Assembly: GCF_024138125.1 (NCBI RefSeq)
Contig: NZ_CP099993.1
Span: forward strand, 2,480,001-2,544,000
Reading direction: 5' to 3'
From: Halorussus salilacus
GTDB taxonomy: Archaea > Halobacteriota > Halobacteria > Halobacteriales > Haladaptataceae
DNA length: 64,000 nucleotides
Shown: piece after piece, positions 1-64,000 of the stretch
Numbering within the stretch: the stretch's first letter is position 1
Layout of the letters: each line of letters opens with the position of its first letter
Translations under genes and position numbers: made by a program
Notes under the pieces: model-generated
The model's input: only the letters and a program-made list of their open reading frames with translations
Told to the model about the DNA's origin: nothing
The model's database searches: none

Positions 1-2
1 CG

Positions 3-338
3 CTGGTCTCGGGCGGCCGGACTCAGCTCAACCTCCACGACGGCAAGAACCTGCTCGTCGAGGACCCGAGCGAGTACGCCGCTGGCGACTCCATCGTCGT
101 CAGCAACGACGACGACGAGATCGTCGCCCACTTCCCCTACGAGGAGGGGAGCCTCGTGACCGCAGTTCGCGGGTCGCACGCGGGCGACATCGGCGAGATC
201 GACGAGATTCAGGTCACGCCCGGAAGCGGTTCGAACAACGTCATCGTCGAGGGCGACGACGACACCTTCGAGACGGTCGAGGAGTACGTCGTGGTCATCG
301 ACGAGAACTTCACTGGCGACGGAGGTGACGGCGAATGA
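3..338 (+). CDS. rps4e: 30S ribosomal protein S4e (3' part only)
   Basis: C-terminal 111 residues of small-subunit protein S4e; the start lies outside the window. The frame is open from base 3 to the TGA at 336-338. The visible part has the S4e C-terminal half, with a KOW-like stretch ([12 protein letters not shown]) and an acidic haloarchaeal tail. Position directly before L5 is the standard archaeal spc order (L24-S4e-L5). Its stop overlaps the L5 start as ATGA, which suggests translational coupling. Confidence 0.93.
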
Positions 339-859
339 GCGAAGCCGAAGCCGACTTCCACGAGATGCGCGAGCCGACCATCGAGAAGGTCGTCGTCCAC
401 ATGGGCGTGGGCGAGGGCGGCCGCGAGCTCGCCGACGCCGAGGAGATCATCGAGGACGTGACCGGACAGCAGAGCGTCCGGACGCTGGCGAAGGCGACCA
501 AGCCCGAGTTCGGCATCCGTCAGGGCGACCCCATCGGCGCGAAGGTGACCCTTCGCGACGACGACGCCGAGGAGTTCCTCGCGAAGGCCCTGCCGCTGAG
601 CGACGTCTCGGCCACCCAGTTCGACGACACCGGGAACTTCAGCTTCGGCGTCGAGGAACACACCGAGTTCCCGAGCCAGGAGTACGACCCGAACGTCGGC
701 ATCTACGGTCTCGACGTGACGGTCAACCTCGTGCGCCCCGGCTACCGGGTCAGCAAGCGAGACAAGGTGACCCGCTCGATTCCGTCGGGCCACCGGCTGA
801 ACGCCGAGGACGCCATCGCGTACCTCGAAGCCAACTTCGACGTGGAGGTAGACGAATGA
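335..859 (+). CDS. rpl5: 50S ribosomal protein L5
   Basis: Large-subunit protein L5, which binds 5S rRNA in the central protuberance. 174 residues, the usual archaeal length. Recognisable parts are the N-terminal '[14 protein letters not shown]' segment (about residues 16-29) and the '[17 protein letters not shown]' segment. The ATG overlaps the S4e stop and its own TGA overlaps the S14 ATG (856), so it is tightly coupled on both sides in the spc operon. Confidence 0.97.
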
Positions 860-1038
860 GCGAAAGCGAAACCGAATCCGACGCGACGGGAGAACACGCG
901 GCCAAGCGCACCGGCCAGATCGAGGAGTGCCAGCGATGCGGCCGAAAGCAGGGGCTCGTCGGCAAGTACGACATCTACCTGTGTCGCCAGTGCTTCCGCG
1001 AGATCGCCCGGAGCATGGGATTCAAGAAGTACCGATAA
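856..1038 (+). CDS. rps14: 30S ribosomal protein S14 (zinc-binding type)
   Basis: 60-residue small-subunit protein S14. Two Cys pairs (CQRCG and CRQC) form the zinc-binding C+ type site, followed by the conserved basic C-terminus '[14 protein letters not shown]'. The N-terminal ~18 residues are an acidic haloarchaeal extension. The ATG at 856 overlaps the L5 stop. The order L5-S14-S8 is the conserved archaeal spc order. Confidence 0.96.
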
Positions 1039-1040
1039 TC

Positions 1041-1433
1041 ATGGCAGGAAACGATCCGCTGTCCAACGCGCTCTCGGGCGTCGACAACGCCGAGAGCGTC
1101 GGGCATCTGGACCACACGGTACAGCCCGCCTCGAACGAGATCGGCAGCGTACTCGAGGTCTTCTACGACCGCGGGTACATCGACGGCTTCGAGTTCGTCG
1201 ACGACGGCAAAGCCGGTCGATTCGAGGTCGAACTGAAAGGCGCGATAAACGAGTGCGGTGCGGTCAAGCCCCGGTACTCGACCGGAGCAGACGAGTTCGA
1301 GAAGTGGGAGAAGCGGTTCCTCCCCGCCCGCGATTACGGGGCGCTCGTCGTCACGACCAGCCGCGGCGTCATGAGCCACTACGAGGCCCGCGAACGCGGC
1401 GTCGGTGGCCAGATAATCGCGTACGTGTACTAA
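1041..1433 (+). CDS. rps8: 30S ribosomal protein S8
   Basis: 130-residue S8 (uS8), a 16S rRNA-binding assembly protein. The start is ATG 1041, two bases after the S14 stop; a longer in-frame extension upstream is only a shadow inside S14. It begins '[18 protein letters not shown]' and ends with the conserved '[17 protein letters not shown]' region. The gene is three bases ahead of L6. Confidence 0.97.
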
Positions 1434-1435
1434 CA

Positions 1436-1972
1436 ATGCCACGAGTAGAACTGGAGATTCCGGACGAGGTAAGCGCCGAGAAGGACCACCTCGAACTCAC
1501 CGTCGAGGGGTCGAACGGCAGCGTCACGCGACGCCTCTGGTACCCCGACGTGTCCGTCGAAGTCGACGGCGAAACGGTGGTCATCGAGAGCGACGAAGAC
1601 GACGCGAAGACGACCGCGACCATCGGCACGTTCGAGAGCCATGTGCGAAACATGTTCCACGGCGTGACCGAGGGCTGGGAGTACACCATGGAGGTGTTCT
1701 ACTCCCACTTCCCGATGCAGGTCCGCAGTGAGGGCGACGAGGTCGTCATCGAGAACTTCCTCGGGGAGAAGGCCCCGCGGCGGACGCCCATCCACGGCGA
1801 CACGCAGGTCGAGGTCGACGACGAGACCCTGCGCCTGCACGGGCCCAGCATTGAGGACGTCGGCCAGACGGCCGCCGACATCGAGCAGCTGACCCGCGTG
1901 CAGGGCAAGGACACCCGCGTGTTCCAGGACGGCGTCTACATCACCGAGAAACCGCAGACTGGAGGTGTCTAA
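1436..1972 (+). CDS. rpl6: 50S ribosomal protein L6
   Basis: 178-residue L6 (uL6), located near the GTPase-associated centre. The start ATG 1436 follows the S8 stop by two bases; upstream in-frame codons are a shadow of S8. Conserved features include the 'HVRNMFHGVTEGWEYTMEV' block and the C-terminal 'VQGKDTRVFQDGVYI'. It is rich in Asp/Glu, as haloarchaeal ribosomal proteins are. Confidence 0.97.
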   Translation: MPRVELEIPDEVSAEKDHLELTVEGSNGSVTRRLWYPDVSVEVDGETVVIESDEDDAKTTATIGTFESHVRNMFHGVTEGWEYTMEVFYSHFPMQVRSEGDEVVIENFLGEKAPRRTPIHGDTQVEVDDETLRLHGPSIEDVGQTAADIEQLTRVQGKDTRVFQDGVYITEKPQTGGV

Positions 1973-1975
1973 CGA

Positions 1976-2683
1976 ATGGCAGACGAACCCCAAGAGCTGG
2001 AAGACATCAGCGGCGTCGGCCCGAGCAAGGCCGACTCGCTCGAAGAGGCGGGCTTCGACTCCGTCGAGGACGTCAAGGCCGCCAGTCAGGACGAGCTCGC
2101 CGAGGTCGAAGGCATCGGGAACGCGCTCGCGGCCCGCATCAAGGCCGACGTGGGCGGTCTCGAAGTCGAAGAAGAGACCGAGGCCGAGATCGAAGACGAC
2201 GAAGAGCCCGAGGAGGCCGAGGAGGCCGACAAGGAGGTCGAGACCGAGCTTCGACCCCGCGGGCTGGTCGAGAAGACCCCCGACCTCACCGACCGCGAGG
2301 AGGAACTGCTGACCCAGCGCAAGCGCGTCGGGAAACCGCAGTTCAACCGACAGGACTACCACAAGAAGAAGCGCACGCCCACTTCGTGGCGACGCCCCCG
2401 CGGCCAGCTCTCCAAGCAGCGCCGCGGCGTCAAGGGCAAGGGCCCGAAGGTCGAGGCGGGCTACCGCACGCCGAAGGCGGTGCGCGGCAAGCACCCCAGC
2501 GGCTTCGAAGAGGTGCGGGTCCACAACGTCGACGACCTCGACGGCGTCGACGGCGACCGCGAGGCGGTCCGAATCGCCTCGAAGGTCGGCGCTCGCAAGC
2601 GCGAGCGCATCGAGGAACAGGCCGAAGAGCGGGACATCCGCGTCCTGAACCCGACCTACGTCGAAGTGGAGGTCGAAGAATGA
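1976..2683 (+). CDS. rpl32e: 50S ribosomal protein L32e with N-terminal HhH extension
   Basis: 235-residue L32e. The conserved L32e domain occupies roughly residues 120-235 (around '[14 protein letters not shown]' onward). The first ~60 residues are a helix-hairpin-helix unit ('[12 protein letters not shown]' and '[12 protein letters not shown]'), followed by a Glu-rich linker. Such an extension is known in haloarchaeal L32e. It comes after L6 and overlaps the L19e start by an ATGA. Confidence 0.96.
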
Positions 2684-3120
2684 CAGACCTGAGCGCACAG
2701 AAGCGACTCGCCGCCGACGTGCTCGACGTCGGCGAGAGCCGCGTCTGGTTCGACCCGGACGCCCAGGGTGCCATCGTGGAGGCGATCACCCGCGAGGACA
2801 TCCGCGAACTCGTCGAGGACGGCACGATTCAGGCGAAAGACAAGAAGGGCAACTCTCGCGGCCGCGCCCGAGAGCGCGACGCCAAGCGCGCCTACGGCCA
2901 TCAGACCGGCCCCGGCAACCGCAAGGGCAAGTCGGGCGGCCGCCAGAGCGAGAAGGAACAGTGGCAGCAAACGATCCGAGCACAGCGCCGGAAGCTCAAG
3001 GAACTCCGCGCCGAGGGTGAGATCACCCAGTCGCAGTACCGCGACCTCTATGACAAGGCAAAAGGCGGGGAGTTCCGTAGCGTCCGGTACCTGCTCAACT
3101 ACATAGAGAACAACTACTAA
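2680..3120 (+). CDS. rpl19e: 50S ribosomal protein L19e
   Basis: 146-residue L19e. It begins [15 protein letters not shown], with the hallmark '[24 protein letters not shown]' region, then the basic '[20 protein letters not shown]' segment. The ATG overlaps the L32e stop (ATGA at 2680-2683), so I reject the longer in-frame extension upstream. Place in the operon: L32e-L19e-L18, the archaeal order. Confidence 0.97.
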
Positions 3121-3122
3121 CC

Positions 3123-3674
3123 ATGGCAAGTGGACCACGATACACGGTGCCGATGCGCCGTCGCCGCGAGGTCCGGACCGACTACCATCAGAGGTTGCGC
3201 CTGCTGAAATCGGGCAAGCCCCGGCTGGTGGCTCGCAAGAGCAACCGGCACGTCAGGGCGCAGCTGGTCACGATGGGTCCCGACGGCGACGAAACCGTCG
3301 TGAGCGCCTTCTCGGGCGACCTCGAGGAGTACGGCTGGGAGGCCCCGACGGGGAACCTCCCGAGCGCGTACCTCACGGGGTACCTGCTCGGCAAGCGCGC
3401 GCTCGACGAGGGGTACGACGAGGCCGTCCTCGACATCGGCCTCAACACCGCGACCCCGGGCGGCAAGGTGTTCGCAGTACAGGAAGGAGCTATCGACGCT
3501 GGCCTCGACGTCCCCCACAACGACAGCGTGCTGGCCGACTGGTCGCGTACTCGCGGCGAGCACATCGCCGAGTACGCCGAACAGCGCGACGAGCCGCTGT
3601 ACAGCGGGGACTTCGACGCCACCGAACTACCCGAGCACTTCGACGACGTGCTCGCAGAACTACAGGAGGACTAA
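3123..3674 (+). CDS. rpl18: 50S ribosomal protein L18
   Basis: 183-residue L18 (uL18), the partner of L5 on 5S rRNA. It opens with 'MASGPRYTVPMRRRREVRTDYHQRL', the conserved basic N-terminus, and contains 'KPRLVARKSNRHVRAQLV'. ATG 3123 is two bases after the L19e stop. Length is normal for archaeal L18. Confidence 0.97.
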   Translation: MASGPRYTVPMRRRREVRTDYHQRLRLLKSGKPRLVARKSNRHVRAQLVTMGPDGDETVVSAFSGDLEEYGWEAPTGNLPSAYLTGYLLGKRALDEGYDEAVLDIGLNTATPGGKVFAVQEGAIDAGLDVPHNDSVLADWSRTRGEHIAEYAEQRDEPLYSGDFDATELPEHFDDVLAELQED

Positions 3675-3677
3675 CAC

Positions 3678-4322
3678 ATGTGTGCTAACCACGACGGCTG
3701 GGAACCCCAGACCCGACTCGGCCGCAAGGTCGCCGAGGGCGACATCGACACGATGGAGGACGCCCTCAACTCCGGCCTCCCGCTGAAGGAGCCCGAGCTC
3801 GTCGACCAGCTCCTGCCGGGGCTCGAAGACGAGGTGCTGGACATCAATATGGTCCAGCGGATGACCGACTCCGGTCGCCGCGTGAAGTTCCGCTGTGTCG
3901 TCGCCATCGGCAACCGCGACGGCTACGTGGGCTACGCCGAGGGCCGCGACGACCAGGTCGGCGGCGCGATTCAGAAGGCCATCGAGATCGCCAAGCTGAA
4001 CCTCATCCGAGTCAACCGCGGCGCGGGGTCCTGGGAGGACCGTAGCGAACGACCGCACTCGCTGGCCCGCCAGACGACCGGCAAGGCTGGCAGCGTCGAG
4101 GTCGAACTGATTCCGGCCCCGACCGGGCTGGGACTCGCGGCGACCGACACCGTCCGCAAGATCCTCGAACTGGGCGGGGTCGAGAACGCCTGGACCAAGA
4201 GCCACGGCAACACCCGCACCACGCTCAACCTCGCGAAGGCGACCTACAACGCCCTAGAGAACGCCGCCGAGTCGCGCGGCCCGCGCGGGCAGGTCGACTA
4301 CGAAGAGGAGGTGGCCGACTGA
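3678..4322 (+). CDS. rps5: 30S ribosomal protein S5
   Basis: 214-residue S5 (uS5), involved in decoding accuracy. The double-stranded-RNA-binding region is near residues 60-110 ('[19 protein letters not shown]'), followed by the C-terminal domain ('[19 protein letters not shown]'). The final TGA overlaps the L30 ATG by one base (4322), so the pair is likely coupled. Confidence 0.97.
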
Positions 4323-4786
4323 TGCAGGCGGTCGTCCAGATCCGCGGCGAGGTCGACATGAGCGGCAAGACCAAAGACACCCTGAAGATGCTCAACATCC
4401 ACCGGGTGAACCACTGCGCGCTGGTGCCCGAGACCGAGGCCTACCGCGGGATGATCACGAAGGTCAACGACTACACCGCGTACGGCGAACCCAGCCAGGA
4501 CGTGCTGGAGACGGTCCTGCGCAAGCGCGCGGAACCCGCCGAGGGCTCGGCCGACGTCGACGACGAGTGGGTCGCCGACAACACCGACTACGACGATGTC
4601 GCCGACCTCGCGTCGGCGTTGCTCGACGAGGAGACGACCCTGCGCGAGCAGGGGCTGGCACCGGTCCTTCGCCTCCACCCGCCGCGGGGCGGCCACGACG
4701 GCCTCAAGCACCCCGTCGCGGAGGGTGGCGAACTCGGCAAACACGATACCGAGGAGATAGACTCGCTCCTCAAGGCGATGCGATAA
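4322..4786 (+). CDS. rpl30: 50S ribosomal protein L30
   Basis: 154-residue archaeal/eukaryotic-type L30 (uL30), longer than the bacterial ~60-residue form. The core 'VQIRGEVDMSGKTKDTLKML' and 'NHCALVPETEAYRGMI' are visible, then an acidic extension and the C-terminal 'LRLHPPRGGHDGLKH'. It overlaps S5 by one base and is followed two bases later by L15. Confidence 0.96.
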   Translation: MQAVVQIRGEVDMSGKTKDTLKMLNIHRVNHCALVPETEAYRGMITKVNDYTAYGEPSQDVLETVLRKRAEPAEGSADVDDEWVADNTDYDDVADLASALLDEETTLREQGLAPVLRLHPPRGGHDGLKHPVAEGGELGKHDTEEIDSLLKAMR

Positions 4787-4788
4787 CA

Positions 4789-5265
4789 ATGACGAGCAAG
4801 AAACGACGACAGCGCGGCTCTCGCACGCACGGCGGCGGCACGCACAAGAACCGGCGCGGTGCCGGTAACCGCGGCGGTCGCGGGCGCGCGGGTCGTGACA
4901 AACACGAGTTCCACAACTACGAACCGCTCGGTAAACACGGGTTCTCGCGCCCGGAGAAGGTCAAGGACACCGTCCTGACCGTCGACGTGCGAGAGCTCGA
5001 CGAGGACGCGGCCGTGCTGGCCGCCGAGGGCGTCGCCGAGGAGACCGACTTCGGTTACCGGGTCGACGCCCGCGACGTGGTCGAGGACGGCTGGGACGCC
5101 GACGCCGTGAAGGTGCTGGGCAACGGGCAGGTCCGCAACCAGCTCGAAGTCACCGCCGACGCGTTCTCGGCGAGTGCGGTCGAACTCATCGAGGAGGAGG
5201 GCGGCGACGCCGTCCTCAGCGACCGCGCCGAGGAAGCCGACGACGAAGCTGGCGACGACGAGTAA
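4789..5265 (+). CDS. rpl15: 50S ribosomal protein L15
   Basis: 158-residue L15 (uL15), last gene of the visible ribosomal operon. The basic Gly-rich N-terminus (MTSKKRRQRGSRTHGGGTHK) is diagnostic, and the C-terminal ~30 residues are strongly acidic. The start is ATG 4789, two bases after the L30 stop; the longer frame upstream is a shadow of L30. A U-tract terminator follows. Confidence 0.97.
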   Translation: MTSKKRRQRGSRTHGGGTHKNRRGAGNRGGRGRAGRDKHEFHNYEPLGKHGFSRPEKVKDTVLTVDVRELDEDAAVLAAEGVAEETDFGYRVDARDVVEDGWDADAVKVLGNGQVRNQLEVTADAFSASAVELIEEEGGDAVLSDRAEEADDEAGDDE

Positions 5266-5290
5266 CGCCGAGTTCTGGCGTCCGTTTTTT
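5266..5290 (+). terminator. Probable terminator of the spc operon
   Basis: Directly after the L15 TAA there is a weak four-base stem (CGCC 5266-5269, GGCG 5277-5280) and then a run of six T (5285-5290). Archaeal termination depends mostly on the U-tract, so this is a plausible end for the ribosomal transcript before secY. Confidence 0.6.
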
Positions 5291-5454
5291 CGCGGTCGTA
5301 GCCGACTCCCGAGCGGCGGCTCGGTCGGTCGAGCGCGGTCGAAGCCGCCACACGATTCGAGCCCGAAACTGCCACACGGTTCGGTGGTGTACTCGGTCCC
5401 ACGCGTGGACCAAAGCGAAGCACATACAAGCCCCCATCTGATGTATTCTGGTAC

Positions 5455-6924
5455 ATGAGTTGGAAAGAGACGGCGGAACCAGTCCTCACGCGGATGCCCT
5501 CCGTGAGACGCCCGGAGGGCCACGTCCCCTTCAAGCGAAAGCTGGGGTGGACCGCGGGCGTGCTGGTTCTGTACTTCTTCCTCACGAACATCTTCCTGTA
5601 CGGCGCCGACACCGGTGCCGACGCGTTCGGGCAGTTCCGCTCGATACTCGCGGGCGGGCAGGGTACAGTACTCCAGCTTGGTATCGGTCCGATAGTCACC
5701 GCGAGCATCGTCCTCCAGTTGCTCGGCGGTGCCGACCTCCTCGGACTCGACACCGACGACCCCCGCGACCAGGTGCTCTATCAGGGCCTCCAGAAGCTAC
5801 TGGTGGTCGTGATGGTCTGTCTGACCGGCCTGCCGATGGTGTTCGCCGGGAGCTTCCTGCCCGCGAGCGAGTCGCTGGCCCGGACGTTCCCGGGCGGGGA
5901 GCTGGGGGTCAAGTGGCTCATCTTCGCCCAGATCTTCGTCGGCGGCATCCTCATCCTGTTCATGGACGAGATCGTGAGCAAGTGGGGCGTCGGCTCCGGT
6001 ATCGGGCTGTTCATCATCGCGGGCGTGAGCCAGAAGCTCGTCGGCGGCCTGTTCGCTTGGAGCGGTCTCGGCGGCGAAACCGGGCTCCTCCCGACGTGGT
6101 TCGCCATCCTCACCGGGAGCGCCGAGAACATGCCCTCGCTACTGACTCCCCAGGGGGTCCAGTACCTCCTCATCGGTGAGGGCGACATCCTCGCCATCGT
6201 CACGACGGTGCTCATCTTCGCCATCGTCGTGTACGCCGAGAGCGTGCGGGTCGAGATACCGCTCAGCCACGCTAGGGTCAAGGGCGCGCGCGGTCGGTTC
6301 CCCGTCAAGCTCATCTACGCGAGCGTCCTGCCGATGATCCTCGTCCGGGCGCTCCAGGCCAACATCCAGTTCCTCGGCAACATCCTCAACAGCCAGCTCG
6401 GCAACGACATGCCTGCGTGGCTCGGCCAGTACTCCTCGCAGGGACAGGTCTCGGGCGGGCTGTTCTACTACTTCGCGCCGATTCAGACGCGCGAGCAGTG
6501 GATGTGGTGGCTCGGCGGGACCGGCAACGAGCCGTGGGAGATACTGCTCCGGGTCGGCATCGACCTGACGTTCATGGTCATCGGCGGCGCGATATTCGCC
6601 ATCTTCTGGGTCGAGACCACCGACATGGGCCCGGAGGCGACCGCCAAGCAGATTCAGAACTCCGGGATGCAGATTCCGGGCTTCCGCCAGAACACGGGCG
6701 TCATCGAGAAGGTGATGGAACGCTACATCCCGCAAGTCACCGTCATCGGCGGCGCGCTCGTCGGCCTGCTGGCCGTGGCGGCGAACATGCTGGGCACCAT
6801 CGGCGACGTCACCGGGACGGGCCTGCTCCTGACGGTCTCCATCACGTACAAGATCTACGAGGAGATCGCCGAGGAGCAGCTGATGGAGATGCACCCGATG
6901 ATGCGCGAGATGTTCGGCGGGTAA
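5455..6924 (+). CDS. secY: Preprotein translocase subunit SecY
   Basis: 489-residue integral membrane pore of the Sec translocon. About ten hydrophobic segments are visible, with the plug/TM2 region around residues 55-90 and the cytosolic loop 'RVEIPLSHARVKGARGRFPVK' characteristic of archaeal SecY. The gene is separated from L15 by 189 bases that include the operon terminator, so it probably has its own promoter while keeping the conserved spc position. Length is normal for haloarchaeal SecY. Confidence 0.97.
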   Translation: MSWKETAEPVLTRMPSVRRPEGHVPFKRKLGWTAGVLVLYFFLTNIFLYGADTGADAFGQFRSILAGGQGTVLQLGIGPIVTASIVLQLLGGADLLGLDTDDPRDQVLYQGLQKLLVVVMVCLTGLPMVFAGSFLPASESLARTFPGGELGVKWLIFAQIFVGGILILFMDEIVSKWGVGSGIGLFIIAGVSQKLVGGLFAWSGLGGETGLLPTWFAILTGSAENMPSLLTPQGVQYLLIGEGDILAIVTTVLIFAIVVYAESVRVEIPLSHARVKGARGRFPVKLIYASVLPMILVRALQANIQFLGNILNSQLGNDMPAWLGQYSSQGQVSGGLFYYFAPIQTREQWMWWLGGTGNEPWEILLRVGIDLTFMVIGGAIFAIFWVETTDMGPEATAKQIQNSGMQIPGFRQNTGVIEKVMERYIPQVTVIGGALVGLLAVAANMLGTIGDVTGTGLLLTVSITYKIYEEIAEEQLMEMHPMMREMFGG

Positions 6925-7071
6925 CCCGTCGCCACCAATTCTTTGCCTCTCCGAGTCCGGCACTGCACCGAACGTCCAGCCGCGGTGCTAGCGCTCGCGG
7001 GAGCGTCGACCGACTTCTCGGCCGAAATACCGAACCTCCGGGGCCGCGAACGTCTCCACCCACGACTCACG

Positions 7072-7428
7072 ATGGCCCGGGAACTCACCCTCGAATCCGA
7101 GGAGTGGTACGTCCTCTGCAACTGGTTGCGCGAGCGCGAGAACCGCCTGATGTACGCCCTCCGGGACCGCTCGGCGGAGTGGGAGTTCGTCGGCGACCTG
7201 CGTCGCAGGATAGAGGACCGGCGGGGCGACGCGCCCGAGACCAGCGGCGCGGTCCGGACGGTGACCCTCTCGGACTCCGAGTTCGCGTACCTGTCGCGGT
7301 ACCTCCGTCGGCGGTCGCTCGTCCTCCGGTTCAAGCCGTGGCGCGACCGCGAGCGAAGGGACGTGCGACGGTTGCGCAGGCAGATACGCTCGCGGGCCGA
7401 GTCCGGCGCGCCGACTTCGGCGGCCTGA
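7072..7428 (+). CDS. Small Arg-rich protein of unknown function
   Basis: 118 residues, not recognised. The start is taken at ATG 7072 (MARELTLESEEWYVLCNWL), which follows a GACTCACG leader; the open frame extends 43 codons further upstream but that part reads as low-quality sequence. The protein has two similar halves, each opening with a strand-like 'LTLESEEWYVL' / 'VTLSDSEFAYL' motif and followed by an Arg-rich helix. This may be an internal duplication of a ~55-residue unit, as in small predicted nucleic-acid-binding proteins. No cysteines that suggest metal binding. Confidence 0.6.
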   Translation: MARELTLESEEWYVLCNWLRERENRLMYALRDRSAEWEFVGDLRRRIEDRRGDAPETSGAVRTVTLSDSEFAYLSRYLRRRSLVLRFKPWRDRERRDVRRLRRQIRSRAESGAPTSAA

Positions 7429-7453
7429 CCGCGTCGCGGGCCGCGACGCGGTC
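7427..7453. terminator. 13-bp perfect hairpin after the Arg-rich gene
   Basis: Arms 7427-7439 and 7441-7453 are perfect reverse complements around one base. It starts at the stop codon of the upstream gene. There is no T-run, so it may be a transcript 3' end stabiliser rather than a true archaeal terminator. Confidence 0.4.
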
Positions 7454-7665
7454 GGGCCGCCGAATCGCCGTCAGCGCCCGAGAGCGCCGAATCCCTGTCA
7501 AAGAAATTCGAAATGGTCGCGTGGACTTCCGACGTTTCGGCGCGGAAACCCCGAGTTTCCTGCGTGAATCCGAGTTGAATCGGGAGGAACGCCGCTGAAT
7601 CTGGATTGAGGGGCGTGCGGGTTCAAGCCGTCCGAACGCGTGGGCTCACGACGGGGGAGAGAACC

Positions 7666-8307
7666 GTGACAGACACCAACCGAGAGACAGAAGTGACAGA
7701 CACCGACCGAGACACAGAATCCGCTGGGCGACTCGCTCGCAGGACCGTACTCAAGGGAGCGGCCCTCGCGGGACTCGCCGGGAGCGCGGTGTCGGGTAGC
7801 GCGAGCGCGCAGTCCGGCGAGAACACGATAACCTTCGAGTCGGCGGGCGACGAGACGTTCCGCTACCGGTTCAGCGTGACCGGAGAGATAGAACGGATTC
7901 GCTCGGACGACGGCGACCGGTTCGTCGACGAGAAGACGGTCGAGGGCGCGGTTAGCCAGCAACGGCTGGACCGGTTCGGCTTCACCGGGGAGCTGCGGTC
8001 GCTCGAACTGTCGGGCCCCGGGAGAGTGTTCGTGAACGACGAACTCGTCCGCGACACGACCGACCCGCTCGCGAACCGGGTGGTCGTCGAATCGGCGGGG
8101 CCGACCGTGCGCTACCGGTTCCGGGTGACCGGCCGGGTCGAGAAGGACGAGTTCGCCGGGGACGACGACACGGTGGTCGACTCGAAGACGGTCGAGGGCG
8201 AGGTCGGCGGCGAGGGCGTCGACTCCTACCGGTATTCGGGGTCGATAGTCTTCGACACACCGATGGAACCGCTGACGGTGACGCTGGAGTTGAATCAGGG
8301 CGAGTGA
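7666..8307 (+). CDS. Tat-exported protein of unknown function
   Basis: 213 residues, starting at GTG 7666, chosen because a purine-rich GGGGGAGAG lies 6-14 bases upstream; an earlier in-frame start at 7606 lacks this. A twin-arginine signal is clear: 'ARRTVLKGAALAGLAGSAV' then 'SGSASAQS' with an AxA cleavage site. The mature part holds two similar ~85-residue repeats, each with 'FRYRFSVTGEIER' / 'VRYRFRVTGRVEK' and 'DSKTVEGEV', so it is probably a tandem beta-rich domain acting outside the cell. Function unknown. Confidence 0.75.
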   Translation: MTDTNRETEVTDTDRDTESAGRLARRTVLKGAALAGLAGSAVSGSASAQSGENTITFESAGDETFRYRFSVTGEIERIRSDDGDRFVDEKTVEGAVSQQRLDRFGFTGELRSLELSGPGRVFVNDELVRDTTDPLANRVVVESAGPTVRYRFRVTGRVEKDEFAGDDDTVVDSKTVEGEVGGEGVDSYRYSGSIVFDTPMEPLTVTLELNQGE

Positions 8308-8416
8308 ACGGGTGAGACGGATGGAGTGAGTAGAGCGAGTGAGGAGGACGAGACGCCTCACAGGAATCGAACAACTCGGCACCAAGACATAACTCATCGG
8401 AGGTCGTCGTCGGACC

Positions 8417-9157
8417 ATGGACCGCGAGAGACGGGCAGTGCTGAAGGCAACTGGCCTGCTTGGGGGAACGGCGCTGCTGGGGGGAGCCACGGGAGTCGTC
8501 GGCCCGACCGTTGCACAGGAGGTCGACACCGAACTGCCGCCGGGGGTCGTGCTGTTCGACCTCGACGGCGACGGCGAGTACGATGCGGAGGTCGAGGCCG
8601 CGCCCGAGTCGATGCGGGGCGGCGACCGGACCCGGCCGATCCACGTCACCTCTCGGGGGCGGGCGACCGTCGATTACGCGGCGTCGGTCGTCCGACCCGA
8701 GGGCGAGGTGTCGCTGGGCGACCTCGACCGATTGGCCTACGACCGCTACCGGGGGCCCGAGGACGGGTCGGGCGAGGGGGACGCCGCCGACGAGACCTTT
8801 CTGGTCGTGGAGAACGACGACGGCCGCCACGGGATGTACCTCACCGACGAGACCGACCCCGGGTCCGAGGAGTGGCAGACCAGCGACGTGCTCGCCCGCG
8901 TGAACGGCAACACCGGCGGGACGAGCGGCTGGTTCGAGTACACCGAAATCGAGGACGGGTACGAGGGTCAGACCTTCGACGACGCGGTCGCGCGGTTCGG
9001 GTCCGAGGCCCGACTCGTCCGGGTGGGCGTCGGCCACGGCAACGCGGTCACGCCGACGGTCCTCGACGCCTTCTTCGCAAACCTGGTCGTCGGCGGCCAG
9101 CGCTACGAGTTCCCGACGTCCGTGGCGAGACGGGCGTCGGGCGCGAACCCCGTCTGA
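8417..9157 (+). CDS. Tat-type exported protein of unknown function
   Basis: 246 residues. The N-terminus 'MDRERRAVLKATGLLGGTALL' looks like a twin-arginine signal followed by a hydrophobic segment, with a likely cleavage after 'TVAQE'. The mature chain carries a 'FDLDGDGEYDAEV' segment, resembling an EF/dockerin-like Asp-rich calcium loop, though a single motif is weak evidence. It follows another Tat-exported gene by ~110 bases, so both may belong to a secreted-protein cluster. No family recognised. Confidence 0.7.
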   Translation: MDRERRAVLKATGLLGGTALLGGATGVVGPTVAQEVDTELPPGVVLFDLDGDGEYDAEVEAAPESMRGGDRTRPIHVTSRGRATVDYAASVVRPEGEVSLGDLDRLAYDRYRGPEDGSGEGDAADETFLVVENDDGRHGMYLTDETDPGSEEWQTSDVLARVNGNTGGTSGWFEYTEIEDGYEGQTFDDAVARFGSEARLVRVGVGHGNAVTPTVLDAFFANLVVGGQRYEFPTSVARRASGANPV

Positions 9158-9268
9158 GAATCGGTCGAGGCCCGCGGAGCCGAGCGATTCGGTCGGGTCT
9201 CGTCCGCGAAGGGAAATAGTCATACCACCGGACTTGCTATGGCCTGTAAATGACTAGGGAGGGTTCGG

Positions 9269-10606
9269 ATGCGCGTCATCATCATCGGCGCAGGTGAGGT
9301 CGGGTCGTCCATCGCGGCGAGCCTCGCCGACAGCCACGAGGTCGTCGTCGTGGACATCGACGGCGAGCGGGTGGACTCGCTGACCTACGCGCTCGACGTC
9401 CTCGCGATTCAGGGCGACGGCACGTCGCTGTCGACGCTCCGGGAGGCGGGCGTCGACGAGGCCGACATGATAATCGCCAGCACGAACAACGACGAGACGA
9501 ATCTGGTGGCGTGCGGTACCGCCAAGACGGTCGACGACCCGTTCACCATCGCGCGGGTCAAGGCCGTCGACTACCTCGAGACGTGGAAGGAGACCGAGCA
9601 GGCGTTCGGCGTCGACTTCATGGTGTGTACCAACCTGCTGACCGCCGAGGACATCGTCCGGGTCGTCGGCCTGCCCTCGGCCCGCGACGTCGACCCCTTC
9701 GCGGGCGGCGCGGTCCAGATGGCCGAGTTCGAGGTCAGCCCCGACAGCCCGGTCGTCGACCAGACGGTCCGGGAGGCCGACCGCTTCGACTCGCTGACGT
9801 TCGCGGCCATCATCAGGAACGGCGACGTCGAGATTCCGGGCGGGGACACCGTCATCCGGGCGGGCGACAAGGCGGTCGTCATCGGGAGCCCCGAGAGCGT
9901 TCAGGGGTTCGCAGCCGAGATCGCGCCGAGCGAGACCCCGAGCGGCAACGAGGACCTCGTGATCGTCGGCGGAAGCGAGATCGGCTACCACACCGCGCGA
10001 CTGCTGGAAGACCGCGGGCTCCGACCCCGACTCATCGAGCGCGACCCAGACCGCGCCCGCGAACTGGCCGAGGACCTCCCCAACTCGGTCGTGATGAAAC
10101 ACGACGCGACCGACGCCGAGTTCCTCGCCCGCGAGCACGTCGACGAGGCCGACGCGGTCGTCGCCGCGCTCGAAAGCGACGAGAAGAACCTGCTGGTGTC
10201 GATACTCGCCAAGCAGATCGGCGTGAGCCGGACGGTCGCAATCGTCGAGAACACCGAGTACGTCGACGTGTTCGAGACGGTCGGCGTCGACGTGGCGGTC
10301 AACCCCCGAAACGTGACCGCCGAAGAGATAACCCGATTCACCCGCGAGACCACCACCGAGAACGTCTCGCTCATCGAGAACGACCGGGCCGAGGTCATCG
10401 AGGTAGAGGTCGACGCCGACAGCGCGCTGGTCGGCAGACCAATCCGCGAGGCGGTCGCCGACCTCCCCGCGCGGTTCGTGATCGGAGCCATCACCCGCGG
10501 GCAGGAGTACGTGGTCCCGCGGGGCGACACGGTGATCGAACCCGGCGACCACGTCGTCGTGTTCCTCGACACCGAGGTCCTCGACGAAGTGACCGCCAAG
10601 CTCTGA
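9269..10606 (+). CDS. trkA: Trk potassium uptake protein TrkA (two RCK units)
   Basis: 445-residue cytosolic NAD-binding regulatory subunit of the Trk K+ uptake system. Two complete TrkA-N/TrkA-C units are seen: the first Rossmann motif is GAGEVG at residues 7-12, the second is GGSEIG near residue 235. Each is followed by a small TrkA-C domain that ends in a strand-rich 'VRAGDKAVVIG' / 'IEPGDHVVVFL' motif. A GGGAGGG Shine-Dalgarno at 9257-9263 supports ATG 9269. The next genes are a small Lrp-like protein and trkH, so this is a K+ uptake locus. Confidence 0.94.
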   Translation: MRVIIIGAGEVGSSIAASLADSHEVVVVDIDGERVDSLTYALDVLAIQGDGTSLSTLREAGVDEADMIIASTNNDETNLVACGTAKTVDDPFTIARVKAVDYLETWKETEQAFGVDFMVCTNLLTAEDIVRVVGLPSARDVDPFAGGAVQMAEFEVSPDSPVVDQTVREADRFDSLTFAAIIRNGDVEIPGGDTVIRAGDKAVVIGSPESVQGFAAEIAPSETPSGNEDLVIVGGSEIGYHTARLLEDRGLRPRLIERDPDRARELAEDLPNSVVMKHDATDAEFLAREHVDEADAVVAALESDEKNLLVSILAKQIGVSRTVAIVENTEYVDVFETVGVDVAVNPRNVTAEEITRFTRETTTENVSLIENDRAEVIEVEVDADSALVGRPIREAVADLPARFVIGAITRGQEYVVPRGDTVIEPGDHVVVFLDTEVLDEVTAKL

Positions 10607-10659
10607 GCGCCCTCGCGGTCCGGCAAAACACCTTTGGGAACCACCGGCGTACCCGGCCC

Positions 10660-10890
10660 ATGGTTCGTGCGTACGTCGCGATAATCACCGGCGAGGGGGC
10701 GGCCGACGACATCGTCTCCGCGGTCCGAGACCTCCCGGGGGTCGCCGAGGCACATGTGGTCGCGGGGGACTTCGACGTCGTCGCCGAGGCTGAGGGCGAG
10801 ACCGTCCGGGACCTCCAGCGGACCGTCACCGACGGCATCCACGGCGTCGAGGGCGTGGGGACGACCCGGACGTACGTCCAGCTCGACTGA
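10660..10890 (+). CDS. Stand-alone Lrp/AsnC ligand-binding (RAM) domain protein
   Basis: 76 residues, covering only the AsnC_trans_reg/RAM ligand-binding domain, with no DNA-binding helix-turn-helix. It shares with two other proteins in this window (22678-22908 and 23698-23928) the core 'EAHVVAGDFDVVAE' and the C-terminal '(T/V)xTYxxxD'. It lies 53 bases after trkA and before trkH. By analogy with the RAM fold it probably oligomerises and binds a small effector. Regulation of K+ uptake is an inference from position only. Confidence 0.85.
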   Translation: MVRAYVAIITGEGAADDIVSAVRDLPGVAEAHVVAGDFDVVAEAEGETVRDLQRTVTDGIHGVEGVGTTRTYVQLD

Positions 10891-11038
10891 TTCGGCGACG
10901 GTCGCGACCTCCGAGTGACCCCTCCTCGGGGGCCGAATCGGGCGAGGAGACTCGTCTTCGTTCCGGAGCATTCATTGACCAAGTGGATTATGCAGGGGGT
11001 ATGCAGCGAGCCATCGATACCGGGAGCGCTGGTCGACG

Positions 11039-12574
11039 ATGGAACTGAGGGTCGAGTGGCGCCAGAGCGTCGCGCTCACCGGAACGATAATCAAGTACCT
11101 CGCCGCGGCGATGGTCGTTCCGCTCGCGGTCGCGGTCGTCTACGGCGACGACGTTGGCGTGTTCCTGGCCTCCATCGCCATCACGGTCGCCGTCGGACTC
11201 TCACTGGAACGGCTCTCCGACGACACCGACCTCCACCCGCGGGAGGCGCTGTTGCTGGTCGCGCTCTCGTGGGTCGGGGTCGCCCTCGTCGGAACCGTCC
11301 CCTACCTGCTCGCGGGGTACGGAACGGCGTCGACGCTCGCCAACCCCGTCAACGCGCTGTTCGAGTCGATGTCGGGGTTCACGACGACCGGCGCGACCGT
11401 GATGGGCGAAATCTCCTTCGAACGCCACTCCCACGCGTTGTTGATGTGGCGACAGCTCACCCAGTGGCTCGGGGGGATGGGAATCATCGTCCTGATGGTG
11501 GCCATCCTGCCGGAGCTGGCGGTCAACGGCGCACAGCTCATCAGCTCGGAAGCGCCCGGTCCCGAACTACAGAAGCTGACGCCGCAGATCGCCGAGACGG
11601 CGCGCATCCTCTGGCTGTTCTACCTCGGGTTCACGGTGCTGTACGTCGTCCTCCTCTACGGCCTCCACCTCGCGGGCCTCGCGCCGAACATGGACTTCTA
11701 CAACGCCGTCGCACACGGGTTCACGACCCTCCCGACCGGCGGGTTCTCGCCCGAGGCCGACAGCATCGCCGCCTTCTCTCCGGCGGTCCAGTGGGTCGTG
11801 ATACCGTTCATGCTCATCGCCGGGACCAACTTCGCGCTGTTCTACTTCGTCTATCGGGACGACGTCCGGGAGTTCTTCGAGAACCGGGAGTTCCAGGCGT
11901 ACGTCGGTGCGAGCGCGGGGCTCACCGTCGTCCTCTGGGGGCTCCTGTTCACCGGCTCTGCGCCCGCGCTCGACCTCGGCGGCGTGACCGAGGGGGTCAC
12001 CGAGAACGCCCTGCGACAGGCCGCGTTCCAGATCGTCTCGCTGTTGAACTCGACGGGCTACGCGACCAGCGACTTCGCCCAGTGGGACACGACGGGACAG
12101 GTCGTGCTGTTGTTCGCGATGTTCATTGGAGGGTCCGCGGGGTCGACTGGCGGCGGGGTGAAGGTCGTCCGGTGGCTCATCGTCCTCAAGGCCGCCAGGC
12201 GCGAGCTGTTCACCGCCGCCCACCCCGAGGCGGTCCGACCGATTCGACTCGGCGACAGCGTCATCGACGAGGACACCATCCGCGGAATCCTCGGGTTCAC
12301 GTTCATGTACCTCCTCATCTTCGGGGTGGCGACGGTCCTGATCGCGCTCGACGCGGGCCGCGTCGGGATGGAACTGACGACCCTCGACGTAATCAGCGCG
12401 AGCATCGCGACCCTCGGGAACATCGGGCCGGGGTTCGGCCCGCTCGGCCCGTTCGGGAGCTACCTCGACTTCCCGGCGACGAGCAAGCTCCTGATGATAT
12501 TCCTGATGTGGATCGGCCGCTTGGAGATCATCCCGGGGCTCGTGTTGCTCACGGGGGCGTTCTGGAAGCGGTAG
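11039..12574 (+). CDS. trkH: Trk potassium uptake protein TrkH
   Basis: 511-residue membrane subunit of the Trk/Ktr K+ transporter. Repeated membrane-pore-membrane units are seen, with selectivity-filter-like segments 'MSGFTTTGATVM' (about residue 113) and 'HGFTTLPTGGFSPEA' (about residue 225), and the 'GGSAGSTGGGVKVVRW' signature near residue 360. It works with the TrkA protein encoded upstream. High intracellular K+ is the main osmolyte of haloarchaea. Confidence 0.95.
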   Translation: MELRVEWRQSVALTGTIIKYLAAAMVVPLAVAVVYGDDVGVFLASIAITVAVGLSLERLSDDTDLHPREALLLVALSWVGVALVGTVPYLLAGYGTASTLANPVNALFESMSGFTTTGATVMGEISFERHSHALLMWRQLTQWLGGMGIIVLMVAILPELAVNGAQLISSEAPGPELQKLTPQIAETARILWLFYLGFTVLYVVLLYGLHLAGLAPNMDFYNAVAHGFTTLPTGGFSPEADSIAAFSPAVQWVVIPFMLIAGTNFALFYFVYRDDVREFFENREFQAYVGASAGLTVVLWGLLFTGSAPALDLGGVTEGVTENALRQAAFQIVSLLNSTGYATSDFAQWDTTGQVVLLFAMFIGGSAGSTGGGVKVVRWLIVLKAARRELFTAAHPEAVRPIRLGDSVIDEDTIRGILGFTFMYLLIFGVATVLIALDAGRVGMELTTLDVISASIATLGNIGPGFGPLGPFGSYLDFPATSKLLMIFLMWIGRLEIIPGLVLLTGAFWKR

Positions 12575-12598
12575 CGAACCGCTTCCGGCCGCGCGCCC

Positions 12599-14920
12599 TC
12601 ACCGCTCGTCGCTCCGAGTCCCGAACAGCCGCTCGCGGAGCGACCGACTCGTCGGTCGCTCGGCCAGCAGGACCGAACACTCCACGTCGTGGACGACGTC
12701 GTAGGCCAGCGAGCCGCGAACGAGCCGGGAGAGCAGGCCGCGTTCGGTGGCCCCGATGACGACGAGGGTGTGGTCGCGCGCGGCTTCCGCGATAGCGCCC
12801 TCGATGTCCCCCGAGGCGTCGACCCGGACGGCGGCGTCTCCGAGGTCGTGGTCCTCCGCCCACTCGGTCAGGAACGCCTCGCCGGTCTCGCGGTCGTCTT
12901 CACTGTCGACGACGTGGAGGAGCGTTATCTCCGAACCCAGTTGCTCGCGGAGGTACTTCGCCACCTCCGCGCTCAGGTCCGAGTCGGGACCGCCCGCGGT
13001 GGGGACGAGCACGCGGTCCGTTTCGAGACCCCGGTCGTTGAGGACGAGGAAGTCGCAGGGGAGGTCGTGGGTCAGCTCCTCCAGCGGCCGCTCGGCTCGT
13101 CCGGAGGACCACGGCCGGTCGGGACCCCACCCCATGACGACCTTGTCGGGTCGTTCGCGTTCGGCCACCTCGAACACCTCCTCGAACGAGCGGTGGGAGA
13201 CGACCGTCTTCACCTCCACGGGAACATCGAGGGTCTCCGTGCTCTCGCGGACGCGCTCCATCAGCGTCCGGGACTCCTCGTTTATCCGCTGGACGTGTTC
13301 GGACCCCTCCAACAGCGGCGTCTGGTCGGGCACCTCGACGATGTGGACGGCCTGCACGATTCCGTCGTTTGCCTTCGCGAAGATGCTCGCGAGCGAGAGC
13401 AGGTCGGACTCGGTCCGGGGGTTCGAGACGGGCACCATCACCTTGTACTGGGTGCCACCGGACGGACGCGCGACGTTCGCGGCCGAGACCGCCGCGTCCG
13501 GCATCTCGTCGGACCGCGAGAGGATGTGGCGGCTCAGGACGCCCTCTCGGTCGGTCTTGTTGCGAGCGTACAGCCCGTACCACGCGACCGCGCCAGCGAC
13601 GAACACCAGTCCCAGCGCGATTTCGATGGCCTTCATGAAGCCGATCAGGCCGAGCGAGAGCACGAACCCGAGGATCGGCGTGATCGGGTACAGCGGGACG
13701 GTGAAGTCGGGGTCGTACTCCGGGACGTCGGCCTCGCGGAAGACGACCAGCGCCACGTTGATGAGCGCGTAGACCACCAGATGGAGGACGCTGGCGGCTT
13801 TCGCCAGCACCTCGACCTCGCCGCCGAGGACGACGAGGAAGAGGACGATCATGAAGCCCGTGACGGCGATGGACCGGTAGGGAGTCGCGAACTTCGGGTG
13901 GATCTCGTTGAGCCAGTCGGTGACTATCTTGTCGCGTCCCATCGCGAAGTTGATGCGGGCCGACGCGAGGATGGACGCGTTCGCGCTCGACGCCGTCGCG
14001 AGCAGCGCGGCCAGCGTGATCGAGGTGATGCCGATGACGCCGATGTTCCCCTCGAAGATGACCCTCGCGACGTCGGACATCGGGGTGTCGACGTCGATCT
14101 GGTCGTAGGGGATGATACCGACCATGAGTCCGACGAGGATGGAGTAGACGACCATCACGATGGCGACGCTCCCGATGATGGCGATGGGGAGGTTGCGGCC
14201 CGGGTCTTTGAGCTCCTCGCCGATGGTCGCGATCTTCGCGTATCCGAGGTAGGAGACGAACACGAGCGCGGTCCCCGGCAGTATCTCGGTGTATCCGAGC
14301 GGGGCGATGGTGCCGTCGACCATCACCGTCCCCCAGTCGAACGAGAAGAAGCCGACGGCCGCGAACACCGTGAGGATGCCGAGCAAGACCGTGACGATGA
14401 CGGTCTGGACGCCGCCGGTCTCCTTCGCGCCGATGTAGTTGACGGTGACGAACGCGACGCCAGCCAGTAACGCACCGATCTGGATGTCCGAGAGGACGAA
14501 CGGGCCGAGTACAATCGTGGGCAGGAGTTCGACGCCGCCGGTTCCGGGGAACGGAATCACGACGCCGTCGAGGAGCGTCGTGAGGTACCCGCCGAACCCG
14601 ATGCAGTAGAACGCGCTCGCGAACGCCAGCCCCATCCAGTCGCCCATCCCCGAAATCGAGCCGAAGAGGGGACCGAGCGCGCGATTGATGTAGTAGTACG
14701 CGCCGCCCGCCTTCGGCATCGCGGTGCCGAGTTCGCTCACCGTGAGCGCGTTCACCATGGCGATTACGCCGCCGATGAGGAACGACAGGACGACGATGGG
14801 CCCGGCCTCCCGGGTCGCGATTCCCGGCAGGACGAAGATGCCCGCGCCGATCATCGTCCCGATGCCGACGGCGAGTGCCGAGAGCAGGCCCAGGTCCTTC
14901 GCGAGTTCCTCGTCGCTCAC
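12599..14920 (-). CDS. APC-family amino-acid permease fused to two UspA domains
   Basis: 773 residues. Residues ~1-455 form a 12-helix APC permease, starting with 'LGLLSALAVGIGTMIGAGIFVLPG', the substrate-binding TM1 motif of the family. The C-terminal ~300 residues contain two universal-stress-protein domains, beginning 'YKVMVPVSNPRTESDLL' and 'DRVLVPTAGGPDSDLS'; the second ends with the 'VVIGATERGLLSRLVRGS' nucleotide-loop motif. The substrate cannot be inferred. A separate UspA gene lies 58 bases upstream on the same strand, probably one transcript. Confidence 0.92.
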   Translation of the reverse strand: MSDEELAKDLGLLSALAVGIGTMIGAGIFVLPGIATREAGPIVVLSFLIGGVIAMVNALTVSELGTAMPKAGGAYYYINRALGPLFGSISGMGDWMGLAFASAFYCIGFGGYLTTLLDGVVIPFPGTGGVELLPTIVLGPFVLSDIQIGALLAGVAFVTVNYIGAKETGGVQTVIVTVLLGILTVFAAVGFFSFDWGTVMVDGTIAPLGYTEILPGTALVFVSYLGYAKIATIGEELKDPGRNLPIAIIGSVAIVMVVYSILVGLMVGIIPYDQIDVDTPMSDVARVIFEGNIGVIGITSITLAALLATASSANASILASARINFAMGRDKIVTDWLNEIHPKFATPYRSIAVTGFMIVLFLVVLGGEVEVLAKAASVLHLVVYALINVALVVFREADVPEYDPDFTVPLYPITPILGFVLSLGLIGFMKAIEIALGLVFVAGAVAWYGLYARNKTDREGVLSRHILSRSDEMPDAAVSAANVARPSGGTQYKVMVPVSNPRTESDLLSLASIFAKANDGIVQAVHIVEVPDQTPLLEGSEHVQRINEESRTLMERVRESTETLDVPVEVKTVVSHRSFEEVFEVAERERPDKVVMGWGPDRPWSSGRAERPLEELTHDLPCDFLVLNDRGLETDRVLVPTAGGPDSDLSAEVAKYLREQLGSEITLLHVVDSEDDRETGEAFLTEWAEDHDLGDAAVRVDASGDIEGAIAEAARDHTLVVIGATERGLLSRLVRGSLAYDVVHDVECSVLLAERPTSRSLRERLFGTRSDER

Positions 14921-14978
14921 CGTCCGTCACCCCCGGAGATGGACGGAGTTGGCCGCGGTATCGAATACAAACCCTCGC

Positions 14979-15437
14979 TCATGCGTCCCCCTCGTCCGTC
15001 TCCTCGTCTCCGGGGTCCGGCAACACGACCACCGGCCGGTCGGTCTCGGTCGCCAGCGACAGCGCGACGTCGCCGGTCAGCAGGCGGACCCATCGGCTCC
15101 CGCCCCGCGGCGTGAAGGCGATGGCGGTCGCGTCCACGTCGTCGGCGACCTCGAATATGGTCTCGGCCACGTCGGTGCCGTACGCGATTCGCGTCTCGAC
15201 CGGGACGCCCGCGTCGGCGCACCGGCGTTCGACCACCTCGAACGCCTCCTCGGCGTACTCCTCGCGTTGCTCGACGGACACCTTGTCGGGCGCGCCTCCG
15301 GCCTTCTCGACGACGTGGACGGCGACGACGCGCCCCCCGGCGGCCGCGATGCGGTCCACCGCGGCCGCGCAGGTGGCCTCGGCGTCCTCGGGTCCCGCGA
15401 CGGGCAGGAGAACGGTTTCGAGCAGTTGGTCGGTCAT
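14979..15437 (-). CDS. Universal stress protein UspA family
   Basis: 152-residue UspA-fold protein. It begins with the strand 'LETVLLPVAGPEDAEATCAAAV', but the C-terminal loop is 'TPRGGSRWVRLLTGDVALSL', which only partly matches the ATP-binding G-2x-G-9x-G(S/T) motif, so nucleotide binding is uncertain. It is the first gene ahead of the permease-Usp fusion on the minus strand, and may be its soluble partner. Confidence 0.85.
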   Translation of the reverse strand: MTDQLLETVLLPVAGPEDAEATCAAAVDRIAAAGGRVVAVHVVEKAGGAPDKVSVEQREEYAEEAFEVVERRCADAGVPVETRIAYGTDVAETIFEVADDVDATAIAFTPRGGSRWVRLLTGDVALSLATETDRPVVVLPDPGDEETDEGDA

Positions 15438-15705
15438 CCGCCACCACCGCCGTCGACGAGTGCGTCACGTCGGTACTTCCGGACGCGGGCGTCGAACCGG
15501 GGCGATTCGCCGAGGGTAGCGACTCGTAAGTGCCGACTCGGATGAAGACTCATTACGCGGCTAAATGCAGAGGTCCCAAATAAGTCGCCCGGTCGAATCG
15601 TGATTCGCCCGAACGATGCCGCGCTCTGGCCGAAACACGCCTGCGGTGGGACGAACGCCGCGCCCCGCCCCACCGCAGCCTCCCGGAAGTCGAGTGCGGC
15701 GGGGG

Positions 15706-16200
15706 CTACACCGCCGAGACCCACGCCCGGAACCCCTCGGGCTGGTCGTACACGTCCCGGAACGCGCGGTCGACCCACTGGGCGACCCGGTTGGGGTCGG
15801 CCAGCGCCGACACCCTGACGTTGACGCCCTCGGCCTCGTCGGGCCGGGCGATGTCGTCGATCTTGAACGCCGGGAACTCCGCGAGGAGGGACTTCAGCCG
15901 GTCGAGTTCCTCGTCGGTGCAGTCGAGGTTTAGCGTGCCGTCGCCGAACTGGACCCACGGCGGGAGCGCCTCGGTGGCCTCGGCGTCTCCGTCGGCGTCG
16001 TTGCCTTCTCCGTCGGCATCTACGTCCTCTCCGTCGAGCGCCCCGGCGGCGTCCGACTCGGACGCCGCCGGGGCGCTCGACGAGGCGTCCTCGTGGGCCT
16101 CGAACGTGCAGAAGGCGCTCGCGCGCTCTCGGTGGGCCGCGATGGCCTCGACGAACAGTTTCCGGCGCTCGGCGGGGGTGTCGGCGTCGAATCGCGTCAT
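15706..16200 (-). CDS. Conserved haloarchaeal-type protein of unknown function
   Basis: 164 residues from ATG 16200 (MTRFDADTPAERRKLFVEAI). An N-terminal helical part (to about residue 38) is joined by a low-complexity linker rich in Ala, Ser, Asp and Glu (about 39-85) to a C-terminal domain that starts 'LPPWVQFGDGTLNLDCTDEE'. The linker DNA contains a 51-base perfect palindrome (16032-16082), which looks like an insertion. Function unknown. It is divergent from adk. Confidence 0.75.
   Translation of the reverse strand: MTRFDADTPAERRKLFVEAIAAHRERASAFCTFEAHEDASSSAPAASESDAAGALDGEDVDADGEGNDADGDAEATEALPPWVQFGDGTLNLDCTDEELDRLKSLLAEFPAFKIDDIARPDEAEGVNVRVSALADPNRVAQWVDRAFRDVYDQPEGFRAWVSAV
16032..16082. 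repeat. 25-bp-arm perfect palindrome inside a coding sequence
   Basis: Arms 16032-16056 and 16058-16082 are exact reverse complements around a single base. It lies in the Ala/Ser/Asp-rich linker of the gene at 15706-16200, where it encodes part of the linker in frame. Similar compact palindromes occur elsewhere in the window in genes and spacers. Confidence 0.9.
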
Positions 16201-16231
16201 GGGCGGTCGTAGGCGGCCCGTCACTAAAAAG

Positions 16232-16265
16232 GCCGACTCCGCGCGCCGCGGCGCGCGGAGTCGGC
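16232..16265. repeat. Perfect 16-bp-arm palindrome between divergent genes
   Basis: Arms 16232-16247 and 16250-16265, loop of two bases, flanked by an A-run on the left and TTTCTTT on the right. By form it looks like a terminator, but the two flanking genes diverge from here, so no transcript would end at it unless it arises elsewhere. It sits just upstream of TATA-like TTTAAG sequences (16271 and 16278) of adk. Confidence 0.85.
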
Positions 16266-16305
16266 TTTCTTTAAGCCTTTAAGCGTGGGCGTCGCAGTCG
16301 GAGAC

Positions 16306-16950
16306 ATGAACCCGCACATCCTGATACTCGGTGCGCCGGGCGCAGGCAAGGGAACCCAGAGCGACAACATCGTCGAGGAGTTCGGCGTCGAGCACGTCAC
16401 GACCGGCGACGCCCTCCGCGCGAACAAGGGGATGGACATCTCCCACCTCGGACTCGAATACGACACCCCCGGCGAGTACATGGACCGGGGCGAACTCGTC
16501 CCCGACGAGGTCGTCGACGAGATCGTCGAGACCGCCCTCGACGAGGCCGACGGCTACGTCCTCGACGGCTATCCGCGCAACCTCGCGCAGGCCGAGACGC
16601 TCGCGTCGATGACCGACCTCGACGTGGCGCTGTACCTCGACGTGGACGAGGACGTGCTGGTCGAGCGCCTGACCGGCCGCCGGGTCTGCGAGGAGTGCGG
16701 CGCGACCTACCACGTCGAGTTCAGCCCGCCCGAGGAGGAGGGCGTCTGCGACCGGTGCGGCGGCGACCTCTACCAGCGCGAGGACGACACCGAGGAGACC
16801 GCCCGCGAGCGCATCCGGGTGTACGAGGAGAACACCGCGCCGGTCGTGGAGTTCTACGACGAGCGGGGCGACCTCGTCCGAATCGACGGCGAGGGGTCGC
16901 CCGACGAGGTGTGGGCCGACGTGAAGGACGCAATCGAGTCGAACGCCTAA
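16306..16950 (+). CDS. adk: Adenylate kinase
   Basis: 214-residue adenylate kinase (ATP + AMP to 2 ADP). The P-loop is GAPGAGKGT at residues 8-16. The 'DGYPRN' motif of the AMP site and a zinc-type LID with four Cys (CEECG and CDRCG, near residues 129-152) are present. Start ATG 16306 is chosen over an upstream in-frame GTG-type extension because the conserved '[15 protein letters not shown]' follows at once. It precedes the DUF106 gene, a pairing seen near secY in many archaea. Confidence 0.97.
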
Positions 16951-17066
16951 CGCTCGCGCTCGGCTCGGAACCCCGTCGCGCGGCCGGTCCGAAGTCGCGG
17001 GTTCCGGCCCGCGAGGGGAGACGAATAGCGAAACTTGATTAACCGGGGGATTCCAAATCCGTGTCA

Positions 17067-17984
17067 ATGGCACGGACCGCGGACAAGATAGAGTCGCTCA
17101 TCGCCGACGACGGGGCGATGGCCGACGCGCTTGCGGTCGTCTACGACCGCACCGACGGCGGCTCCGAGCGAATCGAGTGGGCCGACGTGAACGACCAGCT
17201 CACGAGCGGCCAGTGGGGACGACTCATCGAGAAGGACGTTCTCGAAAGCGACGGCGACGAGTTCCGACTCGCCGACCCGAGCGCGGTCGAAGCCGCCCTC
17301 GAAGACGAACCGACGACGACCATCTCGACCGACACCGACGGCGACACCGACGTGGACATCGACGACGAGGAGTCGTCGTGGTCGAAGTGGGACAAGATGG
17401 CGGCGGTGGGCTCGGTCGGGCTGTTCCTCGGTTACTCGCAGGCGTCGGTGCGGAACGTCATCGGGAGCGCCGTCAACGTCCTCATCGGCCCCATCGAGGC
17501 TGTGTTGCCCTTCTACGTGGTCGTCTTGGTGCTGGCGCTCATCACGGGTCTGTACTCGACGCTGTTGCAGGCCAATCTGATGGACATGGAGAAGATGGGG
17601 GCCTACCAGCAACGGATGAAGGACATCCAGGAGAAGCGAAAGAAGGCCAAAGAGCGCGGCGACGACGAGGAGATGGAGCGCATCCGCGAGGAGCAGATGG
17701 ACGCGATGGGCGACCAGCTCGGCATGTTCAAAGAGCAGTTCCGCCCGATGGTCTGGACGATGTTCCTCACCATCCCCGTGTTCCTCTGGATCTACTGGAT
17801 GGTGCTCGACGGTCACGTCCCGGCCGACGAGACCACCATCGTCGCGCCGCTGGTCGGGGAGGCCAACTGGCGACAGGGCGTCGTGGGTCCGATGCAGCTG
17901 TGGATCGTCTGGTACTTCCTCTGCTCGATGGGATTCACCCAGCTCATCCGGAAGTCGCTGAACATCCAGACCACGCCGACGTAG
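17067..17984 (+). CDS. EMC3/TMCO1-type (DUF106) membrane insertase-like protein
   Basis: 305 residues, of the archaeal DUF106 group that belongs to the Oxa1/YidC/EMC3/TMCO1 superfamily of membrane-protein insertion factors. A soluble acidic N-terminus (1-105) leads to a membrane segment, then 'YSTLLQANLMDMEKMGAYQQ' and a charged coiled-coil hairpin (about 175-225), then two C-terminal membrane segments ('MVWTMFLTIPVFLWIYWM'). The N-terminal ~70 residues look like a helical winged-helix-like unit, not common in the family. It follows adk, as in other archaea. Confidence 0.85.
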   Translation: MARTADKIESLIADDGAMADALAVVYDRTDGGSERIEWADVNDQLTSGQWGRLIEKDVLESDGDEFRLADPSAVEAALEDEPTTTISTDTDGDTDVDIDDEESSWSKWDKMAAVGSVGLFLGYSQASVRNVIGSAVNVLIGPIEAVLPFYVVVLVLALITGLYSTLLQANLMDMEKMGAYQQRMKDIQEKRKKAKERGDDEEMERIREEQMDAMGDQLGMFKEQFRPMVWTMFLTIPVFLWIYWMVLDGHVPADETTIVAPLVGEANWRQGVVGPMQLWIVWYFLCSMGFTQLIRKSLNIQTTPT

Positions 17985-18039
17985 TCGGCGTTTCTCTGCT
18001 CCGTCCGCGTTTCCCCGTTCCATCCTCGACCGTTTCGAA

Positions 18040-18077
18040 TCGGACCGCGAGCGCCGTCCTCGGCGCTCGCGGTCCGA
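18040..18077. terminator. 17-bp hairpin between convergent genes
   Basis: Arms 18040-18056 and 18061-18077 are perfect reverse complements with a TCCT loop. It lies between the ends of the DUF106 gene (+) and the PIN gene (-), where it could serve as a bidirectional transcript end. Confidence 0.6.
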
Positions 18078-18128
18078 GCTAGACGGGCACGTCCCGGCTA
18101 CTCACGCCGACGGATTACGGTTCGATAC

Positions 18129-18599
18129 TCACGCCCGCGGGTCGCGGTCCGGCCCCGGGTACTCCCCGCCCTCGACGGCCTCGTACAGTCCCTCGGCGTC
18201 GAACATCCCGACGAACCCCGCGGGCGTCTTGACGCTCAGGTTCATCCGCGACCCCAGTGTGGCCCCGGCCTCCGCGCTCCGGAGGTCGTCGTCGTAACTC
18301 AGCAGGTGGGCCGCGCCCCCGCGGTACGCGCTCGCCAGCGCGGGGTGGTCGCCCGCCGGGTGTTCGACCCGGACCCGGAGGTTCTCGATCTTCTCGCGCC
18401 ACGCGCCCGCCAAGTCGTCGTCGGCCAGTTCCCGGATCACGGCCTCGGCGTCGTCGAGCAGGTCGTCGCTGGCGACCAGTTCGACCCACGAGTGGGCGCG
18501 GGTCGTATCCAGCGCCTCGCGGGCCGCCCCGCCGACGAGCAGGTCGGCCGCCAGCACGTCGGCGTCGGCGACGATTCGGGCCGGATTATTCTCGGCCAT
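18129..18599 (-). CDS. PIN-domain protein (predicted ribonuclease)
   Basis: 156 residues starting at ATG 18599 (MAENNPARIVADADVLAADL). The first Asp pair 'VADADVL', a middle acidic helix and 'HLLSYDDDLRS' fit the acidic metal-binding residues of PIN nucleases, the fold of VapC toxins and tRNA/rRNA-processing enzymes. The preceding 54-aa ORF (18586-18750) overlaps its start by 14 bases in another frame, an arrangement like antitoxin-toxin pairs. The longer open frame upstream of 18599 is a shadow. Toxin function is not shown. Confidence 0.75.
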   Translation of the reverse strand: MAENNPARIVADADVLAADLLVGGAAREALDTTRAHSWVELVASDDLLDDAEAVIRELADDDLAGAWREKIENLRVRVEHPAGDHPALASAYRGGAAHLLSYDDDLRSAEAGATLGSRMNLSVKTPAGFVGMFDAEGLYEAVEGGEYPGPDRDPRA

Positions 18600-18750
18600 C
18601 GCGACCCTCCCGTCGGTCGGCGTCGGCCGGTCCGTCGTCGCTCCCGCCAGCGTCGTCCCCGCGCTCGCGAACCGCGGCCAGCGCCTCGCGTACGGCGGCC
18701 TCGTCGGCGTCGTACGTGTCGGCGCGCTCGAAGAGGTCGGTCCAGTCCAT
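18586..18750 (-). CDS. 54-aa acidic ORF overlapping the PIN gene
   Basis: Starts ATG 18750 and ends TAA 18586-18588; protein begins MDWTDLFERADTYDADEAAV, an amphipathic helix, and ends in a charged disordered tail. A TATA-like T/A stretch at 18792-18800 lies ~45 bases upstream, which fits its own promoter. It ends 14 bases inside the PIN gene, so translation may be coupled. Either an antitoxin-like partner or a small regulatory peptide; no family recognised. Confidence 0.5.
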   Translation of the reverse strand: MDWTDLFERADTYDADEAAVREALAAVRERGDDAGGSDDGPADADRREGRDGRE

Positions 18751-18791
18751 GCCCGAGGGTGGGGCGCGGGCGGGGAAAAGTCCTCCTGCCT

Positions 18792-18800
18792 CTTTTTATT
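18792..18800 (-). promoter_or_regulatory. TATA-like element before the 54-aa ORF and PIN gene
   Basis: On the minus strand an A/T-only stretch (AATAAAAAG-like) lies ~42-50 bases before ATG 18750 in otherwise GC-rich DNA. It would give a leader of about 20 bases if transcription starts ~25 bases downstream. Confidence 0.4.
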
Positions 18801-18818
18801 CTTTGCCGAAGGCGTCAC

Positions 18819-20633
18819 CTACTCTCCGCCGAAGGCGTCGGTCTCGACGGTCCGCTCGTAGCTCATCTCGTCGAGTTCGACCGTGAACTCCTGCCCGGCG
18901 TACTCGACGACGACGTAGTAGGAGACCGAGACCGTAGAGCGCTCGCCGTTCGAGAGGTGCTCGACCCACCACTCGGGGATGCGGTCGTTCTCCAGATAGC
19001 CCGTGGCCTCGATTCCGCGGGTGGTCTTGCCGGGTATCGTGGTCCCGACCTCGCTCTCGTTGTCGGCCAGCACCACGTCGTTCGCGGTCACGTTGTAGCC
19101 GAACCGCTCGACGGTGAGCGGTTCGGCGCGCTCGTTGGTCACGTCGGCCTCGAAGTCCATCGGACTCCGGTCGGTCGTCGCCTCGCCCCACTCGGACGAC
19201 GCGTTCTGGATGGTCGCTATCCGGTAGCCGCGGAACTCGACGCTCTGTTCTGTGCCGTCGAGCCCTCCGAGCATGTCGGTCTCGAACGTCTGGGTGCTGT
19301 CGGGGAGTTCGACCGGCACCTCGGCGAACCCGAGGTCGGCGGTCACGTCGGACTCGGTCCTCAGAGTCGTCTCCTCGCCCTCGTTGACGTGGGACGCCCA
19401 CCACCGCTGGATGGTCTCGTCGTCGAGCGTGTTCTCGAACTCGAGTTCGTTGCGTCCGGGGTCGAGGACGGCCCGCTGGCCGTCCTCGACCGCGACCACG
19501 TCGTTGAGCGACACCCGGTAATCGGCGTCGAGCGCGAGTTCGCCCAGCGACGACTCGTTGCCGTTGGGGTTGTCCACGACGACTGTCGAGACGAACCGCG
19601 TGCCGTCGTCGGTCGGGGTCCAGTCGCGCTCGACCGACTCGACGGTCGGGGCCTCGAAGTCGAACTCCCCGCCGGAGTCGAGCTCGCGCGTGGTCGCGGT
19701 TCCGCCCCCGAGGATGTCGGTCTCGAAGGCGACGCGCTTGCTCATGAACGGGAGGTCGACCCGCCGGGTCCCGTCGTCTGTCTCGACCTCGGCGAACACC
19801 CGCACGTCGAGGGTGGTCTCCTCGTCGTTTCGCAGGTGGCTGACCCACCACTCGTCGAGTTTGGTGTTGTCGAGCGTGGAGTTCACCCGGATGGCGTCGG
19901 TCGACTCGCCCTCGATTCGGACCGCCTCGTCGGTCGTCCCCTCTGCGACCGTCACGTCGTTCATCGAGACGGTGTAGCCGATGGTGGCGAACTCGATGGC
20001 CTCCTCGTTGGGGTTGGTGACCGTGCCCGAGAACCGGAGGGGGGTCTCCTCGGCGGTCGCCTCGCCCCACGAGGCGTCGGTCTCCTCGACCGTCAGCAGG
20101 GTCCGGTCGCCCGCGGTCACCGACTCGCCCGACTCGCTGTCGAACGACGCGAGCATGTCGGTCTCGAACGTCCGGTCCTGACTCGGCAGGTCCCGCGAGA
20201 GCAGGGGCGCGTCGAGGCTCGGACGGACCGACACCGTGGTCTCCTCGCCGTTGTTGATGTGGCTCGCCCACCACGCGGGTATCTTCCCGTTGTCGATGGC
20301 GGTCCGGAGGTCGACCTCGTTACGGCCGGGCGGGATGGCGAGTCGGCCGCTGTCGCCCGACGCGACCGTCACGTCGTTCATCGCCACGTCGTAGGAGACT
20401 CCCGCGACGCCCGGAATACCGAACCGGTTGGGGTTGTCGACCACGACCCGGGTCTCGATGCCCGTGGTCTCGTTGGTGATCTCGCCCCACTCGTTGTCTA
20501 TCGATTCGACGGTCGGGGCTTCGGGACTCACCACCCCGGTCGCGAGCGCCGCGCCAGCGCCGACGGTCGTGACGACCATCCCGACGACCACCGCGACCGC
20601 AACCTTCCCCAGCGTGCCTTCGAGGAGACTCAC
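18819..20633 (-). CDS. Membrane-anchored protein with four LEA2/WHy repeats
   Basis: 604 residues. One N-terminal membrane helix (about 10-33, 'VAVAVVVGMVVTTVGAGAAL') anchors four tandem ~135-residue domains of the LEA type 2 / WHy kind. The repeats start near residues 41, 185, 330 and 470. Each has an 'xWGE' opening, an 'NP(N)' or 'TN' turn, a 'VxxNDV' strand, an 'EWW(V/A)SHxxNxEET' motif, and ends 'FETD(M/I)LxG'. LEA2 proteins are linked to desiccation and salt stress. The outside location is inferred from the anchor. Confidence 0.85.
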   Translation of the reverse strand: MSLLEGTLGKVAVAVVVGMVVTTVGAGAALATGVVSPEAPTVESIDNEWGEITNETTGIETRVVVDNPNRFGIPGVAGVSYDVAMNDVTVASGDSGRLAIPPGRNEVDLRTAIDNGKIPAWWASHINNGEETTVSVRPSLDAPLLSRDLPSQDRTFETDMLASFDSESGESVTAGDRTLLTVEETDASWGEATAEETPLRFSGTVTNPNEEAIEFATIGYTVSMNDVTVAEGTTDEAVRIEGESTDAIRVNSTLDNTKLDEWWVSHLRNDEETTLDVRVFAEVETDDGTRRVDLPFMSKRVAFETDILGGGTATTRELDSGGEFDFEAPTVESVERDWTPTDDGTRFVSTVVVDNPNGNESSLGELALDADYRVSLNDVVAVEDGQRAVLDPGRNELEFENTLDDETIQRWWASHVNEGEETTLRTESDVTADLGFAEVPVELPDSTQTFETDMLGGLDGTEQSVEFRGYRIATIQNASSEWGEATTDRSPMDFEADVTNERAEPLTVERFGYNVTANDVVLADNESEVGTTIPGKTTRGIEATGYLENDRIPEWWVEHLSNGERSTVSVSYYVVVEYAGQEFTVELDEMSYERTVETDAFGGE

Positions 20634-20757
20634 CGTGCCACCCCGATTCGCCGTTTACGTGCCATGGAGGGGCTTTGCGCGACGACCCGTAAGTAGTTTT
20701 CCCGCCCGGCGCGTCTGGAATTGTCGCCCGAGACGGCCCGGACCGACTGCGTCTCGG

Positions 20758-21594
20758 CTATCGTATCTTCCGGACGTTGCTGATGTCGAAGCCGCCCTCG
20801 TGTATCTCGGTCTCGAAGCGGATGATGTCCTCGGCCTCCAGCCGCGAGAGGACGCCGCGGAACTCTCTGACGAACATCACCCGGTCGCGCTCGCTCCCGC
20901 CGGTCTCCCACTCGAAGGCGATGGTGCCGTCGGCCGCGCCCATCAGGCTCCCCATCTCCTCGGCGGTGAGCGCGTCCTCGTTGACCAGCACCAGGATGAG
21001 GCCGTCCCAGTGCCGGGAGGCCTTCTGGAGGCCCTTGACCAGCAGGGAGATGTCGCTCCAGTCGAGGTGCTCGTCGGGGATGCGCGCGAGGTCGGTCAGC
21101 GAGTCGATCACGACGAGGTTGCCCTGAGCGTGGCGGTTGAAGTACTCGCCGAGCGCCTCCAGTACGTCCCGGCGGTCGCTGCCCTGCCCGAGGTCGGTGA
21201 TGGTCTGAGTCCGGTGGGTGTACCACTCGGTGGGGATGGCCGACAGCTGGAAGTACTCCTTGCTCAGGTCCTCGAAGGTCACCGCCTCGACGCCCGCATC
21301 GACCAGCTCCTGGCTCATGGTGTAGGCGATCTCCCTACGGAGTTCGGCGGCGCTGTCGGTAAAGGAGACGTAGTGTATCTCGTCGGGCACCTCCGCGCGG
21401 TCGTCGACCTCGCCGTAGTGGAGGTCGAACTGCTCGGGGTCGGTGTGGGCGAGTCCGTTGACGGTCGCGCTGGTGAACAGGAACTCCCGGGCACCCGCAC
21501 CGGCCTGCCCCGCCAGCAGGACCACGCTTCCCGGCGGGGCCCCGCCGCCGATGATGTCGTCGAGCCGAGAGACGCCGAAGGGGATTCGGTCCAT
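20758..21594 (-). CDS. RAD55/KaiC-like protein with degenerate Walker A
   Basis: 278 residues with the RecA/KaiC core: N-terminal 'RIPFGVSRLDDIIGGGAPPG', a Walker-B-like 'NLVVIDSLTDLAR' near residue 160. The Walker A position reads 'GQAGAGAREF', so the invariant Lys-Thr/Ser is replaced by Ala-Arg. It therefore may bind ATP poorly or not at all. Similar haloarchaeal proteins are annotated as HTR-like/RAD55 family and thought to act in signalling or protein-DNA assembly. Divergent from the tRNA-Leu gene. Confidence 0.85.
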   Translation of the reverse strand: MDRIPFGVSRLDDIIGGGAPPGSVVLLAGQAGAGAREFLFTSATVNGLAHTDPEQFDLHYGEVDDRAEVPDEIHYVSFTDSAAELRREIAYTMSQELVDAGVEAVTFEDLSKEYFQLSAIPTEWYTHRTQTITDLGQGSDRRDVLEALGEYFNRHAQGNLVVIDSLTDLARIPDEHLDWSDISLLVKGLQKASRHWDGLILVLVNEDALTAEEMGSLMGAADGTIAFEWETGGSERDRVMFVREFRGVLSRLEAEDIIRFETEIHEGGFDISNVRKIR

Positions 21595-21727
21595 GCGCTT
21601 CTCGTTTCGGGCGTCTCGGGCCGGGTGCTTGGCTCTTTCGTCTACGCGGAACCCGGAACGGACCGGCGGTCGACGCGACCTCCCGGACCGAAACCCACTT
21701 CTTGAAGACGCGACAACGTCGACCCGC

Positions 21728-21812
21728 GCGAGGGTTGCCCAGCCTGGCCAACGGCGGCGGGCTTAAGACCCGCTCGTGTAGACGTCCATGGGTTCGAATC
21801 CCATCCCTCGCA
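21728..21812 (+). tRNA. tRNA-Leu (anticodon UAA)
   Basis: 85 bases, class II tRNA. Acceptor arms GCGAGGG (21728-21734) and CCCTCGC (21805-21811), discriminator A at 21812, CCA not encoded. Anticodon loop CTTAAGA with TAA at 21764-21766, the long variable arm expected of tRNA-Leu, and the T-loop GGTTCGAATCC. A T-run follows at 21819-21823. Confidence 0.97.
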
Positions 21813-21817
21813 TACGA

Positions 21818-21868
21818 CCTTTTTATTGCGAGCGAGGGGTCGGCGTCGCCGACCCCTCGCTCGATAAA
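21818..21868 (+). terminator. T-run and 16-bp hairpin after tRNA-Leu
   Basis: Five to six bases after the tRNA there is TTTTTATT, then perfect arms 21829-21844 and 21848-21863 (loop GTC), then ATAAAAA. The first T-run alone is a good archaeal tRNA terminator. The A/T flanks also pair, extending the stem. Confidence 0.6.
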
Positions 21869-21959
21869 AAGCTCGACCAAAAAGCCTGCGCTCGTCCCTT
21901 CGGTCCTCGCTTGGCCCGCTCGCGTCGCTCGCGGTGGGTGACCGAGTGCGCGACCGCGC

Positions 21960-22068
21960 CGCAGACCGCGACCGCACTGCACCGCAGACCGCGACCGCAC
22001 TGCACCGCAGACCGCGACCGCACTGCACCGCAGACCGCGACCGCACTGCACCGCAGACCGCGACCGCA
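21960..22068. repeat. 23-bp tandem repeat, about 4.7 copies
   Basis: Unit CGCAGACCGCGACCGCACTGCAC-like, of 23 bases, is repeated four times without error (21960-21982, 21983-22005, 22006-22028, 22029-22051) and then 17 bases of a fifth (22052-22068). Each unit contains a smaller GACCGC internal repeat. The perfect identity suggests recent expansion. It is not CRISPR: there are no spacers. Confidence 0.95.
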
Positions 22069-22138
22069 GTCGAGTGAGTGACCGAGCGCGAACCGCAGTC
22101 GAAACCCACATCCTCCCGAACCGCCTACTCGACGCCAA

Positions 22139-22672
22139 ATGACAGACGAGACCGTCGACCGAGCGTTCCGACAGCACCCCTCGTTCGAGAAGTCCGGTGA
22201 GGCCGAGTTCGAGTACACCGCGACGCCCTTCGAGGGCGTCGTCACCGTCTCGGATTCGGAAGACGCCGACGACGACGCGACCCGCGAGTACCGCGTGGTC
22301 GTCCGCGCCCCGGTCCTCGACGCGGTGGTCGAGGGCGAGACGGTCGCCGAGGTCGTTCGGTCGGGGTGGTTCGAGACGCTGGAGCGCCGACTCGCCGACG
22401 CCCACACCGTCACCCGAACCGAGAGCGCGAGTCCGCCCGACATTCGCCGAGCGGGCGAGGAGGTGGTCGTCGTGGTGACCTTTGCCCGCGAAGACCCCGA
22501 GTACGCCGCCGAGGACGCTCAGGCGGTCGTCGACTACGTCGAGGGGACGTGGGTGCAGGGCATCATCCCGGGGTACGACTACCGCGAACCCGCCGCGGGG
22601 CTGTTGGAGCGAGCGACCGAGAACTACGACGACGACGGCCAGACCGGGCCCTCGGGCGCGCCGCCGCTCTGA
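22139..22672 (+). CDS. Conserved haloarchaeal protein (DUF5813-like)
   Basis: 177 residues, very acidic, one alpha/beta domain (about residues 1-150) and a short disordered tail. From memory it matches haloarchaeal proteins annotated as DUF5813; no function is known for these. Contains 'EYRVVVRAPVLDAVVEGE' and 'DYVEGTWVQGIIPGYDY'. It is convergent with the small Lrp-like gene downstream, five bases apart. Confidence 0.75.
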   Translation: MTDETVDRAFRQHPSFEKSGEAEFEYTATPFEGVVTVSDSEDADDDATREYRVVVRAPVLDAVVEGETVAEVVRSGWFETLERRLADAHTVTRTESASPPDIRRAGEEVVVVVTFAREDPEYAAEDAQAVVDYVEGTWVQGIIPGYDYREPAAGLLERATENYDDDGQTGPSGAPPL

Positions 22673-22677
22673 GCCGG

Positions 22678-22908
22678 TCAGTCCATCGCGATGTAGGTCT
22701 GTGTGTCCTCGACGCCCTCGACGTTCTGGATGCTGTCGGCCGCGATGGCCTTCACGTCGGCGGGCGACTCGACGTTTACCTTGGCGATGATGTCCACGTC
22801 GCCCGCGACGATGTGGGCGTCGGCCACGCCGTCGATGTCGAGTATCTCGTTCTTGAGCCTGTCCGCCTCGCCCGTGTTCGCCTTTACCATGACGTATGCC
22901 GTGACCAT
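22678..22908 (-). CDS. Stand-alone Lrp/AsnC ligand-binding (RAM) domain protein
   Basis: 76 residues, RAM domain only, with no helix-turn-helix. Core 'DAHIVAGDVDIIAKV' and end 'TQTYIAMD', close to the two other copies in the window. It begins one base after the stop region of a TrkA gene (22910-23614) on the same strand, so both are one transcript. This is the second TrkA gene in the window joined to such a protein, which supports a role in K+ transport control (inference). Confidence 0.87.
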   Translation of the reverse strand: MVTAYVMVKANTGEADRLKNEILDIDGVADAHIVAGDVDIIAKVNVESPADVKAIAADSIQNVEGVEDTQTYIAMD

Positions 22909-22909
22909 G

Positions 22910-23614
22910 TCAGTCGCCTCCTGTGTCTGGGGTCATCTCGGCCGCGTCGTCGCGCGCGGCGTCGCCGACCAGAATCCGGCGCACGTCCTCCAGCACCTCG
23001 AAGTCGGCCAGCACCGCGACCCGGTCGCCGACCCCCAGCGAGTCGTCCGGGAGCGGGATGCCCATCGGCTCGTCGGCCTTGCCGAACGCCAGGACCCGGG
23101 CGTTGGCCGGAATCGAGAGCTCGCTGATGGAGTAGCCCTTGACCGGCGACTCGTCGGTGATGGTGAGTTCGACCACCTGTAGGTTCTGGGCGATGTCGGC
23201 GATGGCGCGGATGTTGCCCCCGAGCAGGGCGTTCTTCGCGCCGATGGCCCCGAGTCGCTCGGGGTAGACCACCTCGTCGACGTCGCTCGCGAACTTCCGG
23301 TAGATGTCCTCGCGGTAGTCCTCGTCGATTCGCAGGACCGTCCGACAGCCGTAGTGTTTCGCGACCATGCACGCCGCGAAGTTGACGTTGAGGTCGCCGG
23401 TCAGCCCGCCGAGCGCGTCGGCGGCTTCGAGGTCGGCCCGCATCAGGACCTCCTCGCTCGCCCCGTCGCCCTCGATGACCTCGAAGTCGTCGTTGCGGGC
23501 GCGCTCGGCCTTGTTGGCGTCGCGCTCGACGAGCACGACCTCGTGGCCTTCCTCGCGGAGGACGCGGGCGGTCCGCAGTCCTACCCGACCTGAACCAATG
23601 ATAACGAATCGCAT
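22910..23614 (-). CDS. TrkA-type K+ channel/transport regulatory protein (single RCK plus TrkA-C)
   Basis: 234 residues. Rossmann motif 'IIGSGRVGLRTARVL' at residues 4-18 (GSGRVG), second strand ending 'VVLVERD', NAD-binding TrkA-N domain to ~135, then TrkA-C ('VVELTITDESPVKGYSISEL' to the end). Half the size of the two-unit TrkA at 9269. The partner channel is not in the neighbourhood. Followed by an Lrp-like gene on the same strand, and a second one diverges from its 5' side. Confidence 0.9.
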   Translation of the reverse strand: MRFVIIGSGRVGLRTARVLREEGHEVVLVERDANKAERARNDDFEVIEGDGASEEVLMRADLEAADALGGLTGDLNVNFAACMVAKHYGCRTVLRIDEDYREDIYRKFASDVDEVVYPERLGAIGAKNALLGGNIRAIADIAQNLQVVELTITDESPVKGYSISELSIPANARVLAFGKADEPMGIPLPDDSLGVGDRVAVLADFEVLEDVRRILVGDAARDDAAEMTPDTGGD

Positions 23615-23697
23615 GGTACTACGTTACGCGGGAGGCCTTGAATAACTTTTCTCCGCCCCAAAGGCTTTTCTCGTGTGGTAGAGAATCACACGGTACG

Positions 23698-23928
23698 ATG
23701 GTTCACGCGTTCGTCATGGTGAAAACCGCCGCAGGCCGGTCCGAGGACCTCATCGACTCGGTCCGCTCGCTCGACCGCATCTCCGAAGCCCACATCGTCG
23801 CGGGCGACTTCGACATCATCGCCGAGGCCGAGGCCGACGAAGTGTACGACGTCCTCCACGCCGCCTCCTCCGACATCTCCGGGATGGAGGGCGTCGCCGA
23901 CACCAAGACCTACATGGCGCTCGACTGA
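23698..23928 (+). CDS. Stand-alone Lrp/AsnC ligand-binding (RAM) domain protein
   Basis: 76 residues from ATG 23698; the open frame begins 60 bases upstream but that part is AT-rich promoter-like DNA. Core 'EAHIVAGDFDIIAEA', end 'TKTYMALD'. It diverges from the TrkA gene, so the 83-base gap holds two promoters. With 10660 and 22678 this makes three such small proteins next to TrkA genes. Confidence 0.87.
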   Translation: MVHAFVMVKTAAGRSEDLIDSVRSLDRISEAHIVAGDFDIIAEAEADEVYDVLHAASSDISGMEGVADTKTYMALD

Positions 23929-23936
23929 GGTCGCCC

Positions 23937-23975
23937 GCGAGCGTCTTCGGACGCGACGCGTCCGAAGACGCTCGC
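23937..23975. terminator. 18-bp perfect hairpin after the Lrp-like gene
   Basis: Arms 23937-23954 and 23958-23975, loop GAC. It follows the stop at 23928 by eight bases and lies before a convergent gene, so it is a likely transcript end. Confidence 0.6.
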
Positions 23976-23980
23976 AGGCG

Positions 23981-24048
23981 TCCGGGCCTCACATGCGTCC
24001 GGGCCTCACATGCGTCCGGGCCTCACATGCGTCCGGGCCTCACATGCG
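23981..24048. repeat. 17-bp tandem repeat, four copies
   Basis: Unit TCCGGGCCTCACATGCG occurs four times head-to-tail with no change (23981, 23998, 24015, 24032), in the gap between a convergent Lrp-like gene and the E1-alpha gene. No spacer, so it is not CRISPR-like. Confidence 0.95.
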
Positions 24049-24067
24049 CCCGGTCCGGTCCCGCCCC

Positions 24068-24101
24068 GGCGCGGCCGAGCGCCGCGGCGCTCGGCCGCGC
24101 C
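24068..24101. terminator. 17-bp-arm perfect palindrome after the E1-alpha gene
   Basis: Arms 24068-24084 and 24085-24101, no loop base. It sits two bases beyond the stop of the minus-strand E1-alpha gene (24104), so it is a plausible transcript end for that strand. Confidence 0.55.
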
Positions 24102-24103
24102 GT

Positions 24104-25180
24104 TCAGTGGTCCAACTCCTGCACGTCGCGGTCGGCGATGAACGAGTCGAGCCACGCCTTCTGTTTCTGGAGGTTCGGGGGGAGGTCGGCGTACACCCGG
24201 TCGAACACGTCGTGGGGGTCGGCGTCCTCGACCGACTCGGCGCGCTCGACCGCCTCGTCGAGTTCGGCGTCGGCCTCCTGCTCGACCTCCGCGACGAACT
24301 CGTCGTCGAGGGCGTCCTGCTCGCGGAGGTACGCCTCGTAGCGGTCGAGGGGGTCTGCGGTCCGCCACTCGGGCAGCTCCCGGCGGGTCTCCTCGTACTG
24401 GCTCGGGTCGTCGCTCGTGGTGTGGGCACCCTGCCGGTACGTCAGGCTCTCGACCAGCACCGGGTCGCCGCTCCGGGCGCTGTCGAGCGCCTCGCTCACG
24501 GTCTCGCGGACCGCGAGGGGGTCGTTGCCGTCGACCTGCACGCCCTCGAAGCCGTAGGCGTCGGCCTTCACCGCGATGGAGTCGCTGGCGGTCTGCTTGT
24601 GGCGGGGGAGGCTGATGGCCCACTCGTTGTTCTCGCAGAAGAAGACCACCGGCGCGTCGAACACGCCAGCGAAGTTCAGCCCCTCGTGGAAGTCGCCCTC
24701 GCTGGTCGCGCCGTCCCCGAAGTAACACAGCGCGGCGGCGTCGGTCGCGTCCCCCTCGCCGCTCTCTTTCACGCTCTTCTCGTAGTTCATCGCCATCCCC
24801 GCGCCCGCGGCGTGGGGTATCTGGGTGGCGATGGGGACCGCCTGCGGGAAGTTGGGCACGTCGTGGCCCGACTCGAACTCCGGGCGGCCCCGCCGGAACA
24901 GGAGGATGTCGCTCATCGGCACGTCGCGGGCGATCTGCATCGCGTTCGACCGGTAGGTCGGGAAGAGCCAGTCCTCCTCGTCGAGCGCCGCGGCCGCGCC
25001 CACCTGCGAGCCCTCCTGTCCCTTGTACGGGGGCCAACTGCTCATCCAGCCCCTGCGCTGGAGCGCCAGCGCGCGCTCGTCGAACGCCCGCGCTCGGACC
25101 ATGTCGCGGTACACCTCGCGCGCCTGCTCGGGAGAGAAGGAGGTCTCCGACAGGTCGCGCTCGCCGATGATGCGGTTCAT
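24104..25180 (-). CDS. Thiamine-pyrophosphate-dependent 2-oxoacid dehydrogenase E1 alpha
   Basis: 358 residues from ATG 25180 (MNRIIGERDLSETSFSPEQA). The TPP/Mg motif begins GDGATSEGDFHE near residue 154 and ends 'FFCENNEWAIS', the GDG-to-NN spacing of the family; 'GQEGSQVGAAAAL' and 'YRSNAMQIARDVP' also fit. This is the E1-alpha of a pyruvate or branched-chain type complex. No E1-beta, E2 or E3 gene lies nearby, so it is a solitary paralogue here and its partner and substrate are unknown. It is divergent from the Bat-like regulator. Confidence 0.9.
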   Translation of the reverse strand: MNRIIGERDLSETSFSPEQAREVYRDMVRARAFDERALALQRRGWMSSWPPYKGQEGSQVGAAAALDEEDWLFPTYRSNAMQIARDVPMSDILLFRRGRPEFESGHDVPNFPQAVPIATQIPHAAGAGMAMNYEKSVKESGEGDATDAAALCYFGDGATSEGDFHEGLNFAGVFDAPVVFFCENNEWAISLPRHKQTASDSIAVKADAYGFEGVQVDGNDPLAVRETVSEALDSARSGDPVLVESLTYRQGAHTTSDDPSQYEETRRELPEWRTADPLDRYEAYLREQDALDDEFVAEVEQEADAELDEAVERAESVEDADPHDVFDRVYADLPPNLQKQKAWLDSFIADRDVQELDH

Positions 25181-25224
25181 GCGAGGCGGCTTCTCCCGCC
25201 CGGCGCATAGTGGTTCCGGAACCG

Positions 25225-25257
25225 GCACGCCGGGGCGACCGCGTCGCCCCGGCGTGC
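25225..25257. repeat. 15-bp-arm palindrome between divergent genes
   Basis: Arms 25225-25239 and 25243-25257, loop CGC. It lies between the starts of the E1-alpha gene (-) and the Bat-like gene (+), so it is not a terminator by position. Could be an operator, but no known protein site is recognised. Confidence 0.8.
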
Positions 25258-25319
25258 GAGAGTGCTCAGCGTGGGAGGGCGCTCGGCGCGAACCCGCGCT
25301 CGACGCGAACCCGGCGTGG

Positions 25320-25354
25320 GGCGACTCCGTCGGAGGGACTCCGACGGAGTCGCC
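25320..25354. repeat. 16-bp-arm palindrome between divergent genes
   Basis: Arms 25320-25335 and 25339-25354, loop GGA. Second of two unrelated perfect palindromes in the same divergent gap. About 40 bases upstream of the Bat-like start. Confidence 0.8.
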
Positions 25355-25394
25355 GTCCCCAACGAACTTGGTTGCGCGCGTCGAACCGCACACG

Positions 25395-26039
25395 ATGAGC
25401 GTCATCGCGGAGTTGGCGGTCCCCGTCGATGACTTCCCCCTCGGGCGGGCGCTGGCGGCGACCCCGGAGATGCGGGTCGAACTGGAGCGGATCGTTCCGA
25501 CCGGAAACGGCGTCCTGCCGTTCTTCTGGGTGTGGGGAGACGACGTGGACGCGTTCGTCGAATCGGTCCGGGACAACCCCGGCATCGACCGGCTCACCGT
25601 CCTCGACCGGGTGGACGGCGGCGCGCTCGTCCAGGCGGTCTGGACCGACGAACCGGGCCTGATAGGCGGCATCCTCGCGTCGGAGGCCACCCTGCTGGAG
25701 GTGCGACGACGGGACGGCGTCTGGCTGTTCCGGCTCCGGTCGCCCGACCACGAGGCGGTCGCCGGGCTCCAGCGCTACTGCGCCGACCACGGCGTCGACC
25801 TCCGGCTGAACTGGATTCACACCCTCTCGGAGTTCGAGGCGGGCGAGCAGTACGGCCTGACCGACGACCAGCGCCGGACGCTACTGGCGGCGTTCGAGGC
25901 GGGCTACTTCGACGACCCGCGGGGGACGACCCTCGAAGAACTGGCCGACGAGTTCGAGGTCTCGCCCCGGGCGGTCTCCAAGCGCCTCCGTCGCGGACTC
26001 AGAAATCTGGTCGATTCCGCGCTCGTCGGCGAGCGGTGA
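25395..26039 (+). CDS. Bat-like transcription regulator with HTH_10 domain
   Basis: 214 residues from ATG 25395. The C-terminal 'LTDDQRRTLLAAFEAGYFD' plus 'RGTTLEELADEFEVSPRAVSKRL' is the bacterio-opsin-activator (Bat/HTH_10) DNA-binding domain of haloarchaeal regulators. The N-terminal ~150 residues form the usual associated ligand/sensor domain, without PAS or GAF motifs that I can see. It probably controls nearby or distant genes; targets unknown. The divergent E1-alpha gene may be one (inference). Confidence 0.88.
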   Translation: MSVIAELAVPVDDFPLGRALAATPEMRVELERIVPTGNGVLPFFWVWGDDVDAFVESVRDNPGIDRLTVLDRVDGGALVQAVWTDEPGLIGGILASEATLLEVRRRDGVWLFRLRSPDHEAVAGLQRYCADHGVDLRLNWIHTLSEFEAGEQYGLTDDQRRTLLAAFEAGYFDDPRGTTLEELADEFEVSPRAVSKRLRRGLRNLVDSALVGER

Positions 26040-26068
26040 AACGACGGGATTTTCGGCTGGTGGGCGCG

Positions 26069-26389
26069 CTACTCGGAGGCGTCTCCGGCGTCCTCGAAGC
26101 CGCTTCCGTACGTCTCGACGACCTCCGTGACGGTGACCTCGTACGCGTCGTACCACTCCGTCCAGCGGTTCTTCGCCGCGCGATGCTTCGAGTCCTCGGC
26201 GAACGAATCGAGCGCGTCGAGCGTCTCCCACCGGTAGATGACGAGGACCTCGTCGCTGTCCGGGTCGTTCCACGTGTGCTTTCCGAGATACCCGTCGGTC
26301 GATTCGGCGGTGGCCTCGATGGCGTCGTTCAGGTCGTGGAACTCCTCGTCGTACTCCCCCGGGTCGAGCCGAAACGTGACGAGATACAT
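26069..26389 (-). CDS. ABM-type (antibiotic biosynthesis monooxygenase) small protein
   Basis: 106 residues from ATG 26389 (MYLVTFRLDPGEYDEEFHDL); a GTG three codons earlier (26398) is an alternative, and GGATAGG just before ATG could be its Shine-Dalgarno. The ferredoxin-like alpha/beta pattern, with 'GYLGKHTWNDPDSDEVLVIYRWETLDALDSFAED', matches ABM/EthD-type dimeric proteins. Substrate unknown; many members are heme-degrading or simply of unknown role. It is convergent with the Bat-like gene. Confidence 0.72.
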   Translation of the reverse strand: MYLVTFRLDPGEYDEEFHDLNDAIEATAESTDGYLGKHTWNDPDSDEVLVIYRWETLDALDSFAEDSKHRAAKNRWTEWYDAYEVTVTEVVETYGSGFEDAGDASE

Positions 26390-26566
26390 CCTATCCACTC
26401 ACTCGCGCCGACGCTCAAGACGGTTCCCATCCGCGGGCGGCAGGCTCCCGATGGACCGGCCCATATAAACCCGTTCACCAGCGAACCGTCGGTAGTACCC
26501 CGGTCGGGACCGAACCTCGGGCGAGGACTTCGTCCGGGGCGTTCGTGCTCCGGTAGCACGCCATCC

Positions 26567-26860
26567 ATGATAGAGAAGAGATCTACAGTTTCGAGCAACG
26601 AGACACGACAATACGAGGTCGAGAGCGGAGCGCGGGTGAGCGAGACGGTGGTCGAAGCCGTCTCGGCCGCCTCGAACCTCGACCCCGCCGCGATGGACCC
26701 GCTCGCCGAGTCCGTGGACCCCGACGCGCTCGATGCACTGTTCGCCGACCGATACGACGGGACGCCCCGTCTCGGAGGTGTCGTGCGGTTCTCCTTCTCC
26801 GGATACGACGTGACCGTGACCGACGGCCGACTCGTCTCGGTATCTAGCGCGACCCAGTAG
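26567..26860 (+). CDS. HalOD1 output-domain protein
   Basis: 97 residues. The segment 'SETVVEAVSAASNLDPAAMDPLAESVDPDALDALF' followed by 'RFSFSGYDVTVTDGRLVSV' matches the HalOD1 domain found in haloarchaea, alone or at the end of signalling proteins. The function is unknown; a role as a signal output module is suggested from fusions. Starts ATG 26567, which follows a GC-poor spacer. Confidence 0.82.
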   Translation: MIEKRSTVSSNETRQYEVESGARVSETVVEAVSAASNLDPAAMDPLAESVDPDALDALFADRYDGTPRLGGVVRFSFSGYDVTVTDGRLVSVSSATQ

Positions 26861-26933
26861 TACGGCACCGCGCCGCGCTCGGTCGCCCGCCGGTTCCCCA
26901 ACGGTTATCGCCTCTCCCCCGCACACCTCGCGT

Positions 26934-28466
26934 ATGACAGCGGTTGCCGACCTCGTACTCACGAACGCGCAAGTCCACACGCTCGACGAGTCCGACGCCA
27001 CCGCGGAGGCGGTCGCGGTCCGGGACGGCGATATCGTCCGGGTCGACGACGCCTACGAAGTCGACTTCCTGGCGGGCGTCGAGACCGAGGTCCTCGACCT
27101 CGGCGGGCGGGTCGTCCTCCCGGGGTTCGTCGACGCCCACACCCACCTCCAGCACCTCGGGCGGTCGCTGGTCCACGCCGACCTCTCGGCGGCCGATTCG
27201 CCCGGCGACTGCACCGACCTGCTGGCCGACGCCGCCGAGGGCGACCGCGAGTGGATACTCGGGTTCGGCTACGACGAGAGCTCGTGGGACGACGCTCGAT
27301 ACCTCACCCGAGAGGACCTCGACGCGGTCTCCGAGGAGCACCCGGTCGCGGCGTTCCGCGAGGACATGCACATCGCGGCGGTCAACTCCGCGGCGCTCGA
27401 CCGGTACGTCGACGAGATGCCCGACGGCGACGTGAAGACGGACGGCGGCGAACCGACCGGCGTCATCGTCGAGGAGGCGGTGGACGTGATCTACGACGCC
27501 ATCGAACCCGACGCCGAGGAGATGCGCGAACTCCTCGACGCCGCCCAGCGCGAGGCCCACCGGAAGGGCGTCACCGGCGTCCACGACATGGTCCGCCAGT
27601 CGCGCGCGCCCGAGGTCTACCGCCAGATGGAACTCGACGGCGACCTCGAACTCCGGGTCCGAATCAACTACTGGTCGGACCACCTCGACGCCCTGACGGA
27701 GGTCGGCCTCCGGACCGACCACGGGAGCGAGTTCGTGCGGATGGGCGGCGTCAAGACCTTCACCGACGGGAGCTTCGGCGGTCGGACCGCGAAGCTCTCG
27801 GAACCCTACGCCGACGCCGAGGGCGAGACGGGCCAGTGGGTGGTCGACCCCGAGGAACTCCGCGAGTTCGTCGCCGAGGCCGACGGTGCCGGATTCCAGG
27901 TCACCGCCCACGCCATCGGCGACGAGGCGGTCCGCGAAGTACTGGCGGCCTACGCCGGCACCGACGACCCCGGAGCGGCGCGCCACCGCGTCGAACACGC
28001 CGAACTCGCCGACGACGAGGCGGTCGAGCGGTTCGCCGAGTCGGGCGTCGTGGCGTCGGTCCAGCCCAACTTCCTCAAGTGGGCCCGCGAGGGCGGCCTC
28101 TACGACGACCGAATCGGTAGCGAGCGCCGCGAGCGGTCGAACCGATTCGCCGACCTGCTGGAGGCGGGCGCGCCCCTCGCGTTCGGGAGCGACTGCATGC
28201 CGCTGGACCCCCTGTTCGGCGTCCACCAGACGGTCAACGCGCCCGAACCCCGCCAGCGCCTCTCGGTCACCGACGCGCTCCGGGCCTACACCCGCGGGGC
28301 GGCCTACGCGGGCTCCGACGAGGACCGCCTCGGCACCGTCGAGACCGGCAAGAAGGCTGACTTCACGGTGCTGGAGCGGTCGCCGTGGGACCACTCCGAC
28401 GACATCGAGAACATCGACGTTGCGATGACCGTCGTCGACGGCGACGTGGTGTACGACAATAGATAG
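26934..28466 (+). CDS. Amidohydrolase (YtcJ/LAF3-type)
   Basis: 510 residues. Metal site 'VDAHTHLQH' at about residues 65-73, 'TAHAIGDEAVREVLAAY', 'RHRVEHAE', and 'GSDCMPLDPLFGVH' are the conserved features of the YtcJ branch of the amidohydrolase superfamily, and 'FTDGSFGGRTA' is its signature. It likely hydrolyses a C-N bond in an amide or N-acyl compound; substrate unknown. The gene stands alone. Typical length for the family is ~520-550. Confidence 0.9.
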   Translation: MTAVADLVLTNAQVHTLDESDATAEAVAVRDGDIVRVDDAYEVDFLAGVETEVLDLGGRVVLPGFVDAHTHLQHLGRSLVHADLSAADSPGDCTDLLADAAEGDREWILGFGYDESSWDDARYLTREDLDAVSEEHPVAAFREDMHIAAVNSAALDRYVDEMPDGDVKTDGGEPTGVIVEEAVDVIYDAIEPDAEEMRELLDAAQREAHRKGVTGVHDMVRQSRAPEVYRQMELDGDLELRVRINYWSDHLDALTEVGLRTDHGSEFVRMGGVKTFTDGSFGGRTAKLSEPYADAEGETGQWVVDPEELREFVAEADGAGFQVTAHAIGDEAVREVLAAYAGTDDPGAARHRVEHAELADDEAVERFAESGVVASVQPNFLKWAREGGLYDDRIGSERRERSNRFADLLEAGAPLAFGSDCMPLDPLFGVHQTVNAPEPRQRLSVTDALRAYTRGAAYAGSDEDRLGTVETGKKADFTVLERSPWDHSDDIENIDVAMTVVDGDVVYDNR

Positions 28467-28547
28467 CCGTGTGAGACCTGCCGTCTAAATTCTGCGTGGC
28501 TCACTATCAGACGCGTCCGGTTCCGTCAATTCTCTTCGGTTCAGAAG

Positions 28548-28697
28548 CTACGAGTCTTCGTCACTGGATTCACCGCTCTTGTTTATCCTGAGCGTCCGGT
28601 ATCGGGTCCCGTCTTCACTTGTGGCATCCGCTTCGGAAACCGATTTATCCCCGGGACTCGACTTATCTCCGGAACTCGACTCGGCGGTGTCTGTCAT
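28548..28697 (-). CDS. 49-aa acidic ORF in the low-GC island
   Basis: ATG 28697 to TAG 28548-28550; a Ser/Asp/Glu-rich peptide with no membrane segment. It starts nine bases after the stop of the four-helix membrane protein gene on the same strand, and may be translated from the same transcript. It has no recognised homologue; codon use is like the island rather than the flanks. It could be a chance frame. Confidence 0.35.
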   Translation of the reverse strand: MTDTAESSSGDKSSPGDKSVSEADATSEDGTRYRTLRINKSGESSDEDS

Positions 28698-28706
28698 TGC
28701 CGTAAT

Positions 28707-29369
28707 CTATGGTCGCGAGAGGGTTAAATACTTCCCCGTTAAGATGTACCACGCAACGGCAACTGCAAGTAGCGTTGTCCCGACGAGACCTGCCCAGTCC
28801 ACCTGTTTCGTGAAATCGCCGAGATGGAGTATGCCAGCAGTAGACAGAAAGAGGACGCCGACGAGTAGAAAATAGAGTGTTCGGCGGAAACGCCGCGAAT
28901 TCACTTCTATTACTCGCTTGTTTTCCTCTATTATCTCGCCGTACGACCCAAGGACGCGCTGAACATGAGTGCGGAAATCGGTTTCATCGGATTCGCTGAG
29001 ATAGTACCCGACTGTGTAATCGAGTCCGACCCGAAATCTGCTACTGAGGTACGTCACAATCGCGGCACCCATAGCGACCAACAGACTGAGGATTCCAAGC
29101 GTGAACGCGATTTCGGTCGGAACCGTTGTAGTACTGATCTCGATTCCATCTAGATTCGAGACGAGTGACAGAACTGAAAACACGAGTCCGACGAGAATAC
29201 CAACCAATCGAGTGATATGCTCTGCTTTATTATCGATACCATTTATTATCGATATTTGAGTATCTATCGCCCGTTCCAGTCGGTCCGCGGCGTCGAGATA
29301 CGGGTCCGACTCATCCGGCTCACTGGTCGGTTCTGGACGTCCATCAGAGTCGCTCGTCACTTCTATCAC
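28707..29369 (-). CDS. Four-helix membrane protein of unknown function (low-GC island)
   Basis: 220 residues. N-terminal acidic tail (1-25), a helical stretch 'DAADRLERAIDTQISIINGI', then the motif 'DNKAEHITRLVGILVGLVFSV' leading into TM1, TM2 near residues 88-108, a polar cytosolic helical region (115-155), then TM3 and TM4 at ~163-215. The 'D-x-KA' motif before TM1 recalls two-plus-two-helix membrane proteins of the Pycsar-effector/SLATT type, but no specific family can be claimed. Many codons end in A/T, unlike neighbouring genes, so it is probably acquired. Confidence 0.65.
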   Translation of the reverse strand: MIEVTSDSDGRPEPTSEPDESDPYLDAADRLERAIDTQISIINGIDNKAEHITRLVGILVGLVFSVLSLVSNLDGIEISTTTVPTEIAFTLGILSLLVAMGAAIVTYLSSRFRVGLDYTVGYYLSESDETDFRTHVQRVLGSYGEIIEENKRVIEVNSRRFRRTLYFLLVGVLFLSTAGILHLGDFTKQVDWAGLVGTTLLAVAVAWYILTGKYLTLSRP

Positions 29370-29639
29370 TACAACGGAAGGAGTAGGTGTTCTTGAAAGT
29401 GACTATTCTTAGGTATTTACACTGCCTCATAATTACTGGCTTGTACCTCCGTGCTATCACTCGTTGCTCGTGAATCTGTTATCCTGAACGGTCGGAATCG
29501 GCCGGGGAGGGCCGAGGAATCTCTCGACTTCGTACACGGATGGACATCGACCCCAGAAACCAATTCACTAGCGGCCTATGAAGAGAAAATATTTTCAATA
29601 CCGGATACCGACGGCTAGAACAATCGAAGGTGGCAATTC

Positions 29640-30773
29640 GTGCCAAAAATGGAAACAGCCGACATCGAGACCGACCTCAGCCTCTTCAAGTACGATAATC
29701 TGGAGCAGTTGCCCGACGCCTACCGGGACCTCGACGAGGCCGAGCGCGCCGACCGAATCGCGGCTGCGAAGGCCGAGTTGGGCGACGACCTCGTGATACT
29801 GGGACACAACTACCAGCGGCGGGAGATAGTCGAGCACGCCGACTTCGTGGGCGACTCATACCAGTTGAGCGTCGAGGCCGCCGAGGCCGACGCGCCATTC
29901 GTCGTCTTCGGCGGCGTGACGTTCATGGCCGAGTCGGCCGACATCATCACCGACGACGACCAGACCGTGGTACTGCCCTCGATGGAGGCGTCGTGTCCGA
30001 TGGCGGGGATGGCCGAGGCCCTGCAGGTCGACGCCGCGTGGGCCGAGATAACCGCGGCCGCGCCCGGCGCCGACATCGTCCCGGTCACGTACATGAACTC
30101 CTACGCCGACCTGAAGGCCTTCTGCGCCGAGCAGGGCGGCGCGGTCTGCACGTCCTCGAACGCCCACGACGTGTTCGAGTGGGCGCTCGACCGGGGTGAC
30201 AAGGTCCTGTTCCTCCCCGATAAGCACCTCGGGGAGAACACCGCCCACCGGCTCGGGATGGCCGACGAAATCGCCGAGTGGGACCCGTGGGACCCCGAGG
30301 GCAAGGACGCCGAGGAGGTCGCCGACAGCGACATCATTCTGTGGGACGGCTACTGTCAGGTCCACGAGCGGTTCCGCGCCGACCACGTCGCCGAGATTCG
30401 CGAGACGTACGACGACGCGAACGTCATCGTCCACCCCGAGTGCCGCCGGGAGGTCGTGGAAGCCGCCGACGTGGCCGGGAGCACCGCGACCATCTGCGAG
30501 ACGGTGGCCGACGCCGACCCCGGCGAGACGTGGGCAATCGGCACCGAAATCCACCTCACGAACCACCTCCAGCGGTGGCACCCCGAGGTGAACGTCGTGG
30601 CCCTCTGCGGCGACGCGTGCATGGACTGCAACGCGATGCGCCAGATCGACCCGAACTACCTGACGTGGGTGCTCGAAGAACTGGTCGCGGGCCGAGAGCG
30701 GAACGTCATCGAGGTGCCGCCCCGCGAGGCCGAACTCGCGAGCGTGGCGATGGAGCGGATGCTGGAGATATGA
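29640..30773 (+). CDS. nadA: Quinolinate synthase
   Basis: 377 residues, condenses iminoaspartate with dihydroxyacetone phosphate to quinolinate, using a 4Fe-4S cluster. Conserved 'ILGHNYQRREI', 'ASCPMAGMAE', 'VTYMNSYADLKAFCAEQGG', 'HPECRREV' and 'CGDACMDCNAM' supply the cluster cysteines. The GTG at 29640 is chosen because GAAGGTGG lies 6-13 bases upstream; the ATG at 29649 is the alternative. First gene of the nadABC operon: nadB overlaps its stop by four bases. Confidence 0.95.
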   Translation: MPKMETADIETDLSLFKYDNLEQLPDAYRDLDEAERADRIAAAKAELGDDLVILGHNYQRREIVEHADFVGDSYQLSVEAAEADAPFVVFGGVTFMAESADIITDDDQTVVLPSMEASCPMAGMAEALQVDAAWAEITAAAPGADIVPVTYMNSYADLKAFCAEQGGAVCTSSNAHDVFEWALDRGDKVLFLPDKHLGENTAHRLGMADEIAEWDPWDPEGKDAEEVADSDIILWDGYCQVHERFRADHVAEIRETYDDANVIVHPECRREVVEAADVAGSTATICETVADADPGETWAIGTEIHLTNHLQRWHPEVNVVALCGDACMDCNAMRQIDPNYLTWVLEELVAGRERNVIEVPPREAELASVAMERMLEI

Positions 30774-32326
30774 CCGCGAGTGACTCGTCCCCCGACCCGA
30801 CCGAGACCGACGTGCTGGTCGTCGGGAGCGGCATCGCCGGGTGTGCGGCCGCGCTCGCGGCCGCACGCGAGGGCGCGGACGTGCTAGTCGTCACGAAAGC
30901 GACCCGGCCAGAGGAGACGACCTCCCACTGGGCGCAGGGCGGAATCGCCACCGCGCGCTCGGACCCCGAGTCGTTCGCGGCGGACGTGCTGGCCGCGAGC
31001 GCCGACACCGCCGACCCCGACGCGGTCGAGGTGCTGGTCGGGAACGCCCGCGAGGCGGTCGAGGACGTGCTGGTCGAGACCCTCGACGTGCCCTTCGACC
31101 GCGCTGGCGACGAGAACGCGGGCGAGGCCGACTTCGACTACGGTCGGGAGGCCGCCCATTCGAAACCGCGAATCCTCCACGTCGACGCCAGCACCGGCGA
31201 GCACGTCCTCGGACCCTTCTTGGCCCACCTCGGCGACCGCGAGCGCGTGACGATTCGGGAGGACACCGCCGCGCTCGACCTGCTGACCCACGAGGGGCGA
31301 GTCCACGGCGCGGTCGTCGAGCGGGACGGCGAGACGGACGCGATTTTCGCGGGGTCGACCGTCCTCGCCACCGGGGGTATCGGCGCGCTCTACGGCACCT
31401 CCACCAACCCCGACACCGCGACCGGGGACGGCATCGCCATGGCCGCCCTCGCGGGCGCGACCGTCGAGGATATGGCCTACGTCCAGTTCCACCCCACGGC
31501 CTACGCGGGCGACGAGCCCTTCCTCGTGAGCGAGGCGGTCCGGGGCGAGGGCGCGGTCCTGCGCAACGCCGAGGGCGAGCGGTTCATGCCCGACTACCAC
31601 GACGACGCCGAACTCGCCCCGCGGGACGTGGTCGCGCGGGCGGTCGCCGACGAGCGCGAGGCGACCGGCCGGGTCGTGCTGGACGTCTCGCCCCTCGACT
31701 TCGCCGGGGAGTTCCCGGACCTCGCAGGGAAATGCGAGGCCCGCGGCGTCGACTGGCGAGAGGGGATTCCGGTCGAACCCAGCGAGCACTTCCTCTGTGG
31801 CGGGATTTCGGTCGACGACCGGGGCCGGACCGACCTCGACCGGCTGTTCGCGGTGGGCGAGTGCGCCCGGACCGGCGTCCACGGCGCGAATCGCCTCGCC
31901 TCCACGAGCCTGCTGGAGGGGCTGGTCTGGGGCCTGCGCGCCGGGGCGTCGGCCGCCGAGGCGGCGGCCACGGGCCTCGACCACGAGCGCGTCGAAATCC
32001 CGGACCTCCGGGACAGCGACCCCGCCCTGCCCGACCGCTTCGCCGACGAGAAGTTCGCCCGACTGCGCCGTGTGATGGACGAAAACGTCGGGATTCGTCG
32101 GACGCCCGAGGACCTCCGGCGCGCGACCGCGGCCCTCCGGCGGCTCAAGGGCGAGGTCGACGCCTACACGCGGACCCGGACGAGCCGGAGCCTCTACGAG
32201 CTCCGGAGCGCCAGCGTGGTCGCCCTGCTGGTCGTCCGGTCGGCGATGGACGCAGAGCCGGTGGGCTGTCACGCGCTCGCAACCGAAGACGAGTCCGAAG
32301 GGGTGTCAGCGAATGCGAGCGACTGA
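30770..32326 (+). CDS. nadB: L-aspartate oxidase
   Basis: 518 residues, FAD flavoprotein that makes iminoaspartate, the NadA substrate. FAD motif 'VVGSGIAGCAAALAAAR' near residues 17-33, 'SHWAQGGIATA', 'ATGGIGALYGTSTNP', 'YVQFHPTAYAG' and the signature 'HGANRLASTSLLEGLVWG' are present. ATG 30770 overlaps the nadA stop. The C-terminal helical part is shorter than in E. coli. The final 14 bases overlap nadC. Confidence 0.95.
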   Translation: MTASDSSPDPTETDVLVVGSGIAGCAAALAAAREGADVLVVTKATRPEETTSHWAQGGIATARSDPESFAADVLAASADTADPDAVEVLVGNAREAVEDVLVETLDVPFDRAGDENAGEADFDYGREAAHSKPRILHVDASTGEHVLGPFLAHLGDRERVTIREDTAALDLLTHEGRVHGAVVERDGETDAIFAGSTVLATGGIGALYGTSTNPDTATGDGIAMAALAGATVEDMAYVQFHPTAYAGDEPFLVSEAVRGEGAVLRNAEGERFMPDYHDDAELAPRDVVARAVADEREATGRVVLDVSPLDFAGEFPDLAGKCEARGVDWREGIPVEPSEHFLCGGISVDDRGRTDLDRLFAVGECARTGVHGANRLASTSLLEGLVWGLRAGASAAEAAATGLDHERVEIPDLRDSDPALPDRFADEKFARLRRVMDENVGIRRTPEDLRRATAALRRLKGEVDAYTRTRTSRSLYELRSASVVALLVVRSAMDAEPVGCHALATEDESEGVSANASD

Positions 32327-33125
32327 CCGGCAGGTCGAGGCGTGGCTGCGGGAGGACGTGGGCCACCGCGACGTGACCAACCTCGTGCCGGGCGAGACGA
32401 CCGGCCGCCTCGTCGCGAAGGAGGCGGGCGTGGCGGCGGGACTCGACGCCGCGAAGGCGGTCTTCGAGTACCTCGACGTGGCGGTCGAGACGCTCGCCGA
32501 CGCGGGCGACCGAATCGCGCCGGGCGACGCGGTGCTGGCAGTCGAGGGGCCCGCCGAATCGGTCCTCCGGGGCGAGCGCGTCGCGGTCAATATCGCGGGC
32601 CACGCCTCGGGGGTGGCGACGAAGACCCGGCGGGCTGTCGAGGCGGCCCGCGAGGTCAGCGACGCTGTCGAGATCGCCGCCACGCGCAAGACCACGCCCG
32701 GTCTGCGAGGAGTGGAGAAGCGCGCCGTCGCGGCTGGCGGCGGGGACACCCACCGGCTCACCCTCTCGGGGATGGTGATGGTCAAGGACAACCACGTCGC
32801 CGAGATGGGCCTGGAGGCGGCGGTCCGGCGCTTCCGCGAGCAGAAGTCGTTCGCCACGAAACTGGAGGTCGAGGTCGAGTCGCCCGCCGACGCCCCGCGG
32901 GCCGCCGAGGCCGGGGCCGACATCGTGCTGTTAGATAACATGCCCCCCGCGGAAGTCCGCGAGGGCGTCGAACGCCTCCCGGAGGGGGTGCTGGCGGAGG
33001 CCAGCGGGGGAATCGGGATTGCTGACGTGTCCGACTACGCGGCGACCGGCGTCGACGTGGTCTCGATGGGGTCGCTGACCCACTCCGCGCCGAGTCTGGA
33101 CCTGTCGTTCCGGACCGGGGAGTAG
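32313..33125 (+). CDS. nadC: Nicotinate-nucleotide pyrophosphorylase (carboxylating)
   Basis: 270 residues, converts quinolinate and PRPP to nicotinate mononucleotide. Substrate motifs 'RKTTPGLRGVEKRAVAAGGG' and 'VMVKDNHVA' are intact, followed by the 'EVESPADAPRAAEAGADIVLLDNM' barrel segment. The start is 14 bases inside nadB, so translation is coupled. Third step of the NAD de novo operon. Confidence 0.95.
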   Translation: MRATDRQVEAWLREDVGHRDVTNLVPGETTGRLVAKEAGVAAGLDAAKAVFEYLDVAVETLADAGDRIAPGDAVLAVEGPAESVLRGERVAVNIAGHASGVATKTRRAVEAAREVSDAVEIAATRKTTPGLRGVEKRAVAAGGGDTHRLTLSGMVMVKDNHVAEMGLEAAVRRFREQKSFATKLEVEVESPADAPRAAEAGADIVLLDNMPPAEVREGVERLPEGVLAEASGGIGIADVSDYAATGVDVVSMGSLTHSAPSLDLSFRTGE

Positions 33126-33167
33126 GCCCTCCGGGGCGTTCCGCGAGCGTCGGTCGGCCGTCTCGTC

Positions 33168-33202
33168 GGGGACGCGAGCGCTCGCCGAGCGCTCGCGTCC
33201 CC
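33168..33202. terminator. 15-bp hairpin between nadC and gpmI
   Basis: Arms 33168-33182 and 33188-33202, loop CGCCG. It lies between the ends of two convergent genes and can serve both strands as a 3' end. Confidence 0.6.
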
Positions 33203-33281
33203 CCGCGAGAAGGGACGGGAAGGGGCCTCGCGACGAGCGCGAGGATTCCGCTCGCGGCCGTCAGAATCGGCCGCGACCGAG

Positions 33282-34811
<1,530 letters not shown>

Positions 34812-34972
34812 GGGTGGACCGTGGACGCCTCGGCGTAACTACCCTTCGGCTTGGTGCTACGTAGAGACTGTGTAGATTCGAGTTCCGTGAGTCGAGTAGC
34901 CGCGATGTAGACACCGAAAGCCCCCGGCCGCTCGCTACGAACCGTTGGGGCAGACGGAACGACGACCAGTTA

Positions 34973-35091
34973 GAAAGCCCCCGGCCGCTCGCGGTCGCTC
35001 AGCGACATATCGCCGCAAACCGCGCGGCGATAGAGGTCGCTGAGGCGACTAAACTGAACGCGAGCGACCGGCCCCTTTCAGTCCCGCCCGC
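34973..35091 (+). repeat. Dispersed hairpin element, copy A1
   Basis: Starts GAAAGCCCCCGGCCGCTCGC and ends CGGCCCCTTTCAGTCCCGCC-like. Between them a long hairpin: CTCAGCGAC and ATATCGCCGC pair with GCGGCGATAG and GTCGCTGAG (about 34998-35045). Copy C at 49531-49712 has the same ends and a hairpin in the same place but with different bases. Copies at 35261-35395 and 48150-48226 are in inverse orientation. Confidence 0.85.
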
Positions 35092-35126
35092 GGTTGATTG
35101 GTCCGCTGGCAGACCTCCGGTGGGAA

Positions 35127-35250
35127 CATCCCGGCGCGCGCTGGTGCGGGCCGTGGTTTGGCCCGCACCAAGGCGCGCGAGGGACGAGCATCACAGCGAC
35201 CGAAGGGAGCGAGAAGCGCAGTCGGTTGGGGAGGATGTGGCCTGCGGTTG
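35127..35250 (+). repeat. Dispersed element core, copy A (possible structured RNA)
   Basis: Begins CATCCCGGCGCGCGC, then a hairpin (35143-35152 with 35160-35169, loop of seven), then GCGCGAGGGACGAGCATC, and ends ... CGGTTGGGGAGGATGTGG. The second copy is at 48003-48120. The flanks are alike but the hairpin bases differ while still pairing, as expected of a conserved structure. Confidence 0.75.
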
Positions 35251-35260
35251 CGGTGCTGTC

Positions 35261-35395
35261 GGCCGGACTGAAAGGGGCCGCCCGCTCGCGGCCGAAGGCC
35301 ATGGTCGTCTGCGCGGGCCAGTATCTCCGCGGCGGGCGGTGCGGAGAGCCGCGGAGATATCCCGCGTCAGCGACCGCGAGCGGGCGGGGGCTTTC
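35261..35395 (-). repeat. Dispersed hairpin element, copy A2 (inverted)
   Basis: Read on the minus strand it begins GAAAGCCCCCGCCCGCTCGC and ends GGCCCCTTTCAGTCC. The interior has its own hairpin (GTATCTCCGCGG with CCGCGGAGATAT, about 35321-35362). It mirrors copy A1, making a large inverted repeat around the core unit. Confidence 0.8.
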
Positions 35396-35549
35396 TGGGC
35401 GTTCTCGGTTTTGAAAGTCGTAGTTCGTAGCGAGCGAGCGGGGGCTTTCTGGGCGTTCGCTTCAGAGGACTCCGAACCGACGACGAGACTCCGACCACCC
35501 TCGCGCCGAACCCGACCCTTTTTCCGGACCTCACGCGAACCCCTCGCGC

Positions 35550-36809
35550 ATGACCCTCGACCCGGTGCACTTCGACGGCATCGCGGGGCTGGCCGACCGC
35601 ATCGACTACGACGCCGAGGACCGCGACCACCGGGAGTTCGCCGAAGACGTGTGGGAACACTACCTCGACCCGCTGTACGACGACGAGGGCGACGTGATCC
35701 TCGAACCAATCGACGAGCAGTCGCGCCGCCGGGTGAACTGCGAGAAGATTGCGCTCGAAGACCCGCCGTTCGCGACGATACACGGCCTCGACGCCGGGAC
35801 GCTCAACTCCCGGCCGTTCAAGAACGGTCTCGTCCTCGACGTTGCCCACGCCGCGATGAGCGCCACGCCGTCGGACCTCGGCCTCCACGACCGCCGGACC
35901 GTCGTGAAGGCCCTGCACCTCAACGACACGTCCCGGGACTTCGGGACCGACTGGGAACCCTACAACGACGGCAGTCGGCGTCGCATCGTCCACACCCACC
36001 TGCCCAAGAGCCAGTACGAGGAGGACGTGGTCCACGCGCTCGCGCTCTACCTCGCCGAGAGCAGCCACGCGCTCGAACACGCCGAGTCGGTGTCGGAGTT
36101 CCTCCTGCTCGACGGCCCCATCTACCCGAAGGGGGTCCTCCGGTGGTACTACCGGAGCACCGCCCTCACCGACCTGTTTCGGGACTCGGAGGACGTTGCC
36201 CGGATTCTGCAGAACTACGTCGAGCTGGTCGAGACGTTCGTCGAACGCGACGTTCCGCTCGCGGGGTTCGTCAAGAACGTCTCGGCGAAGTCCATCGTCC
36301 GGACCCTCAAGCGGAGCAGCGACTTCGCGCCGGTGCCGTGGGCCCACGACGCGGGACTGTTCGCCCAGATACTGGAGCGCCGCGAGCGCGTCGACGGCGA
36401 GTTCGAGCGACTCACCGACGACCTGACGCTGACGAACTGGTTCGTCTCGACCGCTGGCACCGACGACTTCTTCAACGACCCCGACAACGACCTCGTCGAG
36501 CGCGAACTCGACCCCGAGCAGTACCGGGTCACCTTCTGCATCGTCTACGACCCCCGGCGTGACCTCGTGTTCAAGGTCGAAGCGCCCTACGCCGTGACCG
36601 AAGACGAGGGGACTCGCCGGAAAATCGAGCGCCAGATACTCCAGGAGGTCGCGCTCCAGCGCGGGCCGCCCCGCGCCATCTCGAAGGCCGACGAACTCGC
36701 GGCCATCGACCGCGGGAGCGCCGAGTCGCTGGTGAAGTCGTTCGAGGAGTCGCTCGACACGGAACTCGACCGCAACTACAACGCGGTGCGGTGGGGCCGG
36801 GACTACTGA
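35550..36809 (+). CDS. nurA: DNA double-strand-break repair nuclease NurA
   Basis: 419 residues. Contains the NurA nuclease domain, with the first metal Asp at D81 in 'IHGLDAGTLN', and 'LLLDGPIYPKG' with the second. NurA is a 5'-3' exonuclease that acts with the HerA translocase to resect DNA ends for RadA loading. herA is found 617 bases downstream, with an unrelated small gene on the other strand between. 419 residues fits haloarchaeal NurA. Confidence 0.9.
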   Translation: MTLDPVHFDGIAGLADRIDYDAEDRDHREFAEDVWEHYLDPLYDDEGDVILEPIDEQSRRRVNCEKIALEDPPFATIHGLDAGTLNSRPFKNGLVLDVAHAAMSATPSDLGLHDRRTVVKALHLNDTSRDFGTDWEPYNDGSRRRIVHTHLPKSQYEEDVVHALALYLAESSHALEHAESVSEFLLLDGPIYPKGVLRWYYRSTALTDLFRDSEDVARILQNYVELVETFVERDVPLAGFVKNVSAKSIVRTLKRSSDFAPVPWAHDAGLFAQILERRERVDGEFERLTDDLTLTNWFVSTAGTDDFFNDPDNDLVERELDPEQYRVTFCIVYDPRRDLVFKVEAPYAVTEDEGTRRKIERQILQEVALQRGPPRAISKADELAAIDRGSAESLVKSFEESLDTELDRNYNAVRWGRDY

Positions 36810-36834
36810 CGGTCGCGCCGAGCGCGACCGTCAG
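36806..36834. terminator. 13-bp hairpin overlapping the nurA stop
   Basis: Arms 36806-36818 and 36822-36834, loop CGA. The nurA TGA (36807-36809) lies in its left arm, so the hairpin may end or protect the nurA transcript. The next 40 bases hold a 15-bp direct repeat (36838-36852 and 36861-36875). Confidence 0.5.
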
Positions 36835-36837
36835 TTC

Positions 36838-36875
36838 GATTCGCCGCGGTTCGTCGGGCCGATTCGCCGCGGTTC
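36838..36875. repeat. 15-bp direct repeat
   Basis: GATTCGCCGCGGTTC at 36838-36852 and 36861-36875, eight bases apart, between nurA and the convergent small gene. Too short to suggest more than local slippage. Confidence 0.8.
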
Positions 36876-36886
36876 ACCGACTCGCC

Positions 36887-37237
36887 TCAGCGCGGTTCGG
36901 CGGCCTCGGTCTCGGACTTCTCGACGGTCAGTTCCACGTCCTCGGGGTCGACGCCGATGCGAGCGAACTGGGTCCGGACGTGCTCGCGGGCCGCCTCGGT
37001 CGCCTGCTCTTTCGTGTCGAACCCGCGGGGCATCGGCGACTCGAACGCGACGTTGACCTCCTCGCCGTTCACCTTCTGGACGGTCCCGCCGCTCTCGACC
37101 TGGTAGAACTCGTCGCAGACCCAGACGTAGGGGGCGTCCTCGTCGGGCGCGCCCTTGAACCGCGGCGCGCGCTCCCCACGCTCGTACAGCGTGCCCGTCA
37201 GGGTGGTCCCCCCGGCTTCGCCACGGATGAGTAGCAT
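36887..37237 (-). CDS. Conserved small haloarchaeal protein (DUF7113-like)
   Basis: 116 residues from ATG 37237 (MLLIRGEAGGTTLTGTLYER); the frame upstream is non-coding. It has a beta-rich first half with 'YVWVCDEFYQVESGG' and an alpha-helical second half containing 'REHVRTQFARIGVDPEDVEL'. From memory it belongs to a haloarchaeal family of unknown function (DUF7113). It sits between nurA and herA on the opposite strand, so it may be linked to DNA-end processing only by position. Confidence 0.72.
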   Translation of the reverse strand: MLLIRGEAGGTTLTGTLYERGERAPRFKGAPDEDAPYVWVCDEFYQVESGGTVQKVNGEEVNVAFESPMPRGFDTKEQATEAAREHVRTQFARIGVDPEDVELTVEKSETEAAEPR

Positions 37238-37329
37238 GACCGGACGTACGGCGTCAGCAGGTAAAAGGGACGCGTCCCGGGTACGGTGTGGGAACCGGAC
37301 ACGAGGTTGGACCCGGACACAGAGCGCCA

Positions 37330-37363
37330 CGACGGCCCGGCCCGGAACCGGGCCGGGCCGTCG
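37330..37363. repeat. 16-bp-arm palindrome between divergent genes
   Basis: Arms 37330-37345 and 37348-37363, loop AA, in the gap between the starts of the small DUF7113-like gene (-) and herA (+). The position argues against a terminator. Confidence 0.8.
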
Positions 37364-37426
37364 CGGCGCTGGACCGGGCCGTCGCGGGAGACCGGCGGAG
37401 GAAAACTGACAAGAGGGTTAACCGCA

Positions 37427-39244
37427 ATGACCGGAACGATGACCGACCTCGGCGACTTCGAGAACTTCGAGGGCGACGACACCGCGAGCGACGCCCCGGC
37501 CCGCGACGACACCGAGACGAGCGCGGCCGCCGACGACGACCGCTTCGAGTCGATGGACCCCTCCCCCGTGGGGACCGACCGCGGCATCGGCACGCTCTCG
37601 GCCGCGGGCGGCCTCCGAATCGGCGAGGAGGAAGACGACACCCGAGTGCGCGCGTACGTGACCGCAGACAACCGCGAGGACGTGCGCGTCGGTAAGTACC
37701 TGCTCGTGCCCTACCCAGACGACGAGAAGCTGTTCTGCCGCATCTCCGCCCTCTCGTACGAGCAAGAGTATCAGGTCGACGACGCGACCGAGATTCACTC
37801 GAAGCGCGCGATGCGCCGCGAGGCGATAGAGGAGACCGATTACAAGCTGATGGCGACGCTGGAGCCGGTGGCGGTCCTGTACTCCGACGAGGGAGACCTC
37901 AAGCGCCGGATGACCGACCGCGTGCCAAAGCCCAAGGCCGTCGTCCGGCAGGCCGACGACAAGGCCGAAATCAAGACCGGCCTCAAGATGCCAGAAGACG
38001 GCGTGTTCCTCGGCCACCTCTCGGTCGGGGGTGAGAAGGTCCGGACCGCCGCCCAGCCCCCAACAATCGACTACCGACTCAAGGACGACTACGCCGACGG
38101 CGACCCGCTCGTGTTCCGCCACACCCTCGTCGCTGGCGGGACGGGGTCGGGCAAGACCCACGGCGCGAAGAACGTCCTCCGGCAGTTCCTCGCCGAGGAG
38201 CGCCGCTACGAGATGGAAGACGGCGCGAAGCGTCGGGCCGCGGTGGTCCAGTTCGACCCGCAGGACGAGTACGCCCAGATGCACGACGACAACCCCGAGG
38301 TGACCGCCGAGGACGAGCGCGGATGGGAACGGGAGGGCATCGCTCACGGCGGTCACGACGATACGCTCGTACTCGCTCCAAAGGAAAACGGCGTCTCCTA
38401 CTCGCCGGACAACCATCGAGCCGAGTACGAAACGTTCACGGTTCCGTTTTCGATGGCGAGTAACCGACCATGGCTCGTGGCCGGGAGTTCCCTAAACGAA
38501 AATCAGTATCCTGCACTGAAAGAACTTCTCGGCCGCTTCTTCACACAACGTCCGGACGGAACGTACCGGCAGTTCCTCGCTTTCCTCGACGATCCCGCAC
38601 TCAAGGAAGAATTGGACGAGTCGGGCAAAGTCCACGAAGCCACCTACGATGCCGTCAAACGCCGGGTTCGTGCGATCCCGTCCGGAATCTTCGACCAGAA
38701 CGCAACTCCGATCACCGAACTCGACCACAAACTCGTTCGTCGCGGTGGACTGACGACCATCCCGACGTACCATCTCACGTCCAGTCGGGCAAAGGAGTTG
38801 TTCGTTCTCGCTGTCGCCAGCCTCCTCATCGACGACAAGCTCTCCAACAGTCCCGAAAGTCAACACATCAAGGAGACCCCGCTCGTGGTCGGGATGGACG
38901 AGGCGCACAACTTCCTGACCGACGCCGACAACGTGCAGGCCCGGAAGGTCATCGGGAAGTTCACCGACGCGGCCAAGCAGGGTCGCAAAGAGCGCCTCGG
39001 CCTGTTCCTCATCACGCAGGACCCTCAGGACATCGCGGACCCGGTGTTCAAGCAGGTCAACACCACCATCGTCCTCAACCTCGGCGACGAGGACGCCATC
39101 AAGAGCGTCAACATCCCGGCCGAGCTAGAGGGGAAGGTCCCCTACATGGAGAAGGGCCAGATGGTCGTCTACTCGCCCGACAACTCCGAGCCGGTCGAGA
39201 TAACCGGGCTCTCGAAGTGTCTGACCAAGCACGGCCGGGAGTAG
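37427..39244 (+). CDS. herA: DNA double-strand-break repair ATPase HerA
   Basis: 605 residues from ATG 37427; the next ATG at 37439 is also possible. Hexameric FtsK/HAS-barrel translocase that drives NurA. The N-terminal ~75 residues are acidic and disordered, the HAS-barrel region comes next, Walker A is GGTGSGKTHGAKN near residue 236, and the Walker B-like 'VVGMDEAHNFL' lies near residue 490. Between ~38340 and 38880 (residues ~304-484) about a third of codons end in A/T, against almost none on both sides, so this central part was probably exchanged from another lineage. Confidence 0.93.
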   Translation: MTGTMTDLGDFENFEGDDTASDAPARDDTETSAAADDDRFESMDPSPVGTDRGIGTLSAAGGLRIGEEEDDTRVRAYVTADNREDVRVGKYLLVPYPDDEKLFCRISALSYEQEYQVDDATEIHSKRAMRREAIEETDYKLMATLEPVAVLYSDEGDLKRRMTDRVPKPKAVVRQADDKAEIKTGLKMPEDGVFLGHLSVGGEKVRTAAQPPTIDYRLKDDYADGDPLVFRHTLVAGGTGSGKTHGAKNVLRQFLAEERRYEMEDGAKRRAAVVQFDPQDEYAQMHDDNPEVTAEDERGWEREGIAHGGHDDTLVLAPKENGVSYSPDNHRAEYETFTVPFSMASNRPWLVAGSSLNENQYPALKELLGRFFTQRPDGTYRQFLAFLDDPALKEELDESGKVHEATYDAVKRRVRAIPSGIFDQNATPITELDHKLVRRGGLTTIPTYHLTSSRAKELFVLAVASLLIDDKLSNSPESQHIKETPLVVGMDEAHNFLTDADNVQARKVIGKFTDAAKQGRKERLGLFLITQDPQDIADPVFKQVNTTIVLNLGDEDAIKSVNIPAELEGKVPYMEKGQMVVYSPDNSEPVEITGLSKCLTKHGRE

Positions 39245-39331
39245 CGAGGTCCCGCCGACCTCGCGCCCCGTAATTCTCAGTTTCCGAGAACTGCCTGTAC
39301 GCTTAAAGGAATTCCTCGCGTATCTCCAACC

Positions 39332-39760
39332 ATGAGCAAGAAGGTACTCGTCCCCGTCGACGGCTCCGAGCAGTCCGAGACCGCGCTCGAATACGCACTC
39401 GAAGAGTTCCCCGACGCGAACATCACCGCTATCAACGTCCTCGACCCCATCGACGCGGGCTACAACGCGCCGGTCGGGGTACCCGGCGGCTCCGAGAACT
39501 GGTACGAGAACGCCAAGGCCCAGAGCGAGACCCTGCTCGAAGGTGCCCAAGAGACCGCCGACGAGTACGGGACGACCCTCGAAACGGCCACCGAGATGGG
39601 TCGGCCGTCGAGCGTCATCGTCGAGTACGCCGAGGAGGAGGGCTTCGACCAGATAATCATGGGGAGCCACGGCCGGTCGGGCGTCTCGCGCATCCTGCTC
39701 GGGAGCGTCGCCGAGACGGTGGTCCGGCGCGCGACGATGCCGGTGACGGTGGTTCGGTAA
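39332..39760 (+). CDS. Universal stress protein UspA family
   Basis: 142 residues, single UspA domain. N-terminal 'KVLVPVDGSEQSETALEYAL', with the ATP-binding loop 'GSHGRSGVSRILLGSVAETV' (G-2x-G-9x-G-S) near residues 108-127, so it likely binds ATP. The start ATG 39332 follows a TATA-like CTTAAAGG. Solitary gene between herA and the frameshifted gene. Confidence 0.93.
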   Translation: MSKKVLVPVDGSEQSETALEYALEEFPDANITAINVLDPIDAGYNAPVGVPGGSENWYENAKAQSETLLEGAQETADEYGTTLETATEMGRPSSVIVEYAEEEGFDQIIMGSHGRSGVSRILLGSVAETVVRRATMPVTVVR

Positions 39761-39815
39761 ACGTCGGGGTAAAGCGCGCTGAATTTTAATTACTAGAAGG
39801 GCAGTAGCGTCAGCT

Positions 39816-40677
39816 ATGGTTCTCGAATCTTCGAGGGACCGAACGGACGAGACGGATAGTGATGCGTCCGAAGTGTCTCACTCACGACCGCGGGGCCCCG
39901 TTCTGTACGGTATCGATGGCGTGAAGTGGTTCCTAGGAACGGTCGATATCACTCACGAGAAGTTCGAAGCCCTCCCGCTGGTCCCGGGTCGGATTCGGCG
40001 TCCTCGTGTTTCTCTTCTCGATCTACTTCGGGGAGACGGTGCGAGTCGGAATCGACCTCGTAGTGCAAACGTTCGTCGTACCGTTGCTGGGCGATTTCGT
40101 TCGAATACGATTCGGTATCTGGGTCGTCCTGTTTCTCCTCGTTCTCGTGATGATTCAGACCTCTCTCATCAACTACAGACTTATAATGATGGACGGCGAA
40201 CCGAGAGGCGAGCAAATGCCGTCCGACGATGTCGCTCCCGATGGTGGCGAGATGTACGCTCGGGCCGGGAAAACGTCGAGTATCGGTTCCAGCGGTGCTG
40301 GCGTTTTAGGTGGTGCCGCGACCGGTGCGGTAATCGGAGCGAGTTTCGGACCTGCTGGCGTCTTCGGCGGGGCCGTGCTGGGAGCTATCGTCGGCGACGA
40401 GATAGAAAAGTCATCTACGAGAAGTAGGGCGCGAAAAGCGGTCAAGTCGGACGTTCTCCGGACGCTCATTGCACAAGAGATCGTCGAACCGGACCGCATT
40501 TCTCTGGACTCGGTCGAACGAACCCTGCCACATCACGACGAAGCGGTCGTCAGAGAGGTGACGTTAGAGATGGCTTCCGACCCGATGGCTCCACTCGTCG
40601 AAGATGGACAGGCCGTACAACTGACGACGCTTTCCGAAGCGAAATCGCACCTCCAGCGGCTTCGTGAGGACTCGTAG
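39816..40677 (+). pseudogene. Frameshifted gene for a two-helix glycine-zipper membrane protein
   Basis: Two frames seem to form one gene. Frame 1 (from ATG 39816) gives a ~53-residue soluble N-terminus ending '...HEKFEALP'. At about 39975 the reading has to shift by one base to enter frame 2, open from 39937, which gives 'WSRVGFGVLVFLFSIYFGE', a second membrane helix ('FGIWVVLFLLVLVMIQT'), a glycine zipper ('GAGVLGGAATGAVIGASFG' onward) and a soluble C-terminus. Frame 1 beyond the shift is Arg-rich noise. It has more A/T at third codon positions than its neighbours. A sequencing error or a real inactivation are both possible; an independent frame-2 protein starting at GTG 40006 cannot be excluded. 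Confidence 0.6.
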
Positions 40678-40686
40678 CGACGCGGG

Positions 40687-41877
40687 TCAGAAGATATTCG
40701 CCTGCCGGTACACGCTGATGCCCTCGTTCGTGATGGAGTAGGGCTTTATCTCCCGGGAGTGGTTCGCGTCCCGTATCTTCTGGATTTCGACCGCGAGTCT
40801 GGTCTCCCGGAAGTCGTCGCCCGACCGGATGTACCGCAGGATGAACACGGCGTCCACGAGGTACTCGATGATGCCGTGTCGGGAGGCGTAAGGGTTGTCC
40901 TCGCTGGCCTCGCTGGTCAGCATGGTGGTCACGCCCGCCTCCTTGAGGCTCTTGGTGAAGTCGTACACCTCGTTTCGGCGGGTGGCCTGGTCGTCGTACA
41001 TCATCTCCAGCAGGGAGACCGAGTCGAGGACGAGTCTGGTCGCGCCGAACTCCTCGACGAGTCGCGGCAGGTCGTTGCGGATGGAGGTCAGGCTGTTTGC
41101 CATCTCGATGGGGTCGAGGTCGATGACCGCGAGTCGGCCCTCCTCCTGGTACTCGTCGAACTCCCAGCCCTTCTCGGTCGCGGTGTTGACGATGCGGTCG
41201 TGGCTCTCTTCGAGCGTGATGAACACCGCGTTCTCGCCCGCTTCCAGCCCCTCGTGGAGGAACTGGAGGCCGAAGGTGGTCTTGCCGGTCCCGGCCGACC
41301 CGATGGTGGTCATCAGCGACCGCTCGGGGACCCCGCCCTGTATCATGCTGTCGAGGCCGTCGATGCCCACGTCGACCCGCGGAATCGACGACTCGAACTC
41401 CTCGTCGTCGAACGACTCGGGTTCCCCTCCTCCGAACCCGGCGCCGGGGTCCATACCGAATCCGCCGCCCATGCCGAACTCGGCGTCGTCCCCACCGCCG
41501 AACTCCCCGTCGCCGCCGAACGCTCCCGCGTTGCTCCCTGCTTGGCCGCCCGCTCCCCCGCCCGGGGCGTTCCGGAACGCGGTGGCGAAGTCGTCCTCGA
41601 ACAACTCCGTGTCGTCGCCCGCATCGGCCGCGTCGTACGGGTCGGCGTCGGCGAACCCGCCCGACGACCCGCCGGACCGGTCGGGGGTCGGTTCGGCGTC
41701 GTCGCCGCCAGTTCGCTCGGGGTCGAACTCGGGTGCGTCCTCGAATCCGCTGGCGGACGCGGGGCGGTCGTCCGTCTCCGAATCGGAGTCGTCGTCCGGC
41801 GAATCGCGGTCTTCGCCGCTCGCTTCGTCCTCACCGCTCTCGCGGAGCGCTCGCTCGAACCAGTCGTCGTCACTCAC
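40687..41877 (-). CDS. KaiC/RAD55-like ATPase with long acidic N-terminus
   Basis: 396 residues from GTG 41877 ([20 protein letters not shown]); in-frame codons further up are a shadow. Residues 1-~175 are disordered: acidic, then Gly-rich. The C-terminal 220 residues are a KaiC/RecA domain with intact Walker A '[15 protein letters not shown]', catalytic Glu-Glu '[13 protein letters not shown]', and Walker B '[14 protein letters not shown]'. Probably a signalling or ring-forming ATPase. The target is unknown. Divergent from nadK. Confidence 0.88.
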
Positions 41878-42062
41878 GGCGACCAACTCCAGTCGGTCGA
41901 GCGCGGACCATGTCGGGCACCTCGGACCGACCGCATTTGAATGTTTCTCGCGTCGACTGTCGTTCGCGGGCCGTCCTCGGCGCGTCCTTTCCCGCGTCGG
42001 CCGTGTCGCGGGTCGTCGTCCACGCCGGGGGACTTTTGACGGGCGGGCGAGAAGGGTCACCG

Positions 42063-42884
42063 ATGAGAGTCGGCATCGTCGCCCAGATGGGTAACGACAG
42101 GGCGGCCTCTCTGGCCGGGCGGATTCGGGAAGCGCTACCGGACGAGGTGACGGTTCGACTGGACGCCGCGACCGCCGAGGCGCTCGGCGGCGAGGGCGAC
42201 CCGGTCGAGGAGATGGACGCGTCCGACCTCGTGGTCTCCATCGGCGGCGACGGCACCTTCCTCTTCGCGGCCCGGGGCGCGGGGCCGACGCCGATTCTGG
42301 GCGTCAACCTCGGCGAGGTCGGGTTCCTCAACGGCGTCAGGCCGGGCGAGGCGGTCGAGACCGTCGAGTCGGTGGTCGAGCGCTTCCGCGAGACCGGCGA
42401 GATTCCCTCGCGGGACGTGCCCCGCCTGTGCGCCGAGACGGAGTCGGGAGTCGAACTCCCACCGGCCCTGAACGAAATCGTGGTACAGGGTCCCCAGCGC
42501 GGCCACGGCAACGGGCTGGAGTACGAGGTCCGGGTCGACGGCCGACCGTTCTCGGACGGGCACGCCGACGGCGTGCTGGTCTCGACACCGACCGGGAGCA
42601 CGGCCTACAACCTCAGCGAGGGCGGCCCGCTGGTCCACCCCGAGGTGGACGCGCTGGTCGTCACCGAGATGTGCGCCGCCGAGTCGATGCCACCGCTGGT
42701 CGTCTCGGGCGACTCGGTGGTCGAAATCCGGGCCGACGGGGCCGAACACGGCTTCGCCAGTAGCGACAGTACGCGAAAGCGGTTCGAGATGCCCGAGCGG
42801 GTGACCGTGCGGTCTGCCGACGAGCCCACGCGCATCGCCGAACCCGCCAGCGACTTCTTCCGGGCGCTCGGGAAACTCGACTGA
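42063..42884 (+). CDS. nadK: NAD kinase
   Basis: 273 residues, phosphorylates NAD to NADP with ATP. '[15 protein letters not shown]' (GGDG near residue 64), '[12 protein letters not shown]', and '[20 protein letters not shown]' are the family motifs. The start is ATG 42063 with the archaeal-type N-terminus '[18 protein letters not shown]'. The nadABC genes are 9 kb upstream, so this is not part of their operon. Confidence 0.95.
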
Positions 42885-42934
42885 ACCTGCCGAAAGGGAA
42901 AGCCCTAATCCTGCTGATTCGCTAGGTCCCGACA

Positions 42935-43864
42935 ATGGACGAACAACTACCGGACGTGCAGGCATCCGAACCGGACGTGACGGTCGGCCTGAACCGCGTC
43001 GGGGTGACCGGCGTGACCAAGCTGGTCGAACTCGCCCGCCCCGAGAAGCGTCCCATCGTGTTGACCGCCGAGTTCGAGGTGTTGGTCGACCTGCCGGGCT
43101 GGCGGAAGGGCGCGGACATGAGCAGGAACATGGAGGTCGTCGACGAGATTCTGGAGGACGCGGTGAGCGAACCCACCTACCGCGTCGAGGACGTGTGCGG
43201 CGAGGCCGCCGAACGCTTGCTCGGCAAGCACGACTACACCTCGAAGGCCGAGGTCCGGATGGAGGCCGAGTACATGCTCAAGGACGAGACGCCCGCGAGC
43301 GAACGGCCCACGCAGGCCACGGTCGACATCGTGGCGGGCGCGACCGCGACCGACGAGGGCACCCGCGAGGAGATCGGCGCGCGCGTCACCGGGATGACGG
43401 TCTGTCCCTGCTCGCAGGGGATGATGAGCGCGACCGCCCGCCGGAAGCTCGAAGAGCTCGGCGTCGGCGACGAGGAGGTCTCGGAGTTCCTCCGGGAGGT
43501 CCCGCAGGCGGGCCACTCCCAGCGGGGCCACGCCACCCTCACCGTCGAGAGCGACGGCGCGCCCGAGGCCGACCTCAACGACATCATCGAGGTCGCGCGC
43601 GACTCGATGAGCGCGCGCATCTACAACCTCGCAAAGCGCCCCGACGAGGACCACATGACCTTCGAGGCCCACGCGAACGCCAAGTTCGTCGAGGACTGCG
43701 TGCGCGACATGGCCGAGGGCGTCGTCTCGGAGTTCCCCGACCTGCCCGACGGCGCCGTGGTGACGATGAAACAGAGCAACGACGAGTCCATCCACCAGCA
43801 CAACGCTCACGCCGAGCGCGTCGCCGAGATGGGGTCGCTTCGGGACGAGCTTTCCGAAAACTGA
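42935..43864 (+). CDS. mptA: GTP cyclohydrolase MptA
   Basis: 309 residues, Fe(II)-dependent GTP cyclohydrolase (FolE2 superfamily) that makes dihydroneopterin cyclic phosphate; in haloarchaea it feeds both folate-type pterins and the archaeosine precursor. The motif '[17 protein letters not shown]' holds the metal Cys, and the His in '[11 protein letters not shown]' is present. MptA is typically ~300 residues. The C-terminal '[18 protein letters not shown]' is characteristic. Confidence 0.94.
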
Positions 43865-43982
43865 CTCCCCGCGTTCTGGAGCTTCTACGACCCTCCTCTC
43901 TGTCGTCTTCGACGTTCAGTCCCCACCGCACTCCGAGAGGGACGCCCACAGACTCTTGGAAGACGAAACCGAACCACGTACC

Positions 43983-44183
43983 ATGAGCGTCACGGGCCTG
44001 TGTCAGATATGCGAGAGCCGCGAAGCAGAACACTCGTGTCCCAACTGCGGCAATCAGGTCTGCGAACGCCACTGGAACGACGGCATGGACCTCTGCGTCC
44101 AGTGCGCGCCGACCGGCGAGAACGTCGACCCCGACCGGGTGTCCCCCGAGGACCTCGACGACGATGACGTGATGACGTTCTAG
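43983..44183 (+). CDS. HIT-type zinc-finger small protein
   Basis: 66 residues from ATG 43983. 'CQICESREAEHSCPNCGNQVCERHW' gives CxxC, CxxC and Cx3H spacing, then 'CVQC', a treble-clef HIT-like finger that binds two zinc ions. The C-terminus is acidic. Function not known; such small haloarchaeal zinc proteins are thought to act in protein contact or regulation. Its TAG overlaps the stop of the convergent PyrF-like gene. Confidence 0.8.
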   Translation: MSVTGLCQICESREAEHSCPNCGNQVCERHWNDGMDLCVQCAPTGENVDPDRVSPEDLDDDDVMTF

Positions 44184-44989
44184 CGGCGCAACTGTCGCTT
44201 GAGTCGTCCCGCGGCCTGCCGCGCCGCGGCGGCGTAGGCGTCGGCGTCCGGTTCGCGTCCCCGTCCCGCAGTCTCCCCCGCGTAGAGGACCTCACGGGAG
44301 ACGTTCACGAGTCCGACGCCGTCGGCGGTCGCGTGCTCGGCGACTTCCGGGTCGTTGCGCGCGCCCCCGACCACGAGGAAGGGCAGGTCCGGGGCGCGCT
44401 CGCGGAGGGCCTCGACGTCGTCGGCCGACCCGCCGACGAGCAGGCCCACGTCCCCCGCCGCCTCTTCGGCCCACTCCCCGGCGAGGTCGGCCGCGCGCTC
44501 GGCCAGCGTCTCCCCGTCAGCGAGTTCGAGGTCCTGCAGGTCGCTCGCGCCCGAGTTGGGCGTCCGACACACCACGAATACCCCGCGGCCCGGTCGCGAG
44601 AGCGCCGCGGCGCTCTCGCGACCGAGGTACGGCGAGACGGTCAGGGCGTCGGCCGAGTCGAGCAGGGTCGCGTGCTGGCGCGCGGCCGCGCCGACCTCGG
44701 CGCGCTTGCCGTCGAAAATCACGGGGACGCCCTGCGCCTGCGCGTACGCGAGGGTCTCTTCGAGCGCGGTCCAGCCGTCGGGAGTTTCGTAGGCCGCCAG
44801 ACTGGCGGTGTAGGCCGCGGCGTGGTCGCTCGTCGCGTCGATGATTCTGCGATTGAACGCCCGCCGGGGGTAGTCGTACTCCCGGCAGTCGGCGGGGAGC
44901 CGCGACGGGTCGGGGTTCAGGCCGACCGAGAGGACGCCGCCCGTGGTTCGAATCCGGTCGCGGAGTCGGTCGGAGAGCGAGAGGGTCAC
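44180..44989 (-). CDS. PyrF-like (OMP decarboxylase family) protein with altered active site
   Basis: 269 residues, clearly homologous to archaeal/type-2 orotidine-5'-phosphate decarboxylase by order of motifs: 'VLSVGLNPDPSRLP', 'RAFNRRIIDATSDHAAAY', 'VIFDGKRAEVGAAARQ', 'VVCRTPNSGASDLQDLEL'. But residues needed in OMPDC differ: GLD is GLN, the Lys of the KPN-type strand is Thr (YTASLAAYE), the final Asp of DxKxxD is Glu (DGKRAEVG), and the phosphate-binding 'SRG' and glycine loop are 'SRE' and 'GGARNDPE'. A 34-base palindrome (44591-44624) lies in the gene. Likely a paralogue with another role or an inactive protein, unless it is the only copy. Annotation as pyrF would be unsafe. Confidence 0.85.
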   Translation of the reverse strand: MTLSLSDRLRDRIRTTGGVLSVGLNPDPSRLPADCREYDYPRRAFNRRIIDATSDHAAAYTASLAAYETPDGWTALEETLAYAQAQGVPVIFDGKRAEVGAAARQHATLLDSADALTVSPYLGRESAAALSRPGRGVFVVCRTPNSGASDLQDLELADGETLAERAADLAGEWAEEAAGDVGLLVGGSADDVEALRERAPDLPFLVVGGARNDPEVAEHATADGVGLVNVSREVLYAGETAGRGREPDADAYAAAARQAAGRLKRQLRR

Positions 44990-45087
44990 GCCGGGAGTTG
45001 CGAGGGCGAAGGCAAGGCTCTTTTCCTCCGCGGTTTCCCGACCGCCCCTCCGCAGGTATCAAGTCACCCTCGCCCCAAGTCCGGGTC

Positions 45088-45744
45088 GTGACCGTCGACG
45101 CCGTCGTCTTCGACTTCGATTACACGCTGACCGTGCCGGACCGACCCCGTCAGGAGGTGCTCGACGAGGCGACCGACGCCGTGGGTGCCCCGCGGCTGTC
45201 GCGCGAAGCGTACTTGGATGCCCATTCACGCCACCTCGACAGCGACACCAGGGTGCCAATCTTCGCCGAACTCCTGCCCGAGGACGCCGACATCGACCCC
45301 GAGGCGCTCGCCGACGCCTACCGCGAGAAGGTCGCCGACTCGCTCGTGGCGGTCGCGGGCGTCCCCGGCCTGCTCGCGGCCCTCGGCGAGGAGTACAGGC
45401 TCGGCCTGCTCACGAACGGCCCGGCCGACGCCCAGCGGAGCAAACTCGACCGCTTCGACTGGGTCGAGGAGTTCGACGCGATAGCGATCACCGGGAACCT
45501 CGACGCGGGCAAGCCCGACGAGCGGGCCTTCCGGGCCATCCTCGACGCGCTCGGCGTCGACCCCGACGAGGCGGTGTACGTCGGCGACGACCCCGACGCC
45601 GACGTTCACGGCGCGCAGGCCGCGGGGATGTACGCCGTCCACGTCGTCTACGAGGGCGGCCCCGACCCCGTGCCGGACGCCGACGCCGTCGTCGAGCGCG
45701 ACGCGCTCGCCGACGAGCTACCGGATATCGTCGCCCGACTGTGA
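45088..45744 (+). CDS. HAD-superfamily hydrolase
   Basis: 218 residues from GTG 45088. Motif I 'VVFDFDYTLTV' (DxDxT), motif II 'LLTNG', motif III Lys in 'NLDAGKPDERAFRAI', motif IV 'VYVGDDPDADVHGAQAAGM'. A phosphatase or related hydrolase with a small alpha-helical cap; substrate unknown. The last 27 bases overlap the end of the convergent gene at 45718. Confidence 0.92.
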   Translation: MTVDAVVFDFDYTLTVPDRPRQEVLDEATDAVGAPRLSREAYLDAHSRHLDSDTRVPIFAELLPEDADIDPEALADAYREKVADSLVAVAGVPGLLAALGEEYRLGLLTNGPADAQRSKLDRFDWVEEFDAIAITGNLDAGKPDERAFRAILDALGVDPDEAVYVGDDPDADVHGAQAAGMYAVHVVYEGGPDPVPDADAVVERDALADELPDIVARL

Positions 45745-46167
45745 CCCGGAATCGTCGCCCGGCTCCGACCCGGCGTCCGCGCCGGACCGCAGGACCGCCA
45801 CCAGCACGTCGGTCGCACGCTTGACCTCTGCGCCGTCCTCGACGAACACCAGCGTTCTGGGCGGTCGGACCGCCTTCGGTCGGACCCTGAGGTCGACCTC
45901 CTCGGCGGCTTCTGCGGCCGCGTCGACTCCCTCGCGGAACTCGATGCGAGCGCGGTCGTCGTGGACGTAGACTTCGGCGAGGATTTCGGTGTCTTCCGTT
46001 CCCCGGCGGGCGATTCGGTACGCCAGCTCGCCGTCGGCCGACCCCTCGACGTCGGGGTCGGCGTCGACGACCGCCAGCGCGCCGAGACCGGAGTCCTCGC
46101 GGCCGTCGACCTCCGAGGAGAGGAGCTGAGCGATGCGCTTGCCGTCGGTGGTTCGGTCCTCGACCAT
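45718..46167 (-). CDS. Conserved haloarchaeal protein of unknown function
   Basis: 149 residues, starting 'MVEDRTTDGKRIAQLLSSEV', acidic. A single alpha/beta domain with 'ALAVVDADPDVEGSADGELA', 'YVHDDRARIEFREGVDAAAE', 'RPPRTLVFVEDGAEVKRATD', followed by a disordered tail of repeating 'SGxxxGDD'. I recognise the pattern as common in haloarchaea without a known function. The stop is within the 3' end of the HAD gene (27-base overlap). Confidence 0.75.
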   Translation of the reverse strand: MVEDRTTDGKRIAQLLSSEVDGREDSGLGALAVVDADPDVEGSADGELAYRIARRGTEDTEILAEVYVHDDRARIEFREGVDAAAEAAEEVDLRVRPKAVRPPRTLVFVEDGAEVKRATDVLVAVLRSGADAGSEPGDDSGSQSGDDIR

Positions 46168-46193
46168 GGGAGAAGGAAGGGCGAACGCCGGGA

Positions 46194-46646
46194 TTAGCCT
46201 TCGGCTTTGAGTTCCTCGCGGGCGTCGGCGGCCTCCTCGCTCGCGTCGATACCCCTCCGGCGGGCGTAGACGACCGCCGCCGCCTCGATGGTGACCCCGA
46301 GGTCGCCTTGGAGTTCGTTTATCTCGGCGACCGCGGTCTGCTTGTCGGTCCCGGCCGCGACCACCTCGTCGAGCAGGCGCTCGAAGGTCGAGCGCTCCTG
46401 AAGGATGGACTCGTCGGGCACGAACTCCTCGGGAATCTCGACCTCGGAGGGGTCGAACTCCGCGACCACGTCGCCGTCCTCGCGGGCGAGCAGGCCCCCG
46501 CCGCTGGCCACGTCCACGAGGCGCTCGGCCTGGTCGGGCGAGAACCAGTCGCGGTCGAGCGACAGCGCGACCACGAACTCGCTCTCGGGCATCGACTCCT
46601 TGCCCTTCTGCTGGAACGGGGCGGCCACCGCGATTCGCAGGCTCAT
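46194..46646 (-). CDS. DUF2240 family protein
   Basis: 150 residues from ATG 46646 (MSLRIAVAAPFQQKGKESMP); the open frame upstream is not coding. 'SEFVVALSLDRDWFSPDQAERLVDVA' and 'LQGDLGVTIEAAAVVYARRRGID' match the archaeal DUF2240 family. Function unknown. Codon use is as in its neighbours. Divergent from the S8e gene. Confidence 0.85.
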   Translation of the reverse strand: MSLRIAVAAPFQQKGKESMPESEFVVALSLDRDWFSPDQAERLVDVASGGGLLAREDGDVVAEFDPSEVEIPEEFVPDESILQERSTFERLLDEVVAAGTDKQTAVAEINELQGDLGVTIEAAAVVYARRRGIDASEEAADAREELKAEG

Positions 46647-46730
46647 CGCTCGGAAGGGCGCGGGTCGGGGGCCTAAATGTGACGGTCTCGGGCGGGGTCG
46701 TCGGCCGAGCGCCCCGGAAGCTAATCCGAG

Positions 46731-46738
46731 ATATATAA
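46731..46738 (+). promoter_or_regulatory. TATA box of rps8e
   Basis: ATATATAA at 46731-46738, ATG at 46764. With a start ~25 bases after the TATA box, the mRNA would be leaderless or nearly so, as is usual in haloarchaea. Confidence 0.75.
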
Positions 46739-46763
46739 GTGTAGGCTCGCCGATTTCCAGAGT

Positions 46764-47141
46764 ATGAAAGACCAGGGAGGCTCCACGCGCAAGCGTACCG
46801 GCGGCCGACTCCGTCCGTCGCACAAGAAGAAGAAGCACGAACTGGGCCGCGAACCCACCGAGACCACGGTCGGTGAGTCCACGTTCCGGACCATCGACGC
46901 CCGCGGCAACACGCAGAAGACCCGCGCGCTCGCGACCGACGTCGCGAGCGTCGCGGTCGAGGGCGAGACCGTCGAGGCGACCATCGAGGACGTGGTCGAG
47001 AACGCCGCCAACCCCAACTACGTCCGGCGGAACATCGTCACCAAGGGCGCGATCATCGAGACCAGCGAGGGCCGCGCCCGCGTCACGTCCCGACCGGGCC
47101 AGACCGGCAACGTGAACGCCGTCCTCGTCGACGACGAGTAA
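46764..47141 (+). CDS. rps8e: 30S ribosomal protein S8e
   Basis: 125-residue S8e, found only in archaea and eukaryotes. The start 'MKDQGGSTRKRTGGRLRPSH' is the conserved basic N-terminus, with 'NPNYVRRNIVTKGAIIETSEG' downstream. A solitary gene, transcribed from its own TATA box (46731). The end is 16 bases from the stop of the convergent radB. Confidence 0.96.
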   Translation: MKDQGGSTRKRTGGRLRPSHKKKKHELGREPTETTVGESTFRTIDARGNTQKTRALATDVASVAVEGETVEATIEDVVENAANPNYVRRNIVTKGAIIETSEGRARVTSRPGQTGNVNAVLVDDE

Positions 47142-47157
47142 GTCGCGTATCGCCTTT

Positions 47158-47895
47158 TTACGGTACGTCCTCAGCGCCCTCCAGCCCCGCGTCCGTGATT
47201 CGGAACTGGGCGGTCTCGCCCGCGGGTCTCGCGCGGTGCTTTTCGAGGGTCGCGCGACGGTTCCCGCCCCGGAAGCGGTCGATGCGGACCACCGTGCCGG
47301 TCCAGTGTTCGAGGGTGTGGCCCCCGAGCGGCCGGGCGCGGTCGCCGTCGGGGTCGGTGTACACCTGATTGGTCAGCACCACGGCGAGGTCGTGCTTGCG
47401 CGCCAGCGACAGCAGGTGGGTGACCTGACTCGCGACCTGCCGGAGCGCCTCGCCGCCCTCGGTGTCCTCCGAGCGCTTGAGCCGGTAGAATCCGGTCGCG
47501 CTGTCGAGGACCACGAGGTCGGCGCGGTCGGCGAGGTCGCCAACGTCCCGGACCGCCTCCTGCTGGTCCTCGAAGTCGTAGGCCTCCTTGATGACGATGC
47601 GGGAGGTCAGGTCGGCCACGGCGTCGGCGTCGGCGTCGTCGGCCGACGACGCCGACGCCGTGGCGTTCGCGCGGGCCTCCGCGACCTGTTCGAACCGCGC
47701 GAGCGACAGCCCCTCGGTGTCGACGTACACCGCGGTTCCGCCCGCCGCGGCGACTTCGACCGCCGCGCCGAGCGCGACGTTGGTCTTGCCCGCCGCGGGC
47801 GGGCCGTACACCTGCGTGACGGTCCCGCGCTCGAACCCGCCGCCCAGCAGGTCGTCGAGCGGCCCGCACCCGGTCGGGATGGTCTCGTCGTTCAC
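47158..47895 (-). CDS. radB: DNA repair and recombination protein RadB
   Basis: 245 residues from GTG 47895 (MNDETIPTGCGPLDDLLGGG); the open frame upstream adds nine codons without conservation. Walker A 'VYGPPAAGKTNVAL' near residues 30-43; Walker B 'DLVVLDSATGFYRL'. RadB is a RadA paralogue that assists RadA in recombination. An Ala/Ser/Asp insert (about residues 78-95) contains a 30-base palindrome (47628-47657). Confidence 0.93.
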   Translation of the reverse strand: MNDETIPTGCGPLDDLLGGGFERGTVTQVYGPPAAGKTNVALGAAVEVAAAGGTAVYVDTEGLSLARFEQVAEARANATASASSADDADADAVADLTSRIVIKEAYDFEDQQEAVRDVGDLADRADLVVLDSATGFYRLKRSEDTEGGEALRQVASQVTHLLSLARKHDLAVVLTNQVYTDPDGDRARPLGGHTLEHWTGTVVRIDRFRGGNRRATLEKHRARPAGETAQFRITDAGLEGAEDVP

Positions 47896-48002
47896 GACCG
47901 GGGGTTGGTCCCACCCGGTCAAAAGGTTCGGGATTCGCTACTGGAGTTTCGGAACCGAGGCGCTCGGAATCCCGACTCTCGAAGACGCGCTCGGTGTTGA
48001 GT

Positions 48003-48120
48003 CATCCCCGGCGCGTGCGGGCGAATCCCTTGTGGATTCGCCTAACTGCGCGAGGGATGAGTATCGCAGGAGCGACCAACGGGAGCGACGAGAAACGCAA
48101 TCGGCTGGGGAGGATGTGGC
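48003..48120 (+). repeat. Dispersed element core, copy B (possible structured RNA)
   Basis: CATCCCCGGCGCGTGC, hairpin (48020-48028 with 48034-48042, loop CTTGT), GCGCGAGGGATGAGTATC, then CAATCGGCTGGGGAGGATGTGG. Same order as copy A (35127-35250); the hairpin bases are different but pair perfectly. Confidence 0.75.
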
Positions 48121-48149
48121 TTTCGGCTGAGGACCCAGTCCACAGTTAG

Positions 48150-48226
48150 GGCGGACTGAAAGGGGCCCTCCAGTCGCGTCAGAAGGACGTGGTCGGCTCA
48201 GCGACCGCAACCGGGCGGGGGCTTTC
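48150..48226 (-). repeat. Dispersed hairpin element, copy B2 (short, inverted)
   Basis: On the minus strand: GAAAGCCCCCGCCCGG ... GGGCCCCTTTCAGTCCGCC. Shorter than copies A1/C, with a reduced inner hairpin region. It lies directly after core copy B, as copy A2 does after core A, so core plus inverted element seem to be one unit. Confidence 0.75.
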
Positions 48227-48310
48227 GAGGAAAATTTCACCGATAATATATTTAGGATATTAGGCTCGAAGCCGAGGTAATGATACATGATAAATAATTG
48301 ACACGGACAT

Positions 48311-48319
48311 TTTTATATG
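48311..48319 (+). promoter_or_regulatory. TATA box of the orphan gene
   Basis: TTTTATATG-type stretch at 48311-48319, ~22-30 bases before ATG 48341, compatible with a leaderless transcript. It lies in AT-rich DNA, which lowers its specificity. Confidence 0.45.
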
Positions 48320-48340
48320 ATTTAGTGCTACTAATACCTT

Positions 48341-48574
48341 ATGGGTGGGAATGATGACTCGCACGATGACTTTTTAGCCGCATGTGATGAATTAGCAGAC
48401 CTAATTGAAGAGCAACTAAATGAGAAAACGGGGATTGAGTGGGAAGTAACGAAAATCCAGAAAACGGAGGGCGGGACGTCTCTATACGCAAAGCCAGACA
48501 TAAATATGGACAATAAATTAGGGCGTACAGTGGACATTCAGTCGCCAGGAGTGGAGGTTTTGATTTCACATTAA
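48341..48574 (+). CDS. AT-rich orphan protein, unknown function
   Basis: 77 residues; codon use is full of A/T-ending codons, unlike all surrounding genes. The first half is an acidic amphipathic helix ('DDFLAACDELADLIEEQLNE'), the second half beta-like ('IEWEVTKIQKTEGGTSLYAK'). No membrane segment, no Cys pairs, no recognised motif. Flanked by AT-rich DNA (48230-48700), it is probably of foreign origin. A chance frame is possible but the codon pattern and TATA box argue for a gene. Confidence 0.5.
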   Translation: MGGNDDSHDDFLAACDELADLIEEQLNEKTGIEWEVTKIQKTEGGTSLYAKPDINMDNKLGRTVDIQSPGVEVLISH

Positions 48575-48730
48575 TTAGAAAGCAGTTGTAATATATGCAA
48601 TTATAAATTAATTTAGCACATATCTACCCACACCAATTCAGATATTAATATCGAGAATGGCTACTGGTCACTCGAACGGCTCTCTCCCCAACAACCGTAC
48701 TTTTCACCCCCGACGACCAAACCCCGAGTA

Positions 48731-49477
48731 GTGACAGTCGTCGTCGCCACCGAGGACTTCGAAGTGTACCACGGCGTGGTCAACGAACTCCGGGACCGCG
48801 GAGTGACCTTCACCACGGTCGAACTCGACGCCGACCTCCCCGACTCGGCGCGGGTCTTGATCCGCGCCGAGGGCGACTCGGTGGACGCCGAGGGCGTCGA
48901 AACGGTGGTCGCCGACCCCGACGAGCCCCGGCGCGCGGTCGAGGAGGCGCTGGCCCGCCTGCGGGGCGGCGGGGGTCGGACCGTCGTGGGAATCGACCCC
49001 GGAACCCGGCCCGGCATCGCGGTCCTCTCGGGCGGCGTGGTGGTCGCGGCGTTCCACGTCCCGCTCGCCGACGTGGCCGAGGTCGTCCGCGAGGAGGTCG
49101 CCGATGCGGTGGACCCGGTGGTCCGAATCGGCGACGGCGCGCGCCTGCAGGGCGCACAGCTCGTCCGCGAGCTGGAGGACGTGCCGGTCGAACTCGTCGA
49201 CGAGACCGGGACGACGCCCTACCTCGGCACCGGCGCGCGCGGGATGGGTGACGTGCTGGCGGCGGTCAACATCGCCCGACTGGAGGGCGAGCGCGTGGAG
49301 GGCCGGGAGATAGAGCCGACCGCCGGGGAACTGAAGGTCATCAAGAACCGCTCGCGCGAGCGGTCCGAGGACAACCGGGAAATCGACGAGGAACTGGCCC
49401 GGCGGGTGGCGTCGGGGGACCTGACGCTGGAGGAGGCGATGGAGGAGCATCGGGAGGGAGACAGACGAGAGAGTTGA
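48731..49477 (+). CDS. RNase H-fold (RuvC/YqgF-like) conserved protein
   Basis: 248 residues from GTG 48731. An N-terminal ~70-residue alpha/beta domain precedes the strand 'TVVGIDPGTRPGIAVLSGG', whose 'D-P-G-(x)-R/G' pattern recalls the first metal Asp of the RuvC/YqgF RNase H-like fold. More acidic positions follow at 'VVRIGDGARLQGAQLV', and 'LVDETGTTP'. The C-terminal ~50 residues are charged. It may be a nuclease or a scaffolding relative; no substrate can be named. The gene lies between the AT-rich island and larC. Confidence 0.72.
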   Translation: MTVVVATEDFEVYHGVVNELRDRGVTFTTVELDADLPDSARVLIRAEGDSVDAEGVETVVADPDEPRRAVEEALARLRGGGGRTVVGIDPGTRPGIAVLSGGVVVAAFHVPLADVAEVVREEVADAVDPVVRIGDGARLQGAQLVRELEDVPVELVDETGTTPYLGTGARGMGDVLAAVNIARLEGERVEGREIEPTAGELKVIKNRSRERSEDNREIDEELARRVASGDLTLEEAMEEHREGDRRES

Positions 49478-49530
49478 AACGCTATCTTGTCTACAAGTCG
49501 AACTGTTGGAAACGTGGCTGAGGATTCCCC

Positions 49531-49712
49531 GAAAGCCCCCGCCAGCTCGCCACCGGCAGAGCTCCGCTCTGCCGAGCCCTCGTTCGCTTCGCTCACGAGG
49601 AGGCCGCTGACCGACATATCTCGGCCTCTCCGCACCACCCGGCCGAGATAGGGGTCGGTCAGGCGACCACGGGCCGAAGGCCCGCGAGCGGGCGGCCCCT
49701 TTCATTCCCGCC
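49531..49712 (+). repeat. Dispersed hairpin element, copy C
   Basis: Begins GAAAGCCCCCGCCAGCTCGC, ends GGCCCCTTTCATTCCCGCC. Two inner hairpins: GGCAGAGC with GCTCTGCC (about 49555-49573), and the CTGACCGACATATCTCGGCC region with GGCCGAGATAGGGGTCGGTCAG (49607-49662). It matches copy A1 in ends and in the position of the ATATC/GATAG hairpin. Confidence 0.85.
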
Positions 49713-49734
49713 CACGGTGGTTAGTCCGGACCAC

Positions 49735-51174
49735 TCAGAGACGATTTCTCGCTTCGATCTCGGCCCGTCGCATCACCTCGCGTACCGCCACGTCGGCCTC
49801 TCTCGCCACCGCCGCGCAGTCGTCGTACTCGGCGCTCACGTCGTACACCTCGCCCGCGTCGTCGCTCGCGATTTTCACGTCCACCTCGTAACGGTCGCCG
49901 TCGAACTCGACGGCGACCGTCTCGAACGCTCGCTGGGCAATCCACCGGTGGGTCGCGCCTGTCTGGCGAATCCCGAGGGTTCCGGTCTCCTCGGCGAGTC
50001 GGCGGGCGACCTTCCGGGCGTCGTCGGGCTTGCAGACGACCTTCACGAGGTGGCCCGGCCGGGACTTCTTCATGGTGAGCGGGACGACCGACACGTCGCG
50101 CGCGCCGACTTCCCTGAGCGACTCCTGGAGGCCGCCCAGAATCTCGGGCGGCGCGTCGTCGAGGTTGGTTTCGAGGACCGCGACGTCGTCGTAGACGAGG
50201 TCCCCTGCTCTCTCCGTCTCGCTCGCTCCCACCATCGCCCGCAGGACGTTCGGGTGGTCCGGGAAGTCGTACCCGCCAGCGCCGTAGCCCGACGCGGTGA
50301 CGTTCAGCGCGGGGAGCGCCTCGACGCCCTCGGCGAAGTGCGCGAGGATGGCGGCCCCGGTGGGCGTCAGGAGTTCGGCCTCGACCGGGCCGCCGCGGAG
50401 CGACCAGTCGGCGCGCTCGGCGATCTCGACCACGGCGGGCGTCGGGACGGGGTAGGTGCCGTGGCTCATCTCCATCTCCCCGCCGCCGGTCGAGACCGGG
50501 AGCGTGACGATTCGCTCGGGCGCGAGGTCGTCCACGAGGAGCGCCGTCCCGACGATGTCGGCGATGGCGTCGTCGGCGCCGACCTCGTGGAAGTGCGTGG
50601 ATTCGAGGTCGGTGCCGTGGACGCTCGACTCGGCCTCCCCGAGGAGTTCGAAGACCGCGAGGGCGTCGTCCTCGACGCCCTCGGGGAGGGCCATCGACTC
50701 GACGATGTCGACGACTTCGGGGTAGGTCCTGAGCGGCCCCGAACCCTCGGCGTGGGTGTGGTCGTGGGTGTGGTCGTGGGTGTGGTCGTGGTCGTGGTGG
50801 TCGTCGTGATGGTCGTGGGTGTGGTGGCTGTTGTGGTCGTGGGTGTGGTGGCTGTTGTGGTCGTGGCTGTGGTCGTGATTTCCGTCGCCGTGAGAATGGT
50901 CGTGGTCGTGGTCGTGGCCGTGGCCGTGGTCGTGGTCGTGACCGTGGTCGCGGTCGGTCTCGCTCTCGCCCCCGTCGCCGTCTTCCCCGTCCAGCAGGAC
51001 CGAGACGGTCGTCGCGGAGATGCCGTTCTTCTCGGTCGTTCCGACCTCGTAGGTCACCCCGAGCGCGTCCTCGACCGGCGCGAGCGCATCGCGGTCGGCC
51101 CCAGCGGCCAGGAGGGCGGCGAGGAGCATGTCCCCGCTCGCGCCCATCCGGCCGTCGAATGCGAGCGTTTGCAT
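49735..51174 (-). CDS. larC: Nickel-pincer cofactor protein LarC with His-rich linker
   Basis: 479 residues from ATG 51174 (MQTLAFDGRMGASGDMLLAA, the conserved LarC start). LarC inserts Ni(II) into the pyridinium-dithiocarboxylate pincer cofactor of lactate racemase-type enzymes. Between residues ~77 and 145 there is a linker of alternating His and Asp (HD/HT/HS repeats), about half His, coded by GTGGTCGTG-type repeats (about 50750-50945). This may store or deliver nickel. The C-terminal domain, 'LETNLDDAPPEILGGLQESL', is intact. larB/larE are not seen here. Confidence 0.92.
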   Translation of the reverse strand: MQTLAFDGRMGASGDMLLAALLAAGADRDALAPVEDALGVTYEVGTTEKNGISATTVSVLLDGEDGDGGESETDRDHGHDHDHGHGHDHDHDHSHGDGNHDHSHDHNSHHTHDHNSHHTHDHHDDHHDHDHTHDHTHDHTHAEGSGPLRTYPEVVDIVESMALPEGVEDDALAVFELLGEAESSVHGTDLESTHFHEVGADDAIADIVGTALLVDDLAPERIVTLPVSTGGGEMEMSHGTYPVPTPAVVEIAERADWSLRGGPVEAELLTPTGAAILAHFAEGVEALPALNVTASGYGAGGYDFPDHPNVLRAMVGASETERAGDLVYDDVAVLETNLDDAPPEILGGLQESLREVGARDVSVVPLTMKKSRPGHLVKVVCKPDDARKVARRLAEETGTLGIRQTGATHRWIAQRAFETVAVEFDGDRYEVDVKIASDDAGEVYDVSAEYDDCAAVAREADVAVREVMRRAEIEARNRL

Positions 51175-51462
51175 ACAGGTAGTGGGGCGGTTCGTAGCGA
51201 AAAAGCCGGTGGTTCCGGTCGGGGGGACCGTCTTCACCCTCGGAGCGCCCCGAGCTGAAAGCCGATATTAAACCGGGCCCGAGTACGCCGAAATAATCAC
51301 GGGGACGCAAAACGGCTTTGTAGCGCGAACACGTATGCAAATCCATAGCATGCGCACGAAGTTCCCGCCGCTCTCGGCCGGTTCGACGGTGGAATCTCCC
51401 GGTAGCAAAGGACTTATCCCCGACGGACGCGGATTGTCAAACAATCCCCGTACGCCCTAATC

Positions 51463-53688
51463 ATGAACGAAGTCCAACTAGAGGTGGCGAAGGCGTACCC
51501 GAACGACTCGGGACGCGGCATCGCTCGCCTCGACCCCGACACGTTGCTCCATCTGAAGCTGAGCCCCGGCGACATCATCGAGATCGAGGGCGGTGACACC
51601 ACCGCCGCGAAGGTGTGGCGGGCCGACCGACAGGACTGGAACACCGACACGGTCCGCATCGACGGCTTCACCCGCCAGAACGCCGACGTGGGTATCGGCG
51701 AGCGCGTCGAAATCCGGAAGGCCGAGGCCGAGAAGGCCGACAAGCTGGTGCTCGCGCCGCCCGAGGAGGCCAGCGTCCAGTTCGGCTCGGACGCCGCCGG
51801 GATGGTCAAGCGCCAGATACTCAAGCGCCCGGTGGTCGAGCGCGACATCGTCCCCGTGATGTCGAGCACGAACCACCCGTTCATGCGGTCGCCCGGACAG
51901 GCGATTCCGCTCATCGCGGTCGAGACAGACCCCGACGGGGTCTGTCTCATCACCGAGGACACCGAGGTCGAACTCCGCGAGGAGCCCATCAGCGGCTTCG
52001 AGAAGACGGGCGGGGGCATCACCTACGAGGACATCGGCGGCCTCGAAAGCGAGATCCAGCGCGTCCGGGAGATGGTCGAACTCCCGATGAAGCACCCCCA
52101 GATATTCAAGAAGCTGGGCATCGAGCCGCCACAGGGCGTCCTCCTCCACGGCCCGCCGGGGACGGGCAAGACCCTGCTCGCGAAGGCGGTCGCCAACGAG
52201 ACCTCCGCGAGCTTCTTCTCCATCGCGGGCCCCGAGATAATCTCGAAGTACTACGGGGAGTCCGAGCAACAGCTCCGGGAGATATTCGAGGACGCGACCG
52301 AGGAGTCGCCCTCCATCATCTTCATCGACGAACTCGACTCCATCGCGCCCAAGCGCGAGGACGTGACCGGCGAGGTCGAGCGCCGGGTCGTGGCCCAACT
52401 GCTGACGATGATGGACGGCCTCGAATCCCGCGGGCAGGTCATCGTCATCGCCGCGACGAACCGGGTCGACTCGGTCGACCCCGCGCTCCGGCGTCCGGGT
52501 CGGTTCGACCGCGAGATCGAGATCGGCGTCCCCGACGAGACGGGGCGCGAGGAGGTCCTCCAGATTCACACCCGCGGGATGCCCCTCAGCGACGACGTCG
52601 ACCTCTCGCGGCTCGCCAACGACACCCACGGTTTCGTGGGTGCCGACATCGAGAGCCTGACCAAGGAGGCCGCGATGAAGGCCCTGCGCCGGTACCTCCC
52701 CGAGATCGACCTCGACGAGGAGGACATCCCGCCGAGCCTCATCGACCGGATGATAGTCAAGCGCGAGGACTTCAACGGCGCGTTGAACGAGGTCGAGCCC
52801 TCCGCGATGCGCGAGGTCCTCGTCGAGCTTCCGAAGGTGTCGTGGGACGACGTGGGCGGTCTCGAAGACGCCAAGGAGCAGGTCCAAGAGAGCGTCGAGT
52901 GGCCCCTCTCCTCGCCCGAGAAGTTCCGGCGGCTGGGCATCGACCCGCCGAGCGGGGTCCTGCTGTACGGCCCGCCGGGGACGGGCAAGACCCTGATGGC
53001 GAAGGCGGTCGCCAACGAGACCAACGCCAACTTCATCTCCGTGCGGGGCCCCCAACTGCTCAGCAAGTGGGTCGGCGAGTCCGAGAAGGCCATCCGCCAG
53101 ACGTTCCGGAAGGCCCGGCAGGTCTCCCCGACCGTCATCTTCTTCGACGAACTCGACAGCCTCGCGCCCTCGCGGAGTCAGGAGGTCGGGTCGAACGTCT
53201 CCGAGCGCGTGGTGAATCAGCTCCTCACGGAACTCGACGGACTGGAGGAGCAGGGCGACGTGATGGTCATCGGCGCGACCAACCGCCCGGACATGATCGA
53301 CCCCGCGCTCATCCGGTCGGGCCGGTTCGACCGCCTCGTGATGATCGGCCAGCCCGACGAGGAGGGCCGCGAGCAGATACTCAAGATCCACACCGACGAC
53401 ACGCCGCTGGCGGCCGACGTGAGCCTGCGCGAACTCGCCGAGATAACCGACGGCTACGTGGGGAGCGACCTCGAGTCCATCGGCCGCGAGGCCGCCATCG
53501 AGGCGCTCCGGGAGGACGACGACGCCACCGAGGTCCAGATGCGCCACTTCCGGCAGGCGATGGAGAACGTCCGGCCCACCATCACCGACGACCTGCTCGA
53601 CTACTACGAGCAGATGGAAGACGAGTTCAAGGGCGGCGGCTCCGAACCCACGCAGGGTCGGCGCGGCGGCCGCATCGGCTTCCAGTAG
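51463..53688 (+). CDS. cdc48: CDC48-type AAA+ ATPase
   Basis: 741 residues, homohexameric p97/VAT-type unfoldase. N-terminal substrate/cofactor domain (1-~185), D1 with Walker A '[14 protein letters not shown]' (near 229) and Walker B '[12 protein letters not shown]' (near 284), D2 with '[14 protein letters not shown]' (near 502) and '[12 protein letters not shown]' (near 558), and a short C-terminal tail. Unfolds proteins, often for the proteasome. 288 bases of 5' spacer end in a possible TATA ('ACTTATCC', about 51410). Length is standard for haloarchaeal CDC48. Confidence 0.96.
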
Positions 53689-53811
53689 CGCCGACGGCTG
53701 TCCCCGTTTCGAGGGAATCCGCTCGTCCCGGTACATAATTCTTTGGGTCGTTCGCTCGCCCAGCGCCCGCGATTCCCCTTTTAAGGTATCGGCCCGAGTA
53801 GTGGCGGATAC

Positions 53812-54690
53812 ATGACGATAGACACTCACCGCCGCCGACTCCTCGGGGCGGGCGCGACTGCCGCGCTGGTCGGCCTCTCGGGCTGTACCGGCGCGACCCC
53901 GTTCGTCGGCAAGCGAATCGAAGGGACCCACCAACTCGACCTCGGCGAGGGCGATTCCCTCTCGGTGGTCGGCGACAACGGCGACGTGACGGTCCGGTCG
54001 GGCGACGCTTCGCGGCTCGAATCCGTCAAGAAGTCGGGGTCGGTGTTCGCCGACCTCTCGGACGCGACCGTCGCGGTCGACCGCGAGGGCGACGCCGTCA
54101 GCGTCGAGGCCCGGACCGACGACGACGGGTCGTGGTTCCGCGGGACGCCCGCCATCGACCTGACCTCCGAGGTTCCCGACGGCGCGACGGTCGAGACGGT
54201 GCGGTCGAGCAACGGCGACGTCGAGGTCCGCGGAACGTCGGGCGACGTCTCGATAGCCTCGGACAACGGCGACGCGCTCGCCCGGAACGTCGACGGCGAG
54301 GTCACGGTCGAGACGCGAAACGGTGACGCCGACGCCCGCGGCGTCTCGGGCTACGTCGCCGCCGAGAGCCGGAACGGCGACGTGACGGTCCGGAACGTCG
54401 GCGGCCTCGACCGCGCGGAGTCCCGGAACGGCGACCTCGAAGTCGAGATTCCGGCGGTCCGGGACGACGTTCGCGTCGAGACGTGGAACGGCGACGTCGA
54501 GGCGGCCGTTCCGACCGACCTCGACGCCCGGATACTCCTCCGGACCGAGCGCGGCGAGGTCTCGCTCGACGAGTCGTTCGAGGCCGAGACGCGGGCCGAC
54601 GAGTACGCCGAGGCGGGCGTCGCGGACGCCGACGCCGAGGTGCGGTTGCGTTCCAGCAACGGCGACGTGTCGGTCACCGCGCTGGACTGA
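53812..54690 (+). CDS. DUF4097-type beta-helix lipoprotein
   Basis: 292 residues. N-terminus 'HRRRLLGAGATAALVGLSGC' is a twin-arginine signal with a lipobox Cys, so it is likely a membrane lipoprotein outside the cell. The mature part repeats 'NGDV' or 'NGDA' about ten times, about every 10-20 residues, as in DUF4097-type right-handed beta-helices. Function is unknown; such proteins are often adhesins or regulators in bacteria. Alone between cdc48 and a sensor-domain gene. Confidence 0.82.
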   Translation: MTIDTHRRRLLGAGATAALVGLSGCTGATPFVGKRIEGTHQLDLGEGDSLSVVGDNGDVTVRSGDASRLESVKKSGSVFADLSDATVAVDREGDAVSVEARTDDDGSWFRGTPAIDLTSEVPDGATVETVRSSNGDVEVRGTSGDVSIASDNGDALARNVDGEVTVETRNGDADARGVSGYVAAESRNGDVTVRNVGGLDRAESRNGDLEVEIPAVRDDVRVETWNGDVEAAVPTDLDARILLRTERGEVSLDESFEAETRADEYAEAGVADADAEVRLRSSNGDVSVTALD

Positions 54691-54847
54691 CCGGACGGCG
54701 TCGGATTCGAATCGGCTGTTTCTGCGGGTAGTCGCCGACCGACTGATTCCGTACCGAAAGGAGAGAGACGAGAAGCGGGGTGGAACGAAAGAGGAGGACC
54801 GAGAGCGCCAGCGAAGGACCGAGAGCGTCGGCGTGCGAGCCCGGCGC

Positions 54848-55510
54848 TCAGTTCGTCGTCGCGGTTCCGAGCAGGGCCTCGGTGGCGACGCCCCAGACCC
54901 GCGCGAGACCGTTCAGGAGGTGCAACGAGACGACCCCGACCGCCAGCCCCGCGACCGCGACACCGACCGCCTCGGGGAAGGTGTCGACCACGAGCGTGCC
55001 GGATTCGAAGGGGCCGACCGACGCGCCGCCCAGCTGCAGACCGACGTGGTAGGCGGTCGAGTAGGTCACCGGGGCCGCCAGCATCGAGACCGAAAGCGAC
55101 ACGAGCGTGGTGAGCGCGGTGAGCGCGACGATGCCGTAGACGAACCGGCCGAACAGGAGGACGAGACCGAGCCACGTCCGCGGCGCGGTCACCAGTCGCT
55201 TGGCGGCCGCGAGCAGTCCGTCGTCGGCGTTCAGCGACGCGCTCGACGCGTCGGTCCCGAGCAGTCGGTTCGCGAGTACGGCCTCGACGTTGGTCAGCAC
55301 ATGCGCGAGCGCGAGCGTGGCGAGCAGTATCGGCACGCCGAACACGGTGATGGCGAGTCCGGTGCCCATCGAGAGCCCGGCCGTGAGAACCACGAAGTAC
55401 GCGGTCCCCAGCGGGAACGCCACGAGGAGGTACAGCAGGTTTCGGTACGTCTGGGTTCGTGCGGGGACGCCGACGAACGCGGTCGCGGCGTCACCCAGCG
55501 ATGTCGTCAC
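54848..55510 (-). CDS. Sensor-domain integral membrane protein, paralogue 1
   Basis: 220 residues with four to six membrane segments. The N-terminal 'RTQTYRNLLYLLVAFPLGTAYFVVLTAGLS' and 'GLAITVFGVPILLATLALA' match the 'putative sensor' membrane domain (PF13796-type). It has no kinase or output part. 56699-57448 encodes a close paralogue on the other strand. Function unknown. Divergence and copy suggest duplication followed by inversion. Confidence 0.8.
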   Translation of the reverse strand: MTTSLGDAATAFVGVPARTQTYRNLLYLLVAFPLGTAYFVVLTAGLSMGTGLAITVFGVPILLATLALAHVLTNVEAVLANRLLGTDASSASLNADDGLLAAAKRLVTAPRTWLGLVLLFGRFVYGIVALTALTTLVSLSVSMLAAPVTYSTAYHVGLQLGGASVGPFESGTLVVDTFPEAVGVAVAGLAVGVVSLHLLNGLARVWGVATEALLGTATTN

Positions 55511-55607
55511 GCGTAATCACCTCGTTTCGAGCGACGAGGCGCGGGCCGTTAAATGGGGGTCGACGGTCGCTGGGCGGGCGACTCGCCGAAAGACTCTTGT
55601 ATCGGTT

Positions 55608-55874
55608 CTACCGCAACGAGTAGAGGATGGCGAGCAGTCCGACGTTGTACGAGGCCACGACGGCCAACAGCGTCAGCCCGTCGGACCACGCGAGCGCGGG
55701 CCCCACGAGGGCCGTGAAGCCGAACGGTATCGCGGTGAAGCAGACGATACCCACGGCGAGCAGACCCATGGCTCTGCTCCCGTGGCGGCGGTAGCCGCGG
55801 TAGGCGTGGGAGGCGACCAGCAGGCCGAGGCCCGCCGCGAGCGCCGACGCGAGGGTGACGATGTCAGGGGTCAT
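55608..55874 (-). CDS. Small three-helix membrane protein, second of a tandem pair
   Basis: 88 residues from ATG 55874. Three hydrophobic helices: 'IVTLASALAAGLGLLVASHAY', 'GLLAVGIVCFTAIPFGF', and 'TLLAVVASYNVGLLAIL'. The 'AYRGYRRHGSRAM' loop matches 'IRGYRRNGTRLM' in the upstream neighbour, so the two are tandem duplicates. The start is inside the neighbour's end (11-base overlap). Haloarchaeal members are annotated as DUF7521 to my recollection. Confidence 0.72.
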   Translation of the reverse strand: MTPDIVTLASALAAGLGLLVASHAYRGYRRHGSRAMGLLAVGIVCFTAIPFGFTALVGPALAWSDGLTLLAVVASYNVGLLAILYSLR

Positions 55875-56178
55875 AGATTGCGTACAGGATGGCCGCGAGG
55901 CCGAGCAGTTCGAGGCCGGTCGTGGCGAGCGACCGGGCCGCGGGCGACACCGACACGAGGTTGGCGAACGCGAGCCGCAGGAATATCGGCGCGGTGACCA
56001 GCAACGCGAGCCCGACACCGAGGTGTAGCATGAGGCGCGTCCCGTTGCGCCGGTAGCCCCGAATCAGCCGGACGACCACCAGCACCGACAGGACCGCCGC
56101 GAGGCCGAACCCCGCGAGCGCGAGCGCCACGACGAGCCCGGACCCGCCCACGGCCGTCTGGAGCACGACTCCCGTCAT
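55864..56178 (-). CDS. Small three-helix membrane protein, first of a tandem pair
   Basis: 104 residues. Membrane helices near 8-37, 50-68 and 80-100, with the shared 'RGYRRNGTRL' loop. It overlaps the wHTH gene by four bases (56175-56178) and the second pair member by 11 bases, so the three form an operon. Likely controlled by or partner to the wHTH protein. The exact function is not known. Confidence 0.72.
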   Translation of the reverse strand: MTGVVLQTAVGGSGLVVALALAGFGLAAVLSVLVVVRLIRGYRRNGTRLMLHLGVGLALLVTAPIFLRLAFANLVSVSPAARSLATTGLELLGLAAILYAIYDP

Positions 56179-56516
56179 CGCTTGAACCCCTCGTAGAGTC
56201 TGGTGAAGCGGTCTGCCGGGTCCTCCTCGCGGTCCACGTCGAGTTCGAAGCCGTCGGCGGTGAGTTCGACCGTGACCCGCTGGAGGTTGGCGGTGTACAC
56301 CTTGTAGTGGTTGCCGTCCGGGTCGAGGCGCTGGTCGTCGGCGAGCAGTCGCTGGTCCCGGAGTCGCTCGATTCGCCGGTAGATGGTCGACGGCGAGGCG
56401 TCGCAGGCGTCGGCGAGCGCCTCGGCCGACATCGGCTCCTCGTAGGTCTCCGCGAGGATGTCGCGGGCGTACTCGTCGTCGAGCAGGTCGAACACCACCG
56501 TCGCGTCGTCGCTCAT
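56175..56516 (-). CDS. Winged helix-turn-helix transcriptional regulator
   Basis: 113 residues from ATG 56516 (MSDDATVVFDLLDDEYARDI); the longer frame upstream is not convincing. 'MSAEALADACDASPSTIYRRIERLRDQRLL' is an ArsR-type wHTH with the recognition helix 'SPSTIYRRIERL', and the wing at 'NHYKVYTANLQRVTVEL'. It is the first gene of a three-gene operon with two small membrane proteins; a regulator with membrane partners suggests a signal pathway in the membrane. No metal-binding Cys. Confidence 0.8.
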   Translation of the reverse strand: MSDDATVVFDLLDDEYARDILAETYEEPMSAEALADACDASPSTIYRRIERLRDQRLLADDQRLDPDGNHYKVYTANLQRVTVELTADGFELDVDREEDPADRFTRLYEGFKR

Positions 56517-56698
56517 CGCGACGACCTCCCGTCGTCGCGAGTCGGCGACCGTCGGTCCTCGACCGAGTCGGGCACGCATTCCATCGCCGTCCGCTCGCGT
56601 CTTCGAACGGCCGGTAGTTAAAACGACACGGACGGTCGCTCTCCCGGCGAACCAGCAGTAGGCTTATTACATCGGATGCTGAATTCCCGTCGAGTCGA

Positions 56699-57448
56699 AT
56701 GTCTTCGAACCGGCACGACGCGGGCGTGGCCGACGGTCTCCGCGGGGTCTTCGGGGTTCCGTTCCGACTCCAGACCTACCGGAATCTGTTGTACCTCGCG
56801 CTCGCGTTCCCGCTCGGCCTGCTGTACTTCGTGTTCCTCTCGGTCGGCCTGTCGCTGGGCGTCGGGCTCGCGATCACCGTCGTGGGCATTCCCATCCTGC
56901 TCGCCGTCCTCGCGGTCTCGACCGGGCTGGCGACGGTCGAACGCGAACTCGCGACGTTGCTTCTCGGGGTCGACATCCCGACCGTCGGCGGAGAGACCCC
57001 CGACTCGCTGGTCGGGCGCGCCAAGCGCCTCGTGTCCGACGCGGGCACATGGAAGGCGGTGGTCTACCTCGGGTCGAAGTTCGTCATCGGCCTCGTCTCG
57101 TTCGTGGTCGTCACGACGCTGTTGGTCACCGCGACGAGCCTCCTCGTCGTCCCGTTCGTCTACGACCAGCCCGGCGTCTACGTCGGCGTCGTGACCGACG
57201 CGCCCGTCGAGTTCCACCCGTCGCTGTACGTCGCCTGGAACCAACTGCTCGTGGGCATCGAGACGGTCGTCCACCTCGGGTCGTGGCAGGTGACGACGCT
57301 CGCGGAGGCGCTCGCGGTCGCGGCGTTCGGCGCGGTCCTGGGAATCGGGTCGCTCCACCTTCTCAACGGTCTCGCCCGGTTCTCGGCGTGGTACACCAAG
57401 CGCATGCTCGCGACGAGCGGTCGCGCCACTCCGGCTTCGGAGCCCTGA
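56699..57448 (+). CDS. Sensor-domain integral membrane protein, paralogue 2
   Basis: 249 residues, the same architecture as 54848-55510: 'RLQTYRNLLYLALAFPLGLLYFVFLSVGLS' then 'GLAITVVGIPILLAVLAV'. Four to six membrane segments and a short cytosolic C-terminus. It flanks the wHTH operon on the other side. The spacing suggests duplication of an ancestral gene around the operon. Role unknown. Confidence 0.8.
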   Translation: MSSNRHDAGVADGLRGVFGVPFRLQTYRNLLYLALAFPLGLLYFVFLSVGLSLGVGLAITVVGIPILLAVLAVSTGLATVERELATLLLGVDIPTVGGETPDSLVGRAKRLVSDAGTWKAVVYLGSKFVIGLVSFVVVTTLLVTATSLLVVPFVYDQPGVYVGVVTDAPVEFHPSLYVAWNQLLVGIETVVHLGSWQVTTLAEALAVAAFGAVLGIGSLHLLNGLARFSAWYTKRMLATSGRATPASEP

Positions 57449-57487
57449 CCGTCGAATCCCGCCCGGTTCGCTCGTGGAGGTCGGCCG

Positions 57488-58165
57488 TCAGTAGATGAGT
57501 TCGTCGTTGTTCTCGACCATGTAGAGGGTCCGCGCGGCGATGTTGACCGCGTGGTCGCCGATGCGTTCGAGGTCCCTGACCGTCAGCAACAGCCGCGAGA
57601 CGTCCTGCAGTAGCGTCTCGACCTCCTCCTCCGTGTTGTCCTCCAGTTCGGTCTCGATGAGGTCCCTGACCACGATTTCGCTCGCGCGCTCGCAGAGCGC
57701 GTCGAGGTCGTCGTCGCGCTCGGAGATGTCGTAACAGCCATCGGCGTCCTGCTCGCTGTAGGCGTCCATCGCGTCCTCGATCATGTCGAGCGTGAGCGCC
57801 CCGAGCTCCTGGATGTCGACCTCGGGGAACACGTCTTGGTCGGCTTGGAGGGTGTACTCCCCGAGGTTGGTGGCGAGGTCGCCGATGCGTTCGAGGTCGG
57901 TGATTATCTTGAACGACGCCGCGATCATCCGGAGGTCGCTGGCGACCGGCTGTTGCAGCGCCAGCAGGTCGATGCAGTCCTGTTCGAGTTCGAGGTAGAG
58001 CTGATTGACCTCCTCGTCGCCCTCGATGACTTCCCACGCGAGGTCGTCGTCCTTCTGTTCGAGGGCGTCAAGCCCCATCCGGAGCCGTTCCATCACGACC
58101 TCGCTCATGTACAGGACGTTCTCCTGTAGCTCGGTCAACTGCTCTTGATAGTCCTTTCGTGGCAT
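57488..58165 (-). CDS. phoU: Phosphate signalling/transport regulator PhoU
   Basis: 225 residues, all helical, with two PhoU units carrying metal-cluster motifs 'DLERIGDLATNLGEYT' (near 90) and 'DLERIGDHAVNIAARTLYM' (near 200). PhoU links PstSCAB to phosphate control. It is the last gene of the minus-strand pst locus, 160 bases after pstB; a hairpin and direct repeat lie in that gap, so it may be partly separate from pstB. Confidence 0.94.
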   Translation of the reverse strand: MPRKDYQEQLTELQENVLYMSEVVMERLRMGLDALEQKDDDLAWEVIEGDEEVNQLYLELEQDCIDLLALQQPVASDLRMIAASFKIITDLERIGDLATNLGEYTLQADQDVFPEVDIQELGALTLDMIEDAMDAYSEQDADGCYDISERDDDLDALCERASEIVVRDLIETELEDNTEEEVETLLQDVSRLLLTVRDLERIGDHAVNIAARTLYMVENNDELIY

Positions 58166-58210
58166 TGTTCGGGTTTCGCGCGTTTGGCTGTTGTACTTTT
58201 CCCTCGTGGC

Positions 58211-58260
58211 ACTTCTCTGCCCGCCGGGCGCGCCAGCGTACTTCTCTGCCCGCCGAGCGC
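58211..58260. repeat. Imperfect 21-bp direct repeat between pstB and phoU
   Basis: ACTTCTCTGCCCGCCG(G/A)GCGC at 58211-58231 and 58240-58260, one mismatch. Local duplication; no known function. Confidence 0.8.
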
Positions 58261-58273
58261 ACCGCGGTTCACC

Positions 58274-58316
58274 CGCGAGCGAGGCGATTCGCCGTCGGCG
58301 AATCGCCTCGCTCGCG
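58274..58316 (-). terminator. 20-bp hairpin after pstB
   Basis: Arms 58274-58293 and 58297-58316, loop GTC, eight bases past the pstB stop on the minus strand. A possible transcript end or processing site between pstB and phoU. Confidence 0.55.
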
Positions 58317-58324
58317 AACCGTCT

Positions 58325-59209
58325 CTATCCGAACTTCCCGGTGATGTAGTCCTCGACGCGCTGGTGTTCGGGGTTCTCGAATATCTTCTGGGTGTCGTCG
58401 AACTCGACGAGTTCGCCGCCGGTCAGGAACACCGCGGTCTTGTCCGAGATGCGCGCGGCCTGCTGCATGTTGTGGGTCACGATGACGACGGTGTAGTCCC
58501 GGGCGAGCTCGTCGATGAGGTCCTCTATCTGGGAGGTCGCGACCGGGTCGAGCGCGCTCGCGGGCTCGTCCATCAGGATGACCTCGGGGTCGACCGCGAT
58601 GGCCCGCGCGATGCAGAGCCGTTGTTGCTGGCCGCCCGAGAGTTCGAGGCCCGACTCGTCGAGCTGGTCTTTGACCTCGTCCCAGAGCGCCGCGCCCTTG
58701 AGCGCGTTCTCGACCTTCTCGTCTAGGTCCTCGGTCCGGTTCTGGAGCCGGAGCCCGTAGGCGACGTTGTCGTAGATGCTCTTGGGGAAGGGGTTGGGTT
58801 GCTGGAACACCATCCCGATGCGCCGCCGCAGCGCGACCGGGTCCACGTCCTCGTCGTAGACGTTCTTGCCCTGAAACAGCAGGTCGCCCTCGACGCGGGC
58901 GGCGTCGATGAGGTCGTTCATCCGGTTGATGCAGCGGAGGAAGGTGGACTTGCCACACCCCGACGGGCCGATCATCGCGGTCACCTGTCGCTCGGGAATC
59001 TCGATGTCGATGCTATCGAGCGCCTGCGTGTCGCCGTAATAGACGTCGAGGTCGCGCGATTCGATGACCGTGCGCTCGGACCCGGAGGCCCCGGACGTTC
59101 GGCCGGTATCGACCGCTTCCGTCCCCGGAGTCGGCGACGAGATCGATTCGTCGGTGTCTGTCTGGGTCTCGGCGTCGGGATTCGAAGTCGTCACGTTCTC
59201 GTTGCTCAT
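58325..59209 (-). CDS. pstB: Phosphate ABC transporter ATP-binding protein PstB
   Basis: 294 residues. Walker A '[16 protein letters not shown]' near residue 84, '[18 protein letters not shown]', signature '[15 protein letters not shown]', Walker B '[12 protein letters not shown]'. The N-terminal ~45 residues are an acidic disordered extension not seen in bacterial PstB. The start ATG 59209 is three bases after the pstA stop. It powers PstC/PstA. Confidence 0.95.
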
Positions 59210-59212
59210 GGA

Positions 59213-60856
59213 TTAGGACCTCCGTTGGTACTTGTTTCGGATGAGTATCGCCGCGGCGTTCATCGACAGCAACACGACCAGCAGGGTAACGACACCGGCC
59301 GCGAGGACGCCGTACCGGAACTCGGCCGAGGGTTCGTGGGACCACGCGAAAATCTGGCGCGGCATCGCGCTGAACTTCTCGGTGAACCCGCCGGGCGGGC
59401 TGAACACGACCGCGGCCGCCCCGATCATCAGCAGGGGCGCGGTCTCGCCGATGGCCCGACCGAACGCGAGGATGTTCCCCGTCAGGATGCCCGGGAGCGC
59501 CTCGGGGAGCACGACGTTCCGGACGGTCTGCCACTTGGTCGCGCCCATCCCGTAGGAGGCCTGACGCATCGAACTCGGGACCGCTCGGATGGCCTCCTGG
59601 GCCGAGATGATGACGATGGGCAGGATGAGCAGGCCGACCGTGAACCCGCCCACGATGACCGACCCGGTGTTCATCCCGGCGTACCGGATGAACAGCGCGA
59701 GGCCGAGCAGGCCGTAGACGACCGACGGGACGCCCGCGAGGTTGGCGATGTTCGTCTCGATGAGGCTCACGACCCAGCCGAGGCGTCCGGTGTCGGGCGC
59801 GTACTCTTCGAGGTAGACCGCGGCCGCGACGCCGACCGGGAACGCCGAGACTACGATGACCAGCATCATCATGATGGAACCCACGAGCGCGGGGTAGATG
59901 CCCGCCTCCTCGGCGAACCGCGAGTGGGAGTTCGTCAGGAACTGCCAGTCGAGCCACGCCTCGGGCCCGGCGAAGCCGAACGCTTCGACCGCCGCCGCGC
60001 CGACGAACATCCCGGCGTACACCACGACCGGGAGCGCGAGTCCCGCGAGGTGCTGGCGTTCGCGAACCACGCCCCCGACGTAGAGCGCGGACGGGACGGC
60101 GACCGACAGGCTCAGCACGATGAGCAGGTAGTCGTCGATGCCGACCGCAGGAGCCGAGAACACCGCGAAGACGGCGACAACGAGCGTGAGCGCGACGGCG
60201 ACCGCGCCGTCGCGCCTGCTCTCGCGGCGTCGGGCGACCACCCATCCCGCGAGTATCGCGACCGGGGCCGCGAACGAGTAGAGCATCATGGTCGCGTGGT
60301 TGAGCGCGAGCGGCGCGTTCTGGAGGATGCGGCTCAGGCTGGGGACCGCACCCGGGACGCCGACGAGCGCGAACACGAGCGCCGCGACCGCGACGAGGGT
60401 CGGCTCGAAGGCCACGGGGTCGGACCGGAACCGCCGGTGGGCGTAGATCGCGCCGACCGCGAGCAGGAGCGCGAGCGTGGACCCGAACCACTCGATGGGC
60501 CGGAACACCTCGACGAGCAGGAGCGCGATGCCCGACCCGATGAGGAGGCAGAACGCCGGGAGCGCGGTCGCGGTCGCGCCGACCCAACCGGAACGCCGGT
60601 CGCGGAGGCCGTAGTAGCCGACGAGTGCGGTCGTCGGCGCGACCAGCGCGAGGAAGAAGGTGAGGTGCCAGCCGGGGTCGGCCGTGAGCGGCCGAATCGC
60701 GTCGAGCGCGACGTACGCCAGTAACACGAACACCATCGCGATACCGAACAGCATCGCGCCCAGACACCCCCACTTGAACAGTCGCCCGCGAAGCTGGTTC
60801 ACTCCCTCGCCGGTCCCGTACCACGACTCCTCGCGGGTCGAACGCTCGGTTGCCAT
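59213..60856 (-). CDS. pstA: Phosphate ABC transporter permease PstA with long N-terminal membrane extension
   Basis: 547 residues. The C-terminal ~290 residues are the canonical PstA permease: 'GIYPALVGSIMMMLVIVVSAFP', 'EEYAPDTG', and the ABC-contact 'EAIRAVPSSMRQASYGMGATK'. The N-terminal ~255 residues carry about eight extra membrane helices not found in bacterial PstA (~290 residues). 19 bases after pstC and three before pstB in one operon. Confidence 0.92.
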   Translation of the reverse strand: MATERSTREESWYGTGEGVNQLRGRLFKWGCLGAMLFGIAMVFVLLAYVALDAIRPLTADPGWHLTFFLALVAPTTALVGYYGLRDRRSGWVGATATALPAFCLLIGSGIALLLVEVFRPIEWFGSTLALLLAVGAIYAHRRFRSDPVAFEPTLVAVAALVFALVGVPGAVPSLSRILQNAPLALNHATMMLYSFAAPVAILAGWVVARRRESRRDGAVAVALTLVVAVFAVFSAPAVGIDDYLLIVLSLSVAVPSALYVGGVVRERQHLAGLALPVVVYAGMFVGAAAVEAFGFAGPEAWLDWQFLTNSHSRFAEEAGIYPALVGSIMMMLVIVVSAFPVGVAAAVYLEEYAPDTGRLGWVVSLIETNIANLAGVPSVVYGLLGLALFIRYAGMNTGSVIVGGFTVGLLILPIVIISAQEAIRAVPSSMRQASYGMGATKWQTVRNVVLPEALPGILTGNILAFGRAIGETAPLLMIGAAAVVFSPPGGFTEKFSAMPRQIFAWSHEPSAEFRYGVLAAGVVTLLVVLLSMNAAAILIRNKYQRRS

Positions 60857-60875
60857 TATCGCATCACCTCTGTGT

Positions 60876-61811
60876 TCATTCGTACTCCTCCCGGTAGCGC
60901 GAGGCCACCCAGTTGCTCGCGACGTTCATCGAGAACGTGATGACGAACAGCGTGAGACCGATGGCGAAAAGCGCGTAGTAGGCGGCGGTACCGCCCGCGA
61001 GGTCGCTGGTCGAGAGCTGGACCATCGCGGAGGTCATCGGCTGAATCGAACTGAACGGACTCGGGAACAGTTGCGGGCTCATCCCCGCGGCGACCACCAC
61101 GATCATCGTCTCGCCGATGGCCCGCGAGAGCGCGAGGATGAACGACGAGAAGATTCCCGAAACCGCGGCCGGGATGACGACGGTCGTCGTCACCTCGAAC
61201 TTGGTCGCGCCGAGTCCGTACGCGCCCTGTCGGAGCGAGTCGGGCACCGCGCTCATCGCGTCCTCGCTGAGGCTCGACACCATCGGGATGATCATCACGC
61301 CGACCATGAGGGACGCGCTCAGCAGATTGAACGTGCTGACCGGGACCCCGACCGCCTGAAGCGCCGGTGTGACGTACACGAGCGCGAAGAAGCCGTAGAC
61401 GACCGTCGGGATGCCCGCCAGCACTTCGAGCGCGGGCTTGAGCACCGACCGCGTGCGGTCGGTCGCGTACTCGCTGAGGTACGCCGCCGAGGCGGTCCCG
61501 ACGGGAATCGCTACCAACGCCGACAGCACGGTCACCGCCAGCGTGTTGCTCACGAGCGGCAGGACGCCGAACGACTCGCCGATCTTGGGGCTCCAGCTCG
61601 TGCCGGTGAAGAACGCCACGGGCGACACCCGCGTGAAGAACTCGATGGCGTCGAACAGCAACGTCGCCACGATGGCGAGCGTCACGAACACCGAAAGCGC
61701 CGCGCACACGAACAGGAACCACTTGATGGCGGACTCCTTGGCCGACCGGGTGCGGTTCTCGCCCGCGAACTCCGGCCGCGCTGGTTCCTCGCTCATCGGT
61801 TCGTTGTTCAC
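60876..61811 (-). CDS. pstC: Phosphate ABC transporter permease PstC
   Basis: 311 residues, about six membrane helices. The EAA-type loop contact to PstB is 'SLSEDAMSAVPDSLRQGAYG', and 'EYATDRTRSVLKPALEVLAG' is typical of PstC. Start ATG 61811 follows the pstS stop by 36 bases. Part of pstSCAB. Confidence 0.94.
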   Translation of the reverse strand: MNNEPMSEEPARPEFAGENRTRSAKESAIKWFLFVCAALSVFVTLAIVATLLFDAIEFFTRVSPVAFFTGTSWSPKIGESFGVLPLVSNTLAVTVLSALVAIPVGTASAAYLSEYATDRTRSVLKPALEVLAGIPTVVYGFFALVYVTPALQAVGVPVSTFNLLSASLMVGVMIIPMVSSLSEDAMSAVPDSLRQGAYGLGATKFEVTTTVVIPAAVSGIFSSFILALSRAIGETMIVVVAAGMSPQLFPSPFSSIQPMTSAMVQLSTSDLAGGTAAYYALFAIGLTLFVITFSMNVASNWVASRYREEYE

Positions 61812-61847
61812 GGTGGAGGTGGTAAAGGTAGGTGATTCGGCGCTCGG

Positions 61848-62852
61848 CTACTCGTTGCGAATCTCGTCGAGTTCGTCGAGGTTCTGGTCGCGCAGATCGG
61901 CGTTCGCGGGCACGTAGCCGATCTCGCTCACGATGTCGGTCTCGGACTGCTCGATGTAGTACTTCAGGAACTCGTAGACCTGGTCTTTCTCCTGAATCGA
62001 CTCGGCCGCCGGATAGATGAACAGCGGGCGCGCCATCGGGTAGTCGCCCGACTTGGCGTTTTCGAGGTTCGGCTTGACCGCATTCGAGACGTCTTCCTCG
62101 GCGACGTTGACGGCCTTCACGCGGTCGCTGTTCTCCTGATAGTAGGAGTACCCGAGGTAGCCCATCGCGTTCTCCGAACCCTCGACGCCCTCGATGATCT
62201 TGTTGTCGTCCTCGGTGGGTTCGTAGTCATCGCGGTGAGAGCCCGCTTCACCGACGACGTTCTCGGTGAACCAGTCGAACGTGCCGGAGGTCGAGGCGGG
62301 CCCGTACAGTTCGAGTTTCTCGTCGGGCCAGTCGTCGCGCACGTCGCTCCACGTCTCCGCGCCGTCGGGCTCCCAGATCTGAGCGAGTTCGTCGAACGTG
62401 ATGCTCTCGATGTCGGATTCGGTGTTGACGACGACCGTGAGCGCGTCGCTCGCGATCTGGAACTCCCGCGGGTCGACGTCGTTCTCGCCGCAGTTCTCCT
62501 CTTCTTCCTCGGTGATGGGACGGGACGCGCCGTTGATGTCGGAGTTGCCCGGACAGAAGTGGTTCTCGAACCCGCCGCCGCTCCCGGTCGAGTCGACCGA
62601 GATGTCGACCTCCTCGTTCTCCTTCTCGAACTCCTCGGCCATCGCGACCGAGACCGGGTACACCGTACTGCTCCCGGTGACCGTCACGTCACCCGAGAGG
62701 CCACTGCCTCCTTCTTCCGTCTCGGTGTCGGACCCACCCGAACCGCCGCCGTTCTCGCCGATGCAACCAGCTAGGGCGGCCGCGCCGAGCGCACCCGTGC
62801 CGACGAGGAACTTTCGTCGCGATTCGAACGTCGGTCGCTCCGTGTCTGTCAT
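61848..62852 (-). CDS. pstS: Phosphate-binding lipoprotein PstS
   Basis: 334 residues from ATG 62852; the open frame 54 codons upstream is spacer. Signal 'SRRKFLVGTGALGAAALAGC' is a Tat-type lipobox. The mature protein has an acidic linker, 'GSSTVYPVSVAMAEEFEKEN' (phosphate-binding start) and 'DSTGSGGGFENHFCPGNSDI' with the Ser/Gly phosphate-binding loop. First gene of the pst operon. An AT-rich promoter with a CTATATAG box is upstream (62899). Confidence 0.94.
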   Translation of the reverse strand: MTDTERPTFESRRKFLVGTGALGAAALAGCIGENGGGSGGSDTETEEGGSGLSGDVTVTGSSTVYPVSVAMAEEFEKENEEVDISVDSTGSGGGFENHFCPGNSDINGASRPITEEEEENCGENDVDPREFQIASDALTVVVNTESDIESITFDELAQIWEPDGAETWSDVRDDWPDEKLELYGPASTSGTFDWFTENVVGEAGSHRDDYEPTEDDNKIIEGVEGSENAMGYLGYSYYQENSDRVKAVNVAEEDVSNAVKPNLENAKSGDYPMARPLFIYPAAESIQEKDQVYEFLKYYIEQSETDIVSEIGYVPANADLRDQNLDELDEIRNE

Positions 62853-62898
62853 CACCTGAAACGAGGACGTAGTCGATGTAAATACTCTACTATGAAGT

Positions 62899-62906
62899 CT
62901 ATATAG
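62899..62906 (-). promoter_or_regulatory. TATA box of the pst operon
   Basis: CTATATAG palindrome at 62899-62906, ~47 bases before the pstS ATG on the minus strand, in AT-rich DNA. Phosphate control is expected from function but no known operator sequence is recognised. Confidence 0.55.
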
Positions 62907-63077
62907 TGTTGGGTTGATGCACGCTCTCAAGGGGACGAAATGGCGAAGAGAGCTCGAAGATTCTCGGCTCTCGGCAGGTCGCGTGATGTCGAGAAACGCC
63001 GGGTAACGGCTCAATTAGCCCGTTGAAATCGGCTGAGGGTTCTACGTGTCTGCTCGGAATCCTGAACCCGAACTCGG

Positions 63078-63084
63078 TATATAG
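63078..63084 (+). promoter_or_regulatory. TATA box of the divergent phoU-like gene
   Basis: TATATAG at 63078-63084 in the plus direction, 42 bases before ATG 63126. The two TATA-like boxes of pstS and this gene face away from each other within a 273-base shared control region. Confidence 0.5.
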
Positions 63085-63125
63085 AGATAGGTGGATTTAT
63101 CCCTAATCGAATGTGACGTACGCAC

Positions 63126-64000
63126 ATGGAAACCCGGAAGGTGCAGGTCACGGGCGGTTCGACGTTCACGGTCTCGATTCCGAAGGACTGGGCGACCGAT
63201 AACGGCATCGAGGCGGGCGAGCGACTCGCGTTCTACCCGCAGGACGACTCGCTCGTGGTCACGCCCCGCGATTCGGACGAGAAGTCCGAGGGGACCCTCG
63301 ACATCACCGACCTCCGTGGCGAGAGCCTCACCCGGACCGTGATGACGATGTACGTCAGCGGCTTCGACGTGATGGTGCTCGAATCGGGGCGCATCGACGC
63401 CGACCAGCGTCAGGCCATCCGACAGGCGACCCAGAGTCTCGTCGGACTGGAGGTCATCGAGGAGACCGGCGACCGGGTGGTCATTCAGGACCTGCTCGAC
63501 TCCTCGGAGCTGTCGGTCCACAACGCGGTCACGCGCATGCGACTCATTTCTTTGAGCATGCTCGAAGACGCGGTAACCGCCATCTGCGAGAACGACGACT
63601 CGCTCGCCGAGGACGTCATCGAGCGCGACGACGACGTCGACCGCCTGTGGTTCATGGTCTCGCGCATCTTCCGGGCCACGCTCAGGACGCCGAAGGCCGC
63701 CGAGGAACTCGGGATTCCCCGCGAGGTCTGCTTCGACTACCACTCCAGCGCGCGTCAGCTGGAGCGGATCGCCGACCACGCCGCGAAGATGGCCCAGCAC
63801 GCCCGCCAGCTCGGCGAGATTCCCGAGGAGGTGGCCGAGTCACTCGGAGGCCTCCACGCCGACGCCGCCGAGATCGTCAACACCGCGATGGACGCCCTCC
63901 TGCTCGACGACAGCGCGGAGGCGACCGCGCTCGCCAACGAGGCCCGCGAGCACGTCCGGGAGATAGACCAGCACACCCGAACCGTCGACGACCAGATACG
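63126..64000 (+). CDS. AbrB/SpoVT-PhoU phosphate uptake regulator (3' end cut off)
   Basis: At least 291 residues, running out of the window. N-terminal swapped-hairpin AbrB-type DNA-binding domain ('RKVQVTGGSTFTVSIPKDWA', residues 4-23 on, to ~50), followed by a helical PhoU domain (residues ~110-290; 'FDYHSSARQLERIADHAAKM' has the PhoU ERIADHA motif). Such fusions regulate pst genes in haloarchaea. It is divergent from pstS, which suits that role. Confidence 0.9.
   Translation, partial: METRKVQVTGGSTFTVSIPKDWATDNGIEAGERLAFYPQDDSLVVTPRDSDEKSEGTLDITDLRGESLTRTVMTMYVSGFDVMVLESGRIDADQRQAIRQATQSLVGLEVIEETGDRVVIQDLLDSSELSVHNAVTRMRLISLSMLEDAVTAICENDDSLAEDVIERDDDVDRLWFMVSRIFRATLRTPKAAEELGIPREVCFDYHSSARQLERIADHAAKMAQHARQLGEIPEEVAESLGGLHADAAEIVNTAMDALLLDDSAEATALANEAREHVREIDQHTRTVDDQI

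Follow-up and report, generated by a model that had tools for sequence, protein, structure and literature searches.

The window, a 64,000-nucleotide stretch of the Halorussus salilacus genome, contains a gene for a PyrF-like protein between two conserved neighbours. The features at this locus are as follows.

44180..44989, minus strand: PyrF-like paralogue, GTG start, 269 amino acids plus stop (ORF translation); 15 Halorussus members including the window copy
43983..44183, plus strand: gene for a small zinc-finger protein, convergent, its 3' end overlapping the paralogue stop; conserved neighbour
45088..45744, plus strand: HAD-family hydrolase gene, divergent; conserved neighbour
46194..46700, minus strand: DUF2240 protein gene; locus marker
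44990..45029, minus strand: conserved 40-nt block upstream of the paralogue, its spacing to the start codon constant; probable core promoter

In profile searches, the paralogue matched PF00215 with 46.8 bits (cut-off 27) and the NCBI subfamily-2 pyrF equivalog model TIGR02127 with 172.6 bits (cut-off 110.6), while the NCBIfam models of 3-keto-L-gulonate-6-phosphate decarboxylase (KGPDC) and hexulose-6-phosphate synthase gave no match. Because the paralogue scores above the TIGR02127 cut-off, routine annotation would name it pyrF. An AlphaFold2 model based on 28 sequences is a barrel (pLDDT 82.9, pTM 0.85), and its best solved structural matches are all OMP decarboxylases (OMPDC): 3r89 (Z 28.0, rmsd 3.1, 262 residues aligned) and 3qw4 (Z 27.7, rmsd 2.1, 231 residues aligned). 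Thus, the paralogue is predicted to fold as a complete OMPDC TIM barrel, a likeness that does not show function. The profile match and the predicted barrel agree with the PyrF-like order and length (269) claimed in the original prediction, which was made from the DNA sequence only.

Identity over positions -40 to -1 averages 0.787 in the 15 genomes vs 0.39 further upstream, and the upstream regions of the paralogue and of PyrF in the family look somewhat alike around position -27 (CC[TA]TGACC). The conserved block is probably the core promoter of a leaderless transcript. Scans for sigma-70-type promoters and terminators, models that do not fit archaea, gave no match.

Two other genes in the window were noted. 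The gene at 49735-51237 (minus strand) encodes a protein of ~500 amino acids, which we take to resemble a nickel-insertion (LarC-type) protein and which has a long His/Asp-rich stretch. The product of the gene at 40687-42060 (minus strand), presumably a KaiC/RadA-like ATPase, has a long Gly/Asp-rich N-terminal part; the gene lies beside NAD kinase-like and folE2-like genes, an arrangement kept across the genus.

Loss of OMPDC active-site residues

OMP decarboxylase (PyrF) catalyses the last step of UMP synthesis and is a model for extreme catalytic proficiency. We aligned the 15 paralogues, including the window gene, with 17 intact Halorussus PyrF, 10 PyrF of the same family and 28 PyrF of other families, and numbered the residues D20, K42, D70, K72 and D75 as in the Methanothermobacter enzyme. 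All of these residues as well as S127, Q185 and R203 are present in 55/55 intact haloarchaeal PyrF. The corresponding segments of the window gene are the following.

44909..44923, minus strand: beta-1 loop GLNPD, residues 23-27; Asp20 replaced by Asn (paralogues: Asn 13/15, Ser 1, Asp 1; intact PyrF: Asp 55/55)
44786..44812, minus strand: YTASLAAYE, residues 60-68; Thr in place of the KPN-motif Lys42 (all 15 paralogues have T, S or A here, all 55 PyrF have Lys)
44696..44713, minus strand: DGKRAE, residues 93-98; Asp70 and Lys72 kept in 15/15 paralogues, Asp75 replaced by Glu (position 75: D in 10, E in 4, A in 1)
44546..44569, minus strand: CRTPNSGA, residues 141-148; Pro in place of the Ser127 that contacts the pyrimidine (all 15 paralogues have Pro, all 55 PyrF have Ser)
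44345..44374, minus strand: VVGGARNDPE, residues 206-215; stands where PyrF has the phosphate-gripper loop VPGVGAQGGD, shortened by 2 residues and without Gln185; conservation 0.91 among paralogues
44282..44299, minus strand: SREVLY, residues 231-236; phosphate Arg203 kept, the following Gly replaced by Glu (Arg and Glu in 15/15 paralogues, Gly in 54/55 PyrF)

The catalytic tetrad K42-D70-K72-D75 is therefore incomplete: K42 is lost in all paralogues and D75 is changed in five, including the window gene. Moreover, the pyrimidine-loop Ser and the gripper Gln are both absent from 15/15 paralogues; the position of Q185 is occupied by Ala in 14 and by Thr in one, next to the 2-residue deletion. 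By contrast with these losses, R203 is retained throughout, and Pro144, Asn212 and Glu233 are new invariant residues of the paralogue.

All the strings on which the original prediction was based (GLNPDPS, YTASLAAYE, DGKRAEVG, SREV and GGARNDPE) were found in the 269-residue translation, and the proposed replacement of the glycine-rich gripper loop was borne out by the alignment against the 55 PyrF. The claim that only D70- and K72-like residues remain was correct in that D20, K42 and D75 are changed while D70 and K72 are kept, but it overlooked R203; similarly, SREV differs from the SRG phosphate loop in its Gly-to-Glu change and not in the Arg itself. The replacement of Ser127 by Pro is an additional loss that had not been listed. 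As had been proposed, the comparison with intact haloarchaeal PyrF addressed whether the catalytic residues are merely displaced; this was rejected, as no gap other than the gripper-loop deletion lies near them in the alignment, and the residues are lost. Chance or sequencing error was likewise rejected because each of the 15 orthologues in the genus lacks K42, S127 and Q185. In total, the sequence identifies the paralogue as a type-2 PyrF homologue in which the OMPDC active site is gone, and the caution against the name pyrF was justified.

From family knowledge, we take the residue numbers of human OMPDC to correspond to the positions aligned here. In the human enzyme, the tetrad consists of K281, D312, K314 and D317', while D259 contacts the ribose, S372 the pyrimidine, and Q430 and R451 the phosphate (PMC12631982). 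The loss of K42, S127 and Q185 removes part of the charge network, of base recognition and of phosphate gripping and, thus, it is very unlikely that the paralogue has OMP decarboxylase activity.

With OMPDC subfamily 2 (TIGR02127, PF00215), represented by intact Halorussus PyrF, the Leishmania donovani 3qw3 domain and Anaerococcus prevotii 3r89, the paralogue has in common the profile, the length, the TIM barrel (Z 27-28), the DxK motif and the phosphate Arg; it differs in lacking K42, D20 (in most members), S127, Q185 and the PGxGAQGG gripper loop and in its variable D75. Members of the OMPDC suprafamily such as KGPDC and hexulose-6-phosphate synthase have acquired new functions with DxK kept and the K42 position changed; both have Glu at that position and bind Mg2+. 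The paralogue shares with them the retained DxK and the changed K42 position; however, it has T/S/A where they have Glu.

The ancestral pyrF locus and a second, intact pyrF

Two PF00215 matches, and no more, were found in the genome (3.60 Mb, 4 contigs, completeness 99.95): the paralogue and a stronger second copy (114.2 bits at C1:837697-838368) in the ORF G000:C1:837637-838443. The motifs of the latter (GLDPD, FKPNAAFYE, DAKRADIGNT, CRTSNPGG, VPGVGAQGGD and NSTRGI) make up a complete OMPDC active site. Thus, the search for a second pyrF that had been proposed beforehand uncovered one with every catalytic residue, and the possibility that the paralogue is the sole pyrF of the genome was rejected. 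Intact PyrF co-occurs with the paralogue in 14 of the 15 paralogue genomes; no PyrF was found in the fifteenth, G301, of which the assembly is 62% complete.

The paralogue is present in 15/18 Halorussus genomes. Samples of 292 and 391 haloarchaeal genomes that span the class revealed it in no other genus, and a single PyrF is encoded by each of the ten non-Halorussus genomes of the family. The additional matches in G194, G235 and G281 were rejected as similar paralogues of other genera, since they resemble pieces at contig ends or a contig present twice; in G275, the paralogue profile matched once. In the tree, the 15 paralogues group as a single clade (support 100/100), as do the intact Halorussus PyrF. 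In the early-branching G303, D20 and DGKRADIGNT are kept while K42, S127 and Q185 are already lost. Divergence is greatest for the G024 member (L077:7520-8365), which is shortened by a few residues at its end and has VGETSNDPD in place of the otherwise constant GGARNDPE loop. A variable Asp/Glu-rich insert follows the DLQDRE motif in the beta-5/beta-6 region of most paralogues (L074-L085) and is absent from the window copy, G273 and G303.

In 10/10 other members of the family, the zinc-finger gene and the divergent HAD gene flank an intact pyrF, and the DUF2240 gene comes next in most of them; linkage of HAD or DUF2240 genes to pyrF was also seen in several other haloarchaeal families. In 14 Halorussus genomes, this zinc-finger/HAD slot is occupied by the paralogue. 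In G293 (L074), the paralogue is linked to the zinc-finger gene but lacks the usual folE2 and DUF2240 neighbours within the 16 kb examined, and the pair seems to have moved. Three genomes, G147, G162 and G295, have no paralogue in this slot: a gap of ~50 to 350 bases separates their zinc-finger gene from the adjacent HAD gene. The shared position between the zinc-finger, HAD and DUF2240 genes supports that the altered gene is a descendant of the ancestral pyrF. Intact Halorussus PyrF (L001:1444-2250 and relatives) is encoded at a site that differs from that of other haloarchaea and adjoins a pantoate kinase-like or membrane protein gene in several genomes. It sits on a long branch with no clear donor among the haloarchaeal genomes across the class, and AU tests of four groupings, bearing on duplication vs transfer as the origin of this copy, all gave p ~0.5.

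Selection, the altered pocket and its interpretation

To measure selection, pairwise NG86 omega was calculated for 91 paralogue pairs and compared with a neutral simulation. Omega is 0.15-0.53 over all pairs (mean 0.35) vs 0.17 for intact PyrF of the same genomes; the neutral simulation, run with the observed third-position composition, gave means of 1.24-1.39 and a minimum of 0.94. Paralogue differences at codon positions 1, 2 and 3 are 0.184, 0.168 and 0.380, and the reading frame is open in 15/15 genomes. We conclude that the paralogue is under purifying selection, about half as strict as that on PyrF. A pseudogene was rejected, as omega never exceeds 0.53 while neutral values start at 0.94 and the frames are open. 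At the same time, the twofold higher omega indicates that constraint is relaxed, and the absence from 3/18 Halorussus genomes that the paralogue is dispensable.

Near-invariant PyrF positions are changed in the paralogues at 27/49 sites on the pocket face vs 17/84 elsewhere (Fisher p = 5.5e-5, for pocket-face segments that were picked after seeing the alignment). For the nine classical residues alone, loss is not significantly commoner than at other invariant positions (p = 0.16). Conservation among the paralogues themselves is slightly higher on the pocket face (0.839) than in the remainder of the protein (0.791; p = 0.0175). The most constant loops are CRTPNAGA (0.93), GLNPD (0.92) and VGGARND (0.91), and the least conserved parts of the pocket are b2 with the K42 region (0.76) and b3 with the DxKxxD/D75 region (0.67). 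Because decay would leave the pocket variable and a new use would fix it, the conserved pocket speaks against decay.

Altogether, the paralogue is a genus-specific, selected and catalytically disabled PyrF at the ancestral pyrF locus. It would be the vertically inherited occupant of this locus; an intact pyrF at another site would have taken over UMP synthesis in the Halorussus lineage, and the old-locus copy would then have lost OMP decarboxylation. The protein keeps the TIM barrel in the predicted model, as well as the phosphate Arg and the buried pair D70 and K72 of the Asp-x-Lys motif, while its pocket would have been re-made by loss of K42 and of the pyrimidine Ser, shortening of the gripper loop and addition of the invariant Pro144, Asn212 and Glu233. 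The combination of the retained D70-x-K72 and R203 with the newly invariant residues suggests that this pocket binds a different small ligand, with or without converting it. We consider it fairly probable that OMPDC activity was lost and the pocket of the old-locus copy was re-made for another small ligand, probably phosphorylated because R203 is kept, and perhaps converted; however, Glu233 directly follows the phosphate Arg and could repel a phosphate group. More tentatively, a new enzyme or metabolite sensor may have evolved in place at the ancestral locus with Asp-x-Lys kept and the pocket re-made, intermediates such as G303 surviving. The original suggestion of a pseudoenzyme or a new function in the same fold is thus favoured over decay by the intact second pyrF, the lost residues, the purifying selection and the conserved new pocket.

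The main rival is a regulatory pseudoenzyme that forms a heterodimer with intact PyrF and tunes or inhibits it, an idea that arises because OMPDC active sites are shared between two subunits. Two residues of each site, Asp317' and Thr321', are donated by the adjacent chain (PMC12631982), the OMPDC fold is preserved in the predicted model of the paralogue, and intact PyrF accompanies the paralogue in all but one of its genomes. However, the partner-donated Thr is kept in only 2/15 paralogues and Asp75 is changed in a third of them, so that the paralogue would mostly spoil the site of its partner; moreover, the strongly conserved loops b1, b5 and b7 are at the pocket. We therefore regard such a heterodimer as unlikely. 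That the paralogue retains OMP decarboxylase activity with substituted residues is hardly credible: the TIGR02127 score and the retained D70, K72 and R203 would fit, but the tetrad Lys, pyrimidine Ser and gripper Gln kept in every intact PyrF are lost from every paralogue, and an intact PyrF is present anyway.

A redundant old copy slowly on its way out would account for the absence of the gene from G147, G162 and G295, for an evolutionary rate about twice that of PyrF and for the much diverged, early-ending G024 member. It accords poorly with the open frames, with omega values below the neutral minimum, with new motifs such as VGGARNDPE that are common to the paralogues and with the conserved upstream block, and we hold it to be quite improbable. 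The conserved Arg-rich C-terminal stretch GETAGRGRRRGQDDYAAAARQ and the variable acidic insert in most paralogues would suit a scaffold or binding protein of the same fold in which the pocket is ligand-free and the surface does the work; since this leaves the invariant D70, K72 and R203 and the conserved re-made pocket unexplained, it is very improbable. In comparison with these alternatives, we favour the re-made, ligand-binding pocket.

Pseudoenzymes derived from duplicated metabolic enzymes have in common with the Halorussus case the catalytic loss, the retention of fold and selection, and an active paralogue in the same genome; in the open-access literature, we found no OMPDC pseudoenzyme and no paper on Halorussus pyrF. 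In practice, the paralogue is an annotation trap, as the NCBI pyrF equivalog model accepts it and it holds the position of the real pyrF at the locus; consequently, the wrong gene could be removed when pyrF of Halorussus is deleted to set up uracil selection. For the family, a lineage that remains under selection after losing the catalytic residues, in which sister species represent early and late intermediates and the cell also has an intact paralogue, offers a series for studying how the function of this active site changes.
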